Of a stretch of DNA of 64,000 nt, positions 1 to 64,000 are shown piece after piece. The position numbers and the translations under genes were made by a program. Source of the DNA: Halorubrum salinarum (GTDB lineage: Archaea > Halobacteriota > Halobacteria > Halobacteriales > Haloferacaceae); the NCBI RefSeq assembly GCF_013267195.1, contig NZ_CP053941.1:248001-312000 (forward strand), given 5' to 3'. A model generated the notes under the pieces. That model ran no database searches, was not told where the DNA came from, and saw nothing but the letters and a program-made list of their open reading frames with translations. Numbering within the stretch: the first letter of the stretch is position 1; every line of letters starts with the position of its first letter.

Positions 1-102
1 CGCGACGCGGACGAAGTCGCCGTCTTCGAGTCCGTCGGCGTCAGTCTCGGTCTCGGTCTCCTCGGCCTCCTCGGCCGCGTCCGCTTGCTCCTGATCGCTC
101 AT
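1..102 (-). CDS. FKBP-type peptidyl-prolyl isomerase, N-terminal part only
   Basis: Only the first 34 codons lie in the window; the gene runs off the left edge. The visible protein starts MSDQEQADAAEEAEE, continues with a Glu/Thr-rich stretch and then reads GLEDGDFVRVA. An acidic leader followed by a GDFVR-type first beta strand is how haloarchaeal FKBP/SlyD-type prolyl isomerases begin, as I remember the family; these proteins help fold proteins in the cytoplasm. No catalytic residue is visible, so the name rests on the N-terminus and on its place beside a CYTH gene, a pairing I recall from other haloarchaea. It is transcribed away from the CYTH gene. Confidence 0.6.
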   Translation of the reverse strand, partial: MSDQEQADAAEEAEETETETDADGLEDGDFVRVA

Positions 103-275
103 ACCTGAAGGTCACCTGTTACACCCTTAAGAAGCACGGTTCGGCCCGAAGCCCGCCGGCGAACGGGAGACAGCGGCGGTTCGGCGGACGACGCGCCCCA
201 AGGGGCCGACGGTACCGTCCCGGACCGGCGCGGCGTCCCGCGCCGCTTATGAACGCCCCGGCCGCACCCTCGGGC

Positions 276-842
276 ATGTACGAGGTCGAGATCAAGGTCC
301 CTGCCGACCTGGACGCGACGCGGGAGCGCCTCCGGGAGGCCGGCGCCGAGCGCGTCGACGCCCGCCGGCAGCGGGACACCTACTACGACGCGCCGCACCG
401 CGAGTTCGCCGAGACCGACGAGGCGCTCCGGATCCGCCGCGAGGTCCCGCTCTCGGACGGCGAGGCGACCGACGAGGAGGCGGCGACGGTCACCTACAAG
501 GGGCCGCTCCTCGACGACGCCTCGAAGACGCGCGCCGAGCACGAGACCGGCATCGACGACGGCGAGGCCCTCGACGCGGTCCTCTCGGGGCTCGGGTTCG
601 AGCCGGCGGCGACCGTCGAGAAGCGGCGCGAGTTCTGGTCGTACGACGGCTTCACGGTGACGCTCGACGCCGTCGCCGGGCTCGACGAGTACGTCGAGAT
701 CGAACGCACCGTCGGGGCCGAAACCGAGGTCGACGCGGCGCGCGAGGCGGCGGTCGCGGCGCTCGACCGGCTCGGCCTCGACGCGGCCGAGCAGGTCCGG
801 ACCTCCTACCTCGGGCTGCTGTTGGCCGCGGCGGACGACTGA
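276..842 (+). CDS. cyaB: CYTH-domain protein (CyaB / class IV adenylate cyclase-like)
   Basis: A 188-residue CYTH (triphosphate tunnel) protein. The N-terminus MYEVEIKV carries the ExExK signature that coordinates metal and triphosphate, and charged strand pairs recur down the sequence (RQRDTYYDAP, EALRIRREV, VTYKGP, EKRREFW, VTLDAV, YVEIE), matching the eight-stranded tunnel. Family members hydrolyse or cyclise triphosphate substrates such as ATP or thiamine triphosphate; haloarchaeal members are annotated as class IV adenylate cyclase but the real substrate is not known. I chose the ATG at 276 because CyaB proteins begin MYEVE; an in-frame ATG at 249 would add nine residues (MNAPAAPSG). It is divergent from the FKBP gene. 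Confidence 0.85.
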   Translation: MYEVEIKVPADLDATRERLREAGAERVDARRQRDTYYDAPHREFAETDEALRIRREVPLSDGEATDEEAATVTYKGPLLDDASKTRAEHETGIDDGEALDAVLSGLGFEPAATVEKRREFWSYDGFTVTLDAVAGLDEYVEIERTVGAETEVDAAREAAVAALDRLGLDAAEQVRTSYLGLLLAAADD

Positions 843-858
843 GGCCAGCGGAGCCCGC

Positions 859-1335
859 TCAGTCGTCCCCCTCGTCCGCCGGTCGCTTCTCCGAGAGGAC
901 GGTGCGCTCGAACTCGCAGACGAGGACGTCGTCGTCCCCGTCGACGACCTTGAACGCCTCCACGCGCATCGTGACGACGCCGCGCTCGCCGTCGCTCGTC
1001 TCCCGCTTGTCGGTGACCGTCGACCGCGCGCGGATCGTGTCGCCGTGGAAGACGGGGTTCGGGTGTTCCACCTCGTCGTACGACAGGTTCGCGACGATGG
1101 TCCCGTCGGTCGTCTCCGGGATGGAAAGGCCGACCGCGAGCGACATGGTGTACAGGCCGTTCACCAAGCGCTCGCCGAACTGCGTCTCGGCGGCGAAGTC
1201 GCCGTCGAGGTGGAGCGGCTGCTGGTTCATCGTCATGTCGCAGAAGCGCTGGTTGTCCGCCTCGCTGATGGTCCGTCGCTTGGCGTGGTCTATCGTCTCG
1301 CCGACCGCGAACTCCTCGTAGTACAGTCCGGGCAT
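859..1335 (-). CDS. MaoC-family acyl-CoA hydratase
   Basis: A 158-residue single hot-dog-fold protein of the MaoC (R-specific enoyl-CoA hydratase) family. The hydratase motif is visible near residues 28-43 (FCDMTMNQQPLHLD), supplying the catalytic Asp and His, followed by FGERLVNGLYTMSLAVGLS and FHGDTIRARSTV, both standard for the fold. The form NQQPLHLD resembles hydratases acting on mesaconyl-CoA-type substrates. It is divergent from a CitE-type lyase whose start is 87 bases away, which fits consecutive steps on branched C5 CoA thioesters. The start MPGLYYEEF is preferred because longer frames read into low-complexity shadow sequence. The substrate is inferred, not shown. Confidence 0.82.
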   Translation of the reverse strand: MPGLYYEEFAVGETIDHAKRRTISEADNQRFCDMTMNQQPLHLDGDFAAETQFGERLVNGLYTMSLAVGLSIPETTDGTIVANLSYDEVEHPNPVFHGDTIRARSTVTDKRETSDGERGVVTMRVEAFKVVDGDDDVLVCEFERTVLSEKRPADEGDD

Positions 1336-1391
1336 GGCCGCCCGCTCGGCCGGCGCCGTGAAATCGGTACCGCTCTCGGCGCGGCCGGCGG

Positions 1392-1398
1392 CTTTTAG
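1392..1398 (+). promoter_or_regulatory. TATA box for the CitE-type lyase gene
   Basis: CTTTTAG stands alone in a GC-rich stretch, centred 28 bases before the ATG at 1423. This is the spacing of an archaeal TATA box feeding a leaderless transcript. Confidence 0.55.
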
Positions 1399-1422
1399 CC
1401 GCGCGCCCGCGGACCTCCGCAC

Positions 1423-2283
1423 ATGCCACGCCGAAGCCTGCTGTTCTCGCCCGGCGACAGCCCCGAGCTCATGCGGAAGGCGCCCGGGGCCGGCGCCGAC
1501 GTGATCTGCTTCGACCTCGAAGACGCCGTCGCGCCCGGTCGGAAGGACGAGGCGAGGGCGGCGGTCCGCGACGTGCTCGCGGACCCCGCGTTCGACCCGG
1601 ACGCCGAGGTCTGCGTCCGGCTGACCGCCGAGTCGCCCGCGGCTGATCTGGACGGCGTCCTCGACGGGGGCGACCCCTCGAACGAGTCGGTCCGCCTCGA
1701 CGCGGTGATGCTCCCGAAGGTCGAGGCCGCCGACCGGGTCGAGCGCGTCGCCGCGCTGTGCGCCGAGCGCGGGCGCGACCCCGCCGTGTTCGCGCTCGTC
1801 GAGACCGCCGCCGGCGTGCTCTCGGCGCAGTCGATCGCGGCCGCGGACGCGACCGACGCGCTCGTCTTCGGCGCCGAGGACCTCGCCGCCGACGTGGGCG
1901 CGACCCGGACCGACGAGGGGACCGAGGTGCTGTACGCCCGCGAGCACGTCGTCCTCGCGGCGAGCGCGGCCGGGGTCGACGCGGTCGACACGGTGTTCAC
2001 GGACTTCTCCGACGAGGCGGGGCTCCGCGAGGACGCGGCGTTCGCGCGGCGGCTCGGCTACGACGGGAAGCTCGCCATCCACCCGGCGCAGGTGGGCCCG
2101 ATCACCGAGGCGTTCACCCCGGACCCCGAGGACGTGGCGTGGGCCGAGCGGGTCCTCGACGCGCGCGACGAGGCGGAGCGGGAGGGGAGGGCCGTCTTCC
2201 AGGTCGACGGCGAGATGATCGACGCCCCGCTCATCGCGCAGGCGGAGCGGATCCTGGACCGCGCGCCCGACGCCGACCGGTAG
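1423..2283 (+). CDS. citE: HpcH/HpaI aldolase / citrate lyase beta-like (CitE) CoA-thioester lyase
   Basis: A 286-residue TIM-barrel CitE-like protein. Visible landmarks: RRSLLFSPGD at the N-terminus (CoA/substrate-binding Arg), FDLEDAVAP near residue 30, MLPKVEAADRV near 96, ALVETAAGVL near 126 (metal-binding Glu), FGAEDLAADVG near 149 (metal-binding Asp) and KLAIHPAQVGPI near 213. Relatives cleave malyl-CoA, beta-methylmalyl-CoA or citramalyl-CoA with magnesium. In haloarchaea one such paralogue is the beta-methylmalyl-CoA lyase of the methylaspartate cycle; which paralogue this is cannot be told from sequence alone. It is divergent from the MaoC hydratase and followed by glutamate dehydrogenase on the same strand. 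Length is normal and the protein is intact. Confidence 0.85.
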   Translation: MPRRSLLFSPGDSPELMRKAPGAGADVICFDLEDAVAPGRKDEARAAVRDVLADPAFDPDAEVCVRLTAESPAADLDGVLDGGDPSNESVRLDAVMLPKVEAADRVERVAALCAERGRDPAVFALVETAAGVLSAQSIAAADATDALVFGAEDLAADVGATRTDEGTEVLYAREHVVLAASAAGVDAVDTVFTDFSDEAGLREDAAFARRLGYDGKLAIHPAQVGPITEAFTPDPEDVAWAERVLDARDEAEREGRAVFQVDGEMIDAPLIAQAERILDRAPDADR

Positions 2284-2321
2284 CGTCCGCCCGCCGCGGG
2301 ATCGTCCCGGTCGTCCGTCAC

Positions 2322-2327
2322 AATTAA
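2322..2327 (+). promoter_or_regulatory. TATA box for glutamate dehydrogenase
   Basis: AATTAA within CACAATTAACC, centred 28 bases before the ATG at 2353 and separate from the preceding gene, so glutamate dehydrogenase probably has its own leaderless promoter. Confidence 0.55.
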
Positions 2328-2352
2328 CCCCCGTCCACCAGCACGTACTGGC

Positions 2353-3606
2353 ATGTCTTCTGAGGCGAACCCGTTCGAGAGTCTGCGAGAGCAGGTGGAC
2401 GACGCCGCGGCGGTCGTCGACGCCGCCCCGGGCGTCATCGAGCGCCTGAAGAACCCGGAGCGAGTGCTGGAGACGAACCTCACGTTCGAGCGCGACGACG
2501 GCTCGCTGGAGACGGTGCGCGCCTACCGCTCGCAGTTCAACGGCGACCGCGGCCCGTACAAGGGCGGCATCCGCTATCACCCGGGCGTCACCCGCGACGA
2601 GGTGAAGGCGCTGTCCGGCTGGATGGCGTACAAGTGCGCGGTCGTCGACGTGCCCTACGGCGGCGGGAAAGGGGGGATCGCCATCGATCCGGCCGACTAC
2701 TCCGAGGAGGAGTTAGAGCGCATCACCCGGGCGTTCGCGACCGAGCTGCGCCCCCTGATCGGCGAGGACCGCGACATCCCCGCGCCGGACGTCAACACCG
2801 GCCAGCGGGAGATGAACTGGATCAAAGACACCTACGAGACCCTAGAGAACACCACCGCGCCCGGCGTCATCACCGGGAAGGCGCTCGACTCCGGCGGCAG
2901 CGAGGGCCGCGTCGAGGCGACGGGGCGCTCCGTGGCGCTGTCGACGCGCGAGGCGTTCGACTGGCTCGACCGCGACCTGGAGGGCGCGACGGTCGCCGTC
3001 CAGGGGTACGGCAACGCCGGCTCCGTCGCCGCCGCGCTGCTCGACGACCTCGGCGCGGACGTGGTCGCGGTGTCCGACTCCTCCGGCGGCGTTCGCGACC
3101 CGGACGGCCTCGCCCCCCGCGACGTGAAGGCGCACAAGTCCGAGACCGGGTCGGTGACCGGCTACCCGGGCGCCGACGCGCTCACGAACGACGAGCTGCT
3201 CACGCTCGACGTCGACTGCCTCGTCCCGGCCGCGCTGGAGAACGCGGTCGACGAGGCCCTCGCGAGGGACGTCGCCGCCGACCTGATCGTCGAGGCGGCG
3301 AACGGGCCGCTCACGCCGGACGCCGACGACGTGCTCGCCGACCGCGACGTCCACGTCGTCCCCGACATCCTCGCGAACGCCGGCGGTGTCACCGTCTCGT
3401 ACTTCGAGTGGGTCCAGAACCGACAGCGGTTCAGCTGGACCGAGGAGCGCGTCAACGAGGAGCTCGAACGGGTGATCACGGAGGCGTTCGACACCCTGGT
3501 CGACACCTACGAGTCGAACGACGTCGGCACCCTCCGCACCGCGGCGTACGTCGTCGGCATCGGTCGGATCGTGGACGCGTACGACCAGGCCGGTAGCTGG
3601 CCGTAG
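2353..3606 (+). CDS. gdhB: Glutamate dehydrogenase
   Basis: A 417-residue hexameric-type glutamate dehydrogenase that interconverts glutamate with 2-oxoglutarate and ammonia using NAD(P). The N-terminal dimerisation/substrate domain contains YKGGIRYHP and [20 protein letters not shown], whose lysines bind and activate the substrate; DVNTG follows with the catalytic Asp. The C-terminal Rossmann domain begins near residue 210 with [14 protein letters not shown] (GxGxxG). The end [10 protein letters not shown] is typical. Haloarchaea often have several paralogues; I cannot tell NAD- from NADP-specific, so the gene letter is tentative. It sits beside the CitE and MaoC genes, all linked to glutamate-derived C5 chemistry. 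Confidence 0.92.
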
Positions 3607-3625
3607 CGGTCGCCGCTCCCCGCCC

Positions 3626-4339
3626 TCACTCCAGCCGGGCGTCTCGAATCTCGACGTGTCCCCGGTCGCCCTCCCACACCGGGTCGTAGGTGAGGTCGAT
3701 GCGCCGGTCCATGTGCGGGCCGTCGACGACGTACGTCTCGAACTCGCCGCCCTCGCCCAGCGGGTGGACCCCGTACTCCTCGCGGAGCGCGAGCAGGTCG
3801 TCGAGCGCGTCCGCGTCGAAGCGCCGCCCGAGCCACGACTCGTCGAGGCCGTACGCCGCCACCTGAACGATCCGGATCTCGAAGCCGGCGTCGAACATCG
3901 CCTCCGCCAGCTCGACCGGGTCCCGCTGCCACAGCGGCGCGAACAGGTCGATCCCGAGCCGGTCGCACATCGCCTGAATCCGGTTCGTCTGGAACTCGCT
4001 CTCGACCGCGCCCGCGGTGACGCCCGCGAGGTCGAGGTCGTCGTCGGCCGCGAGCTCGCGGAGCGCCGCCTCCATCGGCTTCAACTCGGCGTCGCCCTGG
4101 GCGCCCGCGTCGTCGACGTCGTCCGCGCCGAAGTCGTCGGGCGACACCTCGACGAGGTCGATCCCGACGCTCTCGGCCGCGAGCGCGGCGAGCTCCGTCG
4201 CCGGCGTGTGGTACATGTACGAGTCGCCGGCGGGGTGGACGGTCAGCAGCCGCGAGACGTCGAGTCCCTCCTCCAGCGCGCGGTACAGCGCCCACGAGGA
4301 GTCCTTCCCGCCGGAGAAGAGGCTCACCCAGTTGCTCAT
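3626..4339 (-). CDS. dph6: Dph6 diphthine-ammonia ligase
   Basis: A 237-residue PP-loop ATPase of the MJ0570/Dph6 family. The nucleotide-binding loop LFSGGKDSSWAL lies at residues 7-18, and the family-specific LGEGGEFETYVVDGP near residue 200. Dph6 amidates diphthine with ATP and ammonia, the last step in making diphthamide on translation elongation factor 2. GVTAGAVESEFQTNRIQ in the middle is also typical. It converges on glutamate dehydrogenase with a 19-base gap. The protein is full length and the start MSNWVSLFSGGKDS places the loop at the usual distance from the N-terminus. Confidence 0.88.
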   Translation of the reverse strand: MSNWVSLFSGGKDSSWALYRALEEGLDVSRLLTVHPAGDSYMYHTPATELAALAAESVGIDLVEVSPDDFGADDVDDAGAQGDAELKPMEAALRELAADDDLDLAGVTAGAVESEFQTNRIQAMCDRLGIDLFAPLWQRDPVELAEAMFDAGFEIRIVQVAAYGLDESWLGRRFDADALDDLLALREEYGVHPLGEGGEFETYVVDGPHMDRRIDLTYDPVWEGDRGHVEIRDARLE

Positions 4340-4432
4340 GACTTCGAGAGGGAGTCGCGCGGATAAAGGGTCGGCGGTCGGGCCGTAGCGGGGCCGCGTT
4401 TCGCGTGTCGCGCGCGCGACGGGCGCGCCGCG

Positions 4433-5002
4433 TCAGTCCGAGATGAACTCGTTGTCGCGCCAGTTGACGCCGCCGTCGCCCTCGCCGGCGCCTTGCGGGC
4501 TCTCGACGACCTCGATGCTGGCGGGGCGCGGCTCGCCCTCGACGATCCGCGTCGCCTCCAGGTCGCCGTCCTCCTCGGTGATCGCGGTCAGCGTCCCCTT
4601 CTCGGAGAGGGTTGCGATCTTGCGGAGCACGAGGAACATGGGGTACTGGAGCGCGGAGTTCTGGAGGACGGTCTCGCGGTCGCCCTTGAAGCAGGCGAAC
4701 TCGACGAGCTCGGAGGGAATCTCTTCCTCCTCGTCGTCCATCCACTGCGGGCCGCCGGCGCGGGGCGGCTCCTCCTCCCAGACGCGGGTCTCCGTGACCG
4801 ACGCCTTCAGCTGCGCCGTGGGGGTGTACTTGCTGATCGACTCGTCGTCGGACAGGGCCTTGATGATGAGTGTGTTGTTTCGACGCGTGATGTCGATGTC
4901 GTCGATCTCCTCCGGCAGATCGGGGTCTTCGTCGAAGTACGTCTCTACGTCTTCGAGGGGCAATTCGAGCGTCGAATGAAGTCGGAACACGCGGCCTGTC
5001 AT
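4433..5002 (-). CDS. Conserved haloarchaeal protein (probably DUF7110)
   Basis: A 189-residue acidic soluble protein of unknown function that I recognise as conserved across haloarchaea; I believe the family is DUF7110. Visible parts: an N-terminal segment MTGRVFRLHSTLELPLEDV, the stretch ITRRNNTLIIKA, LKASVTETRVWEE, an acidic linker near residue 110, FACFKGDRETVLQNSALQ and a C-terminus ending GVNWRDNEF. There are no membrane segments and no known catalytic motif. It stands alone on its strand, with a TATA region placed unusually far upstream, so unlike most genes here it should have a real 5' leader of tens of bases. Confidence 0.75.
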   Translation of the reverse strand: MTGRVFRLHSTLELPLEDVETYFDEDPDLPEEIDDIDITRRNNTLIIKALSDDESISKYTPTAQLKASVTETRVWEEEPPRAGGPQWMDDEEEEIPSELVEFACFKGDRETVLQNSALQYPMFLVLRKIATLSEKGTLTAITEEDGDLEATRIVEGEPRPASIEVVESPQGAGEGDGGVNWRDNEFISD

Positions 5003-5066
5003 TGTTTGTGGGATGCGGTGGGGTCGAACCGGTGGTCACGGCGGCAGCGGCAACGGCTGCACCTGC

Positions 5067-5094
5067 CCTATATAGGCACCGTGGGTTTATATGG
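5067..5094 (-). promoter_or_regulatory. Two TATA-like boxes upstream of the DUF7110-type gene
   Basis: On the minus strand the boxes read CCATATAAA (5086-5094) and CCTATATAGG (5067-5076, a perfect palindrome). The nearer one is 65 bases before the ATG at 5002, predicting a leader of about 40 bases. The intervening 5003-5066 is GC-rich and holds no other gene. Confidence 0.5.
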
Positions 5095-5177
5095 CCTGCC
5101 CTTCGAGGTGTGAAGATCGGTGCGGCGAGCGGGCGGGGTCACCCCGGGGCCGAGTCACGTTCTGCGCGGAACCGGGC

Positions 5178-5522
5178 TCACTCGGCGCCAAGCTCCGCGG
5201 CGAGCTCGCCGCGCTCGTCCAGCTCGGCGAGCACGTCGCTCCCGCCGACGAACTCGCCGTCGACGAAGGTCTGCGGGATCGTCTCCCAGCCGCTGTGGGA
5301 CTCGAGCGCCTCGCGGTACTGCGGCAGCGCGGGCAGCACGTCGACGGTCTCGAACTCCTCGACGTGCTGGGAGATCAGTTCGACGGCGCGCTGCGAGTAG
5401 CCGCACTGCGGCATCAGGCGGTTCCCCTTCATGAAAAGCACCACGTCGTTGTCGGCGATTGTCGTCTCGACGCGCTCCTCGATCGCTTCCGGGTCGGCGT
5501 CCGTTTCGGGGCTGAACGTCAT
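5178..5522 (-). CDS. Monothiol-type glutaredoxin
   Basis: A 114-residue glutaredoxin-fold protein. VVLFMKGN opens the thioredoxin fold, the active site reads PQCGYSQRAV (a CGYS variant of the monothiol CGFS site), the cis-proline segment is TIPQTFVDGEFVGGSDV, and the end is a short acidic helix. Monothiol glutaredoxins bind glutathione-ligated or related Fe-S clusters and hand them to other proteins; haloarchaea use gamma-glutamylcysteine instead of glutathione, so the thiol partner would differ. MTFSPE at 5522 is taken as the start; ATG at 5528 would add only two residues. It is transcribed as a single gene downstream of gfcR. Confidence 0.82.
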   Translation of the reverse strand: MTFSPETDADPEAIEERVETTIADNDVVLFMKGNRLMPQCGYSQRAVELISQHVEEFETVDVLPALPQYREALESHSGWETIPQTFVDGEFVGGSDVLAELDERGELAAELGAE

Positions 5523-5605
5523 GACCATCCGTACGCGTCGGCGAGGCAAATGGGTTCCGCACGGCTGTCGTCCGCGCACGGGTCGTCCGCGCGCGGCCCC
5601 CGCGC

Positions 5606-6238
5606 CTACTCGTCGCGGTCGACGCGGACCACGTCGACGAGCGAGTAGACTGGGACGCCGTCTATCTCGTCGTACCCCATCTTGTCGACCAAGACGACGC
5701 ACGCGACGGGCTCGCCGCCCTGCTCGCGGATCGCGTCGATCGACTCCCGCATCGTCGTCCCCGAGGTGATGATGTCGTCGACGACGTAGCAGTCGCGGTT
5801 CCGGATCGCGGCGAAGTTCCGCGAGAAGCCGCCGCCGTGCTCGTCGATGTCTCCCTCCTCCCACTGGTGTTTCGCGGGGGCGTACGTGCCGAGGTCGGTG
5901 TCGAGCCGGTCCGCGACCGCGGTGGCGAGCGGCGCGCCGGCCTTCTCGATGCCGACCGTCAGGTCGACCTCCTCGCCCTGCTTGACGAGGAGGTCCGCCA
6001 TCGCGCTCGCCGCGTAGCCGAGGCGGGTCGAGTCGCGCCCGAGCGCCGACCAGTCGACGTGGATGTCGGCGGAGGCGGTCGCGTCGGCCGCTTCCGCGCT
6101 CTCGGCGCCGCCGCCGCGCTCGACGAGCCAGCTCGCCGTCTCGCGGGAGACGTTCAGCTCGTCAGCGATCTCGCCCTTCGAGAGCCCCCGCTCCGCGAGC
6201 TCCGCCGCGCTGTCTATCAGGTCGTCAACGTTCTTCAT
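5606..6238 (-). CDS. gfcR: GfcR-type sugar-metabolism regulator (HTH plus phosphoribosyltransferase-like domain)
   Basis: A 210-residue protein with an N-terminal helix-turn-helix (residues about 3-38: LSKGEIADELNVSRETASWLV) joined to an orotate phosphoribosyltransferase-like domain whose PRPP loop is visible near residue 148 as YVVDDIITSGTTMRESID. This is the architecture of GfcR, the Haloferax volcanii activator of glucose and fructose catabolism (formerly called PyrE2), where as I recall gfcR also lies next to glucose dehydrogenase. Here its start overlaps the end of the glucose dehydrogenase gene by 14 bases, so the two are co-transcribed and may be translationally coupled. A sugar-phosphate ligand sensed by the PRTase-like domain is likely but not shown. 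Confidence 0.87.
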   Translation of the reverse strand: MKNVDDLIDSAAELAERGLSKGEIADELNVSRETASWLVERGGGAESAEAADATASADIHVDWSALGRDSTRLGYAASAMADLLVKQGEEVDLTVGIEKAGAPLATAVADRLDTDLGTYAPAKHQWEEGDIDEHGGGFSRNFAAIRNRDCYVVDDIITSGTTMRESIDAIREQGGEPVACVVLVDKMGYDEIDGVPVYSLVDVVRVDRDE

Positions 6239-7295
6239 ACGCGGCGAATTCGACCGCCGTTTTAATAGTCGTGTCGTCATCCGCGAACGCGGCCTCGAAG
6301 TCGTCGAGCCCGTGGACGCCGGTCACGAGATCGCCTAAGAACTCGTCCGAAAGGGCCGAGAGCGACTCGACGGCGGACTCGAAGTGGCCGTACCCGGAGT
6401 TGACGCTGCCGACGAGCGCCTTGTTGTGGAGGACGAACTCGCGGTGGAGCCGGCCGCCGTCGATCTCGAACTCCCAGTCGCCCGGGACGCCGAGGAGCGC
6501 GCCGACGCCGTTGGGCGCGAGCGCCTCGATGGTCTCGAACGCGTGCGGGGCGTACCCCGTCGCCTCGAAGACGAGGTCCATGGGCTCGTACGCGCCGGGC
6601 ACCTCTGGGATCGGCGTCTCGTTGGAGTTCACGTACGTCGCCCCCAGCGACTCGATGATGTCGATCGTCGGGTCCGGGCGCTCGCGCCGCCCGAGACAGT
6701 AGGTCCGCTCGAACTCCTCGTCGAGGGTCGCGACGGTCAGGAGGCCGAGCGACCCGTTGCCGAGCACGAGCGCCGACTCGGGCTCCCAGCGGAACGCCGA
6801 CCGGCTGGCGTACGCGTGGTCGAGCGCCTTCTCCGCGATCGAGACCGGCTCGACGAGGAACCCCCACTCGGCGAGCGCGGGCGGGATCTCGACTAAGAAC
6901 TCCGCGGGGCTGGTGAAGTACTCGGCCATGAACCCGTGCGCGCCGACGATGCCGCGCTCGTGGTACTCCCCCTCCGGCGCCATGTCCGGCTCGCCGCGCG
7001 CGAAGTACTCGTTGGCGCCGTTCGGCGGGCGGCGGACCGTCGGAACGACCACGTCCCCGACCTCGAACGGCGTGTCGTTGGGGTCCTCGACCACGCCGAC
7101 GGCCTCGTGGCCCAACACGAGGTGGTCCTCGCCCGCGGGCGTCCCGCCGTGCCCGCCGGCGATGACCTCGTGGTCCGTGCCGTCGACGCCGACCCGCAGG
7201 GTCCGAACGAGCGCCTCGCCGGGCGCGGGCTCCGGTCGCGGCTTCTCTGTCACGACCGGTTCGTCGGCTCCCTCGTAGACGGCTATCGCGTTCAT
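6225..7295 (-). CDS. gdh: Glucose 1-dehydrogenase, zinc-dependent (haloarchaeal GlcDH)
   Basis: A 356-residue zinc-dependent medium-chain dehydrogenase that oxidises glucose to gluconolactone with NAD(P), the first step of the semi-phosphorylative Entner-Doudoroff pathway. The length matches the Haloferax mediterranei enzyme (357). The zinc ligands known from that structure are present: Asp38 in RVGVDGTDH, His63-Glu64 in VLGHEAVGVV, and a Glu near residue 149 in FLVEPVS. The Rossmann loop LVLGNGSLGLLTVA follows near 185. I used the ATG at 7295 (MNAIAVYEG); a longer frame adds 18 unrelated residues. The downstream regulator gene gfcR overlaps its 3' end. Confidence 0.92.
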   Translation of the reverse strand: MNAIAVYEGADEPVVTEKPRPEPAPGEALVRTLRVGVDGTDHEVIAGGHGGTPAGEDHLVLGHEAVGVVEDPNDTPFEVGDVVVPTVRRPPNGANEYFARGEPDMAPEGEYHERGIVGAHGFMAEYFTSPAEFLVEIPPALAEWGFLVEPVSIAEKALDHAYASRSAFRWEPESALVLGNGSLGLLTVATLDEEFERTYCLGRRERPDPTIDIIESLGATYVNSNETPIPEVPGAYEPMDLVFEATGYAPHAFETIEALAPNGVGALLGVPGDWEFEIDGGRLHREFVLHNKALVGSVNSGYGHFESAVESLSALSDEFLGDLVTGVHGLDDFEAAFADDDTTIKTAVEFAAYEER

Positions 7296-7319
7296 GTCAC
7301 GACCCAAGCGGTCAGCCAC

Positions 7320-7335
7320 CAAAAGATTTCTTTTG
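7320..7335 (-). promoter_or_regulatory. Inverted repeat over the promoter of glucose dehydrogenase
   Basis: On the minus strand CAAAAGA-AA-TCTTTTG is a perfect 7-base inverted repeat with a 2-base spacer, lying 25 to 40 bases before the glucose dehydrogenase ATG, exactly where the TATA box and BRE should be. It is a candidate operator for GfcR or another sugar regulator. It could also act simply as the T/A-rich core promoter. Confidence 0.5.
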
Positions 7336-7402
7336 TTGTGAGTAAACACGTGCTCCGGATTCCCCCGGGGGAGTTTTCAGTCGGTCCGGCGTACGGATCG
7401 CC

Positions 7403-8236
7403 GTGTGTACCCTGACTCTCGCGTGGCGGACGTTCGGCGACGCCCCCGTCGCGCTCGCCGCCACCCGCGACGAGGCGCTCGACCGCCCGAGCGAGCCCCC
7501 CGCGGTTCGCGGCGCAACGAGCGGTGACGGCGGCCGGGCGGACGACGGCGGCCGCGGAACGGACGGCGACGCCGGCGGGCGCGTCCGGTACGTCGCTCCG
7601 CGCGACGCGGAGGCCGGCGGGACGTGGATCGGCGTCTCCGAGGGCGGCCTCGTCGTCGCCGTCACGAACCGGTGGCTCGACGCCGACCGCGAGGGCGACC
7701 GGTCGCGCGGGCTGCTCGTCCGCGACTGCCTGACGGCCCCCTCCGCCGAGGCGGCGGTGCGAGCGGTCGAGCGCGAGCTCGACGAGCGCGACTACGACGG
7801 CTTCAACCTCGTCCTCGCGGACGAGCGGGCGGCGTTCCTGCTGGCGTACGACGGCGGCCTGGCCGCGACCAGGCTCGATCCGGGCGTCCACGTCGTCGGC
7901 AACGTCGGCGGCGTGGTCAACGGTACGGAGCAGTTCGCGGTCCCCGAGCGGCGGCGGGCGTTCGGCGAGGAGCGCGCCGACAGCGCGAGACGGATCGCGG
8001 CCGCCCTGGTCCCGGAGCCGGGCGAGTCGGGGGCGTCGTGGCTCGACCGCGCGAGCGGCGTCCTCGCCGACCACGAGTACGGCGCCTGCCTCCACGGAGA
8101 CTCGTTCGGCACGCGGTCGTTCACCCGGATCCGGACCGGCGACGCCCCCGAGATGGCCTACGCCGACGGACCGCCGTGCGAGACGCCCGCGGAACCGGTG
8201 TCGCTCCCGGCCGATTTCGCGGTCGGCGACGACTGA
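7403..8236 (+). CDS. NRDE / TANGO2-family protein
   Basis: A 277-residue protein of the NRDE (TANGO2) family. It begins M-C-T-L-T-L-A-W with Cys2 in the position of an N-terminal nucleophile, followed by ALAATRDEALDRPSEPP, GGTWIGVSEGGLVVAVTNRW and a mid-protein DYDGFNLVLAD, all family landmarks. The biochemical role is uncertain; eukaryotic TANGO2 has been linked to haem and lipid handling. The start is GTG at 7403 because Cys2 must follow it directly. An inserted hydrophilic stretch near residues 38-58 (SGDGGRADDGGRGTDGDAGG) is a DGGR-type repeat also found in other genes of this window. It is divergent from glucose dehydrogenase. Confidence 0.8.
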   Translation: MCTLTLAWRTFGDAPVALAATRDEALDRPSEPPAVRGATSGDGGRADDGGRGTDGDAGGRVRYVAPRDAEAGGTWIGVSEGGLVVAVTNRWLDADREGDRSRGLLVRDCLTAPSAEAAVRAVERELDERDYDGFNLVLADERAAFLLAYDGGLAATRLDPGVHVVGNVGGVVNGTEQFAVPERRRAFGEERADSARRIAAALVPEPGESGASWLDRASGVLADHEYGACLHGDSFGTRSFTRIRTGDAPEMAYADGPPCETPAEPVSLPADFAVGDD

Positions 8237-8310
8237 CCGGGGAGGACGGGTCCGCAACGCGGTCGACCCGCGAGGGGTCGCCCGCGCGGCACGGACGACC
8301 GGAAAGCCAG

Positions 8311-8317
8311 TTTTAAG
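8311..8317 (+). promoter_or_regulatory. TATA box for the winged-helix gene at 8341
   Basis: TTTTAAG, centred 27 bases before the ATG, in otherwise GC-rich DNA; predicts a leaderless transcript. Confidence 0.55.
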
Positions 8318-8340
8318 CGATTCGGGGGGCGTGAGAGAGT

Positions 8341-8694
8341 ATGAGCGCGTCCGAAATCGAGTCCGACCTGTCGGCGGACGAGCGCGCCGGCCTCGAACTC
8401 ATCCGCGAGACCGGCGGCATCCACCAGAGCGACTTCTGGAAGGAGCTCGACGTCTCCTCGCGGAAGGGGAGCCGCATCGCCGAGTCCTTAGAGGAGGCGG
8501 GGGTCATCCAGCGGGAAGACACCGTCTATGACGGTCACAACACCTACTACTTGGAGCCCGCGCCGCGCGACCTCGACTTCTCGCTGCTGATGGCCGACGA
8601 CATGCTCTCGCCGTTCATCGGCGAGGAGGAGGTCGACGCGCAGGCCGACGCCTTCTCGCAGTGGATGATGAACCTCGCGTACGAGGAGTACTGA
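8341..8694 (+). CDS. Winged-helix DNA-binding protein
   Basis: A 117-residue protein whose first 65 residues form a MarR/Lrp-like winged helix: GLELIRETGGIHQSDFW is helix 1-2, KELDVSSRKGSRIAESLEE the recognition helix region, and GVIQREDTVYDGHNTYYL the wing. The C-terminal half (DLDFSLLMADDMLSPF, then EEEVDAQADAFSQWMMNL) is acidic with aromatic and methionine residues and no recognised ligand domain. The short size suggests it works as a dimer. It has its own TATA box. The regulon is unknown; the next gene is a small membrane protein and then the convergent Mrp operon. Confidence 0.75.
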   Translation: MSASEIESDLSADERAGLELIRETGGIHQSDFWKELDVSSRKGSRIAESLEEAGVIQREDTVYDGHNTYYLEPAPRDLDFSLLMADDMLSPFIGEEEVDAQADAFSQWMMNLAYEEY

Positions 8695-8711
8695 GCGCCG
8701 GTCGCTCGCGG

Positions 8712-8718
8712 CTTTTAT
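8712..8718 (+). promoter_or_regulatory. TATA box for the small membrane protein at 8744
   Basis: CTTTTAT centred 29 bases before the GTG start; it supports both the GTG start and leaderless transcription. Confidence 0.5.
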
Positions 8719-8743
8719 CACTGCGCTCTCGGATCGGGCGTCC

Positions 8744-9100
8744 GTGAACCGAGCCCTCCCGCTCGCGGCCGGCGTCGGCCTCCTCGCCGCCATCGGCCTC
8801 TACCAGCTCGTCCCGTCCCTCCCGACCGCCCTCGGCACCGGGGCCGTCTACGCCGGCGCCGCCTACTTCTACCTCGCGTTCGACGTGTCGCTGCTCGCGG
8901 CGACGCCCCGGTTCGAGGACCGGGCTGACAGGGCGGGGTACGCCCTCGGCCTCTTCGGTCTGAGCGTCACCCCCGTCCTGTTCGGCCACTACGCCGACGG
9001 CGACGCCGCGGTCTTCGGGTTCGTGGTCGCGTTCTTCGGCGCGGTCGCGTTCCTCACGCTCAGCGAACGGGCGCGCCGGCTCGACGACGGGAATGCGTGA
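8744..9100 (+). CDS. Small membrane protein, four helices
   Basis: A 118-residue protein with about four hydrophobic segments: residues 5-23 (LPLAAGVGLLAAIGLY), 30-52 (ALGTGAVYAGAAYFYLAF), 66-84 (ALGLFGLSVTPVLFG) and 91-107 (VFGFVVAFFGAVAFL), ending in a short charged tail (SERARRLDDGNA). I do not recognise a functional family. The GTG start is set by a TATA box 29 bases upstream. It converges on the Mrp operon with only 17 bases between stop codons, so the two transcripts must overlap or end inside each other. Confidence 0.7.
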   Translation: MNRALPLAAGVGLLAAIGLYQLVPSLPTALGTGAVYAGAAYFYLAFDVSLLAATPRFEDRADRAGYALGLFGLSVTPVLFGHYADGDAAVFGFVVAFFGAVAFLTLSERARRLDDGNA

Positions 9101-9117
9101 GCGGTAGCGATCCCGGC

Positions 9118-10896
9118 TCAGGCCAGCATGAAGGCGAACAGCGCGACGCCGGCCGCGAGCGTCAAGAATAGCACGCTGCGACCGATGCCGGCGCGGATCT
9201 CGGTGTCGATCCCGGCCCGCGCGAGCACCTCTCGCGGGCGGGTCGCGGTCCGCATCGTCGCGCCCGCGAGCGCCATCGTCGCGCGGTCGACGGCGGCCCA
9301 CAGCTCGGTGACGCCCCACACCGAGCTGCGCCCGAGGTAGAACGCGGCCGGGAACAGCACGCGGTCGACGTCCGGCATCCGGTGGGCGAGCCAGCCGAGC
9401 GGGCGTTTCAGCGCGAAGAAGCCGACGAACCCGGCGACGAGCAGCGCCGCGCTCTCGGTCAGGTGGCTCCGACTGTACGGCTTGAAGTACACCTCGTCGC
9501 TGAGGATGAGGTCGGTGAACGGCATCACCTCGATCAGCTGGGTGTAGAAGACGCCGAAGAAGACGCACGCCCCGGCGGCCAGCACCATGCCGACCGTCTG
9601 GAACGGCGTGGCGTCGTCGGGCGACAGCGTCGCCGACCCGTGGAAGAACACGTAGTAGCCCAGCTTGATGAACGACATGAACGTCCCCACGCCGCCGAGG
9701 ACGAGCAGCCACCAGAGCAGCCCGCTGTCCAAGAGCAGGACGTAGTTGTGTACCTCGTGGGCGGAGTCGAGCACCATCCCCTTCGAGATGAAGCCGTTGA
9801 ACCCCGGCACCGCGGTAATCGAGGCCGCGCCGACGAGGTAGACGACGAAGGTGACGGGCATCACCCGCCAGAGCCCGCCCATCTCGCGGATGTCCTCGAC
9901 TCCGGTCCGGTACACCACGACGCCGACCGCCATGAACAGGAGGCTCTTGTAGAGGACGTTGTTGAACAGGTGCGCGAAGCCTCCGACGACCGCGAACTCG
10001 CCGACCGCCGTGGCGAGGCCGAAGCCGGCGAGCATGTAGCCCAGCTGGGCCTGGATGTGGTACGACAGCAGGCGGCGCGGGTCGTACTGGAGCAGCGCGA
10101 AGAACGCGCCGTAGACGGCCATGAACCCGCCGAGGTACGCGAGCCACATGCCGCCCTCGGGGAAGGCGCGGTACATCACGTAGGCGGCGGTCTTCGTCGT
10201 GAACACCGAGAGGAACACCGACGCCGCGACGTGCGGGCGGGGGTAGGTGTCGGGGAGCCAGCTGTGCAGGAAGATGAACCCGCAGTTGATCCCGATCCCG
10301 ATCGCGGCGAGCACCGTCGCGGCCGGGTCGATGCCCGCCGTCTCCGAGAACAGGAACGTCCCGGCGTTCGCGAAGTGGACGACCACCGCTGCGAGCAGGA
10401 CGGTCCCGCCGGTGCCGTGGAACAGCGCGTAGCGGTAGCCGGCCCGCACGGCCGCCCCGCCGTGCTGCCAGACGAGCAGCGTCGACGTGACCGCCGTCAG
10501 CTCCCAGAAGAAGACGAGCGTGAGCCAGTCGCCGGCGTAGATGGTCCCGAGGGTGGTGGCGACGTACAGCAGCGCGAACGCGGACAGCCACGTCGGCGCC
10601 TCGCTGCCGTAGGCGTACAGCACCGCGGCGGTCGCGAGGAAGCCGACGACCACGCCCATCAGCAGCGAGAACTGGTCGACGTTGAAGAACACGACCTCGA
10701 AGCCGAGGAACTGCGTCGCGAGGTGCGCGCCGGTGCCGCCGTCGCCCAGCAGCACCGCCTGGACGAAGGTGAACGCCGTCGCCAGCGCCGCGACCGCGTG
10801 CCCTGCCCGCCGCGGCAGCGCCAGCACCGCGAGCGCCGCGAACGCGACGAGGACGTACGGCGGAATCGAGCTCAGGAGACCGACGGGCGCAGTCAC
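9118..10896 (-). CDS. mrpD3: MrpD/NuoLMN-like proton-conducting membrane subunit (third copy)
   Basis: A 592-residue polytopic protein of the proton-conducting membrane transporter family, last gene of the Mrp operon. The core shows the expected pattern: WLTLVFFWELTAVTSTLLVW (the key Glu in TM5), AGYRYALFHGTGG, LHSWLPDTYPRPHVAASVFL (loop between TM7 and TM8, including the His/Pro motif) and YHIQAQLGYMLAGFG (lysine replaced here by His/Gln surroundings). The C-terminal 150 residues carry a further amphipathic and membrane segment. It begins with GTG, overlapping the stop of the previous gene by four bases (GTGA). Membrane-embedded, part of the cation/proton antiporter complex. Confidence 0.85.
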   Translation of the reverse strand: MTAPVGLLSSIPPYVLVAFAALAVLALPRRAGHAVAALATAFTFVQAVLLGDGGTGAHLATQFLGFEVVFFNVDQFSLLMGVVVGFLATAAVLYAYGSEAPTWLSAFALLYVATTLGTIYAGDWLTLVFFWELTAVTSTLLVWQHGGAAVRAGYRYALFHGTGGTVLLAAVVVHFANAGTFLFSETAGIDPAATVLAAIGIGINCGFIFLHSWLPDTYPRPHVAASVFLSVFTTKTAAYVMYRAFPEGGMWLAYLGGFMAVYGAFFALLQYDPRRLLSYHIQAQLGYMLAGFGLATAVGEFAVVGGFAHLFNNVLYKSLLFMAVGVVVYRTGVEDIREMGGLWRVMPVTFVVYLVGAASITAVPGFNGFISKGMVLDSAHEVHNYVLLLDSGLLWWLLVLGGVGTFMSFIKLGYYVFFHGSATLSPDDATPFQTVGMVLAAGACVFFGVFYTQLIEVMPFTDLILSDEVYFKPYSRSHLTESAALLVAGFVGFFALKRPLGWLAHRMPDVDRVLFPAAFYLGRSSVWGVTELWAAVDRATMALAGATMRTATRPREVLARAGIDTEIRAGIGRSVLFLTLAAGVALFAFMLA

Positions 10897-13088
10897 GGGC
10901 GGACCACCCCCTCTGGGAGCCGCGCGTCGACGATGAGCTCGATCAGCTCCAGGAAGCCCATCTCGTAGGGGATCACGCCGAGCAGCACCGCGAGCGTCAT
11001 CGCGGCGAGGATCGGCCCGAGCGTGAACCACGTCGACTCCCGGCCGCGGAGCGCGTCGAGGCCGGCAATGTGCTCCCAGCCGCCCGGCGGCGGCCCGCCG
11101 TGGTGACCGTCGTCGTGCGTGTCGGCGTCGTGCCCGCCGTGCGGGTCGTCGTCGTGGTCGCCGTGCGGGTCGTCGGGGCCACGCCCCTCGTCGGCGACGC
11201 GGTCCGCGTCACCGGCGTCCGGCTTGCCCGTGTCCGTCGAGTTCGCCTCACCGCGGCCGGGACCGAACGGCACGTCGGCGTCGGACGGCCGCTGGTCGAC
11301 CGCGTAGTCGCCGGTGTCGACGCGCTCGGCCGGCTCCGAGAAGTCGCGCTCGGTCGCCGCGAAGTCCGGCCGGACGACGCCTTCCTCGTCGGTCGGGAGG
11401 TCGTCGAGGTCGGCGTCGGGGACCTCGGACTCGTCGACGCCGTCGGGCGCGGACGAGGGTCCGTCCGAGTCGTCCGGCGCCGGTCCCCCAGCGTCCGCGA
11501 CGATGTCGTCGACGTCGCCGGCGGGATCCGCGTCGTCGTCCTCCTCGTTCGCCTCGTCGCTTCCCTCGTCCGCGTCGTCACCGGCGCGGCCGCCGTCCGT
11601 CGCCGCGTGGTCCTCGGCGCGGCCGCCGTCCGTCGCCGCGACGATCGACCGCGACTCGCCGCCGAGCGGGAAGTCCACGAGGGGCTTCGCGTCGTGGGCG
11701 TCCTCCGCCTCGAAGAAGGCGGTGTAGATCACGGGCCAGAAGTACGCGATATTGAGCACGCCGGAGAGCAGCAGCGCGCCGGCGAGGTAGTACGCGACCG
11801 GGGTGAAGCTCATCCCCATCCGCACCCCGCCGATGAGCATGTAGTACTTGCTGACGAAGCCGGCGAGGAGCGGGATCCCCGCCATCCCGAGCGAGGCCAC
11901 CGTGAACGCCCCCATCGTCAGGGGCATCCGCTTGCCGATCCCCGCCATCTGCGAGATGTAGTCCGTGTGGGTGGACACGTGGATGTTGCCCGCACAGAAG
12001 AACAGGGTGAGCTTCATGAACGCGTGCGCCGGGATGTGGAGGAGCGCGCCCACGAGCCCGTACCACCCGAAGAGGCCGAGCCCGAGGATGATGTAGCTCA
12101 GCTGGCTGATCGTCGAGTAGGCGAGCCGGCGCTTCAGGTGGTCCTTCCGGAGGGCGATGAGCGAGGCCGCCGTGAGCGTGATCGCGCCGATGGTCGATAG
12201 GACGAGCCCCGCCGTGAAGCCGAGCGGGAGCGACAGGTCGAAGACCAGTTCGGGGCCGAACACGTCGAGGACGACCCGCGAGACGCCGAACGCGCCGGAC
12301 TTGACGACGGCGACCGCGTGGAGGAGCCCGGAGACGGGCGTCGGCGCCACCATCGCCTCGGGGAGCCACTGGTGGAGCGGCATGATCCCGGCCTTCACGC
12401 CGAACCCGATCGCGAGCAGGAAGAAGGCGAGCATCGCCAGCCCGGGGTCGGCGTTCGCGAGCTCCGCGATGCCGCCCGCGGTGAAGTCGACGCTGCCCGC
12501 GAGCAGGTAGACGAGCGCGGTGCCAGCGAGGACGAGCACGCCGCCGCCGAACATCGTGTACGCGAGGTACTTGCGGCCGGCCGAGCGCGCCTCGGCCGTC
12601 TCGTCGTGCGCGACGAGCGGGTACGTCGCGATCGACAGCAGCTCGTAGAAGACGAATATCGTCACGAGGTTGCCGGCGAACGCGATGCCCATCGTCGCGG
12701 CGAGCGACACCGCGAACGCCGCGAAGTACCGGGTCTGGTTCGGCTCGTCGAGCCCGCGCATGTAGCCGATGCTGTAGAAGGAGGTGATTATCCACAGCCC
12801 GCTGGCGAGGAACGCGAACAGCATGCCGAGCGCGTCCGCGCGGAGGGCGAACTCGATCGGCGCGCCGACGCCGGGCAGGAACGCGCCGGCCGACCACTCG
12901 AAGGTCCGACCGTCGAGGACTGCCGGGAGCATCGACGCGACGATACCGAACTTCGCGAGCGACGCGACGAGCGTCCAGCCCTCGCGGACGTTCGGCGAGC
13001 GGTGCGACGCGACGATGAGGAACGCCGCGACGAACGAGACGAGAACCGCCAGCAGGGGTCGTGGGTCTGAGAGTACAACGTCAGTCAT
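10893..13088 (-). CDS. mrpD2: MrpD-like subunit with long His/Asp-rich insert (second copy)
   Basis: A 731-residue member of the same family, unusually long. Residues 1-480 are a normal 12-14 helix core (FVFYELLSIATYPLVAHDET, FGVKAGIMPLHQWLPEAM, LAYSTISQLSYIILG, HIPAHAFMKLTLFFCAGNI). Residues about 490-670 are a hydrophilic, disordered insert rich in Asp and Glu that contains two AATDGGRA units and a segment with about ten histidines among aspartates (DDPHGDHDDDPHGGHD and following). A final helix (LGPILAAMTLAVLLGVIPY) closes the protein. The insert should face one side of the membrane. Start ATG at 13088 overlaps the upstream stop by four bases (ATGA). Confidence 0.86.
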   Translation of the reverse strand: MTDVVLSDPRPLLAVLVSFVAAFLIVASHRSPNVREGWTLVASLAKFGIVASMLPAVLDGRTFEWSAGAFLPGVGAPIEFALRADALGMLFAFLASGLWIITSFYSIGYMRGLDEPNQTRYFAAFAVSLAATMGIAFAGNLVTIFVFYELLSIATYPLVAHDETAEARSAGRKYLAYTMFGGGVLVLAGTALVYLLAGSVDFTAGGIAELANADPGLAMLAFFLLAIGFGVKAGIMPLHQWLPEAMVAPTPVSGLLHAVAVVKSGAFGVSRVVLDVFGPELVFDLSLPLGFTAGLVLSTIGAITLTAASLIALRKDHLKRRLAYSTISQLSYIILGLGLFGWYGLVGALLHIPAHAFMKLTLFFCAGNIHVSTHTDYISQMAGIGKRMPLTMGAFTVASLGMAGIPLLAGFVSKYYMLIGGVRMGMSFTPVAYYLAGALLLSGVLNIAYFWPVIYTAFFEAEDAHDAKPLVDFPLGGESRSIVAATDGGRAEDHAATDGGRAGDDADEGSDEANEEDDDADPAGDVDDIVADAGGPAPDDSDGPSSAPDGVDESEVPDADLDDLPTDEEGVVRPDFAATERDFSEPAERVDTGDYAVDQRPSDADVPFGPGRGEANSTDTGKPDAGDADRVADEGRGPDDPHGDHDDDPHGGHDADTHDDGHHGGPPPGGWEHIAGLDALRGRESTWFTLGPILAAMTLAVLLGVIPYEMGFLELIELIVDARLPEGVVRP
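11583..11640. repeat. Two identical 25-base units encoding AATDGGRA inside mrpD2
   Basis: GGCGCGGCCGCCGTCCGTCG and its last five bases CCGCG occur identically at 11583-11607 and 11616-11640, a period of 33 bases (11 codons). Related units with the same period of 11 residues are in mrpD1 (about 13270-13345, AAADGGRAGDS then AATDGGEGS), and single units lie in mrpB (15226 region), mrpE (17230 region) and the NRDE gene (7519-7580). All fall in hydrophilic linkers or tails. Confidence 0.7.
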
Positions 13089-14713
13089 GCGAACACCTCC
13101 GTGATGAACGGGCCGAACCACTCCGCGAGCGAGAAGCCGCCGAATCCGAGGCCGACCGCCGCCACCACCGCCAGCGCGAGCGCGAGCAGCGGCGCCGTCG
13201 GCACCCGGTCGGGGACGAGCGACGACCGCGGCGCGCCCTCGACGGGCGCCGGGAGGCCGTCGGCCGTCTTCGCGACGGACCCCTCGCCGCCGTCGGTCGC
13301 GGCGGAGTCGCCCGCGCGGCCACCGTCGGCGGCCGCGCCGTCACTGGGCACCTCGCCGTGGTCGCCCGGGAGCCCGGCGCCGGCGAAGTAGAACCGCTCG
13401 AGCAGCCGCGCGACGTACGACAGCGTGAACAGCGTGCTGACGAATATCGCCGCCGCGACCGCGATCCCGACCGCGCCGCCGCCGGCGAGGCCGGCGTCGA
13501 CCGCGCCCACGCCGATGTACCACTTGCCGAGGAAGCCGATCGACGGCGGGATGCCGACCAAGGCGAGCCCGAGGACCGCGAGCGCGCCGGACGTGTACGG
13601 GGCGGCGCGCGCGGCGCTCGCGAGGTCCTCGATCCGCCGGGTGCCGTAGCCCAGCGCGAGCAGCCCAATCCCGAGGAACAGGCCGAACTTCAGGATCGCG
13701 TGGCCGATCAGGTGGACGATCCCGCCGAGCAGGGCCGTCTCGTTCGCCAGCGCGACCGCCGCGCCGATCATGCCGAACTGCGCGACCGAGGAGTACGCGA
13801 ACATCCGCTTGAGGTTCGACTGCATCGCGGCGAGCGCGGAGCCAGCGACGATCGAGACCGTCGAAACGGCGAGCAGCGCGGTCGCGATCCCCTCGTTGGC
13901 CGCGAGGAAGTCGACCGTGAACACGGTGTAGGTCACGCGGATGAGCGCGTACGCGCTCGTCGTCGAGACCAGCGCCGCGACGATCGTCGTGACCGAGTCC
14001 GGCGCCCGCTGGTAGGCGTCCGGCTGCCAGGAGTGGACCGGGAAGATGGCGATCTTCAGCGCCAGCCCCGTCACGATGAACGCGTAGCTCGCGCGGACCA
14101 GCGGGTCGCCGTAGCCGGCCTGCGCGACGATCTGCGCCTGGACGTCGAGCATGTTGAGCGTCCCCGTCGCGAGGAAGACGTAGCCAACGCCGAGCAGGTA
14201 CAGCGAGGCGCCGACCGTGCCGACGACGAGGTACTTCAGCGAGGCGTACGCGCTCGCCCCGGTGCGGTCGGAAGCGATGAGCGCGTACGTCGTCAGCCCG
14301 GTGATCTCCAAGAAGACGAACAGGTTGAACAGGTCCCCGGTGAGCGTCATCCCGGCGAGCCCCCCGACCAGCAGGAGGTAGGCGCTGTAGAAGGGGTTCC
14401 CGTGGGGGCCGGCGGCCCGCGCGAACGCGAGCGTCGCGACCGAGACCGCGGCCACGAGCAGCAGCACCGCGACCGACAGCCGGTCGGCGACGAGCTCGAT
14501 CCCGACCGGCGGGAGGAAGCCGCCGAGCGCGTGGTCGAACGGGCCGTTCAGCACCACTTCAGCGGCGATCGCGGCCGCGATCCCCGCCACGGCGGTCGTC
14601 CCGACCGCGGCGACCGGCCAGCCGACGCGGTCGTACCGCAGGCCGAGCGCCAGCGGCAGCGTCGCCGCCACGATGGGGACGACGATCGCGAGCGGCAGGA
14701 GGACGTCAGTCAT
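13085..14713 (-). CDS. mrpD1: MrpD-like proton-conducting membrane subunit (first copy)
   Basis: A 542-residue polytopic protein and the most MrpD-like of the three copies. Landmarks: GDLFNLFVFLEITGLTTYALIA (TM5 Glu), LKYLVVGTVGASLYLLGVG, FPVHSWQPDAYQRAPDSV (TM7-8 loop), KRMFAYSSVAQFGMIGAAVA and LIGHAILKFGLFLGIG. A hydrophilic linker of about 55 residues before the last helix holds two DGG repeat units. It is directly downstream of mrpC, with an 8-base overlap of start and stop, as in bacterial Mrp operons where C and D interact. It should form part of the proton path of the antiporter. MTDVLLPL is chosen over an ATG three codons earlier. Confidence 0.88.
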   Translation of the reverse strand: MTDVLLPLAIVVPIVAATLPLALGLRYDRVGWPVAAVGTTAVAGIAAAIAAEVVLNGPFDHALGGFLPPVGIELVADRLSVAVLLLVAAVSVATLAFARAAGPHGNPFYSAYLLLVGGLAGMTLTGDLFNLFVFLEITGLTTYALIASDRTGASAYASLKYLVVGTVGASLYLLGVGYVFLATGTLNMLDVQAQIVAQAGYGDPLVRASYAFIVTGLALKIAIFPVHSWQPDAYQRAPDSVTTIVAALVSTTSAYALIRVTYTVFTVDFLAANEGIATALLAVSTVSIVAGSALAAMQSNLKRMFAYSSVAQFGMIGAAVALANETALLGGIVHLIGHAILKFGLFLGIGLLALGYGTRRIEDLASAARAAPYTSGALAVLGLALVGIPPSIGFLGKWYIGVGAVDAGLAGGGAVGIAVAAAIFVSTLFTLSYVARLLERFYFAGAGLPGDHGEVPSDGAAADGGRAGDSAATDGGEGSVAKTADGLPAPVEGAPRSSLVPDRVPTAPLLALALAVVAAVGLGFGGFSLAEWFGPFITEVFA

Positions 14714-15218
14714 CCGCCTCACCTCCCGTCTCGGGCGACTCGACCGCGCCGTCCGCCCCCGACGCTCCCGCCGACCGCCGCGACGGGATCGACCCCTCGT
14801 CGCGGAGCAGTTCGCGGAGCGTGTCGGTCCGCAGCGTCCCGTACTCGTCGTATATCCGGATACACAGCGCGAGCCCGACGGCGGTGAGGCTCACGCCCAC
14901 GACGATGGCGGTGAGCACGAGGACGTGCGGGAGCGGACTGACGTAGAGGCCGCCCTCCGGCCCGCCGGTCGGGACGATCGGGATCGATCCGCCGTCGACG
15001 TACGCCGAGGCGATGAACAACAGGAAGATCGCCGTCTGGAACAGGTTGAGACCGATGATCTTCTTCACGAGGTTCGGATTCGCGATCATCATGTAAAGGC
15101 CGATGCACAGCAGCACCGCGAACGCGACGTACGCGTGTCTCGTTGCGAGCACGTCGACCGCGCCGGTGGCCGAGGCGAGCGTCGAGACGGCCGCGCCGGC
15201 GCCGAGCGGGGCGGACAC
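14706..15218 (-). CDS. mrpC: MrpC (NuoK-like) subunit
   Basis: A 170-residue NuoK/MrpC-like protein. Three hydrophobic helices are evident: residues 28-46 (AYVAFAVLLCIGLYMMIA), 52-72 (KKIIGLNLFQTAIFLLFIA) and 98-121 (HVLVLTAIVVGVSLTAVGLAL), with the family's LTAIVVG core. The C-terminal 50 residues are an acidic cytoplasmic tail (ASGADGAVESPETGGEADD) longer than in bacterial MrpC. The start is GTG at 15218, which shares a base with the stop codon of mrpB (TAGTG). It works with MrpD in the hydrophobic part of the antiporter. Confidence 0.87.
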   Translation of the reverse strand: MSAPLGAGAAVSTLASATGAVDVLATRHAYVAFAVLLCIGLYMMIANPNLVKKIIGLNLFQTAIFLLFIASAYVDGGSIPIVPTGGPEGGLYVSPLPHVLVLTAIVVGVSLTAVGLALCIRIYDEYGTLRTDTLRELLRDEGSIPSRRSAGASGADGAVESPETGGEADD

Positions 15219-15928
15219 TACAGCTCACCCCCGTCGGTCGCGGCCGGTCCCGGGGCGCCCAGGTCCGACCCGCCGTCGTCGGTCGTGGCGGTCGATCCGG
15301 CGCTCTCGCCCTCCGCGTCGGGCGACGCCTCGCCCTCGGCGTCGCCGCCGACCTCGTCGTCGAAGGCGTCCGCGTCGGCGAACCCGCCGGCGTCGGCGAA
15401 CCCCTTCGCGAGGACGAAGAACAGGCCCATGAGGACGCCGGCGACGATGGTGCCGATCCCGAGGATCTCGACGCCCTCCATCCCGTACTTGACCGGGTCC
15501 GGGATCGGGAGCAGCTCGTACTGGAGGAACGCGCCGCCGAGCGCGACCGGGACCAGCCCGATGCCGGCGAACACGAGCGCGCCGCCGACCGCGAGCGCGA
15601 CGACGACGGTGTTCGCGAGCCACTGCCGGGTGGCCTCGATGCCGAACGCGAACGCGATCATGAACACGACGGCGGCCACGATGGCGCCGCCCTGGAACCC
15701 GCCGCCGGGCGAGCCGGCGCCGTGGAAGGTGACGAACAGGCCGTAGGTGAACGCGAACGGCGCGACGATCTTCACCGTCGGCATGATCACCTGGCTCTCC
15801 GTGTACGGGGTGCCCTGCCGGCTGTCCGAGTCGAGGCGGCCGTCCTCGCGGGGCGGGCGGTCGCGACCGAACCCGCCGTCGGAAGCGGTCTCGGCGTCCC
15901 CGTTGGGGCCGGCGTCTGTGCCGCTCAT
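15218..15928 (-). CDS. mrpB: MrpB (MnhB domain) subunit
   Basis: A 236-residue MnhB-domain protein. After a hydrophilic N-terminus of about 45 residues come four helices, with the family motif FHGAGSPGGGFQGGAIVAA near residues 68-86 and VGGALVFAGIGLVPVALGG further on. The C-terminal 60 residues are an acidic tail (DAEGEASPDAEGESAGS) ending with an AATDGG repeat unit. Both extra tails are longer than in bacterial MrpB. Its ATG overlaps the stop of the DUF4040 subunit by four bases, and its stop overlaps the mrpC start. Role: non-antiporter-like membrane subunit needed for Mrp assembly. Confidence 0.86.
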   Translation of the reverse strand: MSGTDAGPNGDAETASDGGFGRDRPPREDGRLDSDSRQGTPYTESQVIMPTVKIVAPFAFTYGLFVTFHGAGSPGGGFQGGAIVAAVVFMIAFAFGIEATRQWLANTVVVALAVGGALVFAGIGLVPVALGGAFLQYELLPIPDPVKYGMEGVEILGIGTIVAGVLMGLFFVLAKGFADAGGFADADAFDDEVGGDAEGEASPDAEGESAGSTATTDDGGSDLGAPGPAATDGGEL

Positions 15929-16515
15929 GCGAACACCTCCCGGTGGAGGACGATGAGGGCGGCGATCCCGGCCGCGAACACGACGACGGCCTCGCCGAAC
16001 GTGTCGAAGCCGCGGAACGCCGCCAGCACGGCCATCACCGTGTTCTCGACGTGCGTCTCCGCGTACGTCTCCGCGATGTACCACTGGGTCACGTCCGGGT
16101 TCGACCAGATCGGCGCGTCCGCGGACCCGACCGCCGGGATGTCGGCCATCGTGAGCATCAGCCCGGCGAACAGCAGGCCGGCCGCGCCGGCCGCGGGCAG
16201 GTTCACCGACTCGAAGGCCGCCTCGTGGTCGATTCGGGTCGTCTTCGCGAGCGTGAGCAGCAGCAGCACGGTCGTGACGCCGGCGGAGATGGCGGCCTCC
16301 GTCATCGCCACGTCGGGGGCGCGGTAGAACGTGTACAGCGCGGCCATCCCGAGGCTGTACGCGCCGAAGATGATCACCGCCGCGAGCACGTCGCGCGCCA
16401 GCGCGGTGAACAGCGCGGTCAACACGACGAAGACGAACAGGCTCGCCTCGACGGCGGTGACCTGCGCGACGACGGGCGCACCGAGGGGACCGGCGGCCGC
16501 GAGCGCCCCCGTCAT
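15925..16515 (-). CDS. Mrp subunit corresponding to MrpA C-terminus (DUF4040 / MbhD-MbhE-like)
   Basis: A 196-residue membrane protein. The N-terminal half is a DUF4040/MbhD domain (VFVVLTALFTALARDVLAAV, FGAYSLGMAALYTFYRAPDVAMTEAAISAGVTT, where APDVAMTEA is the family signature), and the C-terminal half an MbhE-like domain (HVENTVMAVLAAFRGFDTFGEAVVVFAAG). In bacteria these are the tail of MrpA; here they are a separate gene, as in archaeal Mrp and membrane-bound hydrogenase operons. Overlapping ATGA junctions on both sides place it firmly in the operon. Confidence 0.86.
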   Translation of the reverse strand: MTGALAAAGPLGAPVVAQVTAVEASLFVFVVLTALFTALARDVLAAVIIFGAYSLGMAALYTFYRAPDVAMTEAAISAGVTTVLLLLTLAKTTRIDHEAAFESVNLPAAGAAGLLFAGLMLTMADIPAVGSADAPIWSNPDVTQWYIAETYAETHVENTVMAVLAAFRGFDTFGEAVVVFAAGIAALIVLHREVFA

Positions 16516-16844
16516 CGGCGGTCGTCCCCCTCGATCCACGGCACGATTCCCTCCTCGAAGGCGGCCCGGGCGATGGCGTGGGCCGCGGTCGGGTTCGTCA
16601 CGAAGATGAAGAACAGCAGGAGCACCGACTTGAAGCCGGCCCCCGCCAGCCCGACGGTGAGCGCGACGGCCGCGAGCCCGAAGCCCGCGCCCAGCGTGTC
16701 GGCCTGCGAGGCGGTGTGCGCCCGCGAGTAGACGTCCGGCAGCCGGAGCACGCCCACCATCGAGACGAACGAGAAGAACAGCCCGAGCAGTGTGAGGGCC
16801 ACGACCAGCCAGACGCGGGCCGTCTCCAGCGTCGCGGCGGTCAC
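16512..16844 (-). CDS. mrpG: MrpG subunit
   Basis: A 110-residue PhaG/MnhG protein with three helices; the family signature is LLGLFFSFVSMVGVLRLPDVYSR split by a loop, followed by AHTASQADTLGAGFGL and FIFVTNPTAAHAIARAA. It starts with GTG overlapping the mrpF stop (GTGA). Small accessory membrane subunit of the Mrp antiporter. Confidence 0.9.
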   Translation of the reverse strand: MTAATLETARVWLVVALTLLGLFFSFVSMVGVLRLPDVYSRAHTASQADTLGAGFGLAAVALTVGLAGAGFKSVLLLFFIFVTNPTAAHAIARAAFEEGIVPWIEGDDRR

Positions 16845-17146
16845 AGCACACCACCCCGCTCGACGGTGAACTTCGAGATGGCGATGGCCATCAGGAAGTT
16901 GAGCAGCGCGTACACTAAGGCGATGTCGAGGAACGTCGGCTCGCCGAGCGCCGCGCCGAGGATGGCGAGGATGACGACGGTGTTCGTCCCGAGGACGTTC
17001 ACCGCCAGCACCCGGTCTTGCATCGTCGGCCCGACGACCGCGCGGTAGAGCATCCCGACCGCGAGGACGGCGAAGCCGGCGGCCGCGACGAGCAGGAAGT
17101 CGCCGAGCGTGTAGCCGGCCGCGAGCGGCGCGTCGACGAGGCTCAT
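16841..17146 (-). CDS. mrpF: MrpF subunit
   Basis: A 101-residue MnhF/PhaF protein with three helices. The signature MLYRAVVGPTMQDRVLAVN lies near residues 33-51, followed by LGTNTVVILAILGAALGEP and FLDIALVYALLNFLMAIAI. Together with MrpE and MrpG it forms the small-subunit set. Its start overlaps the mrpE stop by four bases. Confidence 0.92.
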   Translation of the reverse strand: MSLVDAPLAAGYTLGDFLLVAAAGFAVLAVGMLYRAVVGPTMQDRVLAVNVLGTNTVVILAILGAALGEPTFLDIALVYALLNFLMAIAISKFTVERGGVL

Positions 17147-18405
17147 CGGTCGGTCACCCCGTCGGCGTCGCTCGCGCCGGTCGTCGACTCGGCCTCACCG
17201 CTCGCCTCGGTCGCCTCGACCGCGCCGCCGTCCGCGGCGGCGATCGGCAGCTCCTCGGTCGCCTCGTCGCCCTGGAGGATCGCCACGTCGTCGCGCTCGC
17301 GCGGGGTCGGCAGCCGCGCCGACCGGCGCCCGTAGTAGACGAACCGGGTCCACCGTTCGAGGGAGCCGTCGAACAGCCCCTCGCGGGCCCACGGGACCAG
17401 CGAGTGGACGTAGAGGTCGCTGTCGCGGGCGCGGACGGTGAGCGTGCCGGGCGTCAGCGTGATCGAGTTCGCGAGCGTCATCAGCGGGAGCCCGCTCCCG
17501 ACGATCACGCGCATCCGGTTGAGCGTCGGGTCGATCGGGAGTCGGGGGTCGAGGATGACGCGGGCGACGACGAGGTTCGCCTTCACGATCTCGAATAGCA
17601 GCACGGGGACGTAGATCACCCCGCGGACGATCCGCATCGGCGTCCGGGGGATCGCCGGGTTCGAGTCGAGGCTCACCCGCGAGAGGGTGATCGAGACGAC
17701 CGCGGCGGTGGCGACGCCCGTCACCAAGTCGAACCAGTAGGTCGGGTCCCCGAGGAGGAGGTAAAACGCCAGCGACAGGCCGAACAGCGCCACGAACCGT
17801 CCGGTCGTGGCCTCGGTCCGGAACCGCTCGCGGCGCGTCGGCCGGTCGACCGGCGCGGTCTCGACCGACAGCGGGGTGTTCGAGAGCGCGAACTCCAGCG
17901 GCTGGAGCAGCGTCGTGTTCCCGACCGGGGTGTACTCGGGGTCCAAGACGACGCGGTCGGCCCCGTTGGCCTCGGCGTACTCCGCGAGGACGCGGACGTA
18001 GTCGTCGGCGCCGAACAGGTAGTCGTCGGCGCCGAGCACCGCCGAGACGACTTCGACCTCCGAGGCGGCCTCCGCCTCCGAGTCGTCGAGGTCGGCGGTC
18101 GCCCACGACGTGACCCGTTCGAGCACGCGCTCGGCCGCGGCGGCGCGCTCGTCGCTCTCCGGGTCGCCGTTCCGCCACGAGGCGATCTCGACGAAGTGGA
18201 TCGCCGAGGCGCCGTCGGCCGCGGCCGCCTCCGCGACGTGAGCGACCGTCGAGCGGAGCGTGGAACTCGGCTCGACCGGAACGATGACCGCGCCGGCCGA
18301 CGCCGACTCCGCCGTCGCGTCCGTCGCCGTGGCCGCGGCGTCCGCCGGCGCGTCGCCGTCGGTGACCTGGCCGGTCGGAGGGTCGCCGTCAGCCACCCAC
18401 CACAC
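17143..18405 (-). CDS. mrpE: MrpE subunit with N-terminal Usp-like domain
   Basis: A 420-residue protein, more than twice the usual MrpE length, and the first gene of the operon. Residues about 40-165 resemble a universal stress protein domain (GAVIVPVEPSSTLRSTVAHV, then EYAEANGADRVVLDPEYTP). The MrpE domain follows (LFGLSLAFYLLLGDPTYWFD, VIYVPVLLFEIVKANLVVAR, GLPLMTLANSITLTPGTLTV, LYVHSLVPWAREG). The C-terminal tail carries AAADGG. The GTG at 18405 is the longest start; another GTG three codons downstream is equally possible. The Usp-like part could sense nucleotide or cell state and adjust the antiporter, which is inference. Confidence 0.86.
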   Translation of the reverse strand: MWWVADGDPPTGQVTDGDAPADAAATATDATAESASAGAVIVPVEPSSTLRSTVAHVAEAAAADGASAIHFVEIASWRNGDPESDERAAAAERVLERVTSWATADLDDSEAEAASEVEVVSAVLGADDYLFGADDYVRVLAEYAEANGADRVVLDPEYTPVGNTTLLQPLEFALSNTPLSVETAPVDRPTRRERFRTEATTGRFVALFGLSLAFYLLLGDPTYWFDLVTGVATAAVVSITLSRVSLDSNPAIPRTPMRIVRGVIYVPVLLFEIVKANLVVARVILDPRLPIDPTLNRMRVIVGSGLPLMTLANSITLTPGTLTVRARDSDLYVHSLVPWAREGLFDGSLERWTRFVYYGRRSARLPTPRERDDVAILQGDEATEELPIAAADGGAVEATEASGEAESTTGASDADGVTDR

Positions 18406-18433
18406 CTCCCACGGAGCCGTGCGTGACCGTCTC

Positions 18434-18466
18434 GTTACACATGGGTTACTCTATCCGTGTGGTTAC
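18434..18466 (-). promoter_or_regulatory. Three GTTAC direct repeats upstream of the Mrp operon
   Basis: GTTAC occurs at 18434-18438, 18445-18449 and 18462-18466, the last two within GGTTAC. They are 29 to 61 bases before the mrpE start, the normal place for promoter elements and a regulator site. No clear TATA box is visible, so the repeats may mark the control region of the operon. Confidence 0.3.
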
Positions 18467-18592
18467 CCTACCGCCCCAAAACAGTTTGTATCCGCGGTGA
18501 CCCTGCCGGAGGCGGGCGATACGGTCCGCACGGCCCGCGGCCCGCGCGAGGGCGTCGCGAGCGTTCACGCGAGCGACCGAGTCGGCCGACGC

Positions 18593-19762
18593 TCAAGCCG
18601 ACGCGTCGAGCGTTGCCGCGAGCCGGTCGGCGATGCGCCCGGCGACCGCGTCCTTCGACCCCGTCGCCTCCGCGGGCTCGGTGCCCGCCTCGCCGACCAG
18701 CAGGACGCGCGTCTCGTCGTCGCCCATCACGCTCGCGTCGTTCGCGACGACGAACGCCAGCCCGACCCGGTCGCGGATGCGCTCGGCCTCCGCGACCATC
18801 GCCGCGTCGTCTCCCGACGTCTCGGCCTTGAACCCGACGATTGGGAGGTCCGGGTACGCCTCGCGCACCGAGTCGATGAGCTTCGGCGTGGGCTCTAAGT
18901 CAAGCGACAGCGGCGACCCGGACCGGATCTTCTCGCCGACCGCGTCGGCGGTGAAATCGGAGATGGCGGCCGCGGAGACCAGCGCGTCCGCGGTCGCCGC
19001 CGTCCGCCGGCAGGCGGCCATCATCTCGTCTGCCGTCTCGACCGCGACCACGTCGGCGTAGGGGACCTCGGGCCCGTCCTGGACGAGCGTCACCCGCGCG
19101 CCGCGGACGTACAGCGCCCGCGCGACCGCCCGGCCGGTCTTCCCCGACGCGCGGTTCGTCAGGATGCGGATCGGGTCGATCCGCTCCTTCGTCGCGCCGG
19201 CGGTGACGACGACGTGCGTCCCGGCGAGCGTCTGCGGCGTTGTCGCCCGCGCGACCTCGGTGACGATGTCGCCCTCGGCCGCGATCTTCGCCTTCCCCTC
19301 CTCGATCCGCGGGTCAGCGAAGCGGACGCCCCACGACTCCAGGCGGTCCAAGGCGTCCAACACCCCGGGGTGGTCGTACATCGGCTCGTGCATCGCGGGC
19401 GCCATCACGACCGGCACGTCGGCGCCCAGGGCGGTCGTCGCGCAGGTCGTCACGGGCGTGTCGTCGACCGCGGCCGCGACCTTCCCCGCGGTGTTGGCGG
19501 TCGCGGGCGCGAGCAGCAGCACGTCGGCCCACCCCTCGCGGCCGCAGAGCTCGACGTGTTCCACGTCGCCGGTGATCTCGGTGACGACCGGCTCGTCGGT
19601 CGCGAAGTCGACCGCCCACGGGTGGACGATGTCCGTCGCCGCCGGGGACATGACGGCGCGGACGCTCGCGCCCTGTCGGCGCAGTTCGTGCGCGAGTTCG
19701 ACGACCTTCACCGCCGCGATGCTCCCCGAGACGCCGAGCGCGACGTTGACCCCGTCCAGCAT
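18593..19762 (-). CDS. coaBC: Bifunctional phosphopantothenoylcysteine decarboxylase / synthetase (CoaBC)
   Basis: A 389-residue bifunctional enzyme of CoA synthesis. The N-terminal flavin-dependent decarboxylase (CoaC) part has GVSGSIAAVKVVELAHEL, LLLAPATANTAGKVAAAV with its PxTANT-like motif, and VVMAPAMHEPM. The C-terminal CoaB synthetase begins near residue 185 with VVVTAGATKERIDPIRIL and NRASGKTG, followed by SAAAISDF and PTPKLID. The product, 4'-phosphopantetheine, feeds CoA. Another CoA gene (phosphopantoate-beta-alanine ligase) lies 2.2 kb further on the same strand. A TATA box 32 bases upstream indicates a leaderless transcript. Confidence 0.93.
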   Translation of the reverse strand: MLDGVNVALGVSGSIAAVKVVELAHELRRQGASVRAVMSPAATDIVHPWAVDFATDEPVVTEITGDVEHVELCGREGWADVLLLAPATANTAGKVAAAVDDTPVTTCATTALGADVPVVMAPAMHEPMYDHPGVLDALDRLESWGVRFADPRIEEGKAKIAAEGDIVTEVARATTPQTLAGTHVVVTAGATKERIDPIRILTNRASGKTGRAVARALYVRGARVTLVQDGPEVPYADVVAVETADEMMAACRRTAATADALVSAAAISDFTADAVGEKIRSGSPLSLDLEPTPKLIDSVREAYPDLPIVGFKAETSGDDAAMVAEAERIRDRVGLAFVVANDASVMGDDETRVLLVGEAGTEPAEATGSKDAVAGRIADRLAATLDASA

Positions 19763-19788
19763 TACCGAGTCCGTTCCGCCCCCGACGG

Positions 19789-19798
19789 CTTATATGAT
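19789..19798 (-). promoter_or_regulatory. TATA box for coaBC
   Basis: Minus strand ATCATATAAG centred 32 bases before the coaBC ATG at 19762. Confidence 0.55.
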
Positions 19799-19867
19799 GC
19801 CGTTGCGGATCGGGGACGGAACCCGAACGGGACGCTCTCGGCGAGCAGTTCCGAACGCGAATCGCGT

Positions 19868-20050
19868 CTACCGCTCGGTAAGTTCCAAGGCGACCGAGCC
19901 GAGCAGGATCGCCGCACCGAAGACAGCAGCGGCCAGCGAGACCGCTCGCTGATATCCGACGGCGAGCGCGCCCGCGGCGAACACGATCGCCCAGAAACCG
20001 ACCTGGATCGCGTACACGCGAGCCGATTGACCGCCGATTTCGGAGGGCAC
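19868..20050 (-). CDS. Small two-helix membrane protein
   Basis: A 60-residue reading frame starting with GTG at 20050. Two hydrophobic segments are clear: residues 17-32 (VGFWAIVFAAGALAVG) and 37-55 (VSLAAAVFGAAILLGSVAL), with a charged end (ELTER). A T-rich element, AGATTTTCA, lies about 29 bases before the GTG and could be its TATA box. I know no function. The longer frame in the same phase reads through sequence that does not look like protein. The rest of the space, 20051-20233, shows nothing recognisable. Confidence 0.5.
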   Translation of the reverse strand: MPSEIGGQSARVYAIQVGFWAIVFAAGALAVGYQRAVSLAAAVFGAAILLGSVALELTER

Positions 20051-20233
20051 GAGCGGTACTGCCGTCGGAACGAGTGAAAATCTTCCGTTCAGCGAGACGG
20101 CTCTCGGGGCACCTACGGTCGACGCTATCGTGCGACCCGGACGTTGCGCCGCCGGGCTGTCCCAGTCAACGAACCGAGCGAGTGAGAACTGCGACGACCC
20201 CCGAGAGCGACGCGCGGCCACGGCGGTCGGTTC

Positions 20234-21932
<1,699 letters not shown>

Positions 21933-21986
21933 ACGAGTCCGTACGGGGGGCGGAGGCTTTTGTTTTCCGGCGGGAGCAACCGGCGG

Positions 21987-22751
21987 CTACGACCCGTCCG
22001 CGTCCGCGAACGACCCCTCGCGGATCGCCGCCTCCGCCGCGTCGAGCGCGGCGGCGGCGTCGAACTCGTCGACGATCCCGCGGAGTTCCTCGGGCATCGC
22101 GTCCGCGAGGTCTCGCGCGTGCGCCGCGACGTTCGGCACGGCGCGGATCAGGTTGTCGATGATCGGCACGTCGGCCGTGCGCGGCGAGCGGCTCCCGGGG
22201 TTGAGGTCGATCACGATCTCGGTCTTCCCCATCGCGTCGAGCGCGGCGGCGCGGTCGCCGTCCTCCAAGGGGACCACGACGACGTCGGCCGCCTCGATCC
22301 CGTCAGCGTCGACGACGCCGCGCGCGTGGTCGAGCCCGGGGATCTCGCCGTCGCCGGCGAGCCCCTTCACCTCGTCGGCGCCGTGTTCGCGCAGGTGGTC
22401 GGCGATCCGCCGGACCCGCTCGTCGGTGTGGTTGAACAGGTTCACCTCGAGGTCGGCGTCGACCGCCGCGGCCAGGTCGACCGTCTCGCTCGGCGCGAGG
22501 GCGGCGACGTTGCCGTTCACCGAGATCACGGGGCGCTCGGCGAGCAGGAGCGTCGCGGCCGCGGCGCGCGCGGCGGCGTCGGCGCTCGGCAGCGTGCGCT
22601 CGCCGAGGAGGTAGTCGAACGCCTCGCCGCGCCCCTGCGCGATCAGCCCCTGCTTCGAGGTGATCCCCTTCTCGACGCCCGCCTCGATCCGGTGGCGCGT
22701 CACGAGCGAGGCGTACCGGGGGTGGTCCTCGGGGATCTCCGTCTCCGTCAT
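21987..22751 (-). CDS. 4-phosphopantoate-beta-alanine ligase
   Basis: A 254-residue member of the archaeal phosphopantothenate synthetase family, which joins 4-phosphopantoate to beta-alanine with ATP in the archaeal version of CoA synthesis. Landmarks: HPRYASLVTRHRIEAGVEKG, GRGEAFDYLLGE, ISVNGNVAALAP, VNLFNHTDERV and TEIVIDLNPGSRSPRTADV, then IDNLIRAVPN, all family motifs. It follows a TATA box 26 bases upstream, so it has its own promoter. It works upstream of CoaBC in the same pathway; coaBC is on the same strand 2.2 kb away. Confidence 0.88.
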   Translation of the reverse strand: MTETEIPEDHPRYASLVTRHRIEAGVEKGITSKQGLIAQGRGEAFDYLLGERTLPSADAAARAAAATLLLAERPVISVNGNVAALAPSETVDLAAAVDADLEVNLFNHTDERVRRIADHLREHGADEVKGLAGDGEIPGLDHARGVVDADGIEAADVVVVPLEDGDRAAALDAMGKTEIVIDLNPGSRSPRTADVPIIDNLIRAVPNVAAHARDLADAMPEELRGIVDEFDAAAALDAAEAAIREGSFADADGS

Positions 22752-22772
22752 ACCCGAGGGAGGCGACGGGTC

Positions 22773-22780
22773 GATTAAAA
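22773..22780 (-). promoter_or_regulatory. TATA box for phosphopantoate-beta-alanine ligase
   Basis: Minus strand TTTTAATC centred 26 bases before the ATG at 22751, in a GC-rich context. Confidence 0.55.
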
Positions 22781-22904
22781 TGGACCGTTCACGGTCGGCG
22801 GCGCCGGACCGCCGCCCCCTCGTCCGCTCGCCGGCCTCAGTCGCCTCCGCCGCGGCCGGACGGATGGCATAACTAAGTTTCTGGAAACCGAAACGCCGCG
22901 CGTG

Positions 22905-23141
22905 ATGAATCGGACTGGGAAGTACACGGTCGTCAGAGCGTGTAACGACCACGGGGCGATCACGCTCCGTGAATACCCGCGCAACGGGACGCTGTACGTC
23001 GTCGAGTACGACGACCCAGACGTGGAGGCCGAGCTGTCGTCGCTCGACGCCGGCTCGGTCGTCGAGCTCGACCTCCGGCGAGCGGGCCGCCGTGGAAACG
23101 CGTGGTGCGCGGAGTCCGCGCGTCCGGTCGAGACGGCGTAG
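22905..23141 (+). CDS. Short conserved haloarchaeal protein
   Basis: A 78-residue acidic protein that looks like a small all-beta domain (KYTVVRACNDHGAITLREYP, TLYVVEYDDPDVEAELSSL, SVVELDLRRAGRRGNAWCAE). I have seen this kind of short protein in haloarchaea but cannot name a function. The ATG at 22905 follows a GTG at 22902, either of which could be the start. The upstream region (CATAACTAAGTTT at about 22868) may be the promoter. It converges on methylmalonyl-CoA mutase. Confidence 0.65.
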   Translation: MNRTGKYTVVRACNDHGAITLREYPRNGTLYVVEYDDPDVEAELSSLDAGSVVELDLRRAGRRGNAWCAESARPVETA

Positions 23142-23182
23142 TTCGCGGCCCGCGGGATCGCGCGGCCGACCGACCCGTCCGG

Positions 23183-23192
23183 TTTCGTTTTT
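23183..23192. terminator. T-rich tract between convergent genes
   Basis: TTTCGTTTTT lies 42 bases after the stop of the + strand gene and 12 bases beyond the stop of the mutase gene. Archaeal termination uses such T tracts on the non-template strand, so it can serve the + strand gene. Confidence 0.35.
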
Positions 23193-23203
23193 CCGTTCCG
23201 GCG

Positions 23204-24904
<1,701 letters not shown>

Positions 24905-24927
24905 ACCGCCCGTTACCCGCCGGTCGG

Positions 24928-24935
24928 GTATAAAT
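24928..24935 (-). promoter_or_regulatory. TATA box for methylmalonyl-CoA mutase
   Basis: Minus strand ATTTATAC, centred 28 bases before the ATG, with further A/T-rich sequence just upstream (to 24953). One of the clearest promoters in the window. Confidence 0.65.
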
Positions 24936-25030
24936 ATTCATTATATTCTGAAAGGGGCGGCCGCGAGCGACCCCGGAAACGACCGCCTCGTCGCGCTCGG
25001 CACGGGCCGATCGCCCACCGAGCGGTCGGC

Positions 25031-25903
25031 TCAGCGATCCCCGAACAGCCGGTCGCGGAGCGACCGCGGCGTGGGGCGCTCCGCGAGCAGCACCGGCGTA
25101 TCGAGGGCCTCGACGGCCGCGAGCGCGAGCGACCCGCGGACGATCCGTGAGAGGAGGCCGCGCTCAGTGGCGCCGACGATCACGAGGTCGTACCCCTCGC
25201 CGACGCGACCGATCGCCGCCTCCACGTCGCCGGTCTCGACGCGCAGGTCGGCGTCCCCGAGGCCGTGCCCCTCGGCCCAGTCGGCGAGGAACTCGCGGCC
25301 CGCCGCCTCGTCGCTCTCCTCGACGACGTGTAGCAGCGAGACCTCGGCGCCGACCGCCTCCCGGAGCGCGAGCGCGACCTCGGCGGAGAGGTCCGACGAC
25401 GGGCCGCCGGCGGTCGGCACGAGCACGTCGGCGGGGTCGAGCCGCCGCCCGTCGAAGACGAGGAAGTCGCAGGGGAGGTCGCGGGCCAGTTCGTCCAGCG
25501 AGCCCTCGACGCGCCCGCCGGCGAACCGCGCCCCGCCGTAGCCCATCACTACGGCGTCGGCGCCGGTCGCCCGCGCGGCGTCGAACACCTCCTCGATCCC
25601 GCGGTGCGAGAGGATCGTCTTCGTCTCGACCGGCGCGTCGAACGGCGCCGCGTCGGCGACGGCCGCCGAGAGCAGCTCGGCGGAAGACCGGTCGAGCCGC
25701 TCCCGGTTCGCGGCAGCGTTCTCCAGCGAGGTCTGGTCGGGGACGGTGACGACGTGAACCGCGAGGAGGCGGGCGTCACGGCTGTCGGCCACGGCGCCGG
25801 CGAGCGCGACGAGCGCCGCCTCGGTGCGCGGGTTCGAGAGGGCGACCATGACGACGGGGCGGTCGTCGGCGCGTCCCGTCGGTCGGTCGTCGCTGTGCGG
25901 CAT
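25031..25903 (-). CDS. Two-domain universal stress protein (Usp)
   Basis: A 290-residue protein with two tandem Usp domains. The first (residues about 15-145) starts VVMVALSNPRTEAALVALAG and ends with ADAVVMGYGGARFAGGRVEGS; the second (about 155-285) starts DVLVPTAGGPSSDLSAEVAL and ends with LVIVGATERGLLSRIVRGSL, close to the nucleotide-binding GxxG-x9-GS pattern. It is the last gene after the Trk potassium genes, 56 bases behind another Usp gene. Such tandem Usp proteins beside transporters often bind ATP or AMP and modulate transport; that role is inferred. Confidence 0.82.
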   Translation of the reverse strand: MPHSDDRPTGRADDRPVVMVALSNPRTEAALVALAGAVADSRDARLLAVHVVTVPDQTSLENAAANRERLDRSSAELLSAAVADAAPFDAPVETKTILSHRGIEEVFDAARATGADAVVMGYGGARFAGGRVEGSLDELARDLPCDFLVFDGRRLDPADVLVPTAGGPSSDLSAEVALALREAVGAEVSLLHVVEESDEAAGREFLADWAEGHGLGDADLRVETGDVEAAIGRVGEGYDLVIVGATERGLLSRIVRGSLALAAVEALDTPVLLAERPTPRSLRDRLFGDR

Positions 25904-25959
25904 CGGTCGACCGCCGCGTCAGCGCGCCGACGACCCGCCCTCGCGGGCGCGACGGCGGC

Positions 25960-26400
25960 TCATTCGTCCGCGTCGGCGCGCGGGAGCGCGATCACGGGCA
26001 CCGGCGCGTCGGTCGCGATCTCGGCCGACAGGTCCCCGGAGAGGAACTGGACCAGGCGGTTCCCCCCGCGCGACTGGTAGGCGATCGCGCTCGCGTCCAC
26101 CTCGCCCGCCGCGTCGAAGATCGCCTCGACCACGTCCCGGGCGTAGGCCGTGTGCTCGGCGGCGTCGGGGAACACCGTTCTGACCGCCGCGTACGACTCG
26201 GCCGCGAGCTCCTCCGACTGCTCGATGGGGGTCTTGTCCGGCACGCCGTCCCCCTTCTCGACGACGTGAAGCGCGGTCACCCGCGCGGGGTCGTAGGGGT
26301 CGAGCGCCCGCGCCGTTCGAAGCGCGTCCTCCTCGTTCGCGACCGGGAGGAGCACGTGCCCGAGCAGATCCTGGCCGCCGGTGTCGTCGGGTCCGTCCAT
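25960..26400 (-). CDS. Universal stress protein (Usp)
   Basis: A 146-residue single Usp domain. HVLLPVANEEDALRTARAL forms the first strand and helix, VTALHVVEKGDGVPDKTP the second, and DASAIAYQSRGGNRLVQFLSG replaces the usual GxHG loop with QSRGG, so nucleotide binding may be altered. It lies 85 bases behind trkH1 and before the two-domain Usp gene; the close spacing suggests one transcript with the potassium uptake genes. Confidence 0.8.
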   Translation of the reverse strand: MDGPDDTGGQDLLGHVLLPVANEEDALRTARALDPYDPARVTALHVVEKGDGVPDKTPIEQSEELAAESYAAVRTVFPDAAEHTAYARDVVEAIFDAAGEVDASAIAYQSRGGNRLVQFLSGDLSAEIATDAPVPVIALPRADADE

Positions 26401-26485
26401 GCGAGGTAGTACGGCCGGCTGCGCTTAAGAAGGTGGCCTCGCCTCCCCGGGCGTCGCGTCGAGGACCTGACCGCGCCCCGGAAGG

Positions 26486-28021
26486 TCACTGCTCGTCGAC
26501 GCCGGCGACGAACAGCGCGAGCACGGGGACGATCTCCAGCCGCCCGATCCACATCAGCCCGATCATCAGCAGCTTCGTCGTGTTCGGCAGGAACTCGTAG
26601 CTCCCGAAGGGGCCCAGCGGGCCGAGCCCCGGTCCGATGTTGCCGATCGTCGCGAGCGACGCCGCGAGCGCCTCCGTGCCGGTGAGCCGCTCGCCGATCC
26701 GCGCCGTGTCGAGCTCGATGAAGACGGCCGAGAGCGCGAACACGAGGAAGTACAGCAGGGTGAACACGAGGATCCCGCGGATCACGTCCTCGTCGACGAC
26801 CTCGCCGCCGAGCCGGACCGGCCGGACCACGTCCGGGTTCGCCGTCGTGTACAGCTCGCGGCGGAGCGTCTTCAGCAGGATGAGCCAGCGGATCACCTTG
26901 ATCCCGCCGCCGGTCGACCCGGCGGAGCCGCCGATGAACATCGCGAACAGCAGGAGGAACTGGGTCTGGGTGTCCCACTCCGCGAAGTCCGCGGTCGCGA
27001 AGCCGGTCGAGTTCATCAGCGACGCGACCTGGAACACCCCCTGCCGGAGCGCGTTCTCCGGGACGCCCTCCGTGACGCCGCCGATGTCGGTGGCCGGCGC
27101 GCCGCCGTAGAACAGCCCGACCGCGAGCACGGCCGCGAACGCGGTCACCAGCCCGAGGTAGATCCGGAACTCCGTGTTCTCGAACATCTCCCGCGGGTCG
27201 TCCCTGAGCACGTACCAGAACAGCGCGAAGTTGACCCCGGCGATCACCATGAACGGGACGAACGCCCACTGCACCACCGGCGAGAACGCGCCGATGCTCT
27301 CCGCCTCCGGCGAGAACCCGCCGGTCGGGAGCGTGGAGAACCCGTGGGCGATGGCGTTGTACAGGTCCATTTCCGGCGCGTACCCGGTGAGCCCGAGCAG
27401 CGCCAGCACGGCGACCATCGCCACCGTGAACCCGAGGTAGATGAGCCAAAGCGCGCGGGCCGTCTCGACGATCCGCGGGGTGAGCTTCTGGAGCCCCGGC
27501 CCCGGCGCCTCCGACTCCATCAGCTGGGCGCCGTTGACCGCCAGCTGCGGCAGGATCGCGATCATCAGCACGATGATCCCCATCCCGCCGAGCCACTGCG
27601 TGAGCTGCCGCCACATCAGCACCGCGTGGGAGTGCTGCTCGAAGCTGATCTCCGCGGTCGCGGTCGCGCCCGTCGTCGTGAAGCCGCTCATCGACTCGAA
27701 CAGCGCGTTCACGGGATGCGCGAGCGCGGAGGGAGTCCCGTAGCCGGCGATGACGTACGGGATGGCGCCGACGACCGCGGCCATCAACCACGCCAGCGAG
27801 ACGACCGCCAGCGCGTCCCGCGGGCCGAGCTCCGGCTCGTCGTCGAGCCGTTCGAGCCCGGCGCCGATCGCGACGGCGACCGTCATCGACGCCGCGAACG
27901 CGAGCGCGTCCTCGCCGTAGATCAGCGCGACGACGAGCGGGACGGCCATGGACGCCGAGAGGAGCTTCACGATGCTCCCGGTGTAGCTGAGCGTCGCCCG
28001 CGCGTCGATGGTCCGTGTCAC
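26486..28021 (-). CDS. trkH1: TrkH potassium transporter subunit (copy 1)
   Basis: A 511-residue TrkH/KtrB-type channel-like transporter. The four pore-loop segments are visible: SMSGFTTTGATA, FSTLPTGGFSP, LMNSTGFATAD and ATIGNIGPGLG, each with the filter glycine. The gating loop GGSAGSTGGGIKVIRW in the third repeat is standard. It starts with GTG. Twelve or so helices. It probably works with the TrkA protein encoded upstream to import K+, the main compatible ion of haloarchaea. It is preceded by a second TrkH gene at a distance of 114 bases and followed by Usp genes. Confidence 0.9.
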   Translation of the reverse strand: MTRTIDARATLSYTGSIVKLLSASMAVPLVVALIYGEDALAFAASMTVAVAIGAGLERLDDEPELGPRDALAVVSLAWLMAAVVGAIPYVIAGYGTPSALAHPVNALFESMSGFTTTGATATAEISFEQHSHAVLMWRQLTQWLGGMGIIVLMIAILPQLAVNGAQLMESEAPGPGLQKLTPRIVETARALWLIYLGFTVAMVAVLALLGLTGYAPEMDLYNAIAHGFSTLPTGGFSPEAESIGAFSPVVQWAFVPFMVIAGVNFALFWYVLRDDPREMFENTEFRIYLGLVTAFAAVLAVGLFYGGAPATDIGGVTEGVPENALRQGVFQVASLMNSTGFATADFAEWDTQTQFLLLFAMFIGGSAGSTGGGIKVIRWLILLKTLRRELYTTANPDVVRPVRLGGEVVDEDVIRGILVFTLLYFLVFALSAVFIELDTARIGERLTGTEALAASLATIGNIGPGLGPLGPFGSYEFLPNTTKLLMIGLMWIGRLEIVPVLALFVAGVDEQ

Positions 28022-28135
28022 GAGTGTCCCTCGGGGGTTCCGATACCCGTCGTAGCAGGCCGGCGCGACAAGAAGCCGTCGATGGACGGAGCCGCCGCGG
28101 GCACCGAACGGCGGACCGCGGCAGGTCGGCGTCGG

Positions 28136-29638
28136 TCAGGAGGTCCAGAACGCCTTCGTGAACAGCACGAGGACGGGGATGATCTCGATCCGGCCGATCC
28201 ACATCAGCACGACCATCACGGCCCGCGTACTCAGCGGGAACGTCGCGAAGGTGCCGTACGGCCCCGCGTCGCCGAACGCCGGCCCGATGTTGAGGAACGT
28301 CGTCGCCGCGGCGCCGAGCGCCTCGAACTCGGAGACGCGGAGCCCGGCCCGCTCGGCGTCGACGACGATGACGACGGCGAGCAGGAAGAAGATCACGATG
28401 CTGAGGAGGAGGTACGCGTAGATGTCGCGGATCGCCCCCTCCTCGATCGACTTCCCCGAGATCCGGACCGGCCGCACCGACTCGGGGTGGATCGCGGTGT
28501 AGAGGTTCCGGCGGAACGACTTCAGCGCCACCAGCCACCGCAGCGACTTGATCGAGCAGGTGGTCGACCCGACCATCCCGCCGACGAACATGCCCATGAA
28601 CAGCATGTGCTTGGCCGCGGGCGCCCACAGCACGTAGTCGGTGCTCGCGTACCCGGTCGTCGTCACGATGGAGGCGACGTTGAACACGGCGTGCCGGACC
28701 GTTGCCTCGGCGCCGAACCCGGTGCTCGGGTCGAGGAACAGCGAGACCGCGACGATCGACGCGAGCGTCCCCATCGCGCCGAGGTAGAAGTGGAACTCCT
28801 CGTTTCGCAGCAGGCGCATCGGCTCGCCGTTGATGGCGAAGTAGATGAGGACGAAGCTGGTCGAGCCGATCACCATGAACGGGACCACCGCCCACTGGAT
28901 CAGCGGGTGGAACGCCCCGACCGAGAGCGGCTCCGGCGAGAAGCCGGCGGTCGCGACCGAGGTGAACGCGTGCGCGACCGCGTTGTACAGGTCCATCTGC
29001 GGGTCGACGGCGAGGCCGAGCAGGAAGTAGACGGCGATCGCCAGCCCCGTGAGCCCGAAGTAGATCCCCCAGATCAGCTGCGCCGTCCGAGAGATCTTCG
29101 GCGTGAGCTTGTTGACGTCCTGGGTCTGCGACTCCGACTCCATGAGCTGGGCCCCGCCGACGCCGATCTCCGAGAGCACCGCGGTCGCCAGGATGAGGAT
29201 GCCGAGCCCCCCGAGCCACTGGATCACCTGCCGCCACATCATGACGGACCGCGAGTGGACGGAGAAGTCCCGCAGCACGGTCGCGCCCGTCGTCGTCAGC
29301 CCGCTCATCGACTCGAACATCGCGTTGACCGGGTGCGCGACCGTGCCGACCCCCGCCACGACGAATGGGATCGCGCCGACCGCGGCGACGAGGAACCAGA
29401 TCAGCGCCACCGCGAGGAACGCCTCCCGCGGCCCGAGGTCCTCCGCCGGGTCCCGCGTCGACCGGAACGCCGCGCCGAGCGCGAGCGAGACCGCGATCGC
29501 GGCGAGGAACGGGACGGGGGACTCGCCGTAGTAGAACGCGAGGAGGAGGGGGAACGCGAGCGGGACGGGGAGGGCGGCGAGGACGTCGCCGGTGAGTCCG
29601 ACGCTGGCCCGCCACCCGACGCGGATGCTGGTGCTCAC
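28136..29638 (-). CDS. trkH2: TrkH potassium transporter subunit (copy 2, altered gating loop)
   Basis: A 500-residue TrkH paralogue. Pore loops: SMSGLTTTGATV, FTSVATAGFSP, VTTTGYASTDY and TFLNIGPAFG, with filter glycines kept. The intramembrane gating loop differs from copy 1: GGMVGSTTCSIKSLRW has Thr-Cys-Ser where GGG is usual. It begins with GTG only five bases after the trkA stop, so it is tightly coupled to trkA. The extended upstream frame seen before this GTG is trkA shadow. Probably a K+ uptake unit with different gating or regulation from copy 1. Confidence 0.9.
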   Translation of the reverse strand: MSTSIRVGWRASVGLTGDVLAALPVPLAFPLLLAFYYGESPVPFLAAIAVSLALGAAFRSTRDPAEDLGPREAFLAVALIWFLVAAVGAIPFVVAGVGTVAHPVNAMFESMSGLTTTGATVLRDFSVHSRSVMMWRQVIQWLGGLGILILATAVLSEIGVGGAQLMESESQTQDVNKLTPKISRTAQLIWGIYFGLTGLAIAVYFLLGLAVDPQMDLYNAVAHAFTSVATAGFSPEPLSVGAFHPLIQWAVVPFMVIGSTSFVLIYFAINGEPMRLLRNEEFHFYLGAMGTLASIVAVSLFLDPSTGFGAEATVRHAVFNVASIVTTTGYASTDYVLWAPAAKHMLFMGMFVGGMVGSTTCSIKSLRWLVALKSFRRNLYTAIHPESVRPVRISGKSIEEGAIRDIYAYLLLSIVIFFLLAVVIVVDAERAGLRVSEFEALGAAATTFLNIGPAFGDAGPYGTFATFPLSTRAVMVVLMWIGRIEIIPVLVLFTKAFWTS

Positions 29639-29643
29639 GGGAC

Positions 29644-30981
29644 TCAGGCCATCGAGGCGATGTCGCTCACGGAGTCGGACTCCACGAGGAGGATGACGTG
29701 GTCGCCGGCCTGAAGCACCGTGCCACCGCGGGGCGTGACCAGCCGGTGGTCCCGTGTGATCGCGCCGATGACGAACCGCACGTCGCTGTCGGCGACGATC
29801 TCCGAGATCGGTCGGCCGACGAGCCCGCACCCCTCGGTGAGTTCGAGTTCGAGCACCTCCGCCTGGTCGTTCTCCAGCACGGCGATGTTCTCCGCGACGC
29901 TCTCGTAGGTGAACCGCGTGATCTCCTCGGCGGTCACCGTGCGGGGGTTGACCGCGATGTCGATGCCGATCTCCTCGAAGACGGTGACGTAGTCGGGGCT
30001 GTCGACGACGGCGATCACGCGGTCGACGCCGAGGCGCTTGGCGAGCACGGAGATGAGGAGGTTCTTCTCGTCCGAGCGGAGCGCCGTGACGACGATGTCG
30101 GCCTCGTCGACGTGCTCGCGGGCGAGGAACTCCGTGTCCGTCGCGTCGTGCTCCATGACGACGGTGTCCGGGAGGTTCTCAGCGAGCCACCGCGCGCGGT
30201 CGGCGTCCTGCTCGATCAGCCGCGGCCTGAAGTCGCGCTCCTCCAGGAGCCGGGCGGTCTGGTAGCCGATCTCGCTGCCGCCGACGACCACGATCTCGTC
30301 GGCGCGGTCGGGCGTCGCCTCGGGCGCGACGTCGGTCGCGAACGACTGGACGCTCTCGGGGCTCCCGATCACCACCGCGCGGTCGCCGACGGCGATGTCG
30401 GTGTCCCCGCGGGGGATGATCATGTCGCCGTTCCGGAACAGGCCGACGAACGTGAGCGACTCGAAGCGGTCCGCCTCCGAGACGGTCTGTCCGGCGACGG
30501 GGCTCCCCTCGGCGATCTCGAACTCGGCCATCTGGACGAGGCCGCCGGCGAACGGGTCGACGTCGACGGCCGCCGGGAGCCCGATGACGCGGACGATGTT
30601 CTCCGCGGTCAGCAGGTCCGTACACACCATGAAGTCGACGCCGAAGGCGCCCTCGCCGCCCTCCCACGTGCGGAGGAAGTCGGTGCTCTTGACGCGGGCG
30701 ATCGTGAACCCGTCCCCGAGCGTCTTGGCGGTGCCGCAGGCGACGAGGTTCGTCTGGTCGTCGTCGGTACAAGCGATGACCATGTCCGCGCGGTCGACCT
30801 CGGCGGCCGACTGGATCTCCGAGGAGGTGCCGTCGCCCGCGATGGTGAGGACGTCGAGTTCGTACTTGAGCTGTTCCGCCCGGTCCGGATCGACGTCCAC
30901 GACGACGACTTCGTGGTCCGACGCGAGACTGGCGGCGATGCTCGTCCCGACCTCGCCGGCCCCGATGACGACCACGTACAT
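29644..30981 (-). CDS. trkA: TrkA regulatory subunit, two RCK domains
   Basis: A 445-residue cytoplasmic gating ring protein with two RCK (TrkA-N plus TrkA-C) halves. The first Rossmann fold reads YVVVIGAGEVGTSIAASL, followed by the acidic strand end VVVVDVDPDRAEQL, so NAD(H) or adenine nucleotide binding is expected. The second fold near residue 225 reads EIVVVGGSEIGYQTARLL, a degenerate loop. TrkA-C domains occur near 140-215 and 370-445. ATG at 30981 (MYVVV) is used; a GTG two codons earlier is possible. It heads the likely operon trkA-trkH2-trkH1-usp-usp. Confidence 0.92.
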   Translation of the reverse strand: MYVVVIGAGEVGTSIAASLASDHEVVVVDVDPDRAEQLKYELDVLTIAGDGTSSEIQSAAEVDRADMVIACTDDDQTNLVACGTAKTLGDGFTIARVKSTDFLRTWEGGEGAFGVDFMVCTDLLTAENIVRVIGLPAAVDVDPFAGGLVQMAEFEIAEGSPVAGQTVSEADRFESLTFVGLFRNGDMIIPRGDTDIAVGDRAVVIGSPESVQSFATDVAPEATPDRADEIVVVGGSEIGYQTARLLEERDFRPRLIEQDADRARWLAENLPDTVVMEHDATDTEFLAREHVDEADIVVTALRSDEKNLLISVLAKRLGVDRVIAVVDSPDYVTVFEEIGIDIAVNPRTVTAEEITRFTYESVAENIAVLENDQAEVLELELTEGCGLVGRPISEIVADSDVRFVIGAITRDHRLVTPRGGTVLQAGDHVILLVESDSVSDIASMA

Positions 30982-31104
30982 GGGCACATCCAGTTACCGG
31001 ACCCTCAAGTTCGTTACTATCGCTCCCCGGGGCGGCTCCCGCGCGTCGACGGAATCGAGACGCGTGCTGCGCGGCTCGATGCCCGGAATCCCGCGAACCC
31101 GAGC

Positions 31105-32019
31105 CTACGAGTCCCCGCCGGCGCCGCCCGTCGCGCCGCCGAACGACGCGGGGTCAGTCCACTCGTTGCGCCCCGAGACCGTCCGCTGCGGGAAGGGGAT
31201 GGAGATGTCCTCCTCGTCGAACCGTTTCTTGACGGCCTTCACGTAGTCGGCACGCGCCTTCACGAAGTCCGCCCGCGAGGGGTCCTCGATCCAGATCCGC
31301 GACTGGAGGCCGACGTAGGAGTCGGCCAGCTCGGTGAGGCGGACCGACGGCGCCGGGTCGTCGAGGATGGCGTCGCTCTTCTCGGCCTCCTCGACGATGA
31401 TGTCCGTCGCCTTCTCGACGTCGTCCTCGTAGTCGATCCCGAAGACGAACTTCAGGCGGAGCGTCTTCTTCGCGACCGGGTTCTTCACCACGTCGCTCGT
31501 CAGGGCGTGGTTCGGCACCGTGAGCAGCTCGTTGTCGAACGTGCGGACGCGGGTGACGCGGAACGAGATGTCCTCGACGACGCCCGAGTTGCCGTTCCAC
31601 TCGATCCAGTCGCCGATGCGGAACGGCTTGTCGGTGTAGATGAACACGCCCGCGACGAAGTTCTTGATCACGTCCTGGAGCGCGAAGCCGATCGCGAGCG
31701 TCGCCGCGGCCGCGATCGTCGCCAGCGATCGCAGGAACCCCTGGTACCCCGCCGCGCCGAACGCGACCGTGACGCCGGCGAACAGCACCAGGAACGCCAC
31801 GATCTTCTGGAGCGGGCGCCGGGCGTGCTCGTCGAGCCCCTGCCTGTCGAAGACCCGCGTGACGAGCGGGGTGACGACCGCCTTGTAGAGCAGGTACGTC
31901 GCGACGACGACGGCGAGGAAGATGGCGGCGTCGACGACGAGGTCCGTCACCGGCCCGAGGTACGGGCGGAGCGTCCCCGCGACCGCGACGACGCCGGCCG
32001 GCCCCGCGGCGGCGCTCAT
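31105..32019 (-). CDS. mscS: MscS-type mechanosensitive channel
   Basis: A 304-residue small-conductance mechanosensitive channel. Three N-terminal helices, the third being the pore-lining TM3 (FLRSLATIAAAATLAIGFALQDVIKNFVAG, in pieces with the A/G packing pattern), followed by the beta domain (KPFRIGDWIEWNGNSGVVED, then TRVRTFDNELLTVPNHAL), the family core. It opens when cells swell and lets solutes out, the counterpart of the Trk uptake system encoded next to it. Its ATG overlaps the YhbY stop (TGATG), so the two are translated from one message. Confidence 0.9.
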   Translation of the reverse strand: MSAAAGPAGVVAVAGTLRPYLGPVTDLVVDAAIFLAVVVATYLLYKAVVTPLVTRVFDRQGLDEHARRPLQKIVAFLVLFAGVTVAFGAAGYQGFLRSLATIAAAATLAIGFALQDVIKNFVAGVFIYTDKPFRIGDWIEWNGNSGVVEDISFRVTRVRTFDNELLTVPNHALTSDVVKNPVAKKTLRLKFVFGIDYEDDVEKATDIIVEEAEKSDAILDDPAPSVRLTELADSYVGLQSRIWIEDPSRADFVKARADYVKAVKKRFDEEDISIPFPQRTVSGRNEWTDPASFGGATGGAGGDS

Positions 32020-32264
32020 CAGTGGAGCACCGCGGTGTTCCCGCGCGTCTCGATCAGGTCCGCCCCGACCGCGTCCGCGAGTTCCTCGGCGAGCTCCTCT
32101 GTCGTGGTGCCCCCGCGGGCCGCGCGGAGGAACTTCACCTTCACCAGCTTCCGGTCGTCGAGCTGGTCCGCCAGCTCGTCGACGACGGAGTCGATGCCGT
32201 GCTTCCCGACCCAGACGGTGACGTCGAGGTCGTGCGCCTCCTTCCGCAGTTCCTGGTCGCTCAT
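32019..32264 (-). CDS. YhbY / CRS1-YhbY (CRM) domain RNA-binding protein
   Basis: An 81-residue CRM-domain protein. The sequence shows the alpha-beta fold with VWVGKHGID (GxxG-like RNA-binding loop region), LVKVKFLRAARG and the ending GADLIETRGNTAVLH. YhbY-type proteins bind ribosomal precursors and help assemble the large subunit. It is the first gene of a pair with mscS. The start MSDQELRKEAHDLD gives the usual size. Confidence 0.88.
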   Translation of the reverse strand: MSDQELRKEAHDLDVTVWVGKHGIDSVVDELADQLDDRKLVKVKFLRAARGGTTTEELAEELADAVGADLIETRGNTAVLH

Positions 32265-32359
32265 ACGCGGTCGAGTCGGCCGCGCGCATTGAAGCTTGAG
32301 GTTCGGTCGCGCCGCGCTCGCCGCCGCAACGCCGCCCGCCGCGACGCCGTCGCCCCGCG

Positions 32360-32809
32360 TCACCGCTCGCGTTCGACGTCGCGCTCCCGGTCGGCGGCCC
32401 GGTTTCGCTCGGCCCACTCGGCGGCGTCCTCGGGGGTCTCGGTCTCCAGGAGGCGGTCGAGCTTCCGCTCGAACTGCTCGTCGGTGAGGTCGCCGTTCGC
32501 GTAGCGGGTCCGCAGCCGTTCGAGGGCGTCCGCGGTGTCGGCGGACTCGTCGTCGCTGTCCGCCGTCTCGCCGTGTCTGCCCCACAGGGGATCGGTCTCG
32601 TACTCCTCGAAGTCGGACTCTCCGCCCTCCTCGTCGAACAGCATCGAGACGACCGGAACGATCACGATGTAGCCGAACAGCATGAACCCGAGCCACCAGT
32701 CGAACCCGAGCAGGAGGGCGGCGAGCCACGTCCCGGTGACCGTCGTGGCGGCGATGCCGCTCGCGTTGCGACGGAACCGGTCGCGGAGGGTCTCGTCGTC
32801 GTCGACCAT
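32360..32809 (-). CDS. SHOCT-domain membrane protein
   Basis: A 149-residue protein with two helices near residues 20-35 (ATTVTGTWLAALLLGF) and 39-57 (WLGFMLFGYIVIVPVVSML), an acidic linker, then a SHOCT domain near residues 92-122 (ALERLRTRYANGDLTDEQFERK split by my length limit, ending LDRLLE), and a charged tail. SHOCT is a short oligomerisation motif found at the end of many membrane and phage-like proteins. Function unknown. It stands alone between yhbY and the DUF5797 gene. Confidence 0.8.
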   Translation of the reverse strand: MVDDDETLRDRFRRNASGIAATTVTGTWLAALLLGFDWWLGFMLFGYIVIVPVVSMLFDEEGGESDFEEYETDPLWGRHGETADSDDESADTADALERLRTRYANGDLTDEQFERKLDRLLETETPEDAAEWAERNRAADRERDVERER

Positions 32810-32887
32810 CGCCGTGACGGTCTCCGTCGCGGTACAAAGTCGTGTCGACGACCGGGAGGCTCCGGACCGCCGGGAGGACGGGACCGC

Positions 32888-33394
32888 CTACGACTCGATT
32901 TCGACGGTTATCTCGTCGCGGTCGACCGCCAGCCGGAACGTCGGCACGGTGCGGTAGACGACCTCGACGACGTTCTTGCGTTCGAGGCTGCGGAGCGCGC
33001 GCCGCACCGCGTCGACCTCGGGGTCGACGTCGTACGCCTCCCGGAGCGCGTTGAGCACGCTGACGACGGACTGCGAGCGCTCGTCCGGGCGGGCGAGCAC
33101 GTCGACCACCCGCGACTCCAGCTCGGGGACGCGGATCGTCTCCGGCACGCCGCCGCGCGCGACCGCGTCGGGCTCGACGCCCGGCTCCACGTCGACGAGG
33201 TCGTTCGCCTCCGCAGTCGCGCGGATCAGGCTGTCGTCGTCGCGGTAGTAGTACTCCTTCAGGTGGTTCTCCAGGTAGCCGTGGACCTCGCTGCCGCTCT
33301 CCATCTCCCACGCGTCCTGGAGCTCGCCGTTCTTCGTCGGCTGGAGGCGGACCACGTCGGCGAGCCGGTCGCGTTCCTCGTCGGTGAGGCTCAT
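32888..33394 (-). CDS. DUF5797-family protein
   Basis: A 168-residue haloarchaeal protein I recognise as DUF5797. It opens with ERDRLADVVRLQPTKNGELQ and EVHGYLENHLKEYYYRDD, then RATAEANDLVDVEPGVE, then a winged-helix-like C-terminal half (PDERSQSVVSVLNALREAYD, VDAVRRALRSLERKNVVEVV). It looks like a DNA- or RNA-binding helix-turn-helix protein. Its ATG overlaps the gatA stop by four bases, so it is translated with the amidotransferase genes. Role unknown. Confidence 0.75.
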   Translation of the reverse strand: MSLTDEERDRLADVVRLQPTKNGELQDAWEMESGSEVHGYLENHLKEYYYRDDDSLIRATAEANDLVDVEPGVEPDAVARGGVPETIRVPELESRVVDVLARPDERSQSVVSVLNALREAYDVDPEVDAVRRALRSLERKNVVEVVYRTVPTFRLAVDRDEITVEIES

Positions 33395-34689
33395 CGCTCC
33401 TCGACCGCGCTCGCGGCGCGGACGATGGTCTCCTCGCCGAACTTCGGGCCGACGAGTTGTAGCCCGACCGGCAGCCCGTCCGCCTCGCCCGCGGGCACGG
33501 AGACCGCGGGGAGGTTCGCGAGGTTGACCGGCGTCGTGTTCGCGTCCGCGAGGTACATCCGCAGCGGGTCGTCGAGGCTCTCGCCCAGCTCGAAGGGGAG
33601 GACCGGCATCGTCGGCGACGCGATCACGTCGACGTCGTCGAAGGCGTCCTCGAAGTCCCGACGGACCCACGCGCGGGCGTCCTGCGCTTTCTCGTAGTAC
33701 TTGTCGTGGTAGCCGGCCGAGAGCGCGTACGTGCCGAGCAGGATCCGGCGTTTGACCTCCGCGCCGAACCCCTCCTCGCGGGTCTCCGCGAACGACTCGT
33801 TCCAGTTGCCGTCCGCGTCGCTCCGGTGACCGTACCGGACGCCGTCGAAGCGCGCGAGGTTCGAGGAGGCCTCCGCCATCGCGATGACGTAGTACGCCTG
33901 GACCGCGTGCTCGACGGAGGGGAGCGAGATCTCCGTCGTCTCAGCGCCCTGCGCCTCCAGGTCGTCGATCGCGGCCTCGACCGTCTCGACGACGCGCTCG
34001 TCGGCGCCCTCGAACAGCTCCGTGGGCACGCCGACCGTCAGGCCCGCCACGTCGCCGTCGGCGGCCGCGGCGTAGCTCGCGTCGGGGTCGGCGCCCTCGA
34101 CCTCGCGCAGGTCGCGGGTCGTCCCGTCGTTCGGGTCGTCGCCCGCGATGACGTCGAGCGCGGCGGCCGCCTCCTCGACGGTGCCCGCGATCGGGCCGAT
34201 CTGTTCGAGGGAGTTCGCGTACGCGATGAGCCCGTACCGGGAGACGAGCCCGTAGGTGGGCTTGATCCCGACGACGCCGCAGAAGGCGGCCGGACAGCGC
34301 ACCGAGCCGCCGGTGTCGGAGCCGAGCGCCACGTCGGCCTCGCCCGCCGCGACCGCGGCCGCAGAGCCGCCGGAGGAGCCGCCCGGGACGCGGTCGGTGT
34401 CGACCGGGTTCCGCGTGGGGCCGAACGCGGAGGTCTCGGTCGTCGTCCCCATCCCGAACTCGTCCATGTTCGTCTTGCCGACAACCGTCGCGCCCGCCTC
34501 GGTCAGGCGGTCGACGACGGTCGCGGAGTAGGGCGGGACGTAGTCGGCAAGCATCTCCGAGCCGCAGGTCGTCCGGATCCCCTCCGTGGAGATGTTGTCC
34601 TTCACCGCGACGGTCGTGCCCGCGAGGGGGCCGTCGCCGTCGCCCTCGATCGTCGCCTCCGTGACGAAGGCGTTGATGTCGGCCGCCAT
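33391..34689 (-). CDS. gatA: Asp-tRNA(Asn)/Glu-tRNA(Gln) amidotransferase subunit A
   Basis: A 432-residue amidase-signature enzyme. The catalytic triad is visible: Lys in TTVAVKDNISTEG near residue 30, cis-Ser in ALGSDTGGSVRCPAAF near 127, and the Ser nucleophile in that GGS motif; RVPGGSSGGSAAAVA precedes it. GatA releases ammonia from glutamine for GatB, converting misacylated Asp-tRNA(Asn) or Glu-tRNA(Gln) to the correct amide. gatC lies directly upstream with no spare base between stop and start; gatB is not in this window. The protein is somewhat short at the N-terminus, as in other archaeal GatA. Confidence 0.93.
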   Translation of the reverse strand: MAADINAFVTEATIEGDGDGPLAGTTVAVKDNISTEGIRTTCGSEMLADYVPPYSATVVDRLTEAGATVVGKTNMDEFGMGTTTETSAFGPTRNPVDTDRVPGGSSGGSAAAVAAGEADVALGSDTGGSVRCPAAFCGVVGIKPTYGLVSRYGLIAYANSLEQIGPIAGTVEEAAAALDVIAGDDPNDGTTRDLREVEGADPDASYAAAADGDVAGLTVGVPTELFEGADERVVETVEAAIDDLEAQGAETTEISLPSVEHAVQAYYVIAMAEASSNLARFDGVRYGHRSDADGNWNESFAETREEGFGAEVKRRILLGTYALSAGYHDKYYEKAQDARAWVRRDFEDAFDDVDVIASPTMPVLPFELGESLDDPLRMYLADANTTPVNLANLPAVSVPAGEADGLPVGLQLVGPKFGEETIVRAASAVEER

Positions 34690-34992
34690 CTACGACACCT
34701 TCGGCCCGACGAAGAAGCCGTCCTCCGTCTCCTCGGCGTTCGCGAGCGCCTCCTCCTGCGAGAGCCCCTCGCGGACCTCGTCCGGGCGCATCACGTTGAC
34801 GAGCTCCTCCTCGCGCTCCGTCTCCGGGACCTCGTCGAGCGCCGCGAAGTACTCCAAGATGTCGCCGAACTGCGCCGCGAACTCGTCGACCTCCTCGTCG
34901 GCGAGCCGCACCCGCGCGAGATCCGCGACGTGTCTGACCTCCTCGGCGTCGACGGCGGCCTCGCCGTCGTCCGACGCTGCGGTGTCGCTCAT
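34690..34992 (-). CDS. gatC: Asp-tRNA(Asn)/Glu-tRNA(Gln) amidotransferase subunit C
   Basis: A 100-residue GatC: an acidic N-terminal extension followed by VRHVADLARVRLADEEVDEF, the first conserved helices, FGDILEYFAALDEVPETERE and a proline-poor C-terminal arm that wraps GatA (MRPDEVREGLSQEEALANA, ending FFVGPKVS). It is the first gene of the gatC-gatA-DUF5797 unit and its stop is immediately followed by the gatA ATG. Confidence 0.92.
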   Translation of the reverse strand: MSDTAASDDGEAAVDAEEVRHVADLARVRLADEEVDEFAAQFGDILEYFAALDEVPETEREEELVNVMRPDEVREGLSQEEALANAEETEDGFFVGPKVS

Positions 34993-35069
34993 ACCCGAAC
35001 GTACCACGCGGGCGGCGAGTAAGGGTTTCGGAAGGGGGCCGACGGCGCCGGAAGAGGCGAGGCCGGGAA

Positions 35070-35498
35070 TTACCGGACCTGATCGACGAACGCGAGCCAG
35101 CGCTCGTGGCCCGCCAGCGTGTCGGCGTGGTGCTCGTCGGCGAACCCCGGCCGGCGGATCCCCTCCAAGGCGTTGAGCGCGCGGTCGATGCCGACGACCT
35201 CGTCGGCGAGTGCCTCGGCGGTCTCGGGGTCGAGGGGGTCGCTCTCCAGCCGCTCGACGCGCCGCGCCCGCTCGGCCCTGAGGGACTCGCGCGCCGCCGT
35301 CACCTTCCGGTCGAGCGCGGGCGGGACCGCGTCGACCTTGCGGGTCTCGACGATGAACGCCGACAGGTCGACGGCGCTCCCGTCTATCTCGACCTCGTCG
35401 GGCACGCTCGCGCCGACGGTGGCGCTGGGGCTGTTCACGCGGTCGAGGAGGGCCTCGCGAACGTCGTCGTCGATCGCCGTTCGCTCCGGGTCGCTCAT
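35070..35498 (-). CDS. DUF5788-family protein
   Basis: A 142-residue haloarchaeal protein that I recognise as DUF5788. It shows REALLDRVNSPSATVGASVP, EIDGSAVDLSAFIVETRK, a long charged helix (LDRKVTAARESLRAERARRV), then ADEVVGIDRALNALEGI and a C-terminal WLAFVDQVR. It looks soluble and helical. No function is known to me. It lies between gatC and a Usp gene on the same strand with gaps of 77 and 94 bases. Confidence 0.75.
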   Translation of the reverse strand: MSDPERTAIDDDVREALLDRVNSPSATVGASVPDEVEIDGSAVDLSAFIVETRKVDAVPPALDRKVTAARESLRAERARRVERLESDPLDPETAEALADEVVGIDRALNALEGIRRPGFADEHHADTLAGHERWLAFVDQVR

Positions 35499-35592
35499 GG
35501 GTTCGCGTGGTCGACGGAGCCGGGAAAAATCGTCGGCCGTCGGTCGGCTCGGTCCGCCTCCCGCGTCCGCCTCGGTCGTCCGGCCCGCCGCC

Positions 35593-36096
35593 TCACGCGT
35601 CCTCGTCCGCCCGCACCGTCATCACCGGCACGTCCGAGAGCCGGACGACCTTCTCCGCGACGCTGCCGAGCAGGTACCGCTCGACCCCGGTCCGTCCGTG
35701 CGTCCCCATCACCACGAGGTCGGCGTCGGCCTCGTCGGCGTAGCGCAGTATCACCGAGTGGGGCGTCCCCGACTCGACCGCGGTCGTCAGGTCGACCTCG
35801 CCGGTCGAGGCCTGGATGAGCGCCTCGGCGTGGTCGGTGAGGCCGGCCTCGACCTCTTCGGGGTCGGGGCCGTCCCCGTGCCGCCCGATGTAGCCCTCGT
35901 CGGGCGACCGCCCGCTCATCGCCTGCGGGTCGTCGTTGAGGAACGCCCCGCTCAGGCCAAGCCCGCCCTCGCGGGTGTCGATCACGTGTAACACGTCCAC
36001 GCTCGCGCCGAACTGCGACGCGAGCGCCCCCACGTGCGCCGCCGCCGCCTCCGATCCGGCGCTCCCGTCTGTCGGGTACAGTATCCTGTCGTACAT
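35593..36096 (-). CDS. Universal stress protein (Usp), ATP-binding type
   Basis: A 167-residue single-domain Usp. It begins YDRILYPTDGSAGSEAAAAH and carries the complete nucleotide-binding motif VVMGTHGRTGVERYLLGSVA (GxxG-x9-GS), so ATP binding is likely. A 45-residue insertion (from about residue 42) lengthens it over the usual 140-150. Start ATG at 36096; a longer frame adds 15 residues without similarity. It is monocistronic by spacing. Likely a stress-response protein of the cytoplasm. Confidence 0.85.
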   Translation of the reverse strand: MYDRILYPTDGSAGSEAAAAHVGALASQFGASVDVLHVIDTREGGLGLSGAFLNDDPQAMSGRSPDEGYIGRHGDGPDPEEVEAGLTDHAEALIQASTGEVDLTTAVESGTPHSVILRYADEADADLVVMGTHGRTGVERYLLGSVAEKVVRLSDVPVMTVRADEDA

Positions 36097-36226
36097 CGTA
36101 CCACCAAGCTGAAACTTCGAGGAGCGGGGTGAAAAACGCACCGCAGCCCCCGTTCACGGCCGGTCCGCGAGTTCGTCCGGGTCGGAAGCGGGCGGGACGG
36201 CGGTGTCTGCGGGCGGTCGGGCGGCG

Positions 36227-37381
36227 TTACAGCAGGTCGTTCGCGACGAGTCGGTCGACCGCCTCGCGCAGGCGCTCCTCGCTCGCGGCGTACGAGATGC
36301 GGGCGTAGCCGGGGGCGTTGAACGCGCTCCCGGGGACGCAGGCGACCGCGGCCTCCTCGATGGCGCGCTCGCACCACGCCTGGTCGTCGTCGTCGACCGG
36401 GATCATCATGTAGAACGCGCCGTCGCCGACGTCGACGTCGACGCCGTGCTCGTCGAACAGGTCCACGAGGAGGTCCCGGCGGTCGGCGAAGGCGTCGCGC
36501 ATCTCCTCGACCGACGCCTCGGTGTTCTCCAGCGCCTCGATCCCCGCGCGCTGGACGAAGTTCGTGGCACAGGAGACGGAGTGGGAGTGGAGCTTCCCGG
36601 CCTCGCCGACGAACTCGTCGGTGGCGTGGAGGTAGCCGAGCCGCCAGCCGGTCATCGAGTACGCCTTCGAGAAGCCGTTGATCGTCACCGTGCGGTCGGC
36701 CATCCCGTCGAGGCTCGCGAGCGAGACGTGGTCGGCGTCGTAGACGATCCGCTCGTAGATCTCGTCCGAGATGACGGCCACGTCGTGCTCCACGGCGAGG
36801 TCGCGGACGCCCTCTAGGGCCGCCTCCGAGAACACCGCGCCCGTGGGGTTCGACGGGGTGTTGACGACGAGCAGTTCGGTGTCGTCCGAGACGGTCTCGG
36901 CGAGCTCGTCGAGCGCGGGCTCCAGCTGGAAGCCGTGGGGCGCCAGATCGACGCGCGAGAGGTCGGCGCCGGCGAGTTTCGCCATCGCCTCGTAGGAGAC
37001 CCACGCCGGGTCGAGCAGGACGACCTCGTCGCCCTCGTCGATCAGGGTCTGGAACGTCTCGTACAGGGCCTGCTTGCCGCCGGGGGTGACGATCACCTCG
37101 CCGGCGTCGGCGTCGATCCCGTTGCCGCGGAGCTTCTCCGCGATCGCCTCCTTCAGCGCGGGCACGCCGTTCGAGGAGGTGTACCCCGTGTGGCCCGCGT
37201 CGAGGGCCTCCTTGCCGGCCTCGACGACGTTCGCCGGGGTGTCGAAGTCGGGCTCGCCGACCGAGAGGTCGACGATGTCGGCGCCCTCGGCCTCCTTCTC
37301 CGCCGCGAGGTTCGATATCGCCAGCGTCGCGCTGGGCTCTACGCGTCCGATCCGCTCCGAGAAGTCGTATGCGTCGCTCAT
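36227..37381 (-). CDS. Class I/II aminotransferase (aspartate aminotransferase-like)
   Basis: A 384-residue fold-type I PLP enzyme. Landmarks: VDLSVGEPDFDTP (substrate side), GHTGYTSSNGVPALKEAI, EVIVTPGGKQALYETFQ, NTPSNPTGAVFS, the Asp-Tyr pair in ISDEIYERIVYD, the PLP lysine in INGFSKAYSMTGWRLGY near residue 233, and the carboxylate-binding Arg near the C-terminus (GYARISYAAS). Archaeal relatives transaminate aspartate and other acids. It is 25 bases downstream of ribH on the opposite side of transcription order, so ribH and this gene are adjacent on one strand, possibly cotranscribed aminotransferase last. Confidence 0.88.
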   Translation of the reverse strand: MSDAYDFSERIGRVEPSATLAISNLAAEKEAEGADIVDLSVGEPDFDTPANVVEAGKEALDAGHTGYTSSNGVPALKEAIAEKLRGNGIDADAGEVIVTPGGKQALYETFQTLIDEGDEVVLLDPAWVSYEAMAKLAGADLSRVDLAPHGFQLEPALDELAETVSDDTELLVVNTPSNPTGAVFSEAALEGVRDLAVEHDVAVISDEIYERIVYDADHVSLASLDGMADRTVTINGFSKAYSMTGWRLGYLHATDEFVGEAGKLHSHSVSCATNFVQRAGIEALENTEASVEEMRDAFADRRDLLVDLFDEHGVDVDVGDGAFYMMIPVDDDDQAWCERAIEEAAVACVPGSAFNAPGYARISYAASEERLREAVDRLVANDLL

Positions 37382-37406
37382 GTGTCGTGTGTGATCGTCG
37401 TGTCCG

Positions 37407-37811
37407 TCAGTCGAGTTCCGTCGCGAGGTCGATCGCGGCCGCGGCCGCGTCCGCCCCCTTGTCGATCCGCTCGCGCGCCTCCGCGCCGGACATCCCCGGG
37501 CCGCTCACGCCGAAGGTGACCGGCGTGTCCCGGTCGAGGCTCACCTGCGTGAGCTTCTCGGCGGTCGCGTTCGCGATGACGCGGTCGTGGTCGGTGTCGC
37601 CGGTGACGATGGCGCCGACCACCGCGACGGCGTCGACGTCGTCCCGGCGCGCCAGCCGGTCGGCGGCCAGCGGGCTGTCGTACGCGCCCGGCACGCTCAG
37701 TTCGTCGACGACGACGGCGTCGCGGTCGGCGGCCGCCTCGCGGGCGGCCTCGGCCATCGGCTCCGTGACGGAGTCGTTGAACCGCGCCACCACCAGTCCC
37801 AGCGAGACCAT
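37407..37811 (-). CDS. ribH: 6,7-dimethyl-8-ribityllumazine synthase
   Basis: A 134-residue lumazine synthase of riboflavin synthesis, which condenses the pyrimidinedione with dihydroxybutanone phosphate. Conserved parts: LVVARFNDSVTEPM, VDELSVPGAYDSPLAA (substrate-contact GAYD), VDAVAVVGAIVTGDTDHDRVI and VTFGVSGPGMSGAEARERI. The catalytic His is in DHDRV. It is at the normal length for archaeal RibH. The aminotransferase follows 25 bases downstream. Confidence 0.9.
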   Translation of the reverse strand: MVSLGLVVARFNDSVTEPMAEAAREAAADRDAVVVDELSVPGAYDSPLAADRLARRDDVDAVAVVGAIVTGDTDHDRVIANATAEKLTQVSLDRDTPVTFGVSGPGMSGAEARERIDKGADAAAAAIDLATELD

Positions 37812-37927
37812 ACGCGACGTGGAGCGGGCGACGGCAAAGGTCTACCGTTCGACCGCAGGGTTGCCGGGCGAACCTGTTCGGGACGGACTGGGGCAGTCGA
37901 CTGATCGGTCATGAATCGACCTGCGGT

Positions 37928-38161
37928 GGCGCGTGCCTGCGAGGTCGCACCGCGGCCGAGCAGCACGCGCGAGGGAGTCGGCCGACCGCAGGGAGGCCGA
38001 CGAGGCTGGGGAGGCGTGAGGTGCGGTTGCGGTGCGGTCGGGTGGGGCTCGAAGGGGCAGTCGAGAGGCGGGCGCAGGCGACGCAAGCACCACAGGGAGC
38101 GAACAGAGTGAGCGACCGAGGAGCGCAGCGAGCGTGCGTCCGCCTCCCGACTGGGGCTTCG
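37928..38161 (-). repeat. Structured repeat element, copy A (putative non-coding RNA)
   Basis: This is one of two related elements around msrA; copy B is at 38888-39127 on the other strand. Copy A has: an outer helix CGAAG 38050-38054 / CTTCG 38157-38161, a symmetric GGG/GGG internal loop, a 19-pair helix (38058-38076 with 38135-38153, one mismatch, one G-T), a second hairpin (GTCGGCC 37977-37983 / GGCCGAC 37995-38001) and a third (GCGCGTGC 37929-37936 / GCACGCGC 37963-37970, with inner GGTCGC / GCGGCC). Between helices it shares unpaired blocks with copy B. The minus strand is chosen because a TATA-like box lies before the CGAAG end on that strand. The rest of 37812-38270 contains no gene. 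Confidence 0.65.
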
Positions 38162-38195
38162 AGGTGTTCCCCGACGAGTTAGCAGCGATCGGTTA

Positions 38196-38203
38196 TGAAT
38201 AAA
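38196..38203 (-). promoter_or_regulatory. TATA-like box before element copy A
   Basis: Minus strand TTTATTCA; its first base is 42 bases before the CGAAGCCCCAG end of copy A. Copy B has TTTATAAG at a nearly equal distance (39 bases). Both are preceded by CTCG and followed by a GCTGYTRACT-like sequence. Confidence 0.45.
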
Positions 38204-38239
38204 CGAACGAGTCGAGTCTCGACTTTCCGGCCACGCGTG

Positions 38240-38247
38240 ATTAATAC
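38240..38247 (+). promoter_or_regulatory. TATA box for msrA
   Basis: ATTAATAC, centred 28 bases before the msrA ATG at 38271; predicts a leaderless transcript. Confidence 0.6.
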
Positions 38248-38270
38248 GTCTCCGACGCCAACACGAGTCC

Positions 38271-38810
38271 ATGACAGACACCGAGACCGCGACGGTCGGC
38301 GGCGGCTGCTTCTGGTGCGTCGAGGCGGCGTTCAAGGAACTCGACGGCGTCGAAGCCGTCACTTCGGGCTACGCCGGCGGCCACGTCGAGGACCCGAGCT
38401 ATCGCGAGGTGTGTACCGGCAACACCGGCCACGCCGAGGTCGTTCAGGTCGAGTACGACCCCGAGGCGCTCTCTTACGAGGAAATCTTGGAGATCTTCTT
38501 CACCGTCCACGACCCGACCCAGCTGAACCGACAGGGGCCGGACGTGGGCACCCAGTACCGGTCGATCGTCCTCTACCACGACGACGAGCAGCGCCGGATC
38601 GCGGAGAACTACGTGGCCGCGCTCGACGAGAAGGGCGGCTACGACGACGACGTGGTGACCGAGGTCGAGCGCCTGGAGACGTTCTACCGCGCCGAGGAGA
38701 AACACCAGGACTACTTCGAGAAGAACCCGGCCGACGCCTACTGTACGATGCACGCGCAGCCGAAGGTGGAGAAGGTCCGCGAGCGGTTCCGCGAGAAGGT
38801 CAAGGCGTAA
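38271..38810 (+). CDS. msrA: Peptide methionine-S-sulfoxide reductase MsrA
   Basis: A 179-residue MsrA that reduces methionine-S-sulfoxide in proteins. The active site GGGCFWCVEAAF is at residues 10-21, followed by VTSGYAGGHVEDPSYREVCTG (in two parts), GHAEVVQVEYDP and FFTVHDPTQLNRQGPDVGTQ, all typical. C-terminal Cys in AYCTMHAQP can resolve the sulfenic acid. It has its own TATA box and sits alone between the two inverted copies of the structured repeat. Confidence 0.95.
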   Translation: MTDTETATVGGGCFWCVEAAFKELDGVEAVTSGYAGGHVEDPSYREVCTGNTGHAEVVQVEYDPEALSYEEILEIFFTVHDPTQLNRQGPDVGTQYRSIVLYHDDEQRRIAENYVAALDEKGGYDDDVVTEVERLETFYRAEEKHQDYFEKNPADAYCTMHAQPKVEKVRERFREKVKA

Positions 38811-38848
38811 GGATCGTCGGTGGGAACTTCCGAACTCCCAGTCACTCG

Positions 38849-38856
38849 TTTATAAG
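38849..38856 (+). promoter_or_regulatory. TATA box before element copy B
   Basis: TTTATAAG at 38849-38856; a transcription start about 25-30 bases on (38880-38885) would fall at the beginning of copy B (CGAAGCCCCAG at 38888). No coding start is near, so this promoter seems to serve the element. Confidence 0.5.
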
Positions 38857-38887
38857 CTGTTGACTAAGGGTCGGCGGTGACCACCAC

Positions 38888-39127
38888 CGAAGCCCCAGTC
38901 GGGAGGTGGGCGCACACTCGTTGCGCGCTTCAGTCGCTCGCTTCGCTCGCTCCTTCTAGTACTTACGTCGTCTGCTGCGCCCACCTCCCGACTGCCCCTT
39001 CGATTCCCACCCCACACCGCAGCCTCACGCCTCCCCAGCCTCGCCGCTCGCTCCCTCCGGTCGCTCGCGGCGTCCCTCGCGCGTGCTCCTCACGGCCGCC
39101 TTCGGCGGCCACTCGCAGGCACGCGCC
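38888..39127 (+). repeat. Structured repeat element, copy B (putative non-coding RNA)
   Basis: Second copy, opposite orientation to copy A. It has CGAAG 38888-38892 / CTTCG 38998-39002, a CCC/CCC internal loop on this strand, a perfect 19-pair helix (38896-38914 with 38976-38994), a hairpin GCCGC 39043-39047 / GCGGC 39067-39071 and a hairpin GCGCGTGC 39079-39086 / GCACGCGC 39119-39126 with inner GGCCGCC 39094-39100 / GGCGGCC 39104-39110. Blocks shared with copy A include CCTCACGCCTCCCCAGCCTC (complement on the other strand) and TCCCTCGCGCGTGCT. Helix 2 and the inner arms differ in sequence from copy A but keep pairing. The remaining space 38811-39195 holds no gene. Confidence 0.65.
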
Positions 39128-39195
39128 GGCGTCCGAATGTGAGTCCTCGCGGCGCGCCCCAACCTATTCCCTTCCGGCGATCGAACCGTTGCTTG

Positions 39196-39876
39196 ATGAA
39201 GGTCGGCCTCATCTCGGACGTTCACGCGAACCTCCCGGCGCTGGAGACGGTCCTCGACGACATGCCCACCGTCGACCGGATCTACTGCGCGGGCGACGTG
39301 GTCGGCTACAACCCCTGGCCCGCCGAGTGCGTCGAGCGCGTGCGCGAGGTCGCGGCGGCGACGGTCCGGGGGAACCACGACCGCACCGTCGAGAGCCCGC
39401 AGCGGTACAGTGCCAACCGGATGGCCGAGGCCGGCCTCGAACACGCGAAGGCGTCCCTCTCGGACGAGCAGCGCGAGTGGGTCGACGCCCTCCCGCGGAC
39501 GGAGACGTTCGGTGGCGGCCGGTTCCTGCTCGTCCACTCGCACCCCGCCGCCGAGCGCGAGGACGCCTACGTCTACCCGGAGGAGTTCCCGAACCTCGAC
39601 CGGCACATGGGCGAGTACGACGGGATCGTCCTCGGGCACACCCACGTTCAGGGGTGCCGCGACGTGGCCGGCGGGTTCGTGTGCAATCCGGGCAGCGTCG
39701 GCCAGCCCCGCGACGGCGACCCGCGGGCCGGGTACGCCGTCCTCGACACGACGGCCGACGGGAGCGACGCGGTCGAGACGCACCGCGTCGAGTACGACGT
39801 GGACCGCGTCGCGGCCGCGGTCCGCGAGGCCGGCCTCCCCGAGACGACGGCGGAGCGGCTCTATGAGGGCAGGTAG
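39196..39876 (+). CDS. Metallophosphoesterase (YfcE/MJ0936-like)
   Basis: A 226-residue calcineurin-like phosphoesterase. All metal motifs are visible: SDVHAN at residues 7-12, CAGDVVGYNP near 34, RGNHDRTV near 62, LVHSHPAA near 114 and VLGHTHVQ near 153. These bind a two-metal centre that hydrolyses phosphomono- or diesters. The closest kind is the small archaeal YfcE/MJ0936 group. Substrate unknown. Start ATG at 39196 gives MKVGLISDVH; a longer frame enters copy B of the repeat and is discarded. Its stop is one base from the convergent prolyl oligopeptidase stop. Confidence 0.88.
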   Translation: MKVGLISDVHANLPALETVLDDMPTVDRIYCAGDVVGYNPWPAECVERVREVAAATVRGNHDRTVESPQRYSANRMAEAGLEHAKASLSDEQREWVDALPRTETFGGGRFLLVHSHPAAEREDAYVYPEEFPNLDRHMGEYDGIVLGHTHVQGCRDVAGGFVCNPGSVGQPRDGDPRAGYAVLDTTADGSDAVETHRVEYDVDRVAAAVREAGLPETTAERLYEGR

Positions 39877-39877
39877 G

Positions 39878-42034
39878 TCAGTCGCCGTCGGCGGTCGCCG
39901 CGGCGTCCGGGGTGACGCCCAGCTGCTCATAGCAGAACGCCCACGAGTCCGTCTGCTCGTCGACGATCATCGAGGCCGGCTTGCCGACGCCGTGGCCGGT
40001 GGCCGACTTCGTCCGCAGGAGGAACGGCCCGCCCGCGGCCTCGTTCTGGAGGCGCGCGGTCATCTTCCGGGCGTGCGAGGGGTGGACGCGCGTGTCGCTC
40101 GCGGCCGTGGTGAAGTAGACGGGCGGATACGTCTCGTCGGGGTCGACGTTGTGGTACGGCGAGTACGCGCGGAGGTACTCGAACGCCTCCGGGTCCTCCG
40201 GGTGGCCGTACTCGGTCGTCCACGACTCCCCGAGCAGGAAGCGGTGGAACCGGAGCATGTCCAGCAGGGGGACCGCGCACTGGGCGGCCGCCCACAGGTC
40301 CGGGCGTTGGGTGACGACCGCGCCGACCGAGAGCCCGCCGTTCGACCCGCCGGCGACCGCCAGGTGGTCGGTGTCGGTCAGCCCGGACGCGCAGAGCGCC
40401 TCCCCGGCCGCGACGAAGTCGTCGAAGGTGTGCTGTTTCTCCGCGAGCATCCCGGCCTCGTGCCACGGCTCGCCGTACTCGTACCCGCCGCGGGCGCACA
40501 CCGCCGCGAACGCGCCGCCGTCCGCGAGGAACGGGAGGCGGAACCGCCCGAACGAGGGCGTGATGCTGTTCCGGAACCCGCCGTACCCGTACAGAAGCGT
40601 CGGGCGCGGGCCGTCGACGGCGGCGTCCTCGCGGTAGCAGACGAACACGGGTACCTCGGCGCCGTCGGTGGAGTCGACGAACCGCTGTTCGACGACGAGG
40701 TCCTCCGGGACGGAGAGGTCGACCGAGTCGATCTCCGTCGACGCTAGTTCGGCCTCCGCGTCCGCCCCGCCGTCGAGGTCGAGCGCTCGGACCGCCGGCG
40801 GCCGGTCGAAGCCGGTGAGCCCGAAGAACGCCTCGGGCGCGTCGCGGTTCGCGGAGACCCACGTGACGGAGCAGTACGACGGCAGCGACACGTCGCGCAG
40901 GTGCGTCCCGTCGCGGTCGTGGACGGAAAGCCGCGAGTGGGCGTCGCGCTGGCGGTGGACGAGGAGGCGCTCGGGAGTCGGCGCCACCGACTGGATGATC
41001 CCCTCGCCGCCGGGGAGCAGCTCGCGGCACTCCTCGAAGGAGAGGTCGCCCTCGCGGAAGCGATCGACCGAGCAGGCGAGCAGCCGCCGCCGGGGCGCGC
41101 CATGGTCGGTCGAGACGAACGCCGTCCCGTCGTGGAACTGGACCGACGTCTCGGCGTCGGTGTCGGTCAGGACGGGGCGGAGGTCGCCGTCGACGTGGAC
41201 GTACCACTCGGTTCCCCCGACCATCTCGGAGAAGGCGACCGCGAGCAGCCCGGAGTCGGGGTCGACCGTGACCCGCGGCCAGACGTGCTGGTCGTCGTGT
41301 TCGAGCAGGAGTTCCTCCGCCTCTGGACCGTCCGCGAGCCGGAACCGGCGGATCTCCTTGTCCATCTGCGCGCCGTCAGCCGCGCCGCCGGTCGCGACGT
41401 AGACGAACCCCTCGCCGTCGGCCGTCCACGCGAGGCTCCCCGCGTTGACGCGGCCGCGCTCGGGGAGGACCGCGACCTCCTCGACGCCCGGACCGTAGCC
41501 TCCCGAGCCCTCGGACTCCGGCGATTGAGTCGGATCGGGCACGGACAGCACCCGCACGTCGTAGTTCTCGTCGCCGCCCTCGGTGACGCCGACCGCGACG
41601 CGCTCGCCGTCGTGCGACGGGACGTACCAGGCCATCGACCGCGGCGGGCGCTCTTCGTCGCGGTTCGCGGCCCAGGCGTTCGGGTCGACGAGGACGCGGT
41701 CGTCGCCGTCGGGCGCGTCGCGGACGACGAGGCGGGCGTGGTCGGCCCCGGGCTCGCGGACCGTCGCGAAGTAGCGCCCCTCGCGGACGGCGACCGGGCC
41801 GTAGTCGGCCACCTCGACGAGGTCCTCGAACCGGGGGCGGAGCCGGTCCCGGAGCGCGTCGTCGAGCGTCTCGTCGACGTGGGCGTTCTGGGCGTCGACC
41901 CACTCGTCGACCGCCTCGCCGTCGCCTTCGAGCCATCGGTACGGGTCGTCGACGTCGACCCCGTGGAGCGTCTCCGTGACGACCTCGCGGCGCGTCTCCG
42001 GCGGAGAGCGGGCCGGAGCGGATTCGCGTGGCAT
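39878..42034 (-). CDS. Prolyl oligopeptidase (S9A family)
   Basis: A 718-residue S9A serine peptidase that cuts short peptides after proline. The N-terminal part begins VTETLHGVDVDDPYRWLEGD, typical of the family, then a seven-bladed beta-propeller (about 70-430), then an alpha/beta hydrolase domain. The catalytic Ser is in LAVAGGSNGGLSVGAVV (GGSNGG), Asp in the TTAASDTRVHPSHARKM segment, and His in KSATGHGVGKP. The propeller domain limits entry to peptides below about 30 residues. No signal peptide is seen, so it is cytoplasmic, probably for peptide recycling. Start ATG at 42034. Confidence 0.92.
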   Translation of the reverse strand: MPRESAPARSPPETRREVVTETLHGVDVDDPYRWLEGDGEAVDEWVDAQNAHVDETLDDALRDRLRPRFEDLVEVADYGPVAVREGRYFATVREPGADHARLVVRDAPDGDDRVLVDPNAWAANRDEERPPRSMAWYVPSHDGERVAVGVTEGGDENYDVRVLSVPDPTQSPESEGSGGYGPGVEEVAVLPERGRVNAGSLAWTADGEGFVYVATGGAADGAQMDKEIRRFRLADGPEAEELLLEHDDQHVWPRVTVDPDSGLLAVAFSEMVGGTEWYVHVDGDLRPVLTDTDAETSVQFHDGTAFVSTDHGAPRRRLLACSVDRFREGDLSFEECRELLPGGEGIIQSVAPTPERLLVHRQRDAHSRLSVHDRDGTHLRDVSLPSYCSVTWVSANRDAPEAFFGLTGFDRPPAVRALDLDGGADAEAELASTEIDSVDLSVPEDLVVEQRFVDSTDGAEVPVFVCYREDAAVDGPRPTLLYGYGGFRNSITPSFGRFRLPFLADGGAFAAVCARGGYEYGEPWHEAGMLAEKQHTFDDFVAAGEALCASGLTDTDHLAVAGGSNGGLSVGAVVTQRPDLWAAAQCAVPLLDMLRFHRFLLGESWTTEYGHPEDPEAFEYLRAYSPYHNVDPDETYPPVYFTTAASDTRVHPSHARKMTARLQNEAAGGPFLLRTKSATGHGVGKPASMIVDEQTDSWAFCYEQLGVTPDAAATADGD

Positions 42035-42165
42035 ACGGATCGGTGTCGCCGGCGACGCAAAACCGCTGGGGTCGCGGCGGCCGAGGCCGCCGATCCGCTC
42101 GCGTCGCGGCGGACGGGGCGGGCGTTACGGCCGAGCCACGGGCGGGTCCCTCACAGCCGGGCCCC

Positions 42166-42483
42166 TCACGGCCACAGGCCCGCGACGAACAGCAGGTTTC
42201 GCGCGGCGACGGCCAGCGAGAGCGCGCCGACGCCGCCGCACATCAGGGTCGCGACGAACCGCCGCGTGCCGCCCGCGACCGCGACCGGAAGCCCGATGAC
42301 GGCCATGCCGACGACCTTCGTGAGGAGCATCCCGCCGAGGAGGCCGAACCGGGAGATGAACAGACGGCCGACGGGCGACCCCTCGACGTACTCGCTGCCC
42401 GAGAGCGCGACGTAGGTCGTGCCCACGTCGGCGGCGATGCCGACGAGGAGGAGGCAGACGGCGAGGGCGAGACGAGTGACCAC
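42166..42483 (-). CDS. DUF5658-family small membrane protein
   Basis: A 105-residue membrane protein of DUF5658 type. Helices lie at residues 3-22 (RLALAVCLLLVGIAADVG), 46-66 (FGLLGGMLLTKVVGMAVIGL) and 82-100 (GGVGALSLAVAARNLLFVAG). The family pattern is DxxTTY near the start and ExxP then a conserved loop. GTG at 42483 is chosen because TTTATTGG lies 25-32 bases upstream; a GTG eight codons earlier would fall inside that promoter. Function unknown. Confidence 0.7.
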   Translation of the reverse strand: MVTRLALAVCLLLVGIAADVGTTYVALSGSEYVEGSPVGRLFISRFGLLGGMLLTKVVGMAVIGLPVAVAGGTRRFVATLMCGGVGALSLAVAARNLLFVAGLWP

Positions 42484-42507
42484 TGACCGAGCGAACGCGG
42501 TACGCAC

Positions 42508-42515
42508 CAATAAAC
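42508..42515 (-). promoter_or_regulatory. TATA box for the DUF5658 gene
   Basis: Minus strand TTTATTGG, 25-32 bases before the GTG at 42483. It decides between two GTG starts. Confidence 0.5.
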
Positions 42516-42613
42516 CTCCGGACGGGGGCGGAAGCCGTCGCTGTCGGGCGCCGGTCCCGTCGTTCCGATGGGGAGCGAACGGGGTTGGTCGCGGGGCGCG
42601 CACAACAAGACGG

Positions 42614-42620
42614 TATTTAA
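42614..42620 (+). promoter_or_regulatory. TATA box for the flavin oxidoreductase
   Basis: TATTTAA, centred 29 bases before the ATG at 42646; leaderless transcript expected. Confidence 0.6.
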
Positions 42621-42645
42621 CCCGGTGGGTCGCCTACAAACGGTA

Positions 42646-43719
42646 ATGAGTTCGTCCGACGACGAGTACGAGATCGCGGTGGTCGGCGGCGGGCCGGCCG
42701 GGCTGACGACGGCGCTGTACGGGGCCCGACTGGGCCACGAGACGGTGCTGATCGACCGCGGCGGCGGCCGCGCGGCGATGATGGCCGACACGCACAACGT
42801 GATCGGCGTCACCGAGGACGTCTCCGGCAACGAGTTCCTCGCGACCGGGCGCGAGCAGGTGGAGTCGTACGGCGGCACCTTCGAGCGCGGCTTCGTCACC
42901 GAGGTCGAGCGCACCGACGACGACCGGTTCCGACTGGAGACGAACGACGCCGAACTGGTCGCGGACCGCGTCGTCCTCGCGACCGGCTTCTCGGACGAGC
43001 GCCCGGACCCGCCGCTCCCGCGGACGGGCAAGGGGCTCCACTACTGCCTCCACTGCGACGCCTACATGTTCGCCGACGAGCCGGTGTACGTGATGGGCCA
43101 CGGCGAGGCCGCCGCCCACGTCGCGATGATCATGCTCAACGTCACCGACGACGTGGACGTGCTGACCCGCGGCGAGGAGCCGACGTGGAGCGAGGAGACC
43201 GCCGCGCAGCTGGAGGCGCACCCCGTCGACGTCGTCACCGAGGAGGTCGAGGGCGTCGAGAACGACCCCGACACCGGCTGGCTGGAGGCGCTGGAGTTCG
43301 CGGACGGCACGCGCCGCGAGTACCGCGGCGGCTTCGCGATGTACGGCTCCGACTACAACACCGTCCTCGCCGAGGGGCTGGGCTGCGACCTCAACGACGA
43401 CGGCACCATCGCCGTCGACGACCACGGCCGCACCAGCGAGGACGGTGTGTTCGCGGTCGGCGACATCACCCCGGGCCACAACCAGGTGCCGGTCGCGATG
43501 GGCCAGGGGGCGAAGGCCGGCCTCGCGATCCACAAGGAGATCCGCGAGTTCCCGCGCTCGACAGAGGAGATCGCGCGCGACGGCCCCGTCGGCGACGACG
43601 AGGTCCCCGCGATCCCGTCACACCTCATGGCGACCGCCGTCGCCCACGAGGGGCACGCGGGCGGGCCGCGCGAGTCCGCCGAGGCCGAGGGGGCCGAGGC
43701 GCCAGCCACCGACGACTGA
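42646..43719 (+). CDS. Thioredoxin reductase-like FAD/NAD(P) oxidoreductase
   Basis: A 357-residue two-dinucleotide-binding flavoprotein. FAD is bound by VVGGGPAGLTTALYGARLG near residue 10 and by the C-terminal VFAVGDITPGHNQVPVAMGQ; the NAD(P) loop VYVMGHGEAAAHVAM near 150 is a degenerate GxGxxA. A CxxC pair is present as HYCLHCDAYM near residue 133, where thioredoxin reductases have CATC. The C-terminal 45 residues are an acidic Ala/Glu tail. It may reduce a thioredoxin or glutaredoxin-like partner; the altered loop and CLHC leave the partner open. Start at 42646 follows a TATA box. Confidence 0.85.
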   Translation: MSSSDDEYEIAVVGGGPAGLTTALYGARLGHETVLIDRGGGRAAMMADTHNVIGVTEDVSGNEFLATGREQVESYGGTFERGFVTEVERTDDDRFRLETNDAELVADRVVLATGFSDERPDPPLPRTGKGLHYCLHCDAYMFADEPVYVMGHGEAAAHVAMIMLNVTDDVDVLTRGEEPTWSEETAAQLEAHPVDVVTEEVEGVENDPDTGWLEALEFADGTRREYRGGFAMYGSDYNTVLAEGLGCDLNDDGTIAVDDHGRTSEDGVFAVGDITPGHNQVPVAMGQGAKAGLAIHKEIREFPRSTEEIARDGPVGDDEVPAIPSHLMATAVAHEGHAGGPRESAEAEGAEAPATDD

Positions 43720-43871
43720 TCGCCGCCGGCCTTTCAGCGGAAATCGCCAAGCGGGATTCCCGATCTTTCGCAGAGCGTACTGCGCGCGGCTGATAGGGTT
43801 CAAATCCTTCGGCGCATCCTGACGCACGACTCACCCGTCGCTGTCGTTTCCCGTTCGTTGTGACCGAGAAC

Positions 43872-43958
43872 TGCGCCGGCCGGGACTCCCGCGAGCGAGC
43901 GCAGCGAGCGAGTGGGAGTACGGGCGGCGCACGAACGAAGTGAGTGCGCCGGCCGGGA
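43872..43958. repeat. 14-base direct repeat matching the 3' end of tRNA-Gly
   Basis: TGCGCCGGCCGGGA occurs at 43872-43885 and at 43945-43958; the second copy is the 3' end of the tRNA gene (acceptor and T-stem). Between them are hairpin-like GAGCGAGCGCAGCGAGCGAG strings, ACTCCC/GGGAGT arms (43884-43889 and 43914-43919) and GCGCAC/GTGCGC arms. This could be an attachment-site remnant. Apart from this, 43720-43944 shows no gene. Confidence 0.5.
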
Positions 43959-44015
43959 TTTGAACCCGGGCCATGAGCTTGGAAGGCTCAGGTCCTACCA
44001 CTAGACCACCGGCGC
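43945..44015 (-). tRNA. tRNA-Gly (anticodon TCC)
   Basis: A 71-base gene folding as a full cloverleaf: acceptor GCGCCGG pairs with CCGGCGC, anticodon arm GAGCC-TTCCAAG-CTC type with anticodon TCC, T arm CCGGGTTCAAATCCCGG, discriminator A. CCA is not encoded, normal for archaea. The D loop contains TAGTGGTAG. A possible promoter TATA-like CTTATGAAAG lies on the minus strand at 44056-44065. No intron is seen. Confidence 0.95.
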
Positions 44016-44221
44016 TCGCGTCGGTCGATGACGCACCTACACGTAGGCGGAACGGCTTTCATAAGCGTTCCGTGTTCTGACGGGACGAGCCGCGTCCGTG
44101 ACCACCGATAGTACTTAAAGCGCCACGATACTGCGGGCCGCTCCCAGCGCGCTAGAACGCTTTTCAGCCGCTTAGAACCCTGTACGGTACATATGTGTCT
44201 ACCCACCCAACGTACACCTGT

Positions 44222-44228
44222 GAGGTGA
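44222..44228 (+). promoter_or_regulatory. Shine-Dalgarno site deciding the DoxX start
   Basis: GAGGTGA lies 5 bases before the ATG at 44234, and the same heptamer lies before the next gene (44760-44766, ATG 44773). This favours ATG 44234 over a GTG at 44195. A TATA-like TACTTAAAG at 44112-44120 would give a leader of about 90 bases, unusual here. The stretch 44016-44221 holds no other recognisable element. Confidence 0.55.
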
Positions 44229-44233
44229 GACCG

Positions 44234-44758
44234 ATGTCATACCAATCGAGCAATCCGCTGGTCGGCGAGGTCGAGTTCGCGCTGGAGGGACCCTGGGCGA
44301 CGTACTGGATCGCGTTCCTCCGCGTCGTCACCGGCTGGTGGTTCTTCCACGCCGGCGTGACGAAGATCATCACGGACGGGTTCGCGTTCAGCTACGGCCC
44401 GGCGTACATGCAACAGATGACGGGCACCGCACTCGGCGGAATCCCGGTCTGGATGGGGAACAACCTCGCGTGGCTCATCGCGCCCGGGGTGCCCCTCTTC
44501 GAGACGCTCATCGGCCTCGCGCTGATGGCCGGCGCCCTGACCCGGCTCGCCGCCTTCGGCGGGGTCATCTTCATGAGCCTCTTCTGGGTCGGCAACGCCG
44601 GCTTCGGCCACGGCGTCGTCAACAGCGACCTGATGGGCCTGCTGCTGTTCATGACGGTGATCGTGCTCGCGGCCGGTCGGTACTACGGCCTCGACGCGCT
44701 CATCGAACAGACGGCGCTCGTCAAACAGAACCCCAAGCTGCGGTACCTGCTCGGCTAA
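44234..44758 (+). CDS. DoxX-family membrane protein
   Basis: A 174-residue DoxX/DoxD-like protein with four helices: YWIAFLRVVTGWWFFHAGVT near residue 25, then LIAPGVPLFETLIGLALMAGA, LAAFGGVIFMSLFWVGNAG and LMGLLLFMTVIVLAAGRYYG (each in pieces). The R-x-x-x-G-W pattern with HAG is the DoxX signature. Some relatives are subunits of thiosulfate:quinone oxidoreductase, others of unknown redox systems. It forms an operon with the following two-helix protein, both with Shine-Dalgarno sites. The GTG start at 44195 would add 13 residues. Confidence 0.8.
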   Translation: MSYQSSNPLVGEVEFALEGPWATYWIAFLRVVTGWWFFHAGVTKIITDGFAFSYGPAYMQQMTGTALGGIPVWMGNNLAWLIAPGVPLFETLIGLALMAGALTRLAAFGGVIFMSLFWVGNAGFGHGVVNSDLMGLLLFMTVIVLAAGRYYGLDALIEQTALVKQNPKLRYLLG

Positions 44759-44772
44759 CGAGGTGACCGAAA

Positions 44773-45057
44773 ATGACAGACATCATCGACAAGGCGGCAC
44801 GGGCGTTGAGCGCGGGACTGATGCTGTTCGGCATCGTGGTCCTCGGATTAGTCGAGACGCTGGCCGGGCAGCCGTTCGCCCCGGTCCCGATGACGAACGA
44901 GGCGGGCGACGTGGTCGCGACGCCGCTGATCGCGCCGGAGATCCGCACCGGCTTCGTGCTGGCCGGCATCGCGGTGCTCGGCCTCTACGCGGCGTACCGG
45001 CTCGTGGCGCCGCTCCCGGACGACCGGGGCGTCAGCCACGAGACGATGGCGGACTGA
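44773..45057 (+). CDS. Two-helix membrane protein paired with DoxX
   Basis: A 94-residue protein with helices at about residues 13-30 (LSAGLMLFGIVVLGLVET) and 59-80 (FVLAGIAVLGLYAAYRLVAP) and an acidic end (PDDRGVSHETMAD). A polar loop of about 25 residues between the helices is likely outside. It starts 14 bases after the DoxX stop with its own GAGGTGA site. Function unknown; the tight coupling suggests it is a partner subunit. Confidence 0.75.
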   Translation: MTDIIDKAARALSAGLMLFGIVVLGLVETLAGQPFAPVPMTNEAGDVVATPLIAPEIRTGFVLAGIAVLGLYAAYRLVAPLPDDRGVSHETMAD

Positions 45058-45119
45058 ATCGCGCGGGAATCGCCGACCGCGACGACACCGGCGGAACGCG
45101 CCGTCGCGGACGACGACGG

Positions 45120-47573
45120 TCACTCTTCTGTTCGGTCCGTGCCCTCGTCGAGCGACCGCTCCGATCCGGACCCAGACTCCGCCTCCGAGCCGCTCGCGTC
45201 GGTGTCGGTCCCGCCGTCCGTGCTCGCGGGCGCGGCGTCGGAGGCCTCCTCGTCGGCGCCGAACGAGAACGCGGTGTCGGCGTCGAGCGCCTCGGCCCCG
45301 GCGTCGCCGACTGACGCCGCCCCGTCGCCGGCGGCGGCCTCGTCGGCGTCGACCTCGAAGTCCTCGGTCATCTCCCGCAGGTCGCGGGCGCGCTCGTGGA
45401 GGTCGTGCGCCTGCTCGGAGACCTCGCCGAGCGTGGCCGCCTGCTCCTCGGCGGCGGACGCGACGGTGGTCGCCTCGGCGGTGGTCTGCTCGCTCACGCC
45501 CGCGAGCTCGTCGACCGCGCCGGTCACCTCGTTGACCGACGCCGCCTGCGCGTCCATCGCGCCCGAGATCTCTTGGACGCCGTCGTCGGCCTCGCTCACC
45601 CGCTCGGAGACCTCTTCGAGCGCGTCCTCGGCATCCTCGACGACGTCGACCCCGTCGTCGACCCCGTCGCGGATCGCGGCCATCTCGTCGACGCTCTCGT
45701 CGGTGCGCTCGCGGAGGCTCTCGATCAGGGCCTCGACCTCGGCGGCGGACTCCTGGGTCTCCTCGGCGAGCGACTTCACCTCCTCGGCGACGACCGCGAA
45801 GCCGGAGCCGGCCTCGCCCGCGCGGGCCGCCTCGATCGAGGCGTTGAGCGCGAGCAGGTTCGTCTGGTCGGCGATCTCCGATATCGTCTCGACGATCTCG
45901 TCGACCTCCGCCATCTCGGACTCGAGCCGCTCGATCGTCTCCGCGGCCGACTCGGAGCGCGCCTCGATCCCGTGGAGCTCCTCGACCGCGTCGGCCGCCG
46001 CCTCGCGGCCTTCCTCCGTGAGCGCGTCGGCCCGCCGCGAGGTGGTCGCGACCTCGTCGGCGGAGGCCGCGACCTCCTCGACGGTCGCCGACATGTCCTC
46101 CATCTCGCCGGCCACCTCGGCCAGCCGGCGGCTCTGCCGCTCCGCGCCGGCGGATATCTCGTCGACCGCGTCGCTCGTCTCTCGGCCGGCGGCCGCGGCC
46201 TCGTCGGTGCCGTCGGTCACCGCCTCGCTGCGGTCGGCCACCTCGACGGCGAAGGCGTCGACCTCCGCGATCGCGGCCTCCAGCTCGTCCATCGCGTCGT
46301 TGAACTCCGCGGCGATGTCGCGGAGCGCCTCGGGGTCCTCGGGGTCGGCCTCCAGCCGCGCGGTGAGGTCGCCGTCGGCGCAGGCCGCCATGGTCGCGCC
46401 GAAGTCGCTCGCCCGCGACTCCAGGCGCTCCGCGAACGCCTCGCTCTCCGCCTTCGCCGCCTCGGCGCGCTCCCGCTGCGTCTCCGCCGACTGGATCTGG
46501 TCGCGCAGCGAGTCGCGCATCGTGGCGAACGCCGCGGAGAGGTCGCCGAACTCGTCGCGCCGCTCCGTGTGGAAGTCGACGTCGAGGTCGCCGTCGGCCA
46601 GCGCCGTCGCCCGCGCCCGGAGCTGGTTCAGCTCGGCGACGGTGCCGCGGCCGAGCGTCACGCCGAGCAGGCCGAGCCCGACGATCGCGACGCCGACGAT
46701 GAGGAGCAGGTTCCGACCGATCATCCCCGAGAGGGCGTACGCCTCGGAGAGCGGGACGTGGACCGCGACGTACCACTCCTCGGTCTCCAAGGGCGCGTAC
46801 GCGACGAGGTACTCGCCGCCGTCGGCGAAGCTGAACGTGGCCGAGGGAAGGAACCCGACGGACCGCGTGTCGTCGAGCATCGCGGAGCGGACGTCGGTGT
46901 CGTAGCGGATCCCGGAGACGTAGTCGGCGTTGCTCGCGGCGATCCGGCCGTCGGGCTGGACGATGGTCGTGAACGCGCTCTCGGTGGGCTGGCGGAAGTC
47001 CTCGGTGACGGGGGCGAGCGAGATCTCCATCACGAGGTACTCCCGCAGCGGGGTCGCCGCGACGTACGCGATCCGGCGCTCGCCGTCGACCATGTAGGTG
47101 GGGCTCGTGTACACGTCGTCCGCGAACAGGAGGTCGTCGTCGAACCACGCCTGCGAGGTGACCGACTCGCCGGCCTCCCGGTCGGTGCTGGCGAGGACGG
47201 CGCTCTCGTCGCGGTCGACGAAGTGGAAGGCGGTGACCGACTCGGCGGTCCGCGAGAGGTGCGAGGAGAGGTAGCTGTCGACTTGTGCGGGGTCCTGGGA
47301 GAACGCGTGGTTGTCGGCGATCTCCGTGACCACCGAGCGGCGCTCGCTCGCCCAGCCGTCGAGCTCCGTGGCGCTCAGCTCCGCGACGGCCGTGTAGTCC
47401 CCTTGCGCGTTCGATTCGAGCTGGTCCGTCGTCTCGGCGTACGTGACGGCCCCGACGGCCCCGATGGCGAGGACGACGACGACGAGGGCGACGAGGAACT
47501 TCGCGAGGTAGCTCCGGGCGACCGCGTCGGGCGCGACCCGACGGAGGACCCGTTCGAGGAAGGTGTCAGCCAT
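45120..47573 (-). CDS. Halobacterial transducer (methyl-accepting chemotaxis protein) with dCache domain
   Basis: An 817-residue Htr/MCP. TM1 is at residues 24-46 ([20 protein letters not shown]), the extracellular part (about 48-285) looks like a dCache domain ([46 protein letters not shown]), TM2 at about 287-309 ([17 protein letters not shown]), then HAMP (about 310-365) and a long signalling coiled coil. The hairpin tip that binds CheA/CheW reads [20 protein letters not shown]; methylation-type Glu/Gln pairs flank it. The last 90 residues are an acidic low-complexity tail. Ligand unknown, dCache domains often bind amino acids. ATG 47573 follows a TATA box. Confidence 0.88.
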
Positions 47574-47598
47574 TATCATCAGGCGGTCGACAAGGACT

Positions 47599-47607
47599 CT
47601 TTAATCC
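47599..47607 (-). promoter_or_regulatory. TATA box for the transducer gene
   Basis: Minus strand GGATTAAAG centred 30 bases before the ATG at 47573. Confidence 0.5.
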
Positions 47608-47633
47608 ACCTCCTTCGATATCTCTCGTGATAA

Positions 47634-48302
47634 TCAGCGGTCCGGCGGCGACACCTCGGCGTAGCAGTTGCCGCTCGAAACCGTCACGTGGTCCGGTTCG
47701 AGGTCGCTCGCCGCGAGGTCGGACTCGAACTCGGACGGCGAGTAGATGTGATAGTACCGGGGGACCGTCTCGCCGCCCGGCAGCGTCCAGTCGACGGTCG
47801 TGTCGAACCCCTCCTCGCGGTCGAACCGGTCGTGCGCCGTGCTCCACGCGCTGACGAGCGCGGCCCCGCCCGGCGCGAGGACCCGGGCCAGTTCGTTCAG
47901 GCTATCGACGCGGGCGTCGCGGGGCGAGAGGTGGTGGAGCGTGGCGACGTAGACCGCGAGGTCGACCGCGCCGTCGCGGACCGGCAGCGCGGCCGCGTCC
48001 CCATGGACGAACGCGGTCGCGTCCAAGTACCCTCGCTCGCGAGCGCGGGCGACCGCCTCGTCGAGCAGCCCGCGGCTGAGGTCGACGCCGACGGCGGCCT
48101 CGGCCCGCGCCGCGAGCGCCTCCGTGTGCCGCCCGTTCCCGCAGCCGACGTCGAGCGCGACCGCCCCCGACCGGCCGTCGAGGAACGACTCGACCTCGGG
48201 CCAGGCGTACTCCCGCGTCTTCGAGAAGTGCGCCGCGATGCGGTCGTACGTCGCCCGCGGGTCGCCCGTCGACCCCGCGTCGCCCCCCGGATCGGAGTCC
48301 AT
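47634..48302 (-). CDS. Trm9/ALKBH8-like SAM-dependent methyltransferase
   Basis: A 222-residue class I methyltransferase. The start of the domain, ATYDRIAAHFSKTREYAWPE, then VESFLDG and ALDVGCGNGRHTEALAARAE, closely follows the pattern of eukaryotic Trm9/ALKBH8 (YDxIAxHFSxTRxxxWPxV, DVGCGNG), enzymes that methylate the side chain of wobble uridine in tRNA. Later motifs are AVYVATLHHL and ELARVLAPGGAALVSAW, and YYHIYSPSEFE near the end, also Trm9-like. No demethylase domain is fused. Eukaryotic Trm9 needs Trm112, whose homologue is not in this window. The tRNA role is inferred from sequence pattern. Confidence 0.7.
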   Translation of the reverse strand: MDSDPGGDAGSTGDPRATYDRIAAHFSKTREYAWPEVESFLDGRSGAVALDVGCGNGRHTEALAARAEAAVGVDLSRGLLDEAVARARERGYLDATAFVHGDAAALPVRDGAVDLAVYVATLHHLSPRDARVDSLNELARVLAPGGAALVSAWSTAHDRFDREEGFDTTVDWTLPGGETVPRYYHIYSPSEFESDLAASDLEPDHVTVSSGNCYAEVSPPDR

Positions 48303-48403
48303 ACGCCCCCGTCGACCGCGACCGGTTTAGCTCGTGCGGCCGCGGCCGAGTCCGTCCTAACCGACGGCGCGTCGGCGCGACCGGCTCGACCGGGACCGCC
48401 GCG

Positions 48404-50605
48404 TCACGCCACGCCGATCGCGGCGAACGCGACGAGCGTGAGCGCGAGCAGCACCACGACGTGTTTCACGCCGTCGCGGACCGACCCCTCCCCGAGCTGG
48501 CCGGCGACAAGCCCGGAGCAGACCGCCTGGATCGACGCGGCGTGGAAGAACAGCTGCTCGTAGACCGCCACGTCGATGTCGCCGATCCCGTCCGTGATCC
48601 CGCCCGGGCCGCTCGGCACCCCGGTCCCGGCGTCCGGGAGGCCGCCGGTCCCCGGGACGCCCGCCGCCTCGATGGCGGGGATGAACGACACCGAAAGCGC
48701 CGCGATGATGCCGAGGAACACGAGGAAGGAGATATAGATGACGATGAGGTAGGTGAGCATCACCTGCCGGCGCTCGCGGCGGAGCGACCAGGTCGCGCGC
48801 GACTCGTCGGCAGCGATCCGGAGGACGGGCCCGACGTCGCCGCTCGCCCGGATCGCGTTGGTGACGAGCGCGACGGCGCGGGAGGTCATCGGCGACCGGA
48901 CCCGGCGCTCCAGTCGGCGCAGCGCGGTCGAGACGTCCGCCCCCCAGTCGATGTCGCGGCGGGTCCGACGGAGGTCCTCGGTCAGCGCCTCCAGGTTCGA
49001 GTCGGCGACGCGGCGGACGCTGCCGACCACGGCGGTCCCCGCCTCGTTGACGCTTGCGAGGCGGTCGAGGAAGTCCGGCACCGCGGACTCGATTCGCCGG
49101 ACACGGCGCTTGCCGAACTCGTAGGCCACCGCGTACGCCGCGAGGACGAACGCGGTCGCGACGACGACCGGTCCGTCGATCTGGTCGACCATCTCCACCG
49201 GCGTCCCGAGCGTGACCGGGAACGCGAAGACGAGCAGGCCGACCGCCGCGACCGGGACCGCGCCGAGCAGCACCGTCCGCGGCGAGTCCAGCACCGTCTC
49301 GACCGGCGAGGCGGCCAGCCGCCGCACCCAGCGGAGTCGGTCGTAGACCCGGAGGCGCTCGCGGTTCCCGGCCCAGCGGCCGGCGCCCGCGTCGGTCGCG
49401 CCCGGCCCGTCGCCCGGGGCGCTCGCCTTCCGACCGGCCGCCGCGCCGCCGTCGAACTGCGGGGAGCCGCCCCGGTCGCCCGGTTCGTCCGTCGCGTGGC
49501 GCACCCCGGTGACAGACGGGGTGTCCGGGTCGTCGAGCGACGAGGCCGCGACCGCCTCGGTGCCGCCGACGCCCTGGGTCACGCTGTCGACGTAGACGAC
49601 GAAGCCGAAGGTGGCGAGCGGCACGCCGAAGTAGACGACGACGCGGAGGAGCGGGAGCGTGTCCTGTAAGACCAGCCCGATGACGACGAGGATGGTGATG
49701 AAAAAGAGCGGGCCGGCGACGAGCGCGGTCACGTACGCCTCGGCGAACGTCGAGAGCAGCTCCAGGTACTGCTCCTGTTTGGCCTCCGCCTCCGCCTGGT
49801 AGCGCTCGTACTGGTCGTTGAGGAACGCCGACACCGACTGCCCGGTGCCGAGGACGGAGGCGAGGTTCTCCGAGAAGTCCGCCAGGTCGTCGCTGGGGGT
49901 CCGCCGCGAGATGCGCTGGAGCGCGGTGAGCGCGTCGGTCCCGAAGGCGTTCATGTCGCGGACCGCGACCGACAGCTCCGCCGCGGCCTCGCCGTACACC
50001 GCCTCGTTCTCCGCGAGCGTGTCCATGACGCGGGGGAACGCCATCCCCGAGCGCGAGAGCGCGTACATGAACGCGACCGTCCGCGGCAGGGTGGCGTCTA
50101 TCTCGGCGGCGCGCGCCGCGGCCCGCTGGTCGAGCAGCTGCCACCGGGCGACGTACGCGCCGAGCGCGAGCCCGGCGCCGACGGTCGCGGAGACGACCGC
50201 GAGCAGGACGAACAGCCGCCCGAGCCCGAGGTCGGCGAGGCGCGCGACGACGGCGACGAACTCGACCGCGGCCGGGAGCGCCTCGCGGATCGCCGCCTCG
50301 CCCACGTCGAGCGCGGCGAGCAGCCCCGCGGCCGCGTACACCCCGATCACGCTGCCGGCGACCCCGAGGACGGCGGCGTACAACAGGGTCCGCGAGGCGT
50401 AGACGCGGTGGGTCGTGCCGGCGACGTGGGCCGCGCGCATCCGGTCGCGCTGGGCCCGCCGCCGCGACTCGTTCTCGCCGACGTAGTCGCCGAACGCCGT
50501 CAGCGCGACGCGGGTGACGAACAGGTCCGCCCGGTCGTCGACGAGCGGGAGCGCGAGCGCGAGACAGGCCGCGACCGCGGCGGCCAGGGGGAGGTACGCT
50601 ATCAT
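48404..50605 (-). CDS. Type IV pilus/TadC-like membrane platform protein (two T2SSF domains)
   Basis: A 733-residue membrane protein with two GspF/TadC domains (cytoplasmic helical bundles at about 190-300 and 520-630: DATLPRTVAFMYALSRSGMA and VPDFLDRLASVNEAGTAVVG) each followed by helices such as ALVAGPLFFITILVVIGLVL and YLIVIYISFLVFLGIIAALS. A Gly/Ala/Asp-rich linker (about 400-445) separates the halves. It forms the inner-membrane base on which the ATPase encoded next to it pushes pilins. Its ATG overlaps the ATPase stop by four bases (ATGA). Archaellum and adhesion pili use the same architecture; no pilin gene is close. Confidence 0.85.
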   Translation of the reverse strand: MIAYLPLAAAVAACLALALPLVDDRADLFVTRVALTAFGDYVGENESRRRAQRDRMRAAHVAGTTHRVYASRTLLYAAVLGVAGSVIGVYAAAGLLAALDVGEAAIREALPAAVEFVAVVARLADLGLGRLFVLLAVVSATVGAGLALGAYVARWQLLDQRAAARAAEIDATLPRTVAFMYALSRSGMAFPRVMDTLAENEAVYGEAAAELSVAVRDMNAFGTDALTALQRISRRTPSDDLADFSENLASVLGTGQSVSAFLNDQYERYQAEAEAKQEQYLELLSTFAEAYVTALVAGPLFFITILVVIGLVLQDTLPLLRVVVYFGVPLATFGFVVYVDSVTQGVGGTEAVAASSLDDPDTPSVTGVRHATDEPGDRGGSPQFDGGAAAGRKASAPGDGPGATDAGAGRWAGNRERLRVYDRLRWVRRLAASPVETVLDSPRTVLLGAVPVAAVGLLVFAFPVTLGTPVEMVDQIDGPVVVATAFVLAAYAVAYEFGKRRVRRIESAVPDFLDRLASVNEAGTAVVGSVRRVADSNLEALTEDLRRTRRDIDWGADVSTALRRLERRVRSPMTSRAVALVTNAIRASGDVGPVLRIAADESRATWSLRRERRQVMLTYLIVIYISFLVFLGIIAALSVSFIPAIEAAGVPGTGGLPDAGTGVPSGPGGITDGIGDIDVAVYEQLFFHAASIQAVCSGLVAGQLGEGSVRDGVKHVVVLLALTLVAFAAIGVA

Positions 50606-52299
50606 CCGTCCGCGGCGTCCGCCGTCGGGTCCCCGGCGGCGGGCTCCTCCTCGGCCGCGAGCTCGTCGGCGTCGACCCCGTCGGCCGCGGCGGCGCGGTC
50701 GTCGAGCCGCTCCATCACGCGGTCGGGGTCGGCGTAGTACTCGTTGACGAGGGCGGTGAACGTCCGGTAGTCGTCGATGCCGAGCGCGGAGAGCAGTTCG
50801 AGGAAGCGCTCGCGCCGCCGGACCTCGCGCAGCAGCTCCGAGCGCGACCAGCCGCGCTCGTCGGCGATCTCCTCTAACAGCGAGGAGTCGTTCCGGCGGA
50901 AGGTGTCGGCGTCTGGCACCCACTCGAACGCCGAGGAGTAGTCCAGCTCCCCGGTCCGCTGGTCGATGCCGCCGATCTCGCCGATCGTCTTCGCGCGGCG
51001 CACGCGCTGGTCGTCGGCGCGCGTCAGCGTCTGGACCGAGAGCATGTCGAGCGACTGGACCATCGCCCGCGGGACGTTGATCGGCTCGTTCTCCAGCCGG
51101 TTGATCACCGTCTCGATCGAGTCGGCGTGCATCGTCGAGAACGTGGTGTGACCGGTGTTCATCGCCTGGAACAGCGTGATCGCCTCCTCGCCGCGGACCT
51201 CGCCGACGACGATGTACTCGGGGCGGTGACGGAGCGCCGAGCGCAGCAGGTCGTACATGTCGATGTCGGTCCCCTCGTACCGGCGCTCGCGGGTGACCGC
51301 CGAGAGCCAGTTGTCGTGGTACAGGGAGAGCTCGCGGGTGTCCTCGATGGTGAGCACCTTCGCGCGCGGCGGGACGAACATCGACACCGCGTTCATCGAG
51401 GTCGTCTTCCCGGAGGCGGTGCCGCCCGCGAAGATGAGGCTCTTGTTGTGCTCGATACAGAGCCAGAAGTACGCCATCTGCTCGATCGAGAAGGTCCCGT
51501 ACTCCACGAGGTCGACGGGCGTGAACGGGTCCTCCGCGTACTGGCGGATGGTGAACGCCGACCCCCGCGGCGTCACCTCCTCGCCGAGCGCGAGCTCCGC
51601 GCGCGACCCGTCGGGCAGCGTCGTCTCGACGATGGGGTCGCCGACGGAGACGTGGCGCCCGGACTGCTGGGCGAGCCGGATCACGTAGCTGTCGAGCGCC
51701 TCTTGGCCGAACGAGACGTTCGTCTCGACGTCCGTGTACTCGTCGTGGTAGACGAAGATGGGGAGGTCGTACCCGTCACAGGAGACGTCCTCGATGTGGC
51801 GGTCGTTGAGGAGGGGGTCGACCTTCCCGTAGCCGCGGAAGTCGCGGAAGAGGTAGTACGCGAGCGCGTGGAAGGAGTCCATCCCGACCTCGACGCCGTA
51901 CCCCTCCAGCAGCGACTCCAGCTCGGACCTGAGCGTCTCCTCGTCGGTCTTGCCGGTCCCCTCGCGGTAGAGGAGCGGGTCGCGGATGTCGTCGACGACG
52001 CGGTCGAGCAGGTCGCGCTCGAAGGCGTCGAGTTCGGGCTCGACCGCGTAGTAGCGGTGTTCGCTCTCCGCCTCGTCGTAGGTGATCACGACGTACGCGT
52101 ACGGGGCGTTCACCCAGTACCGGTCGACCTCCCGCTCGTCCTCGGGGATGACGAACGAGGCGAGCGGGCCGTCCTCGCCGGGGCGGAACGGGCGGACGTC
52201 GAGCGTCGACCCCTGGAGCAGTTCCCACGCGTGCGAGAGGCGCCGCTGGAGGTCCTCGATCCGGTCGCCGAGGTCGCTCCCGCCGGCGTCACTCGCCAT
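50602..52299 (-). CDS. Type II/IV secretion (pilus assembly) ATPase
   Basis: A 565-residue ATPase of the PilB/TadA/VirB11 family. Walker A is LIFAGGTASGKTTSMNAV near residue 285, the Asp-box KVLTIEDTRELSLYHDNW follows, Walker B region LLRSALRHRPEYIVVGEVRG, then His-box GHTTFSTMHADSIETVINRL, all diagnostic. The N-terminal 250 residues contain the HALAYYLFRDFRGYGKVDPL region of archaeal pilus ATPases. The C-terminus ends in an acidic tail. It is the first gene of the pair with the TadC-like protein and probably powers a type IV-like pilus. Start ATG 52299 follows a TATA-like box. Confidence 0.9.
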   Translation of the reverse strand: MASDAGGSDLGDRIEDLQRRLSHAWELLQGSTLDVRPFRPGEDGPLASFVIPEDEREVDRYWVNAPYAYVVITYDEAESEHRYYAVEPELDAFERDLLDRVVDDIRDPLLYREGTGKTDEETLRSELESLLEGYGVEVGMDSFHALAYYLFRDFRGYGKVDPLLNDRHIEDVSCDGYDLPIFVYHDEYTDVETNVSFGQEALDSYVIRLAQQSGRHVSVGDPIVETTLPDGSRAELALGEEVTPRGSAFTIRQYAEDPFTPVDLVEYGTFSIEQMAYFWLCIEHNKSLIFAGGTASGKTTSMNAVSMFVPPRAKVLTIEDTRELSLYHDNWLSAVTRERRYEGTDIDMYDLLRSALRHRPEYIVVGEVRGEEAITLFQAMNTGHTTFSTMHADSIETVINRLENEPINVPRAMVQSLDMLSVQTLTRADDQRVRRAKTIGEIGGIDQRTGELDYSSAFEWVPDADTFRRNDSSLLEEIADERGWSRSELLREVRRRERFLELLSALGIDDYRTFTALVNEYYADPDRVMERLDDRAAAADGVDADELAAEEEPAAGDPTADAADG

Positions 52300-52326
52300 G
52301 GATACGAGGCCATAGAGTCGGGGGGA

Positions 52327-52334
52327 AGTTAAAC
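52327..52334 (-). promoter_or_regulatory. TATA box for the pilus ATPase operon
   Basis: Minus strand GTTTAACT, centred about 32 bases before the ATG at 52299. Confidence 0.45.
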
Positions 52335-52470
52335 TACCCCCGACAATTATCACGACCGACATCGGGGGCGCGGCCGCGGGTCGGCTCCGGATTCCGGCGG
52401 CGCCGGGGCTCGGGGCCGCCGGTCCGCCCGTTACGTTGATACGGCCGGACCGCAAAGCATCCGATAGGAA

Positions 52471-52950
52471 ATGCGGCGTGACTACTTCGATCTGACCGTC
52501 GAGGGCGTCGACGACGGCGCCGGATCCCGCTCGCCCCCGCTGGTGCGGATCGACTTCCACGGGCCGGAGGAACTGCTCCGCGAGCGGCTCTCCGGCGGCG
52601 AGAGCGAGGACGCCGCCGACGGCGACCTGCTCACGGCCGACCAGATCGACGTCGCCTTCCGGCTCCGCGAGCCGCTGGGCGAGGCGGACGACCCGGAGGG
52701 CGTCGTCGGCGTCACCAACCGGTACACCGGCGACTTCATCCTCGAACTCAACGAGACGGCGACGGACGTCCTCCCGTTCATCCACGCCGCGCGCGACGCG
52801 ACGGACGACGGCGACGCCCGGTACCGCGTCGAGATCGACGTGGACGGCGAGCGGCTCGTCGCCTACGACAAGGACACCTTCCTCGTGTACGACCACGAGG
52901 GGAACCTGCTCCGCAGCGAGAGCCTGATCCCCTCGGGCGTCGAACTGTAG
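52471..52950 (+). CDS. DUF5793-family protein
   Basis: A 159-residue haloarchaeal protein that I recognise as DUF5793. It begins MRRDYFDLTVEGVDDG and shows VRIDFHGPEELLRERLSGG, VAFRLREPLGEADDPEGVVG, VTNRYTGDFILELNETATDV, LPFIHAARDA, YRVEIDVDGERLVAYDKDTF and the family end SLIPSGVEL. It is acidic and soluble with an all-beta look, perhaps a small regulatory or stress protein. It is divergent from the pilus ATPase and monocistronic. Function unknown. Confidence 0.8.
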   Translation: MRRDYFDLTVEGVDDGAGSRSPPLVRIDFHGPEELLRERLSGGESEDAADGDLLTADQIDVAFRLREPLGEADDPEGVVGVTNRYTGDFILELNETATDVLPFIHAARDATDDGDARYRVEIDVDGERLVAYDKDTFLVYDHEGNLLRSESLIPSGVEL

Positions 52951-52989
52951 CGGCCGCGAGCGGCCGACGCCGGGCGGTCAGCCCGGCGC

Positions 52990-53823
52990 TCACAGGCTGA
53001 CGCTGTCCGGGACGAACCGCACCGAGTCCCCCGGCCGGAGGTCGAACGCGCCGTCGCCGCGGCCGTCGTTGACGTCGCACTCCGCGTAGCCGTGGCTCCC
53101 GACCGTGACGAGGCGCTCGCCGGGCTCGACGGCGCCGAACGTCTCCGCGACCGGCGTGAGATCGCCGTCGACGCGGATCCAGTCGCGCCCGCGGACCAGG
53201 TCGCCGGGGACGTTGGTGATCACGTTGCCGAACCGGTCGATCGCGAGTACCTCGCCGTCGACGGCGGTCACCTCATCCCCCTCGTCGCGCTCGACCGTCG
53301 GCTCCGGGAAGCGGATGTCCGCGGGGTCGCTCGCGGGCGACAGGTCGTCCATGCCCGCCAGCGTCTCCGCGACCGCGTCGGCGTCGAGCGACTCGCCGTC
53401 CGTCGCCTCGTCGAGCGCCGCCCGGATCCGCGCCGCGGTCGGGGCGAACACGTCGCGGCCGTGGAACGTCTCGCTGGCGGGGTCGTCGACCGCGATGGTC
53501 CACGCCTCGACGTCGGACTCGTCGGCCGCCAGCGCCCGGGCCGGCGGCATCGCTAGGCCGTTGTCCGGGGCCACGAGGACGTGCGCGCCGGCGCGGACGA
53601 CGAGCGCGTCGCGGTCGGTCCCGACCCCGGGGTCGACCACGGCGCAGTGGACCGCCGGCGGGAACTCCGGGAGCACGAACCGGAGCCAGAAGGCCGCGGC
53701 GCGCGGGTCCCCGCGCGGCAGGTCGTGGGCCACGTCGATCAGCTCCGCGGCCGTGTGCCGGCGGATCACTCCCTTCATCGCGGCGGGGTACGGCGAGCCG
53801 AAGTCCGAGGTGAGCGTGATCAT
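52990..53823 (-). CDS. SAM hydroxide adenosyltransferase (DUF62 family)
   Basis: A 277-residue member of the DUF62 / SAM hydroxide adenosyltransferase family, which hydrolyses S-adenosylmethionine to adenosine and methionine, related to fluorinase. Landmarks: ITLTSDFGSPYPAAMKGVI at the start (substrate Asp in TSDFG), LIDVAHDLPRGDPRAAAFWL, VHCAVVDPGVGTDRDALVV, VAPDNGLAMPPA (DNG) and AIDRFGNVITNVPGDLV (catalytic Arg-Asn region). The C-terminal domain ends FGAVEPGERLVTVGSHGY. Haloarchaeal genomes often place it next to nadM, as here (123 bases). Confidence 0.87.
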   Translation of the reverse strand: MITLTSDFGSPYPAAMKGVIRRHTAAELIDVAHDLPRGDPRAAAFWLRFVLPEFPPAVHCAVVDPGVGTDRDALVVRAGAHVLVAPDNGLAMPPARALAADESDVEAWTIAVDDPASETFHGRDVFAPTAARIRAALDEATDGESLDADAVAETLAGMDDLSPASDPADIRFPEPTVERDEGDEVTAVDGEVLAIDRFGNVITNVPGDLVRGRDWIRVDGDLTPVAETFGAVEPGERLVTVGSHGYAECDVNDGRGDGAFDLRPGDSVRFVPDSVSL

Positions 53824-53946
53824 ACCGGAGACCGCGTGCGGCGGGCGGTTAAAAGGAACGGGCGTCGGTTGCGACGAGCGCCGGTTGCTACGGGCGCCGG
53901 TCGCGACCGGTCGAACGCCGCCGAGTCGGAGCCGCCGCCTCCCAGG

Positions 53947-54477
53947 CTACTGGTCCGAGGGCTCGTCGTCGTTGGAGTCGGTCTCGGCGATCCGCCGGAT
54001 GCGGTCGACGCCGTCCACCTCGCGGATCACGTCGACGACGGCGTCGGGGACCAGGTCCTCCCAGTCGCGGCCGCGGATCATGCGTTCGCGGAGCTCGGTC
54101 CCCTCCAAGACGTCACGTCGGAACATCGGGGACTGCCGCACCTCGACGCCGGCCTCCTCGAACAGGCGGACCACGAGCGGGTTGTTCGAGTACGCGACGT
54201 CGAACCGGGGGGTCATGCTCTGGACGTGGCTCACCCACACGGAGTTCCGGTCGAGGTCCTCGATGGGGACGACGTAGGTGGTGGCGTCCAGTTCCTCCAC
54301 CGCCTTCGTCACCATCATCACGCGCTCGCCGGCGGTGAAGGGGTTCCGGGTGGTGTGGGAGTCGCCGGCGGAGCCGATACCCAAGACGAGTTCGTCGACC
54401 TCCTCCGCGATCTCTTCCACCATGTGCTGGTGGCCGTCGTGAAACGGCTGATACCGGCCGATGTAGAACCCCCGCAT
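53947..54477 (-). CDS. nadM: Nicotinamide-nucleotide adenylyltransferase (NadM)
   Basis: A 176-residue archaeal NMN adenylyltransferase, which makes NAD from NMN and ATP. The nucleotidyltransferase motif GRYQPFHDGHQHMV is at residues 7-20 (the HxGH variant HDGH), with LGIGSAGDSHTTRNPFTAGE next and DVAYSNNPLVVRLFEEAGVE near 98. It also has the C-terminal helix ending in acidic residues. The start MRGFYIGRYQPF gives the usual close N-terminus. A TATA box centred 27 bases upstream is shared in the intergenic region with lonB. Confidence 0.9.
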   Translation of the reverse strand: MRGFYIGRYQPFHDGHQHMVEEIAEEVDELVLGIGSAGDSHTTRNPFTAGERVMMVTKAVEELDATTYVVPIEDLDRNSVWVSHVQSMTPRFDVAYSNNPLVVRLFEEAGVEVRQSPMFRRDVLEGTELRERMIRGRDWEDLVPDAVVDVIREVDGVDRIRRIAETDSNDDEPSDQ

Positions 54478-54500
54478 GAATCTACGTACCGTCGGCGTCA

Positions 54501-54508
54501 TTTATAAA
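54501..54508 (-). promoter_or_regulatory. TATA box for nadM
   Basis: TTTATAAA (palindromic), centred 27 bases before the nadM ATG at 54477. It lies in the 170-base divergent region with lonB. Confidence 0.6.
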
Positions 54509-54597
54509 CCCCGTGGGAACGGTCGCGCCCCCAGATCGGGTGATATACGGCTTCAAAGCGGGGTTTACTGCCCCCGGACCGGCACCGCCGGGGGGAG

Positions 54598-54609
54598 AAA
54601 GTATATCAG
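54598..54609 (+). promoter_or_regulatory. TATA box for lonB
   Basis: AAAGTATATCAG, centred about 44 bases before the lonB ATG at 54648, giving a short leader of about 18 bases. A second candidate GATATACGG lies at 54542-54550, further upstream, so lonB may have two promoters. Confidence 0.45.
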
Positions 54610-54647
54610 TAGCCGACCCTTCGTTTTCGGTAGCGACACCCGATTCT

Positions 54648-56924
54648 ATGAGCAACGAGAAGGACACGAACGACCCGACGGCCGACGACCCCGACGAACC
54701 GCCTCGCGGCGGCGTCGACGACTCGAGTCCGGCGGGGAACGGCGAGGACGCCACGCGCGGCGACCCCGAGCCCGACGACGGTCCGGCGAACGAGCCCGGC
54801 GTCGACGAGTCCGCGGACTCCGACGGGGAGTCGGCCGCGGGCCCCGACGGCGAGGACCCCTGGGACGACGGGGTCGTCGTCGACGACGACGGGTTCGAGG
54901 GGACCGACGTCGTCGGGGAAGGTCCCGACGGCGGCCGGAACGGCGACGCCGCCGAGCCGGCCGACGACGGCGACATCGACGAGCTCGGCAGCACCGTCGA
55001 GGTCGAGGGCGCCGAGATCGAGGACGACCCGGACGAGGACGACCTCCTCGGCGGGCTCAAGATCGACACGACGGCCGAGATCGAGATCCCCGACCGGCTC
55101 GTCGACCAGGTCATCGGGCAGGAGCACGCCCGCGACGTGATCATCAAGGCGGCGAAGCAGCGCCGCCACGTGATGATGATCGGCTCGCCCGGGACCGGGA
55201 AGTCGATGCTCGCGAAGGCGATGTCCGAGCTCCTCCCCAAAGAGGAGCTTCAGGACGTCCTGGTGTATCACAACCCCGACGACGGTAACAAGCCGAAGGT
55301 CCGGACGGTGCCGGCCGGCAAGGGCGACCAGATCGTCGAGGCGCACCGCGAGGAGGCGCGCAAGCGCAACCAGATGCGGTCGCTGCTGATGTGGATCATC
55401 ATCGCCGTCGTGCTGGGCTACGCGCTCATCATCGTCGGCCAGATCCTCGTCGGCATCATCGCGGCCGGCGTGGTGTACCTCGTCTTCCGCTACCTCAACC
55501 GCGGGTCGGACGCGATGATCCCGAACCTGCTGGTGAACAACGGCGACACGAAGACCGCGCCGTTCCGCGACGCGACCGGCGCGCACGCCGGCGCGCTGCT
55601 CGGCGACGTGCGGCACGACCCGTTCCAGTCCGGCGGGATGGAGACGCCCAGCCACGACCGCGTCGAGGCGGGCGCCATCCACAAGGCGAACAAGGGCGTG
55701 CTGTTCATCGACGAGATCAACACGCTGGACATCCGCAGCCAGCAGCACCTCATGACGGCGATCCAGGAGGGCGAGTTCTCGATCACGGGCCAGTCCGAGC
55801 GCTCCTCGGGCGCGATGGTCCAGACCGAGCCCGTCCCGACCGACTTCGTCATGATCGCGGCCGGGAACCTCGACGCGATGGAGAACATGCACCCGGCGCT
55901 GCGCAGCCGTATCAAGGGGTACGGCTACGAGGTGTACATGGAGGACACCATCGAGGACACCCCGGAGATGCGCCGCAAGTACGTGCGGTTCATCGCCCAG
56001 GAGGTCGCGAAGGACGGCCGCCTGCCTGAGTTCTCCGCGGAGGCCGTCGAGGAGATCATCCTCGAGGCCAAGCGCCGCTCCGGCCGGAAGGGCCACCTCA
56101 CGCTGAAGATGCGGAACCTCGGCGGGATGGTCCGCGTCGCGGGCGACATCGCCCGAGGCGAGGACGCCGACTACACGACCCGCGACCACGTGCTCCAGGC
56201 CAAGGGGCGCTCGCGGTCCATCGAACAGCAGCTCGCCGACGACTACATCGAGCGCCGGAAGGACTACGAGCTCCAGGTCTCCGACGGCTACGTCACCGGG
56301 CGCGTCAACGGCCTCGCCGTGATGGGCGAGGACTCCGGGATCATGCTCCCGGTGATGGCCGAGGTGACCCCGACCCAGAGCGGCGGGCAGGTGATCGCCA
56401 CCGGCCAGCTCCAAGAGATGGCCGAGGAGTCGGTCCAGAACGTCTCGGCGATCATCAAGAAGTTCTCCGACGAGAACATCTCCGAGAAGGACATCCACAT
56501 CCAGTTCATCCAGACGGGCCAGCAGGGCGTCGACGGCGACTCCGCGTCCATCACGGTCGCGACCGCGGTCATCTCCGCGCTGGAGGACGTCGGCGTCGAC
56601 CAGAGCCTCGCGATGACCGGCTCGCTGTCGGTCCGCGGCGACGTGCTCCCCGTCGGCGGGGTCACCCACAAGATCGAGGCGGCCGCGAAGGCCGGCTGCG
56701 ACCGGGTGATCATCCCCGCGGCCAACGAGCAGGACGTGATGATCGAAGACGAGTACGAGGAGATGATCGAGGTAATCCCGGTCTCGCACATCAGCGAGGT
56801 CCTCGATATCGCCCTCGAGGGCGAGGCCGAGAAGGACTCGCTCGTCTCCCGGCTGAAGTCGATCACGGGCTCCGCGCTGAAGGACGGCAACGTCTCCGGG
56901 CCGTCGAACCCGAGCCCGCAGTAG
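54648..56924 (+). CDS. lonB: Membrane-anchored ATP-dependent protease LonB
   Basis: A 758-residue archaeal LonB. After a 150-residue acidic N-terminal leader comes the AAA+ module with Walker A GSPGTGKSMLAKAMSEL near residue 182; two helices inserted near residue 247 (MWIIIAVVLGYALIIVGQIL and VGIIAAGVVYLVFRYL) anchor it in the membrane; Walker B is GVLFIDEINTLDIRSQQHLM near 345. The protease domain holds the catalytic Ser in VDGDSASITVATA and Lys in GVTHKIEAAAKAG. LonB degrades misfolded and regulatory membrane and soluble proteins, and is essential in Haloferax. Start ATG at 54648; earlier frame is shadow. Confidence 0.95.
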   Translation: MSNEKDTNDPTADDPDEPPRGGVDDSSPAGNGEDATRGDPEPDDGPANEPGVDESADSDGESAAGPDGEDPWDDGVVVDDDGFEGTDVVGEGPDGGRNGDAAEPADDGDIDELGSTVEVEGAEIEDDPDEDDLLGGLKIDTTAEIEIPDRLVDQVIGQEHARDVIIKAAKQRRHVMMIGSPGTGKSMLAKAMSELLPKEELQDVLVYHNPDDGNKPKVRTVPAGKGDQIVEAHREEARKRNQMRSLLMWIIIAVVLGYALIIVGQILVGIIAAGVVYLVFRYLNRGSDAMIPNLLVNNGDTKTAPFRDATGAHAGALLGDVRHDPFQSGGMETPSHDRVEAGAIHKANKGVLFIDEINTLDIRSQQHLMTAIQEGEFSITGQSERSSGAMVQTEPVPTDFVMIAAGNLDAMENMHPALRSRIKGYGYEVYMEDTIEDTPEMRRKYVRFIAQEVAKDGRLPEFSAEAVEEIILEAKRRSGRKGHLTLKMRNLGGMVRVAGDIARGEDADYTTRDHVLQAKGRSRSIEQQLADDYIERRKDYELQVSDGYVTGRVNGLAVMGEDSGIMLPVMAEVTPTQSGGQVIATGQLQEMAEESVQNVSAIIKKFSDENISEKDIHIQFIQTGQQGVDGDSASITVATAVISALEDVGVDQSLAMTGSLSVRGDVLPVGGVTHKIEAAAKAGCDRVIIPAANEQDVMIEDEYEEMIEVIPVSHISEVLDIALEGEAEKDSLVSRLKSITGSALKDGNVSGPSNPSPQ

Positions 56925-57043
56925 GCCGCTCCCCTCTCCGCGTTCTCCGCTTTCGCACTGACGAACGGCGAGCGCCGGCCCCGACGTTCCTTCCGGCCGG
57001 CCGTCGCCCCGCCCCCATCTCGGCGGGCCGTCGCCCCGCCCTC

Positions 57044-57050
57044 TTTTATC
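57044..57050 (+). promoter_or_regulatory. TATA box for the CBS-ParB gene
   Basis: TTTTATC, centred 26 bases before the ATG at 57073. Confidence 0.55.
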
Positions 57051-57072
57051 CCGGGAGCGTCTACGGCGGACG

Positions 57073-57855
57073 ATGAGCGGGAAACCGACGGTCGGGGAGT
57101 ACATGACCCGGGAGGTGGAGACGGTGAGCCCGGACGAAACGGTGGCGACCGTCGCGCGTCGCATGGCCGACAGCGACGGCCACAACGGGTTCCCGGTCAC
57201 GCAGGGCCGCACGGTGGAGGGGTTCGTCTCGGCCGGAGACCTGCTGCTCGCCGACGACGACGCCCCCGTGTTCACGGTGATGACGGAGGACCTGATCGTC
57301 GCGCATCCGGACATGAAGGTGACCGACGCCGCGCGGGTGATCCTGCGCTCCGGGATCCAGCGGCTCCCCGTCGTCGACGACGCCGACAACCTCGTCGGGA
57401 TCATCTCGAACACCGACGTGGTCCGCTCGCAGATCGAGCGCGCCACGCCCGGCAAGGTCGGGAAGCTGATGCGGACCCTCTCGCAGATCCACGGCGTCGA
57501 GCTCGACGAGGAGCGCCGCGAGGTGGCCATCGCCGACCTGACGCCGACGCAGGCGCGCGTGTACGCAGACGAGCTGGAAGGGCGGCAGTACGAGCTCGAA
57601 CACGGGCTCGCGGAGCCGCTCGTCGTCATCGACAACGGCGGCACGCTCTACCTCGCCGACGGCCATCACCGGGCCATGGCCGCCCGCGAGGGAGGCATCG
57701 AGACGATGGACGCGTACGTGATCGTCCCGCGGACCCCGATCGACCTGGGGATGGCGAAGACCGCCGAGAAGGAGGGGCTCCGCGTCGTCGGCGACATCGA
57801 GGTCGTCGACTACGCGCGCCACCCCCTCGTGGAGACGACGAAGCGACTCCAGTGA
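57073..57855 (+). CDS. CBS-pair protein fused to a ParB-like domain
   Basis: A 260-residue protein with two CBS motifs (about 8-60: GEYMTREVETVSPDETVATV and 68-120: MTEDLIVAHPDMKVTDAARV, ending RLPVVDDADNLVGII) followed by a ParB/sulfiredoxin-like domain (about 155-245) with the signature LYLADGHHRAMAAREGGIE (DGHHR) and VVDYARHPLVETTKRL at the end. CBS pairs sense adenine nucleotides; the ParB-like fold can bind CTP or ATP. The combination is found in archaea and its role is not established. It follows lonB with a 148-base gap. Confidence 0.85.
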   Translation: MSGKPTVGEYMTREVETVSPDETVATVARRMADSDGHNGFPVTQGRTVEGFVSAGDLLLADDDAPVFTVMTEDLIVAHPDMKVTDAARVILRSGIQRLPVVDDADNLVGIISNTDVVRSQIERATPGKVGKLMRTLSQIHGVELDEERREVAIADLTPTQARVYADELEGRQYELEHGLAEPLVVIDNGGTLYLADGHHRAMAAREGGIETMDAYVIVPRTPIDLGMAKTAEKEGLRVVGDIEVVDYARHPLVETTKRLQ

Positions 57856-57882
57856 GCCGTCGCGCGGAACCCCGTCCGTAGG

Positions 57883-57892
57883 CTTTTGTAAG
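57883..57892 (+). promoter_or_regulatory. TATA-like box for the small Ala/Gly protein
   Basis: CTTTTGTAAG, about 25 bases before the ATG at 57913. Confidence 0.4.
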
Positions 57893-57912
57893 TTGACGTA
57901 GACGTTCCGGGC

Positions 57913-58155
57913 ATGGGATCACGCATTCGACGCGCACTCGCTCGGGCGGCGTTGGCCGCGGTCGGCGCGGCCGCCGGCGCCGCGGTCGGCGGACTGATCA
58001 GCAGACAGGCGGCGTCCAGCGGCGGCGCCCTCGGCGCGCTCGCGGGCGCGACGATAGCGGACGTGCGCTCGGACCCGGGCGGCTTCCTCGACGCGCTCCG
58101 CTCCGACGAAGACGAGGCGCTCGACGACGCCGACGGCGCGGAGACCGCCGACTGA
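57913..58155 (+). CDS. Small Gly/Ala-rich membrane-associated protein
   Basis: An 80-residue protein. RIRRALARAALAAVGAAAGA is a positively charged start followed by a Gly/Ala-rich hydrophobic stretch (AVGGLISRQ, GALGALAGATIA), then an acidic tail (DEDEALDDADGAETAD). It may be peripheral or form a single helix pair in the membrane. No family is recognised. It has its own TATA-like box and is followed by the truncated nop5-like frame. Confidence 0.6.
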   Translation: MGSRIRRALARAALAAVGAAAGAAVGGLISRQAASSGGALGALAGATIADVRSDPGGFLDALRSDEDEALDDADGAETAD

Positions 58156-58196
58156 GGCGCTCCCCGCCGCGCCGCCGCGCGTCGGCGTTCGGGAAC

Positions 58197-58205
58197 GCCT
58201 ATACG
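58197..58205 (+). promoter_or_regulatory. TATA box for the nop5-like frame
   Basis: GCCTATACG, centred 28 bases before the ATG at 58229; shows the truncated gene keeps a normal promoter. Confidence 0.5.
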
Positions 58206-58228
58206 ACGGGAACGAGTAGCGACGGCCA

Positions 58229-58519
58229 ATGACCGACACCGACGCCGACGCGGGGTGGTTCTCGCGGTCCGACGCGGGCGACGCCGCCGACGCCGCCCGC
58301 GACCGGCTCGCGAACGGCGAGGCCGACCGGCCCCGAGACTGGCCGGCCCTCGCCGTCGAGTCCGGGTTCGCCGACTCGACCGACGACTACTACGACCGGC
58401 TCCACGAGGCGAGCGTCGCGGCGACCCGCGAGGCGGTCCGCGAGCGGGAGCGCGCCGACGACGCGCAGCTGATCCACGCGGTCCGGGCGATAAACGACAT
58501 GGCCAGAAAACTAGTATAG
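58229..58519 (+). pseudogene. NOP5/NOP56-like protein, truncated after 96 residues
   Basis: The 96 residues (WFSRSDAGDAADAARDRL, then PRDWPALAVESGFADSTDDY, YDRLHEASVAATREAVRERE, RADDAQLIHAVRAIND) match, from memory, the N-terminal part of haloarchaeal Nop5, whose full length is about three times longer and ends in a Nop domain. Nop5 is a core of C/D box RNA-guided 2'-O-methylation complexes. After MAR the frame reads KLV and stops at 58517-58519, exactly where the base composition turns A/T-rich. I interpret this as a gene cut by an inserted island; the remainder may lie beyond the window or another copy may exist elsewhere. It could also be a small gene in its own right. Confidence 0.55.
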
Positions 58520-58714
58520 AATATCTCTAAGGATGGCCTTATTCAAATCCTTCCCAACCAACAGATCCTGGCATAGATTGCTAAGTACAGGGAGTGACCC
58601 ATCATCCGTGTTGAAACCTATTCGGTACCTGTCCAGAATCGCGTGCTGGATATAGAGGGTATACTCAGCAAGATCTTGGCCACCACCCCCATATATAGAA
58701 CAAAAAGTGGTGCT
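58511..58714 (-). pseudogene. Open 67-residue frame without a start codon, possible gene remnant
   Basis: On the minus strand a frame begins after a TGA (58715-58717) and ends with TAG (58511-58513). It reads like protein: YGGGGQDLAEYTLYIQHAIL, DRYRIGFNTDDGSLPVLSNL, CQDLLVGKDLNKAILRDILY. There is no ATG or GTG start. Base composition and residue use suit a coding remnant from the island, probably the C-terminal end of a lost gene. No family is recognised. The stop overlaps the last codons of the truncated nop5-like frame on the other strand. Confidence 0.4.
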
Positions 58715-58727
58715 TCAACCGGAGATG

Positions 58728-58758
58728 GTGCACGATTTTAATATGCTTACACGTGCAC
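58728..58758. promoter_or_regulatory. Inverted repeat around a TATA-like box before the broken sensor kinase
   Basis: GTGCACG (58728-58734) and CGTGCAC (58752-58758) are perfect 7-base arms with a 17-base spacer containing TTTTAATATG (58736-58745). The box is about 35 bases before the ATG at 58776. The arrangement suggests a repressor or activator site across the core promoter. Confidence 0.4.
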
Positions 58759-58775
58759 TAGACTCATTATAATCG

Positions 58776-60212
58776 ATGGATAACGAGACAACCCACCGAG
58801 AGAATAATAATCACAAGCCAGAGTGGTATCGGACGCTCGTTGAGGAGGTAAATGATCTCGTGACGGTCGTCGATACTGACGGGACAATAACCTACGTTAG
58901 TCCGGCCATCACACGGATTCTCGGCTACGATCCCGGCGAATTGGTTGGCCACGAGGGACTCGAATTCGTCCATCCCGAGGATCGGGAGCGAAACGCCGAC
59001 GCGCTGGAGGCTGTTCTCTCAAACCCTTCCGAATCCGAGACTGTTGAAGTCCGATTCCGCCACGCCGACGGCTCGTGGCGCTGGATTGAGGCCACAATGC
59101 GGAATCGAGTTGACGACGATATCATCGATGGGATTCTGCTTAGCAGTCGAGACATTACTGAGCGAAAAGAGCACGAACGCGAAGCGCGAGAGCTTGCCGA
59201 AGAGTACGAAGCCGTTTTGAACAGCGTGGAGGACGCCATCTTTCTGATGAATGTTGAGGAAGATGGGGATGGTGTCCGATTCGAGTTTGAGCGCCTCAGC
59301 CCCTCCTATGAGCGCCAGACTGGGATTACTACCGAGGAAGTACAGGGCCAGACACCACAGGCCGTGTTCGGTGAAGAATAGGGCGCTGAGTTAGCGGCGA
59401 ACTATCACCGCTGTGTCAAGGCCGGCGAACCGATCTCGTATCAGGAGGAACTCCGGGTCAGCGAAGGAGCACGATTCTGGCAGACAAAACTTGCGCCGGT
59501 AGTCTCCGATGGTGAGATAACTCGCCTCGTTGGGGTCACTCGGAACGTGACTGAACGCGTCGAACGTGAGCGACAACTACGTCAGCAGAACGAGCGGCTC
59601 GGAGAGTTTGCGAGTGTTATCTCCCACGATTTGCGCAGTCCGCTCAACGTCGCACAGGGTCGCGCTACACTCCTTGCTGAGCAGGGAGAAAGCGAGCATC
59701 TTGATCCACTACTACAGGCGCTTGACCGGATGGAGGCGATTGTCGAGGATACGTTGACGCTTGCTCGCCAAGGTGATACAATAAGCGAAACAGAGTCGGT
59801 CAGTTTGACTAACCTCGTCGGGAAATGCTGGGCGACAGTAGACACAGGCGAGGCAACTATTGAGATTGTCGACGAAATGACCTTTCAAGCAGACCCTGAC
59901 CGGTTACGCCACGTGTTCGAGAACCTGTTCCGAAACGCTGTTGAACACGGTGGATCCGACGTGACCGTTCGTGTCGGCTGTCACAACGAACTTGGGATCT
60001 ACGTCGAAGACAATGGACCAGGAATTCCAGTCGAAAAGCGTGACGAGGTGCTCGAACCGGGACACTCGTCGGCACAGGGTGGTACTGGTTTCGGGTTAAC
60101 TATCGTAAAACGAATCGTGGAAGCCCACGGCTGGGAGCTGTCTGTAGCTAATGGAACCGATGGTGGAGCACGGTTTGAGTTCGAGATGTCTGAACAAGGA
60201 GAGTTCGTGTAA
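58776..60212 (+). pseudogene. PAS-domain histidine kinase broken by an in-frame TAG
   Basis: One frame of 479 codons reads as a complete sensor kinase except for TAG at 59379-59381 (codon 202). Before it: a PAS domain (TLVEEVNDLVTVVDTDGTIT, LGYDPGELVGHEGLEFVHPE, ILLSSRDITERKEHEREA) and the start of a second. After it, in the same frame: the rest of PAS 2 (YHRCVKAGEPISYQEELRVS, LVGVTRNVTERVERER), the H-box ASVISHDLRSPLNVAQG, the N-box FENLFRNAVEHGG and G-boxes DNGPGIP and GTGFGLTIVKRIVEAHGWEL. The typical length of a PAS-PAS-HisKA-HATPase protein is retained. A single base change from TAT, TAC or similar would make the stop. A sequencing error is possible; otherwise the gene yields a 201-residue fragment. 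Confidence 0.8.
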
Positions 60213-60271
60213 GGTTATGTATAATTCCCGACCCATGATTGAGAAGTGCGACCTCAACTACTGAGCGCAGC

Positions 60272-60287
60272 GATTTCAACAGAGCCA
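60272..60287 (+). repeat. Direct repeat GATTTCAACAGAGCCA, left copy
   Basis: GATTTCAACAGAGCCA at 60272-60287; a near-identical copy GATTTCGACAGAGCCA is at 62484-62499, 15 of 16 bases equal, same orientation. The two flank the intact histidine kinase. The string resembles the ends of haloarchaeal insertion sequences as I remember them, unverified. Each copy is preceded by AGCGC. Confidence 0.4.
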
Positions 60288-60344
60288 AAACTTTAGTCTG
60301 CTTGGGCAAGTCGTCGTTTTGAGACCTGAGGTGCGAGACAAATC

Positions 60345-62285
60345 ATGAGTGAGACCCCGCCAACCAGACTGGTTCTCCAGAGCCTTCTTGACGCCACAGC
60401 CGAGGTTGCGCTTTTGATAGACTCGGACGGTCTTGTCGTTGAGGAACTCCGGAACGACAGCGACCACGAGTTACTCGACTATGGCGACGAAGAGCTGACA
60501 AGCAAGACGCTGTGGAACGCGCTTCGGTCCTCTCAGCTTGAGCATCTCCGTACCACCATCGAAAAGGTATTCGACTGTGGAGAGACACGGCCGGTCGACA
60601 TTCAGATCGGCGTCGAGGGAAAAACGAGACAAGTAGAGGGGACGGTGAGTCCAGTCGGTGACGGAGAGCCCCGCTTTGCGTTGTTGACGATCGAGGACAC
60701 TACCCAGCAGATGGACAGACAACGTGCTCGTGATCTACTCAGCCGGGTCTTCGAGGTCGCTCCCATTGGTATCGTTGTCGTAGAACCGTCTGGGAACATA
60801 TCACGGGCGAATGGGCGTGCCGAAGATATCCTTGATCTAGAGCGAGAAGAAATTACCAGTCGGACGTACAAAGATCAAGAGTGGAATATAACCTATGACG
60901 ACGGCACACCGATTGCTTCCGACGAGCACCCAGTGACGAAAGTCCTACAGACTGGAGAGCCAGTTCTCGGCTTGGAACATTGGATTGAATTGCCGGATGG
61001 GACAAAAAAGTGGCTCTCAAGCCACTCTGCTCCGGTGTTGGACGAGGAGGGTGACGTTGAGTATGTCGTGGTCGGACTCGACGATATCACTCACGCGAAG
61101 TCTCGCGAAGAGCGACTGGAGTGGCTGGTTAGAAGCGAGGAACTGGCGGACATCGGCGGTTGGGAACTTGATCTCAAGACAGACACCGTCAGGGGAACGG
61201 CCGGTATGAACCAACTGCACGGAGATGACGACTATCCCCTCCCACTAGAGGAGGTCATCACACTGTATCACCCTGATGACCGTCGAGACATACGTGACGC
61301 GATCACCGCTTGTCGGGAGGAAGGCTCTCCGTTCGAGATTGAGGCCCGACGGCGGACAGCTGACGGGTACGAACGCTGGGTCCGTGTGGCTGGAGAGCGT
61401 GTCGAAGAAGAGGGAACAAAGAAAGTCCGCGGTGTCGTCCGAGACATCACGGTTGATAAGGAACGTGAGCAGCGACTCAGCGTGATGAATCGGGTATTAC
61501 GACATAATATCAGGAACCGTGCGAATGTCATACTTGGGCATGCTGATCTGGTGAAGGACGAGCTGGAGAAACTCGATGTCCCGGAAGAAATAAAAACAGA
61601 ACGACAGGAACTACTGGACTCGATCGAGAAGACATCAAAAGAAGGTCGGGATCTCCAGTCCGAGGTTCGCCTGTTGGAGAATTTATTGGCTGACCTACAA
61701 CAGTCGTCTGTAGAACGGGCTGAGACGGGTGTTGACATGATCAGGACTGCCTCGGTAGACCTCACAGAGCTATCCGAGAAGGTGCGTGCTTTTGACGACG
61801 CAATTGACCGTATCGACACTGTGGATAATGTCGAACTCAGCTCGGTCATCGGTGCCCTGGTCACCGAGTACGGCGAAGAGTTTCCCGAGGCCGATATCAA
61901 CGTTACCGGCGACGACGTGACGGTGACCGGTGACCGAGAGGTGCTTCGCGTGATCCTTCAGATCCCTATTGAGAACGCACTCCAACACTGTGAGGCACCG
62001 GAGCTGAGCATCTCAGTGACCGCGCCGTCGTCAAGGTCGGACCGGGTTGTTGTCAGCATCAAAGACGACGGACCTGGGATCCCCGAGTTAGAGAAGCGCT
62101 CGTTAGAAAAGGCTCAAGAGACACCAACGGCTCACAGCACAGGCATCGGACTGTGGACGATGCAGTGGCTCACCCGACGTATCGGAGGAGCAGTGTCCGT
62201 AGCGGAAAACACACACGGTGGAACGACGGTCGAATTGGAACTACCCATCTCCTTCGAGAGTAAACAGGCCCTCTCGTCGGAGTAG
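60345..62285 (+). CDS. PAS-domain histidine kinase
   Basis: A 646-residue soluble sensor kinase without membrane helices. Three PAS domains are visible: about 5-120 (LLDATAEVALLIDSDGLVVE), 125-250 (LLSRVFEVAPIGIVVVEPSG, with a PAC end VVGLDDITHAKSREE) and 260-370 (WLVRSEELADIGGWELDLKT, ending VRGVVRDITVDKERE). The kinase part has an H-box LRHNIRNRANVILGHADLVK with HN in the haloarchaeal style, N-box IENALQHCEAPELSIS, and G-boxes DDGPGIP and STGIGLWTMQWLTRRIGG. Such kinases sense small molecules, redox state or light; no response regulator is adjacent. It lies on the A/T-rich island and is intact, unlike its neighbour. Confidence 0.9.
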   Translation: MSETPPTRLVLQSLLDATAEVALLIDSDGLVVEELRNDSDHELLDYGDEELTSKTLWNALRSSQLEHLRTTIEKVFDCGETRPVDIQIGVEGKTRQVEGTVSPVGDGEPRFALLTIEDTTQQMDRQRARDLLSRVFEVAPIGIVVVEPSGNISRANGRAEDILDLEREEITSRTYKDQEWNITYDDGTPIASDEHPVTKVLQTGEPVLGLEHWIELPDGTKKWLSSHSAPVLDEEGDVEYVVVGLDDITHAKSREERLEWLVRSEELADIGGWELDLKTDTVRGTAGMNQLHGDDDYPLPLEEVITLYHPDDRRDIRDAITACREEGSPFEIEARRRTADGYERWVRVAGERVEEEGTKKVRGVVRDITVDKEREQRLSVMNRVLRHNIRNRANVILGHADLVKDELEKLDVPEEIKTERQELLDSIEKTSKEGRDLQSEVRLLENLLADLQQSSVERAETGVDMIRTASVDLTELSEKVRAFDDAIDRIDTVDNVELSSVIGALVTEYGEEFPEADINVTGDDVTVTGDREVLRVILQIPIENALQHCEAPELSISVTAPSSRSDRVVVSIKDDGPGIPELEKRSLEKAQETPTAHSTGIGLWTMQWLTRRIGGAVSVAENTHGGTTVELELPISFESKQALSSE

Positions 62286-62673
62286 TGTATCACTTGTAGT
62301 AGGACTCGTGTCGGGTATGTACGCTCAGGGTTATTACAATCGGTTTTTTGTATACTTTGGCGAGTATTGAGGCTACACCGCACATACTTTATTGATACGG
62401 AGCAATAGCCGGCACCTCATTTTTCGGGTGCCCGACACGCGCCCTGTATTCAGCACAGCCTCAAGAAACTATCAGCGCTTTAGGATTTCGACAGAGCCAC
62501 ACCCAGGTGTTCGCACTGCGCCAGCGTAGTGTTCCTAACCAGGATGATCGGCACACTTGAACCTAATTGGTTCGGCGACCACCACTTGTTCTAGGGTCTA
62601 CCGGCCCTTACAATCCGTAAAGTGAGCATCTCTACAATATGTGCCTCGTAGACCCAACTCTTCACCCAAATTG
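62286..62673. other. 388-base non-coding stretch between convergent island genes
   Basis: No reading frame of note lies here. It contains the right copy of the 16-base direct repeat (62484-62499), several T-rich tracts, including one at about 62342-62350 shortly after the kinase stop (CGGTTTTTTG), and A/T-rich sequence around 62380-62425. It may hold terminators of both flanking genes and remains of a mobile element. Confidence 0.5.
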
Positions 62674-64000
62674 CTAGTACCCGAATCTTTCTTGTGGGTC
62701 TAGCGGGTGCTTCTCCGACGTTTCTGGGAGAAACTCCTCAAAGAGAGTTTTAAGCTCAGAGGAACTGGCATGCTCGATCTCTGGGGCATTTTGGATACAC
62801 GAATACTCGAGGTCTTCTTCATAGAGCCATGCCCGCGTTTCATCATTCGGCTCTTCCCATGCCCAAACCTCCCCATTTACCTGTTTGTCGTTGTCGCTGA
62901 AGGCACCGACTTTCCTCTCTAACTGTGCTGTCAGTTCCGAGAGGCGCGAATTACTGAGGTCAACCTTGGTTTCGACGACTTTGATTTCATCCGGCTTTTC
63001 GATCCAGGCGTCGATTTCTTCTCCATTCACTGTATGGCTCCAGAACACCTCTCCATCGGAGTTGCGCCGAGCAAGAACGTAGGCACACGCCAGTTCAGCT
63101 ATTGTAGACCTTGCTGAATTGATACCCGACATGAGATTCGAGTTCGCTTCGGCAATCTCAAGATAGTCGTCAGAAAGCCGGGGAGATATCTCCTCAATGA
63201 AGTCGTCTCTGTCGACTTCTATCTCCAATCGCTTCACGGGGTTCAAATCGTCTATGTTATCGATGAGGTCTTCTACCCGACGGATTTTCCACTCGCCTTC
63301 AATTTCGTAGTCAGCTCCGACGCTATCGAATATCAGCCACCCAGATGGGTCACCAACGGCTCGCGGAGGAAGACGTTGAAGAATAGCGTACGTTACAACC
63401 GACCCTTCGTCGGCCACCGGATGGTTAAACCGCGTAACATGGATGGGAACCTCCTCGTCTTCGTACTTCGAATAGCTCATCGCGAGTCCCCACAGAGTCG
63501 TTTCGATCAGAGGGACCTTGCTAAATGTGGCATTCCCGAGCCACTCGACTTGCCGACTCCAATGCAACCCGAATGCTGTCCTCGCGCTCGGACTTATATC
63601 CTCAAGCTCACGATAATCGGTCTCTCTTAGTAGAGGGCCAAAATAGGATTTGAGGGCCTTTTGCTTGGAAGTCTCCAGTAGGTCGTCGGGGCCAAGTGAC
63701 CCTGCTGACTCATATCCATTGTAGCGATCATCAATCTTCTCGATGATGGAGTCGCGTATCTTGACCCGGAACGAATTGAGCGTCGTCTTTGGCTCGTTGC
63801 TGAGTCCTTCTTCCTCCAATTCCCAGGCATCACGCGGACTCCATCTTTCACTTTCGGTGAGTTTCCCAAGCTCCACTTTGTCGAGCTGGTCATCTGGGGC
63901 CAGCTCAGACCAAGCTACCTGTAGGGTAGCTGAATAGCCGAATATTGAATTTTCCCGTGGTCCAGTATCGACCCATGTATTGTAATTTGACGGGCCATAG
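62674..64000 (-). CDS. Unrecognised protein with a PD-(D/E)XK nuclease-like C-terminus, cut by the window edge
   Basis: At least 441 codons are open from the stop at 62674 up to the window edge at 64000, so the start lies outside; residues upstream of the first in-window start (YGPSNYNTWVDTGPRENSIF, then GYSATLQVAWSELAPDDQLD) look genuine. A C-terminal region has a Glu in an alpha helix (IAELACAYVLARRNSD), an Asp in NGEEIDAWIEKPDE and an ExK in IKVVETKVDLSNS, the order and spacing of a PD-(D/E)XK nuclease active site. The middle part (WLGNATFSKVPLIETTLWGL; YAILQRLPPRAVGDPSGWLI) is not recognised. It is on the island beside mobile-element-like repeats, so a defence or restriction function is possible but only inferred. 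Confidence 0.6.
   Translation of the reverse strand, partial: YGPSNYNTWVDTGPRENSIFGYSATLQVAWSELAPDDQLDKVELGKLTESERWSPRDAWELEEEGLSNEPKTTLNSFRVKIRDSIIEKIDDRYNGYESAGSLGPDDLLETSKQKALKSYFGPLLRETDYRELEDISPSARTAFGLHWSRQVEWLGNATFSKVPLIETTLWGLAMSYSKYEDEEVPIHVTRFNHPVADEGSVVTYAILQRLPPRAVGDPSGWLIFDSVGADYEIEGEWKIRRVEDLIDNIDDLNPVKRLEIEVDRDDFIEEISPRLSDDYLEIAEANSNLMSGINSARSTIAELACAYVLARRNSDGEVFWSHTVNGEEIDAWIEKPDEIKVVETKVDLSNSRLSELTAQLERKVGAFSDNDKQVNGEVWAWEEPNDETRAWLYEEDLEYSCIQNAPEIEHASSSELKTLFEEFLPETSEKHPLDPQERFGY

Follow-up and report, generated by a model that had tools for sequence, protein, structure and literature searches.

Integrative elements that replace the 5' end of a protein-coding gene are known from bacteria. 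Islands and prophages inserted in dusA substitute the 5' end of this gene and provide a new promoter, and excision has been demonstrated for them (PMC4482086, PMC8409611); a 5'-end replacement with a new promoter is likewise ascribed to the SXT/R391 ICEs in prfC (Hochhut and Waldor 1999, cited in PMC8409611). For archaea, the accessible text of two sources describes thaumarchaeal elements in protein genes, with 3'-distal sites at which only the C-terminus or the stop changes (PMC6563490), and the integration of halovirus BJ1 into the gene for HMG-CoA reductase, with no details of repair (PMC8371274). Archaeal integrases of the pTN3 type target the 5' half of tRNA genes, and the restored gene receives an element-borne 5' half (PMC8371274). 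Complete type I-B CRISPR-Cas systems encoded by haloarchaeal proviruses, that is, located on mobile DNA with an integrase nearby, have been described as well (PMC12596717).

The window, i.e., the entire 64,000-nucleotide stretch of DNA that was analyzed (G000:C1:248001-312000), comes from a Halorubrum-type genome (3.34 Mb, 3 contigs, 99.97% complete). In our assessment, it is very likely to contain the left part of an island that carries a tyrosine integrase, integrated site-specifically into the host nop5 gene and rebuilt this gene with a promoter and an N-terminus of its own. Positions 58229-58519 (plus strand) comprise a frame of 96 codons closed by a TAG (58517-58519), and the GC content drops from ~0.77 in the frame to ~0.49-0.56 in the adjacent DNA, which bears out the original prediction of a Nop5-like frame ending after residue 96 where the base composition changes. 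The similarity to Nop5 also holds: although the Pfam match to PF21572 is weak (E=0.0013, 19.5 bits, under the cut-off of 27.8), the native Nop5 that a congener (G039) encodes intact matches residues 1-~89 with 84% identity in the aligned core. The identity to the Nop5 N-terminus encoded by the island is only ~53%. By these two values, the stub represents the 5' end of the resident host nop5, now displaced, and the complete copy received its N-terminus from the island. The last 7 codons of the frame (58499-58519) belong to the island and not to nop5, so that the host part, a pseudo-N-terminus at attL with codons 1-~90, stops at ~58498 (58229-58498, plus strand; delimited by the identity to G039 and the alignment of the flanks to >20 congeners). 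The promoter proposed upstream of the frame was recognized as a TATA-like element, CCTATACG (58198-58205, plus strand), ~24-31 bp before the stub ATG. Counterparts with the same spacing and a similar motif precede other nop5 starts, both native and element-borne, and occur in congeners as well as before the other stubs; judging by this motif, it is the original nop5 promoter, which now drives the stub only.

The A/T-rich island occupies 16,618 bp between the two crossover sites (G000:C1:306492-323110); its left 5.5 kb are in the window (58499-64000) and it extends to G000:C1:323110, 11.1 kb past the window end. A Nop family search of the whole genome yielded one match (C1:323249-323665), 11 kb beyond the window, in an open frame of 332 codons. 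Within the region read as L002 (C1:306001-325500), a complete Nop5 of 301 aa starts at L002:16850 and is followed by flpA (L002:17748-18386). Codons 1-88 of this gene have a GC content of 0.50 and a GC3 of 0.43, against 0.77 and 0.94 for codons 92-300: the host nop5 is cut at codons 88-89, and ~88 island codons are fused in frame to the host codons and flpA. The chimera is the sole complete nop5 of this genome, and each genome searched contains one complete nop5, the chimera. Thus, among the options considered in the original prediction, a mobile island inserted in nop5 with the rest at its far end proved right, the other two thirds being found 16.6 kb downstream together with flpA; a second nop5 did not materialize, as there is no other complete copy. 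That the island brings a substitute promoter and N-terminal domain, so that nop5 is rebuilt rather than destroyed, went beyond that prediction. The chimera matches the Nop domain PF01798 with 129.5 bits (curated cut-off 25.4) and also 3id5, 2nnw and others, residues 37-117 aligning to residues 97-177 of 3id5 (i-Evalue 4.9e-7); it does not reach PF21572, the archaeal Nop5 N-terminal domain (15.4 bits for a cut-off of 27.8), which the native stub misses too. The AlphaFold model of the Halorubrum californiense chimera has low confidence (mean pLDDT 58), and no structural inference was drawn from it. We infer that the chimera is expressed and works as the only Nop5 of the cell.

No tRNA was found at the junction. 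At attR, the members of this group read ...CATAGTATTCGNGCNATGGACGAC up to the host boundary, apart from one base in G333 and a few bases in G342; at attL, host codons extend to ...GCNATGGACGAC, where ATGGNNNGAATACTANTATAG takes over, which varies at a few positions and brings an in-frame stop after 6-8 codons. A homologous left arm with the stop is present in all 8 stubs; in the window it is ATGGCCAGAAAACTAGTATAG (58499-58519, plus strand), the right half of the inferred attP dyad, which closes the stub and is complementary at 12 of 15 positions to the attR arm TAGTATTCGTGCCAT. When the island ends are joined, an inverted repeat, TAGTATTCGNGCNAT / ATGGNNNGAATACTA, surrounds a 7-bp center, GGACGAC, that codes for the two aspartates of an R-A-M-D-D motif. 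The dyad comprises 12-13 complementary bases out of 15 in seven of the eight elements (shuffle p <=1.5e-4) and is weak in G316 (8/15). A dyad around a 7-bp center is the architecture expected of a tyrosine recombinase core site; our placement of the exact cleavage points within it is deduced from comparison of the junctions. From the eight attL/attR pairs, the putative crossover region in the window attL is AAACGAC (58492-58498), which differs at two positions from the GGACGAC of attR (codons D-D of RAMDD), and the attL of G012 has an indel, so that post-integration mutation must be assumed in these two cases.

The left and right flanks of the window island abut in >20 congeners, where the common part is only CGNGCNAT and no island sequence is present, and N. 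thermotolerans has an annotated DUF63-nop5-flpA locus without interruption, to which the occupied sites of two Natrinema genomes (G133 and G223) align. An intact nop5-flpA pair free of the island in relatives had been named in advance as evidence against a disrupted gene; such pairs do occur, but they are the expected empty sites and hence do not refute the insertion.

The junction sequences show the following scheme. The island is integrated at the conserved R-A-M-D-D codons, at the transition from the fibrillarin-binding N-terminal domain to the coiled coil. One half of the attP reconstructed from the island ends (TAGTATTCGNGCNAT - GGACGAC - ATGGNNNGAATACTA) is the end of a nop5 5' module consisting of a promoter, a start codon and ~88 codons, and the other half carries a stop codon. 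With the halves so arranged, recombination with attB (host ...GCNATGGACGAC...) leaves the host promoter and N-terminus as the 96-codon stub at attL and, at attR, joins the island promoter and N-terminal domain in frame to the C-terminal two thirds of the host gene and flpA. Precise excision by the integrase would be predicted to restore the native gene. If the right end were lost imprecisely, nop5 would be destroyed, and this may help to keep the island and its defense cargo in the chromosome.

The same arrangement was detected in other haloarchaea. Stubs are present in eight genomes from several families, and six more have the chimera only or a broken contig. Among the 52 genomes of the genus, G012 contains a stub-chimera pair 20.7 kb apart; stub and chimera also occur in G316, G333, G133, G223, G394 and, on two contigs, G078. 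In G316, G333, G133 and G223, which belong to other families, the two flank the integrase or its remnant, and in G316 the integrase stop is 12 bp before the chimeric ATG. An element-type N-terminus was identified in G006 (H. californiense), G051, G104, G262, G342 and Halorubrum sp. Atlit-26R; in the first two it has a GC content of 0.53-0.55 and is located at contig ends. Five of these genomes (G104, G262, G394, G078 and G342) were added by a search with the attR junction sequence and Atlit-26R by a search for related loci. An assembly join at 58,500-58,530, raised as a possible artifact in the original prediction, is not the explanation because the arrangement recurs in independent assemblies. 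G104 and G262 retain the chimera and have neither a stub nor a close integrase, as if the foreign domain had become fixed once the island had decayed, which fits a needed chimera and a dispensable stub. In G394 (L159, C20), stub and chimera (644-920 and 14695-15000) are near-identical around the start codon and differ elsewhere (68% protein identity), which looks as if the two nop5 5' ends had undergone gene conversion with each other.

The integrase was identified by matches to PF00589 and a PHROG integrase family. It is intact in G006, G012, G316 and Atlit-26R, and shortened in the genome of the window, where only residues 104-363 remain (the first ~103 are missing). A search of 391 Halobacteria with the intact 363-aa protein of G006 (P0004) detected integrases at least 73% identical in seven genomes (G006, G012, G316, G000, G333, G133 and G223), all seven of which have a split or island-type nop5; in 14 genomes with integrases 47-63% identical, none is split, and each has one nop5 without a stub, away from the integrase (Fisher p = 9e-6 for the association of the clade with split nop5). 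In G006, G012 and Atlit-26R, the integrase is preceded by a pair of small genes; similar pairs accompany distant relatives, and no match was found in phage records. A kinship with SNJ2-type operons, which consist of an integrase (IntSNJ2) and the co-transcribed helpers orf2 and orf3, is conceivable. Both small genes are missing from the window island, which has an oppositely oriented gene instead. Given the shortened integrase and the missing companion genes, this copy is probably locked in.

The R-A-M-D-D motif aligns to residues 133-137 of Pyrococcus furiosus Nop5, in which fibrillarin is bound by the N-terminal domain and residues 116-122 form the linker between this domain and the coiled coil (PMC7089733). 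The exchange made by the island therefore covers the fibrillarin-binding domain in full, the linker and the initial turns of the coiled coil. The N-terminal parts of seven elements from several genera (group A: G000, G006, G012, G051, Atlit-26R, G104 and G262) form one clade (SH-aLRT 99), whereas their C-terminal parts reject this grouping (log-likelihood 180.6 lower, p-AU 8e-8) and fall with the host relatives; a second group (G133, G223, G078 and G342) has an N-terminal clade of its own. Purifying selection acts on the N-terminus from the island (median dN/dS 0.18, dS 0.60), as expected of a module that functions within Nop5. The chimeric ATG is preceded by a conserved promoter block, CCGGGATACATATACG, with a TATA-type motif, CATATACG; a BRE/TATA-like sequence located ~20-40 bp ahead of the start, CCGGGATACATATACGAATTC, is common to seven elements (one base off in G262). 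As the element block is clearly related to the native promoter before the G012 stub, capture of a nop5 5' region is the probable origin of the module.

These comparisons also bear on other explanations. Homologous gene conversion could have introduced a foreign nop5 5' segment together with neighboring island DNA without a site-specific integrase, and the near-identity of stub and chimera around the start in G394, the foreign N-terminus without stub or integrase in G104 and G262, and the resemblance of the island promoter to native nop5 promoters would all agree with it. However, all members cross over at the same GGACGAC, attP has the arms of a dyad, the split goes strictly with one dedicated integrase clade, and eight genomes still have the old 5' end at the far end, which makes conversion a very improbable origin. 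Disruption of nop5 by a transposon or another random insertion, with an in-frame restart downstream that arose by chance, would account for an insertion within a coding gene, but the downstream frame begins with 88 codons that are homologous to the N-terminal domain of Nop5, under purifying selection and behind a conserved promoter, and the insertion point is identical across families; the comparisons refute this reading, and we assign it a probability close to nil.

The duplicate or pseudogene fragment that the original prediction left open would be unrelated to the island, with the real nop5 intact elsewhere, and a complete frame of 301 codons does exist 16.6 kb away. The first ~88 codons of that frame are foreign, though, eight genomes are split at the same codons, and the stub together with the downstream host codons rebuilds the collinear native locus of >20 congeners, so that the flank alignment refutes a fragment and leaves it a minute chance. 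Site-specific integration with rebuilding of nop5 is the reading that we adopt below.

The part of the island in the window encodes a PAS/HisKA/HATPase sensor kinase (58776-60212, plus strand; PAS_3, HisKA and HATPase_c over cut-off) with an in-frame TAG (59379-59381) between the PAS and HisKA parts in an otherwise open frame, which looks like a recent pseudogene; a second PAS-HATPase sensor kinase of 646 aa (60345-62285, plus strand; Pfam); and a 624-aa protein without a Pfam, PADLOC or PHROG match (62674-64000, minus strand), the 5' end of which is beyond the window (L002:4674-6548). In addition to sensor kinases, this island encodes PDC-S54, a type IV REase-like HNH protein and an Mrr-like protein. 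The G012 element contains a complete type I-B set, cas6-cas8b-cas7-cas5-cas3-cas4-cas1-cas2 (PADLOC), with 52 repeats; by reading of the protein sequences, the cas operons of G133, G223 and G394 look like that of G012 (118, 130 and 50 repeats, respectively), G342 has cas1-cas2 and 46 repeats, and G078 has 23 repeats. Other cargo includes PbeA, PbeC and a type II methyltransferase in G316, DrmB and a C5 methyltransferase (DISARM-like) in Atlit-26R and an LmuB-like ATPase in G104. As judged from these assignments, most of the elements examined carry defense genes (CRISPR-Cas I-B, Pbe, DISARM-like or restriction). Comparison of the CRISPR spacers of six nop5 islands with the other nop5 islands of the set gave no convincing protospacer, only 14-19-base matches at chance level.

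No conjugation genes were recognized among the island proteins scanned, and no virus structural or packaging genes among nine island proteins, for which PHROG gave only the integrase, a marginal scaffold-like match (E 0.0045) and one family of unknown function. Viral, phage and plasmid collections yielded no circular form: the attP pattern was not found in viral contigs, nor was the integrase in viral contigs or phages; plasmid records contain only distant homologs of it and no match to the helper gene. The N-terminal module was not found on any phage, and its one plasmid match was rejected as a native, empty-site nop5 on a Natrinema replicon.

Relatives of the nop5 integrase are located next to other genes. 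In G087 (L145, C30; minus strand, ~4715-6728), a relative with 55-56% identity stops 35 bp before a HAD hydrolase gene, in which the GC content is 0.58 in the 5' part and 0.69 in the 3' part and an FDMDG motif contains ATGGACGG, like the nop5 core. This is possibly a sister element family replacing the 5' end of another gene; no displaced HAD 5' end was found in this genome. In two genomes of different families (L152, G014:C77, and L153, G084:C1), integrase islands with 52-53% identity abut the 3' end of the same long gene, the product of which (~500 aa) looks like a secretion-type ATPase; this suggests a further protein-gene target in this integrase group.

The closest parallel to the nop5 islands is the dusA/prfC class, with which they share an element-borne integrase, an element-borne promoter, start and 5' coding sequence, a displaced 5' end and a clean attB; the likeness is one of mechanism. 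In the dusA islands (Farrugia 2015, PMC4482086; IMEVchUSA3, PMC8409611) the old 5' end also stays at the other end, but these are bacterial elements in another gene that replace a short N-terminus (35 residues, 61% identical, in IMEVchUSA3), whereas the nop5 islands replace ~88 of 301 residues, the whole fibrillarin-binding domain, in archaea, and their excision is predicted. SXT/R391, in the cited account, is a conjugative bacterial element, unlike the nop5 islands as far as the scanned proteins indicate. The thaumarchaeal elements and BJ1 share with them integration inside archaeal protein-coding genes, and the accessible text of those sources describes no replacement of a promoter and domain; the pTN3-type target is a tRNA and not a protein gene, and the report of type I-B proviruses (PMC12596717) mentions no nop5 or fibrillarin target. 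In a literature search with most subscription journals outside its coverage, no report was found of archaeal islands or integrases connected with nop5 or fibrillarin, or of an archaeal protein gene with its 5' end replaced in this way. As far as could be checked, the nop5 target, the replacement of a whole domain, the defense cargo in this setting and the mechanism on an archaeal protein gene are new.

The swap might not be neutral: through its own promoter and fibrillarin-binding domain, the island could control box C/D RNA-guided methylation or hold it hostage, the stub may make a free fibrillarin-binding fragment, and the arrangement may be a selected stabilization strategy. We regard this as a rather unlikely extension of the scheme; if true, cells that lose the island imprecisely would lose nop5.

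Taken together, the nop5 islands are a family of integrative elements that is found in several families of haloarchaea and has a fixed target, a conserved site in a core RNP gene; the cargo that they bring to different archaeal families includes CRISPR-Cas I-B, Pbe, DISARM-like and restriction systems. Their integration explains the foreign N-terminal third of some haloarchaeal Nop5 proteins. The resulting chimeras are natural domain swaps in which an RNA-methylation factor can be studied, and the conserved integrase with its defined att site could serve as a tool for site-specific integration in haloarchaea.
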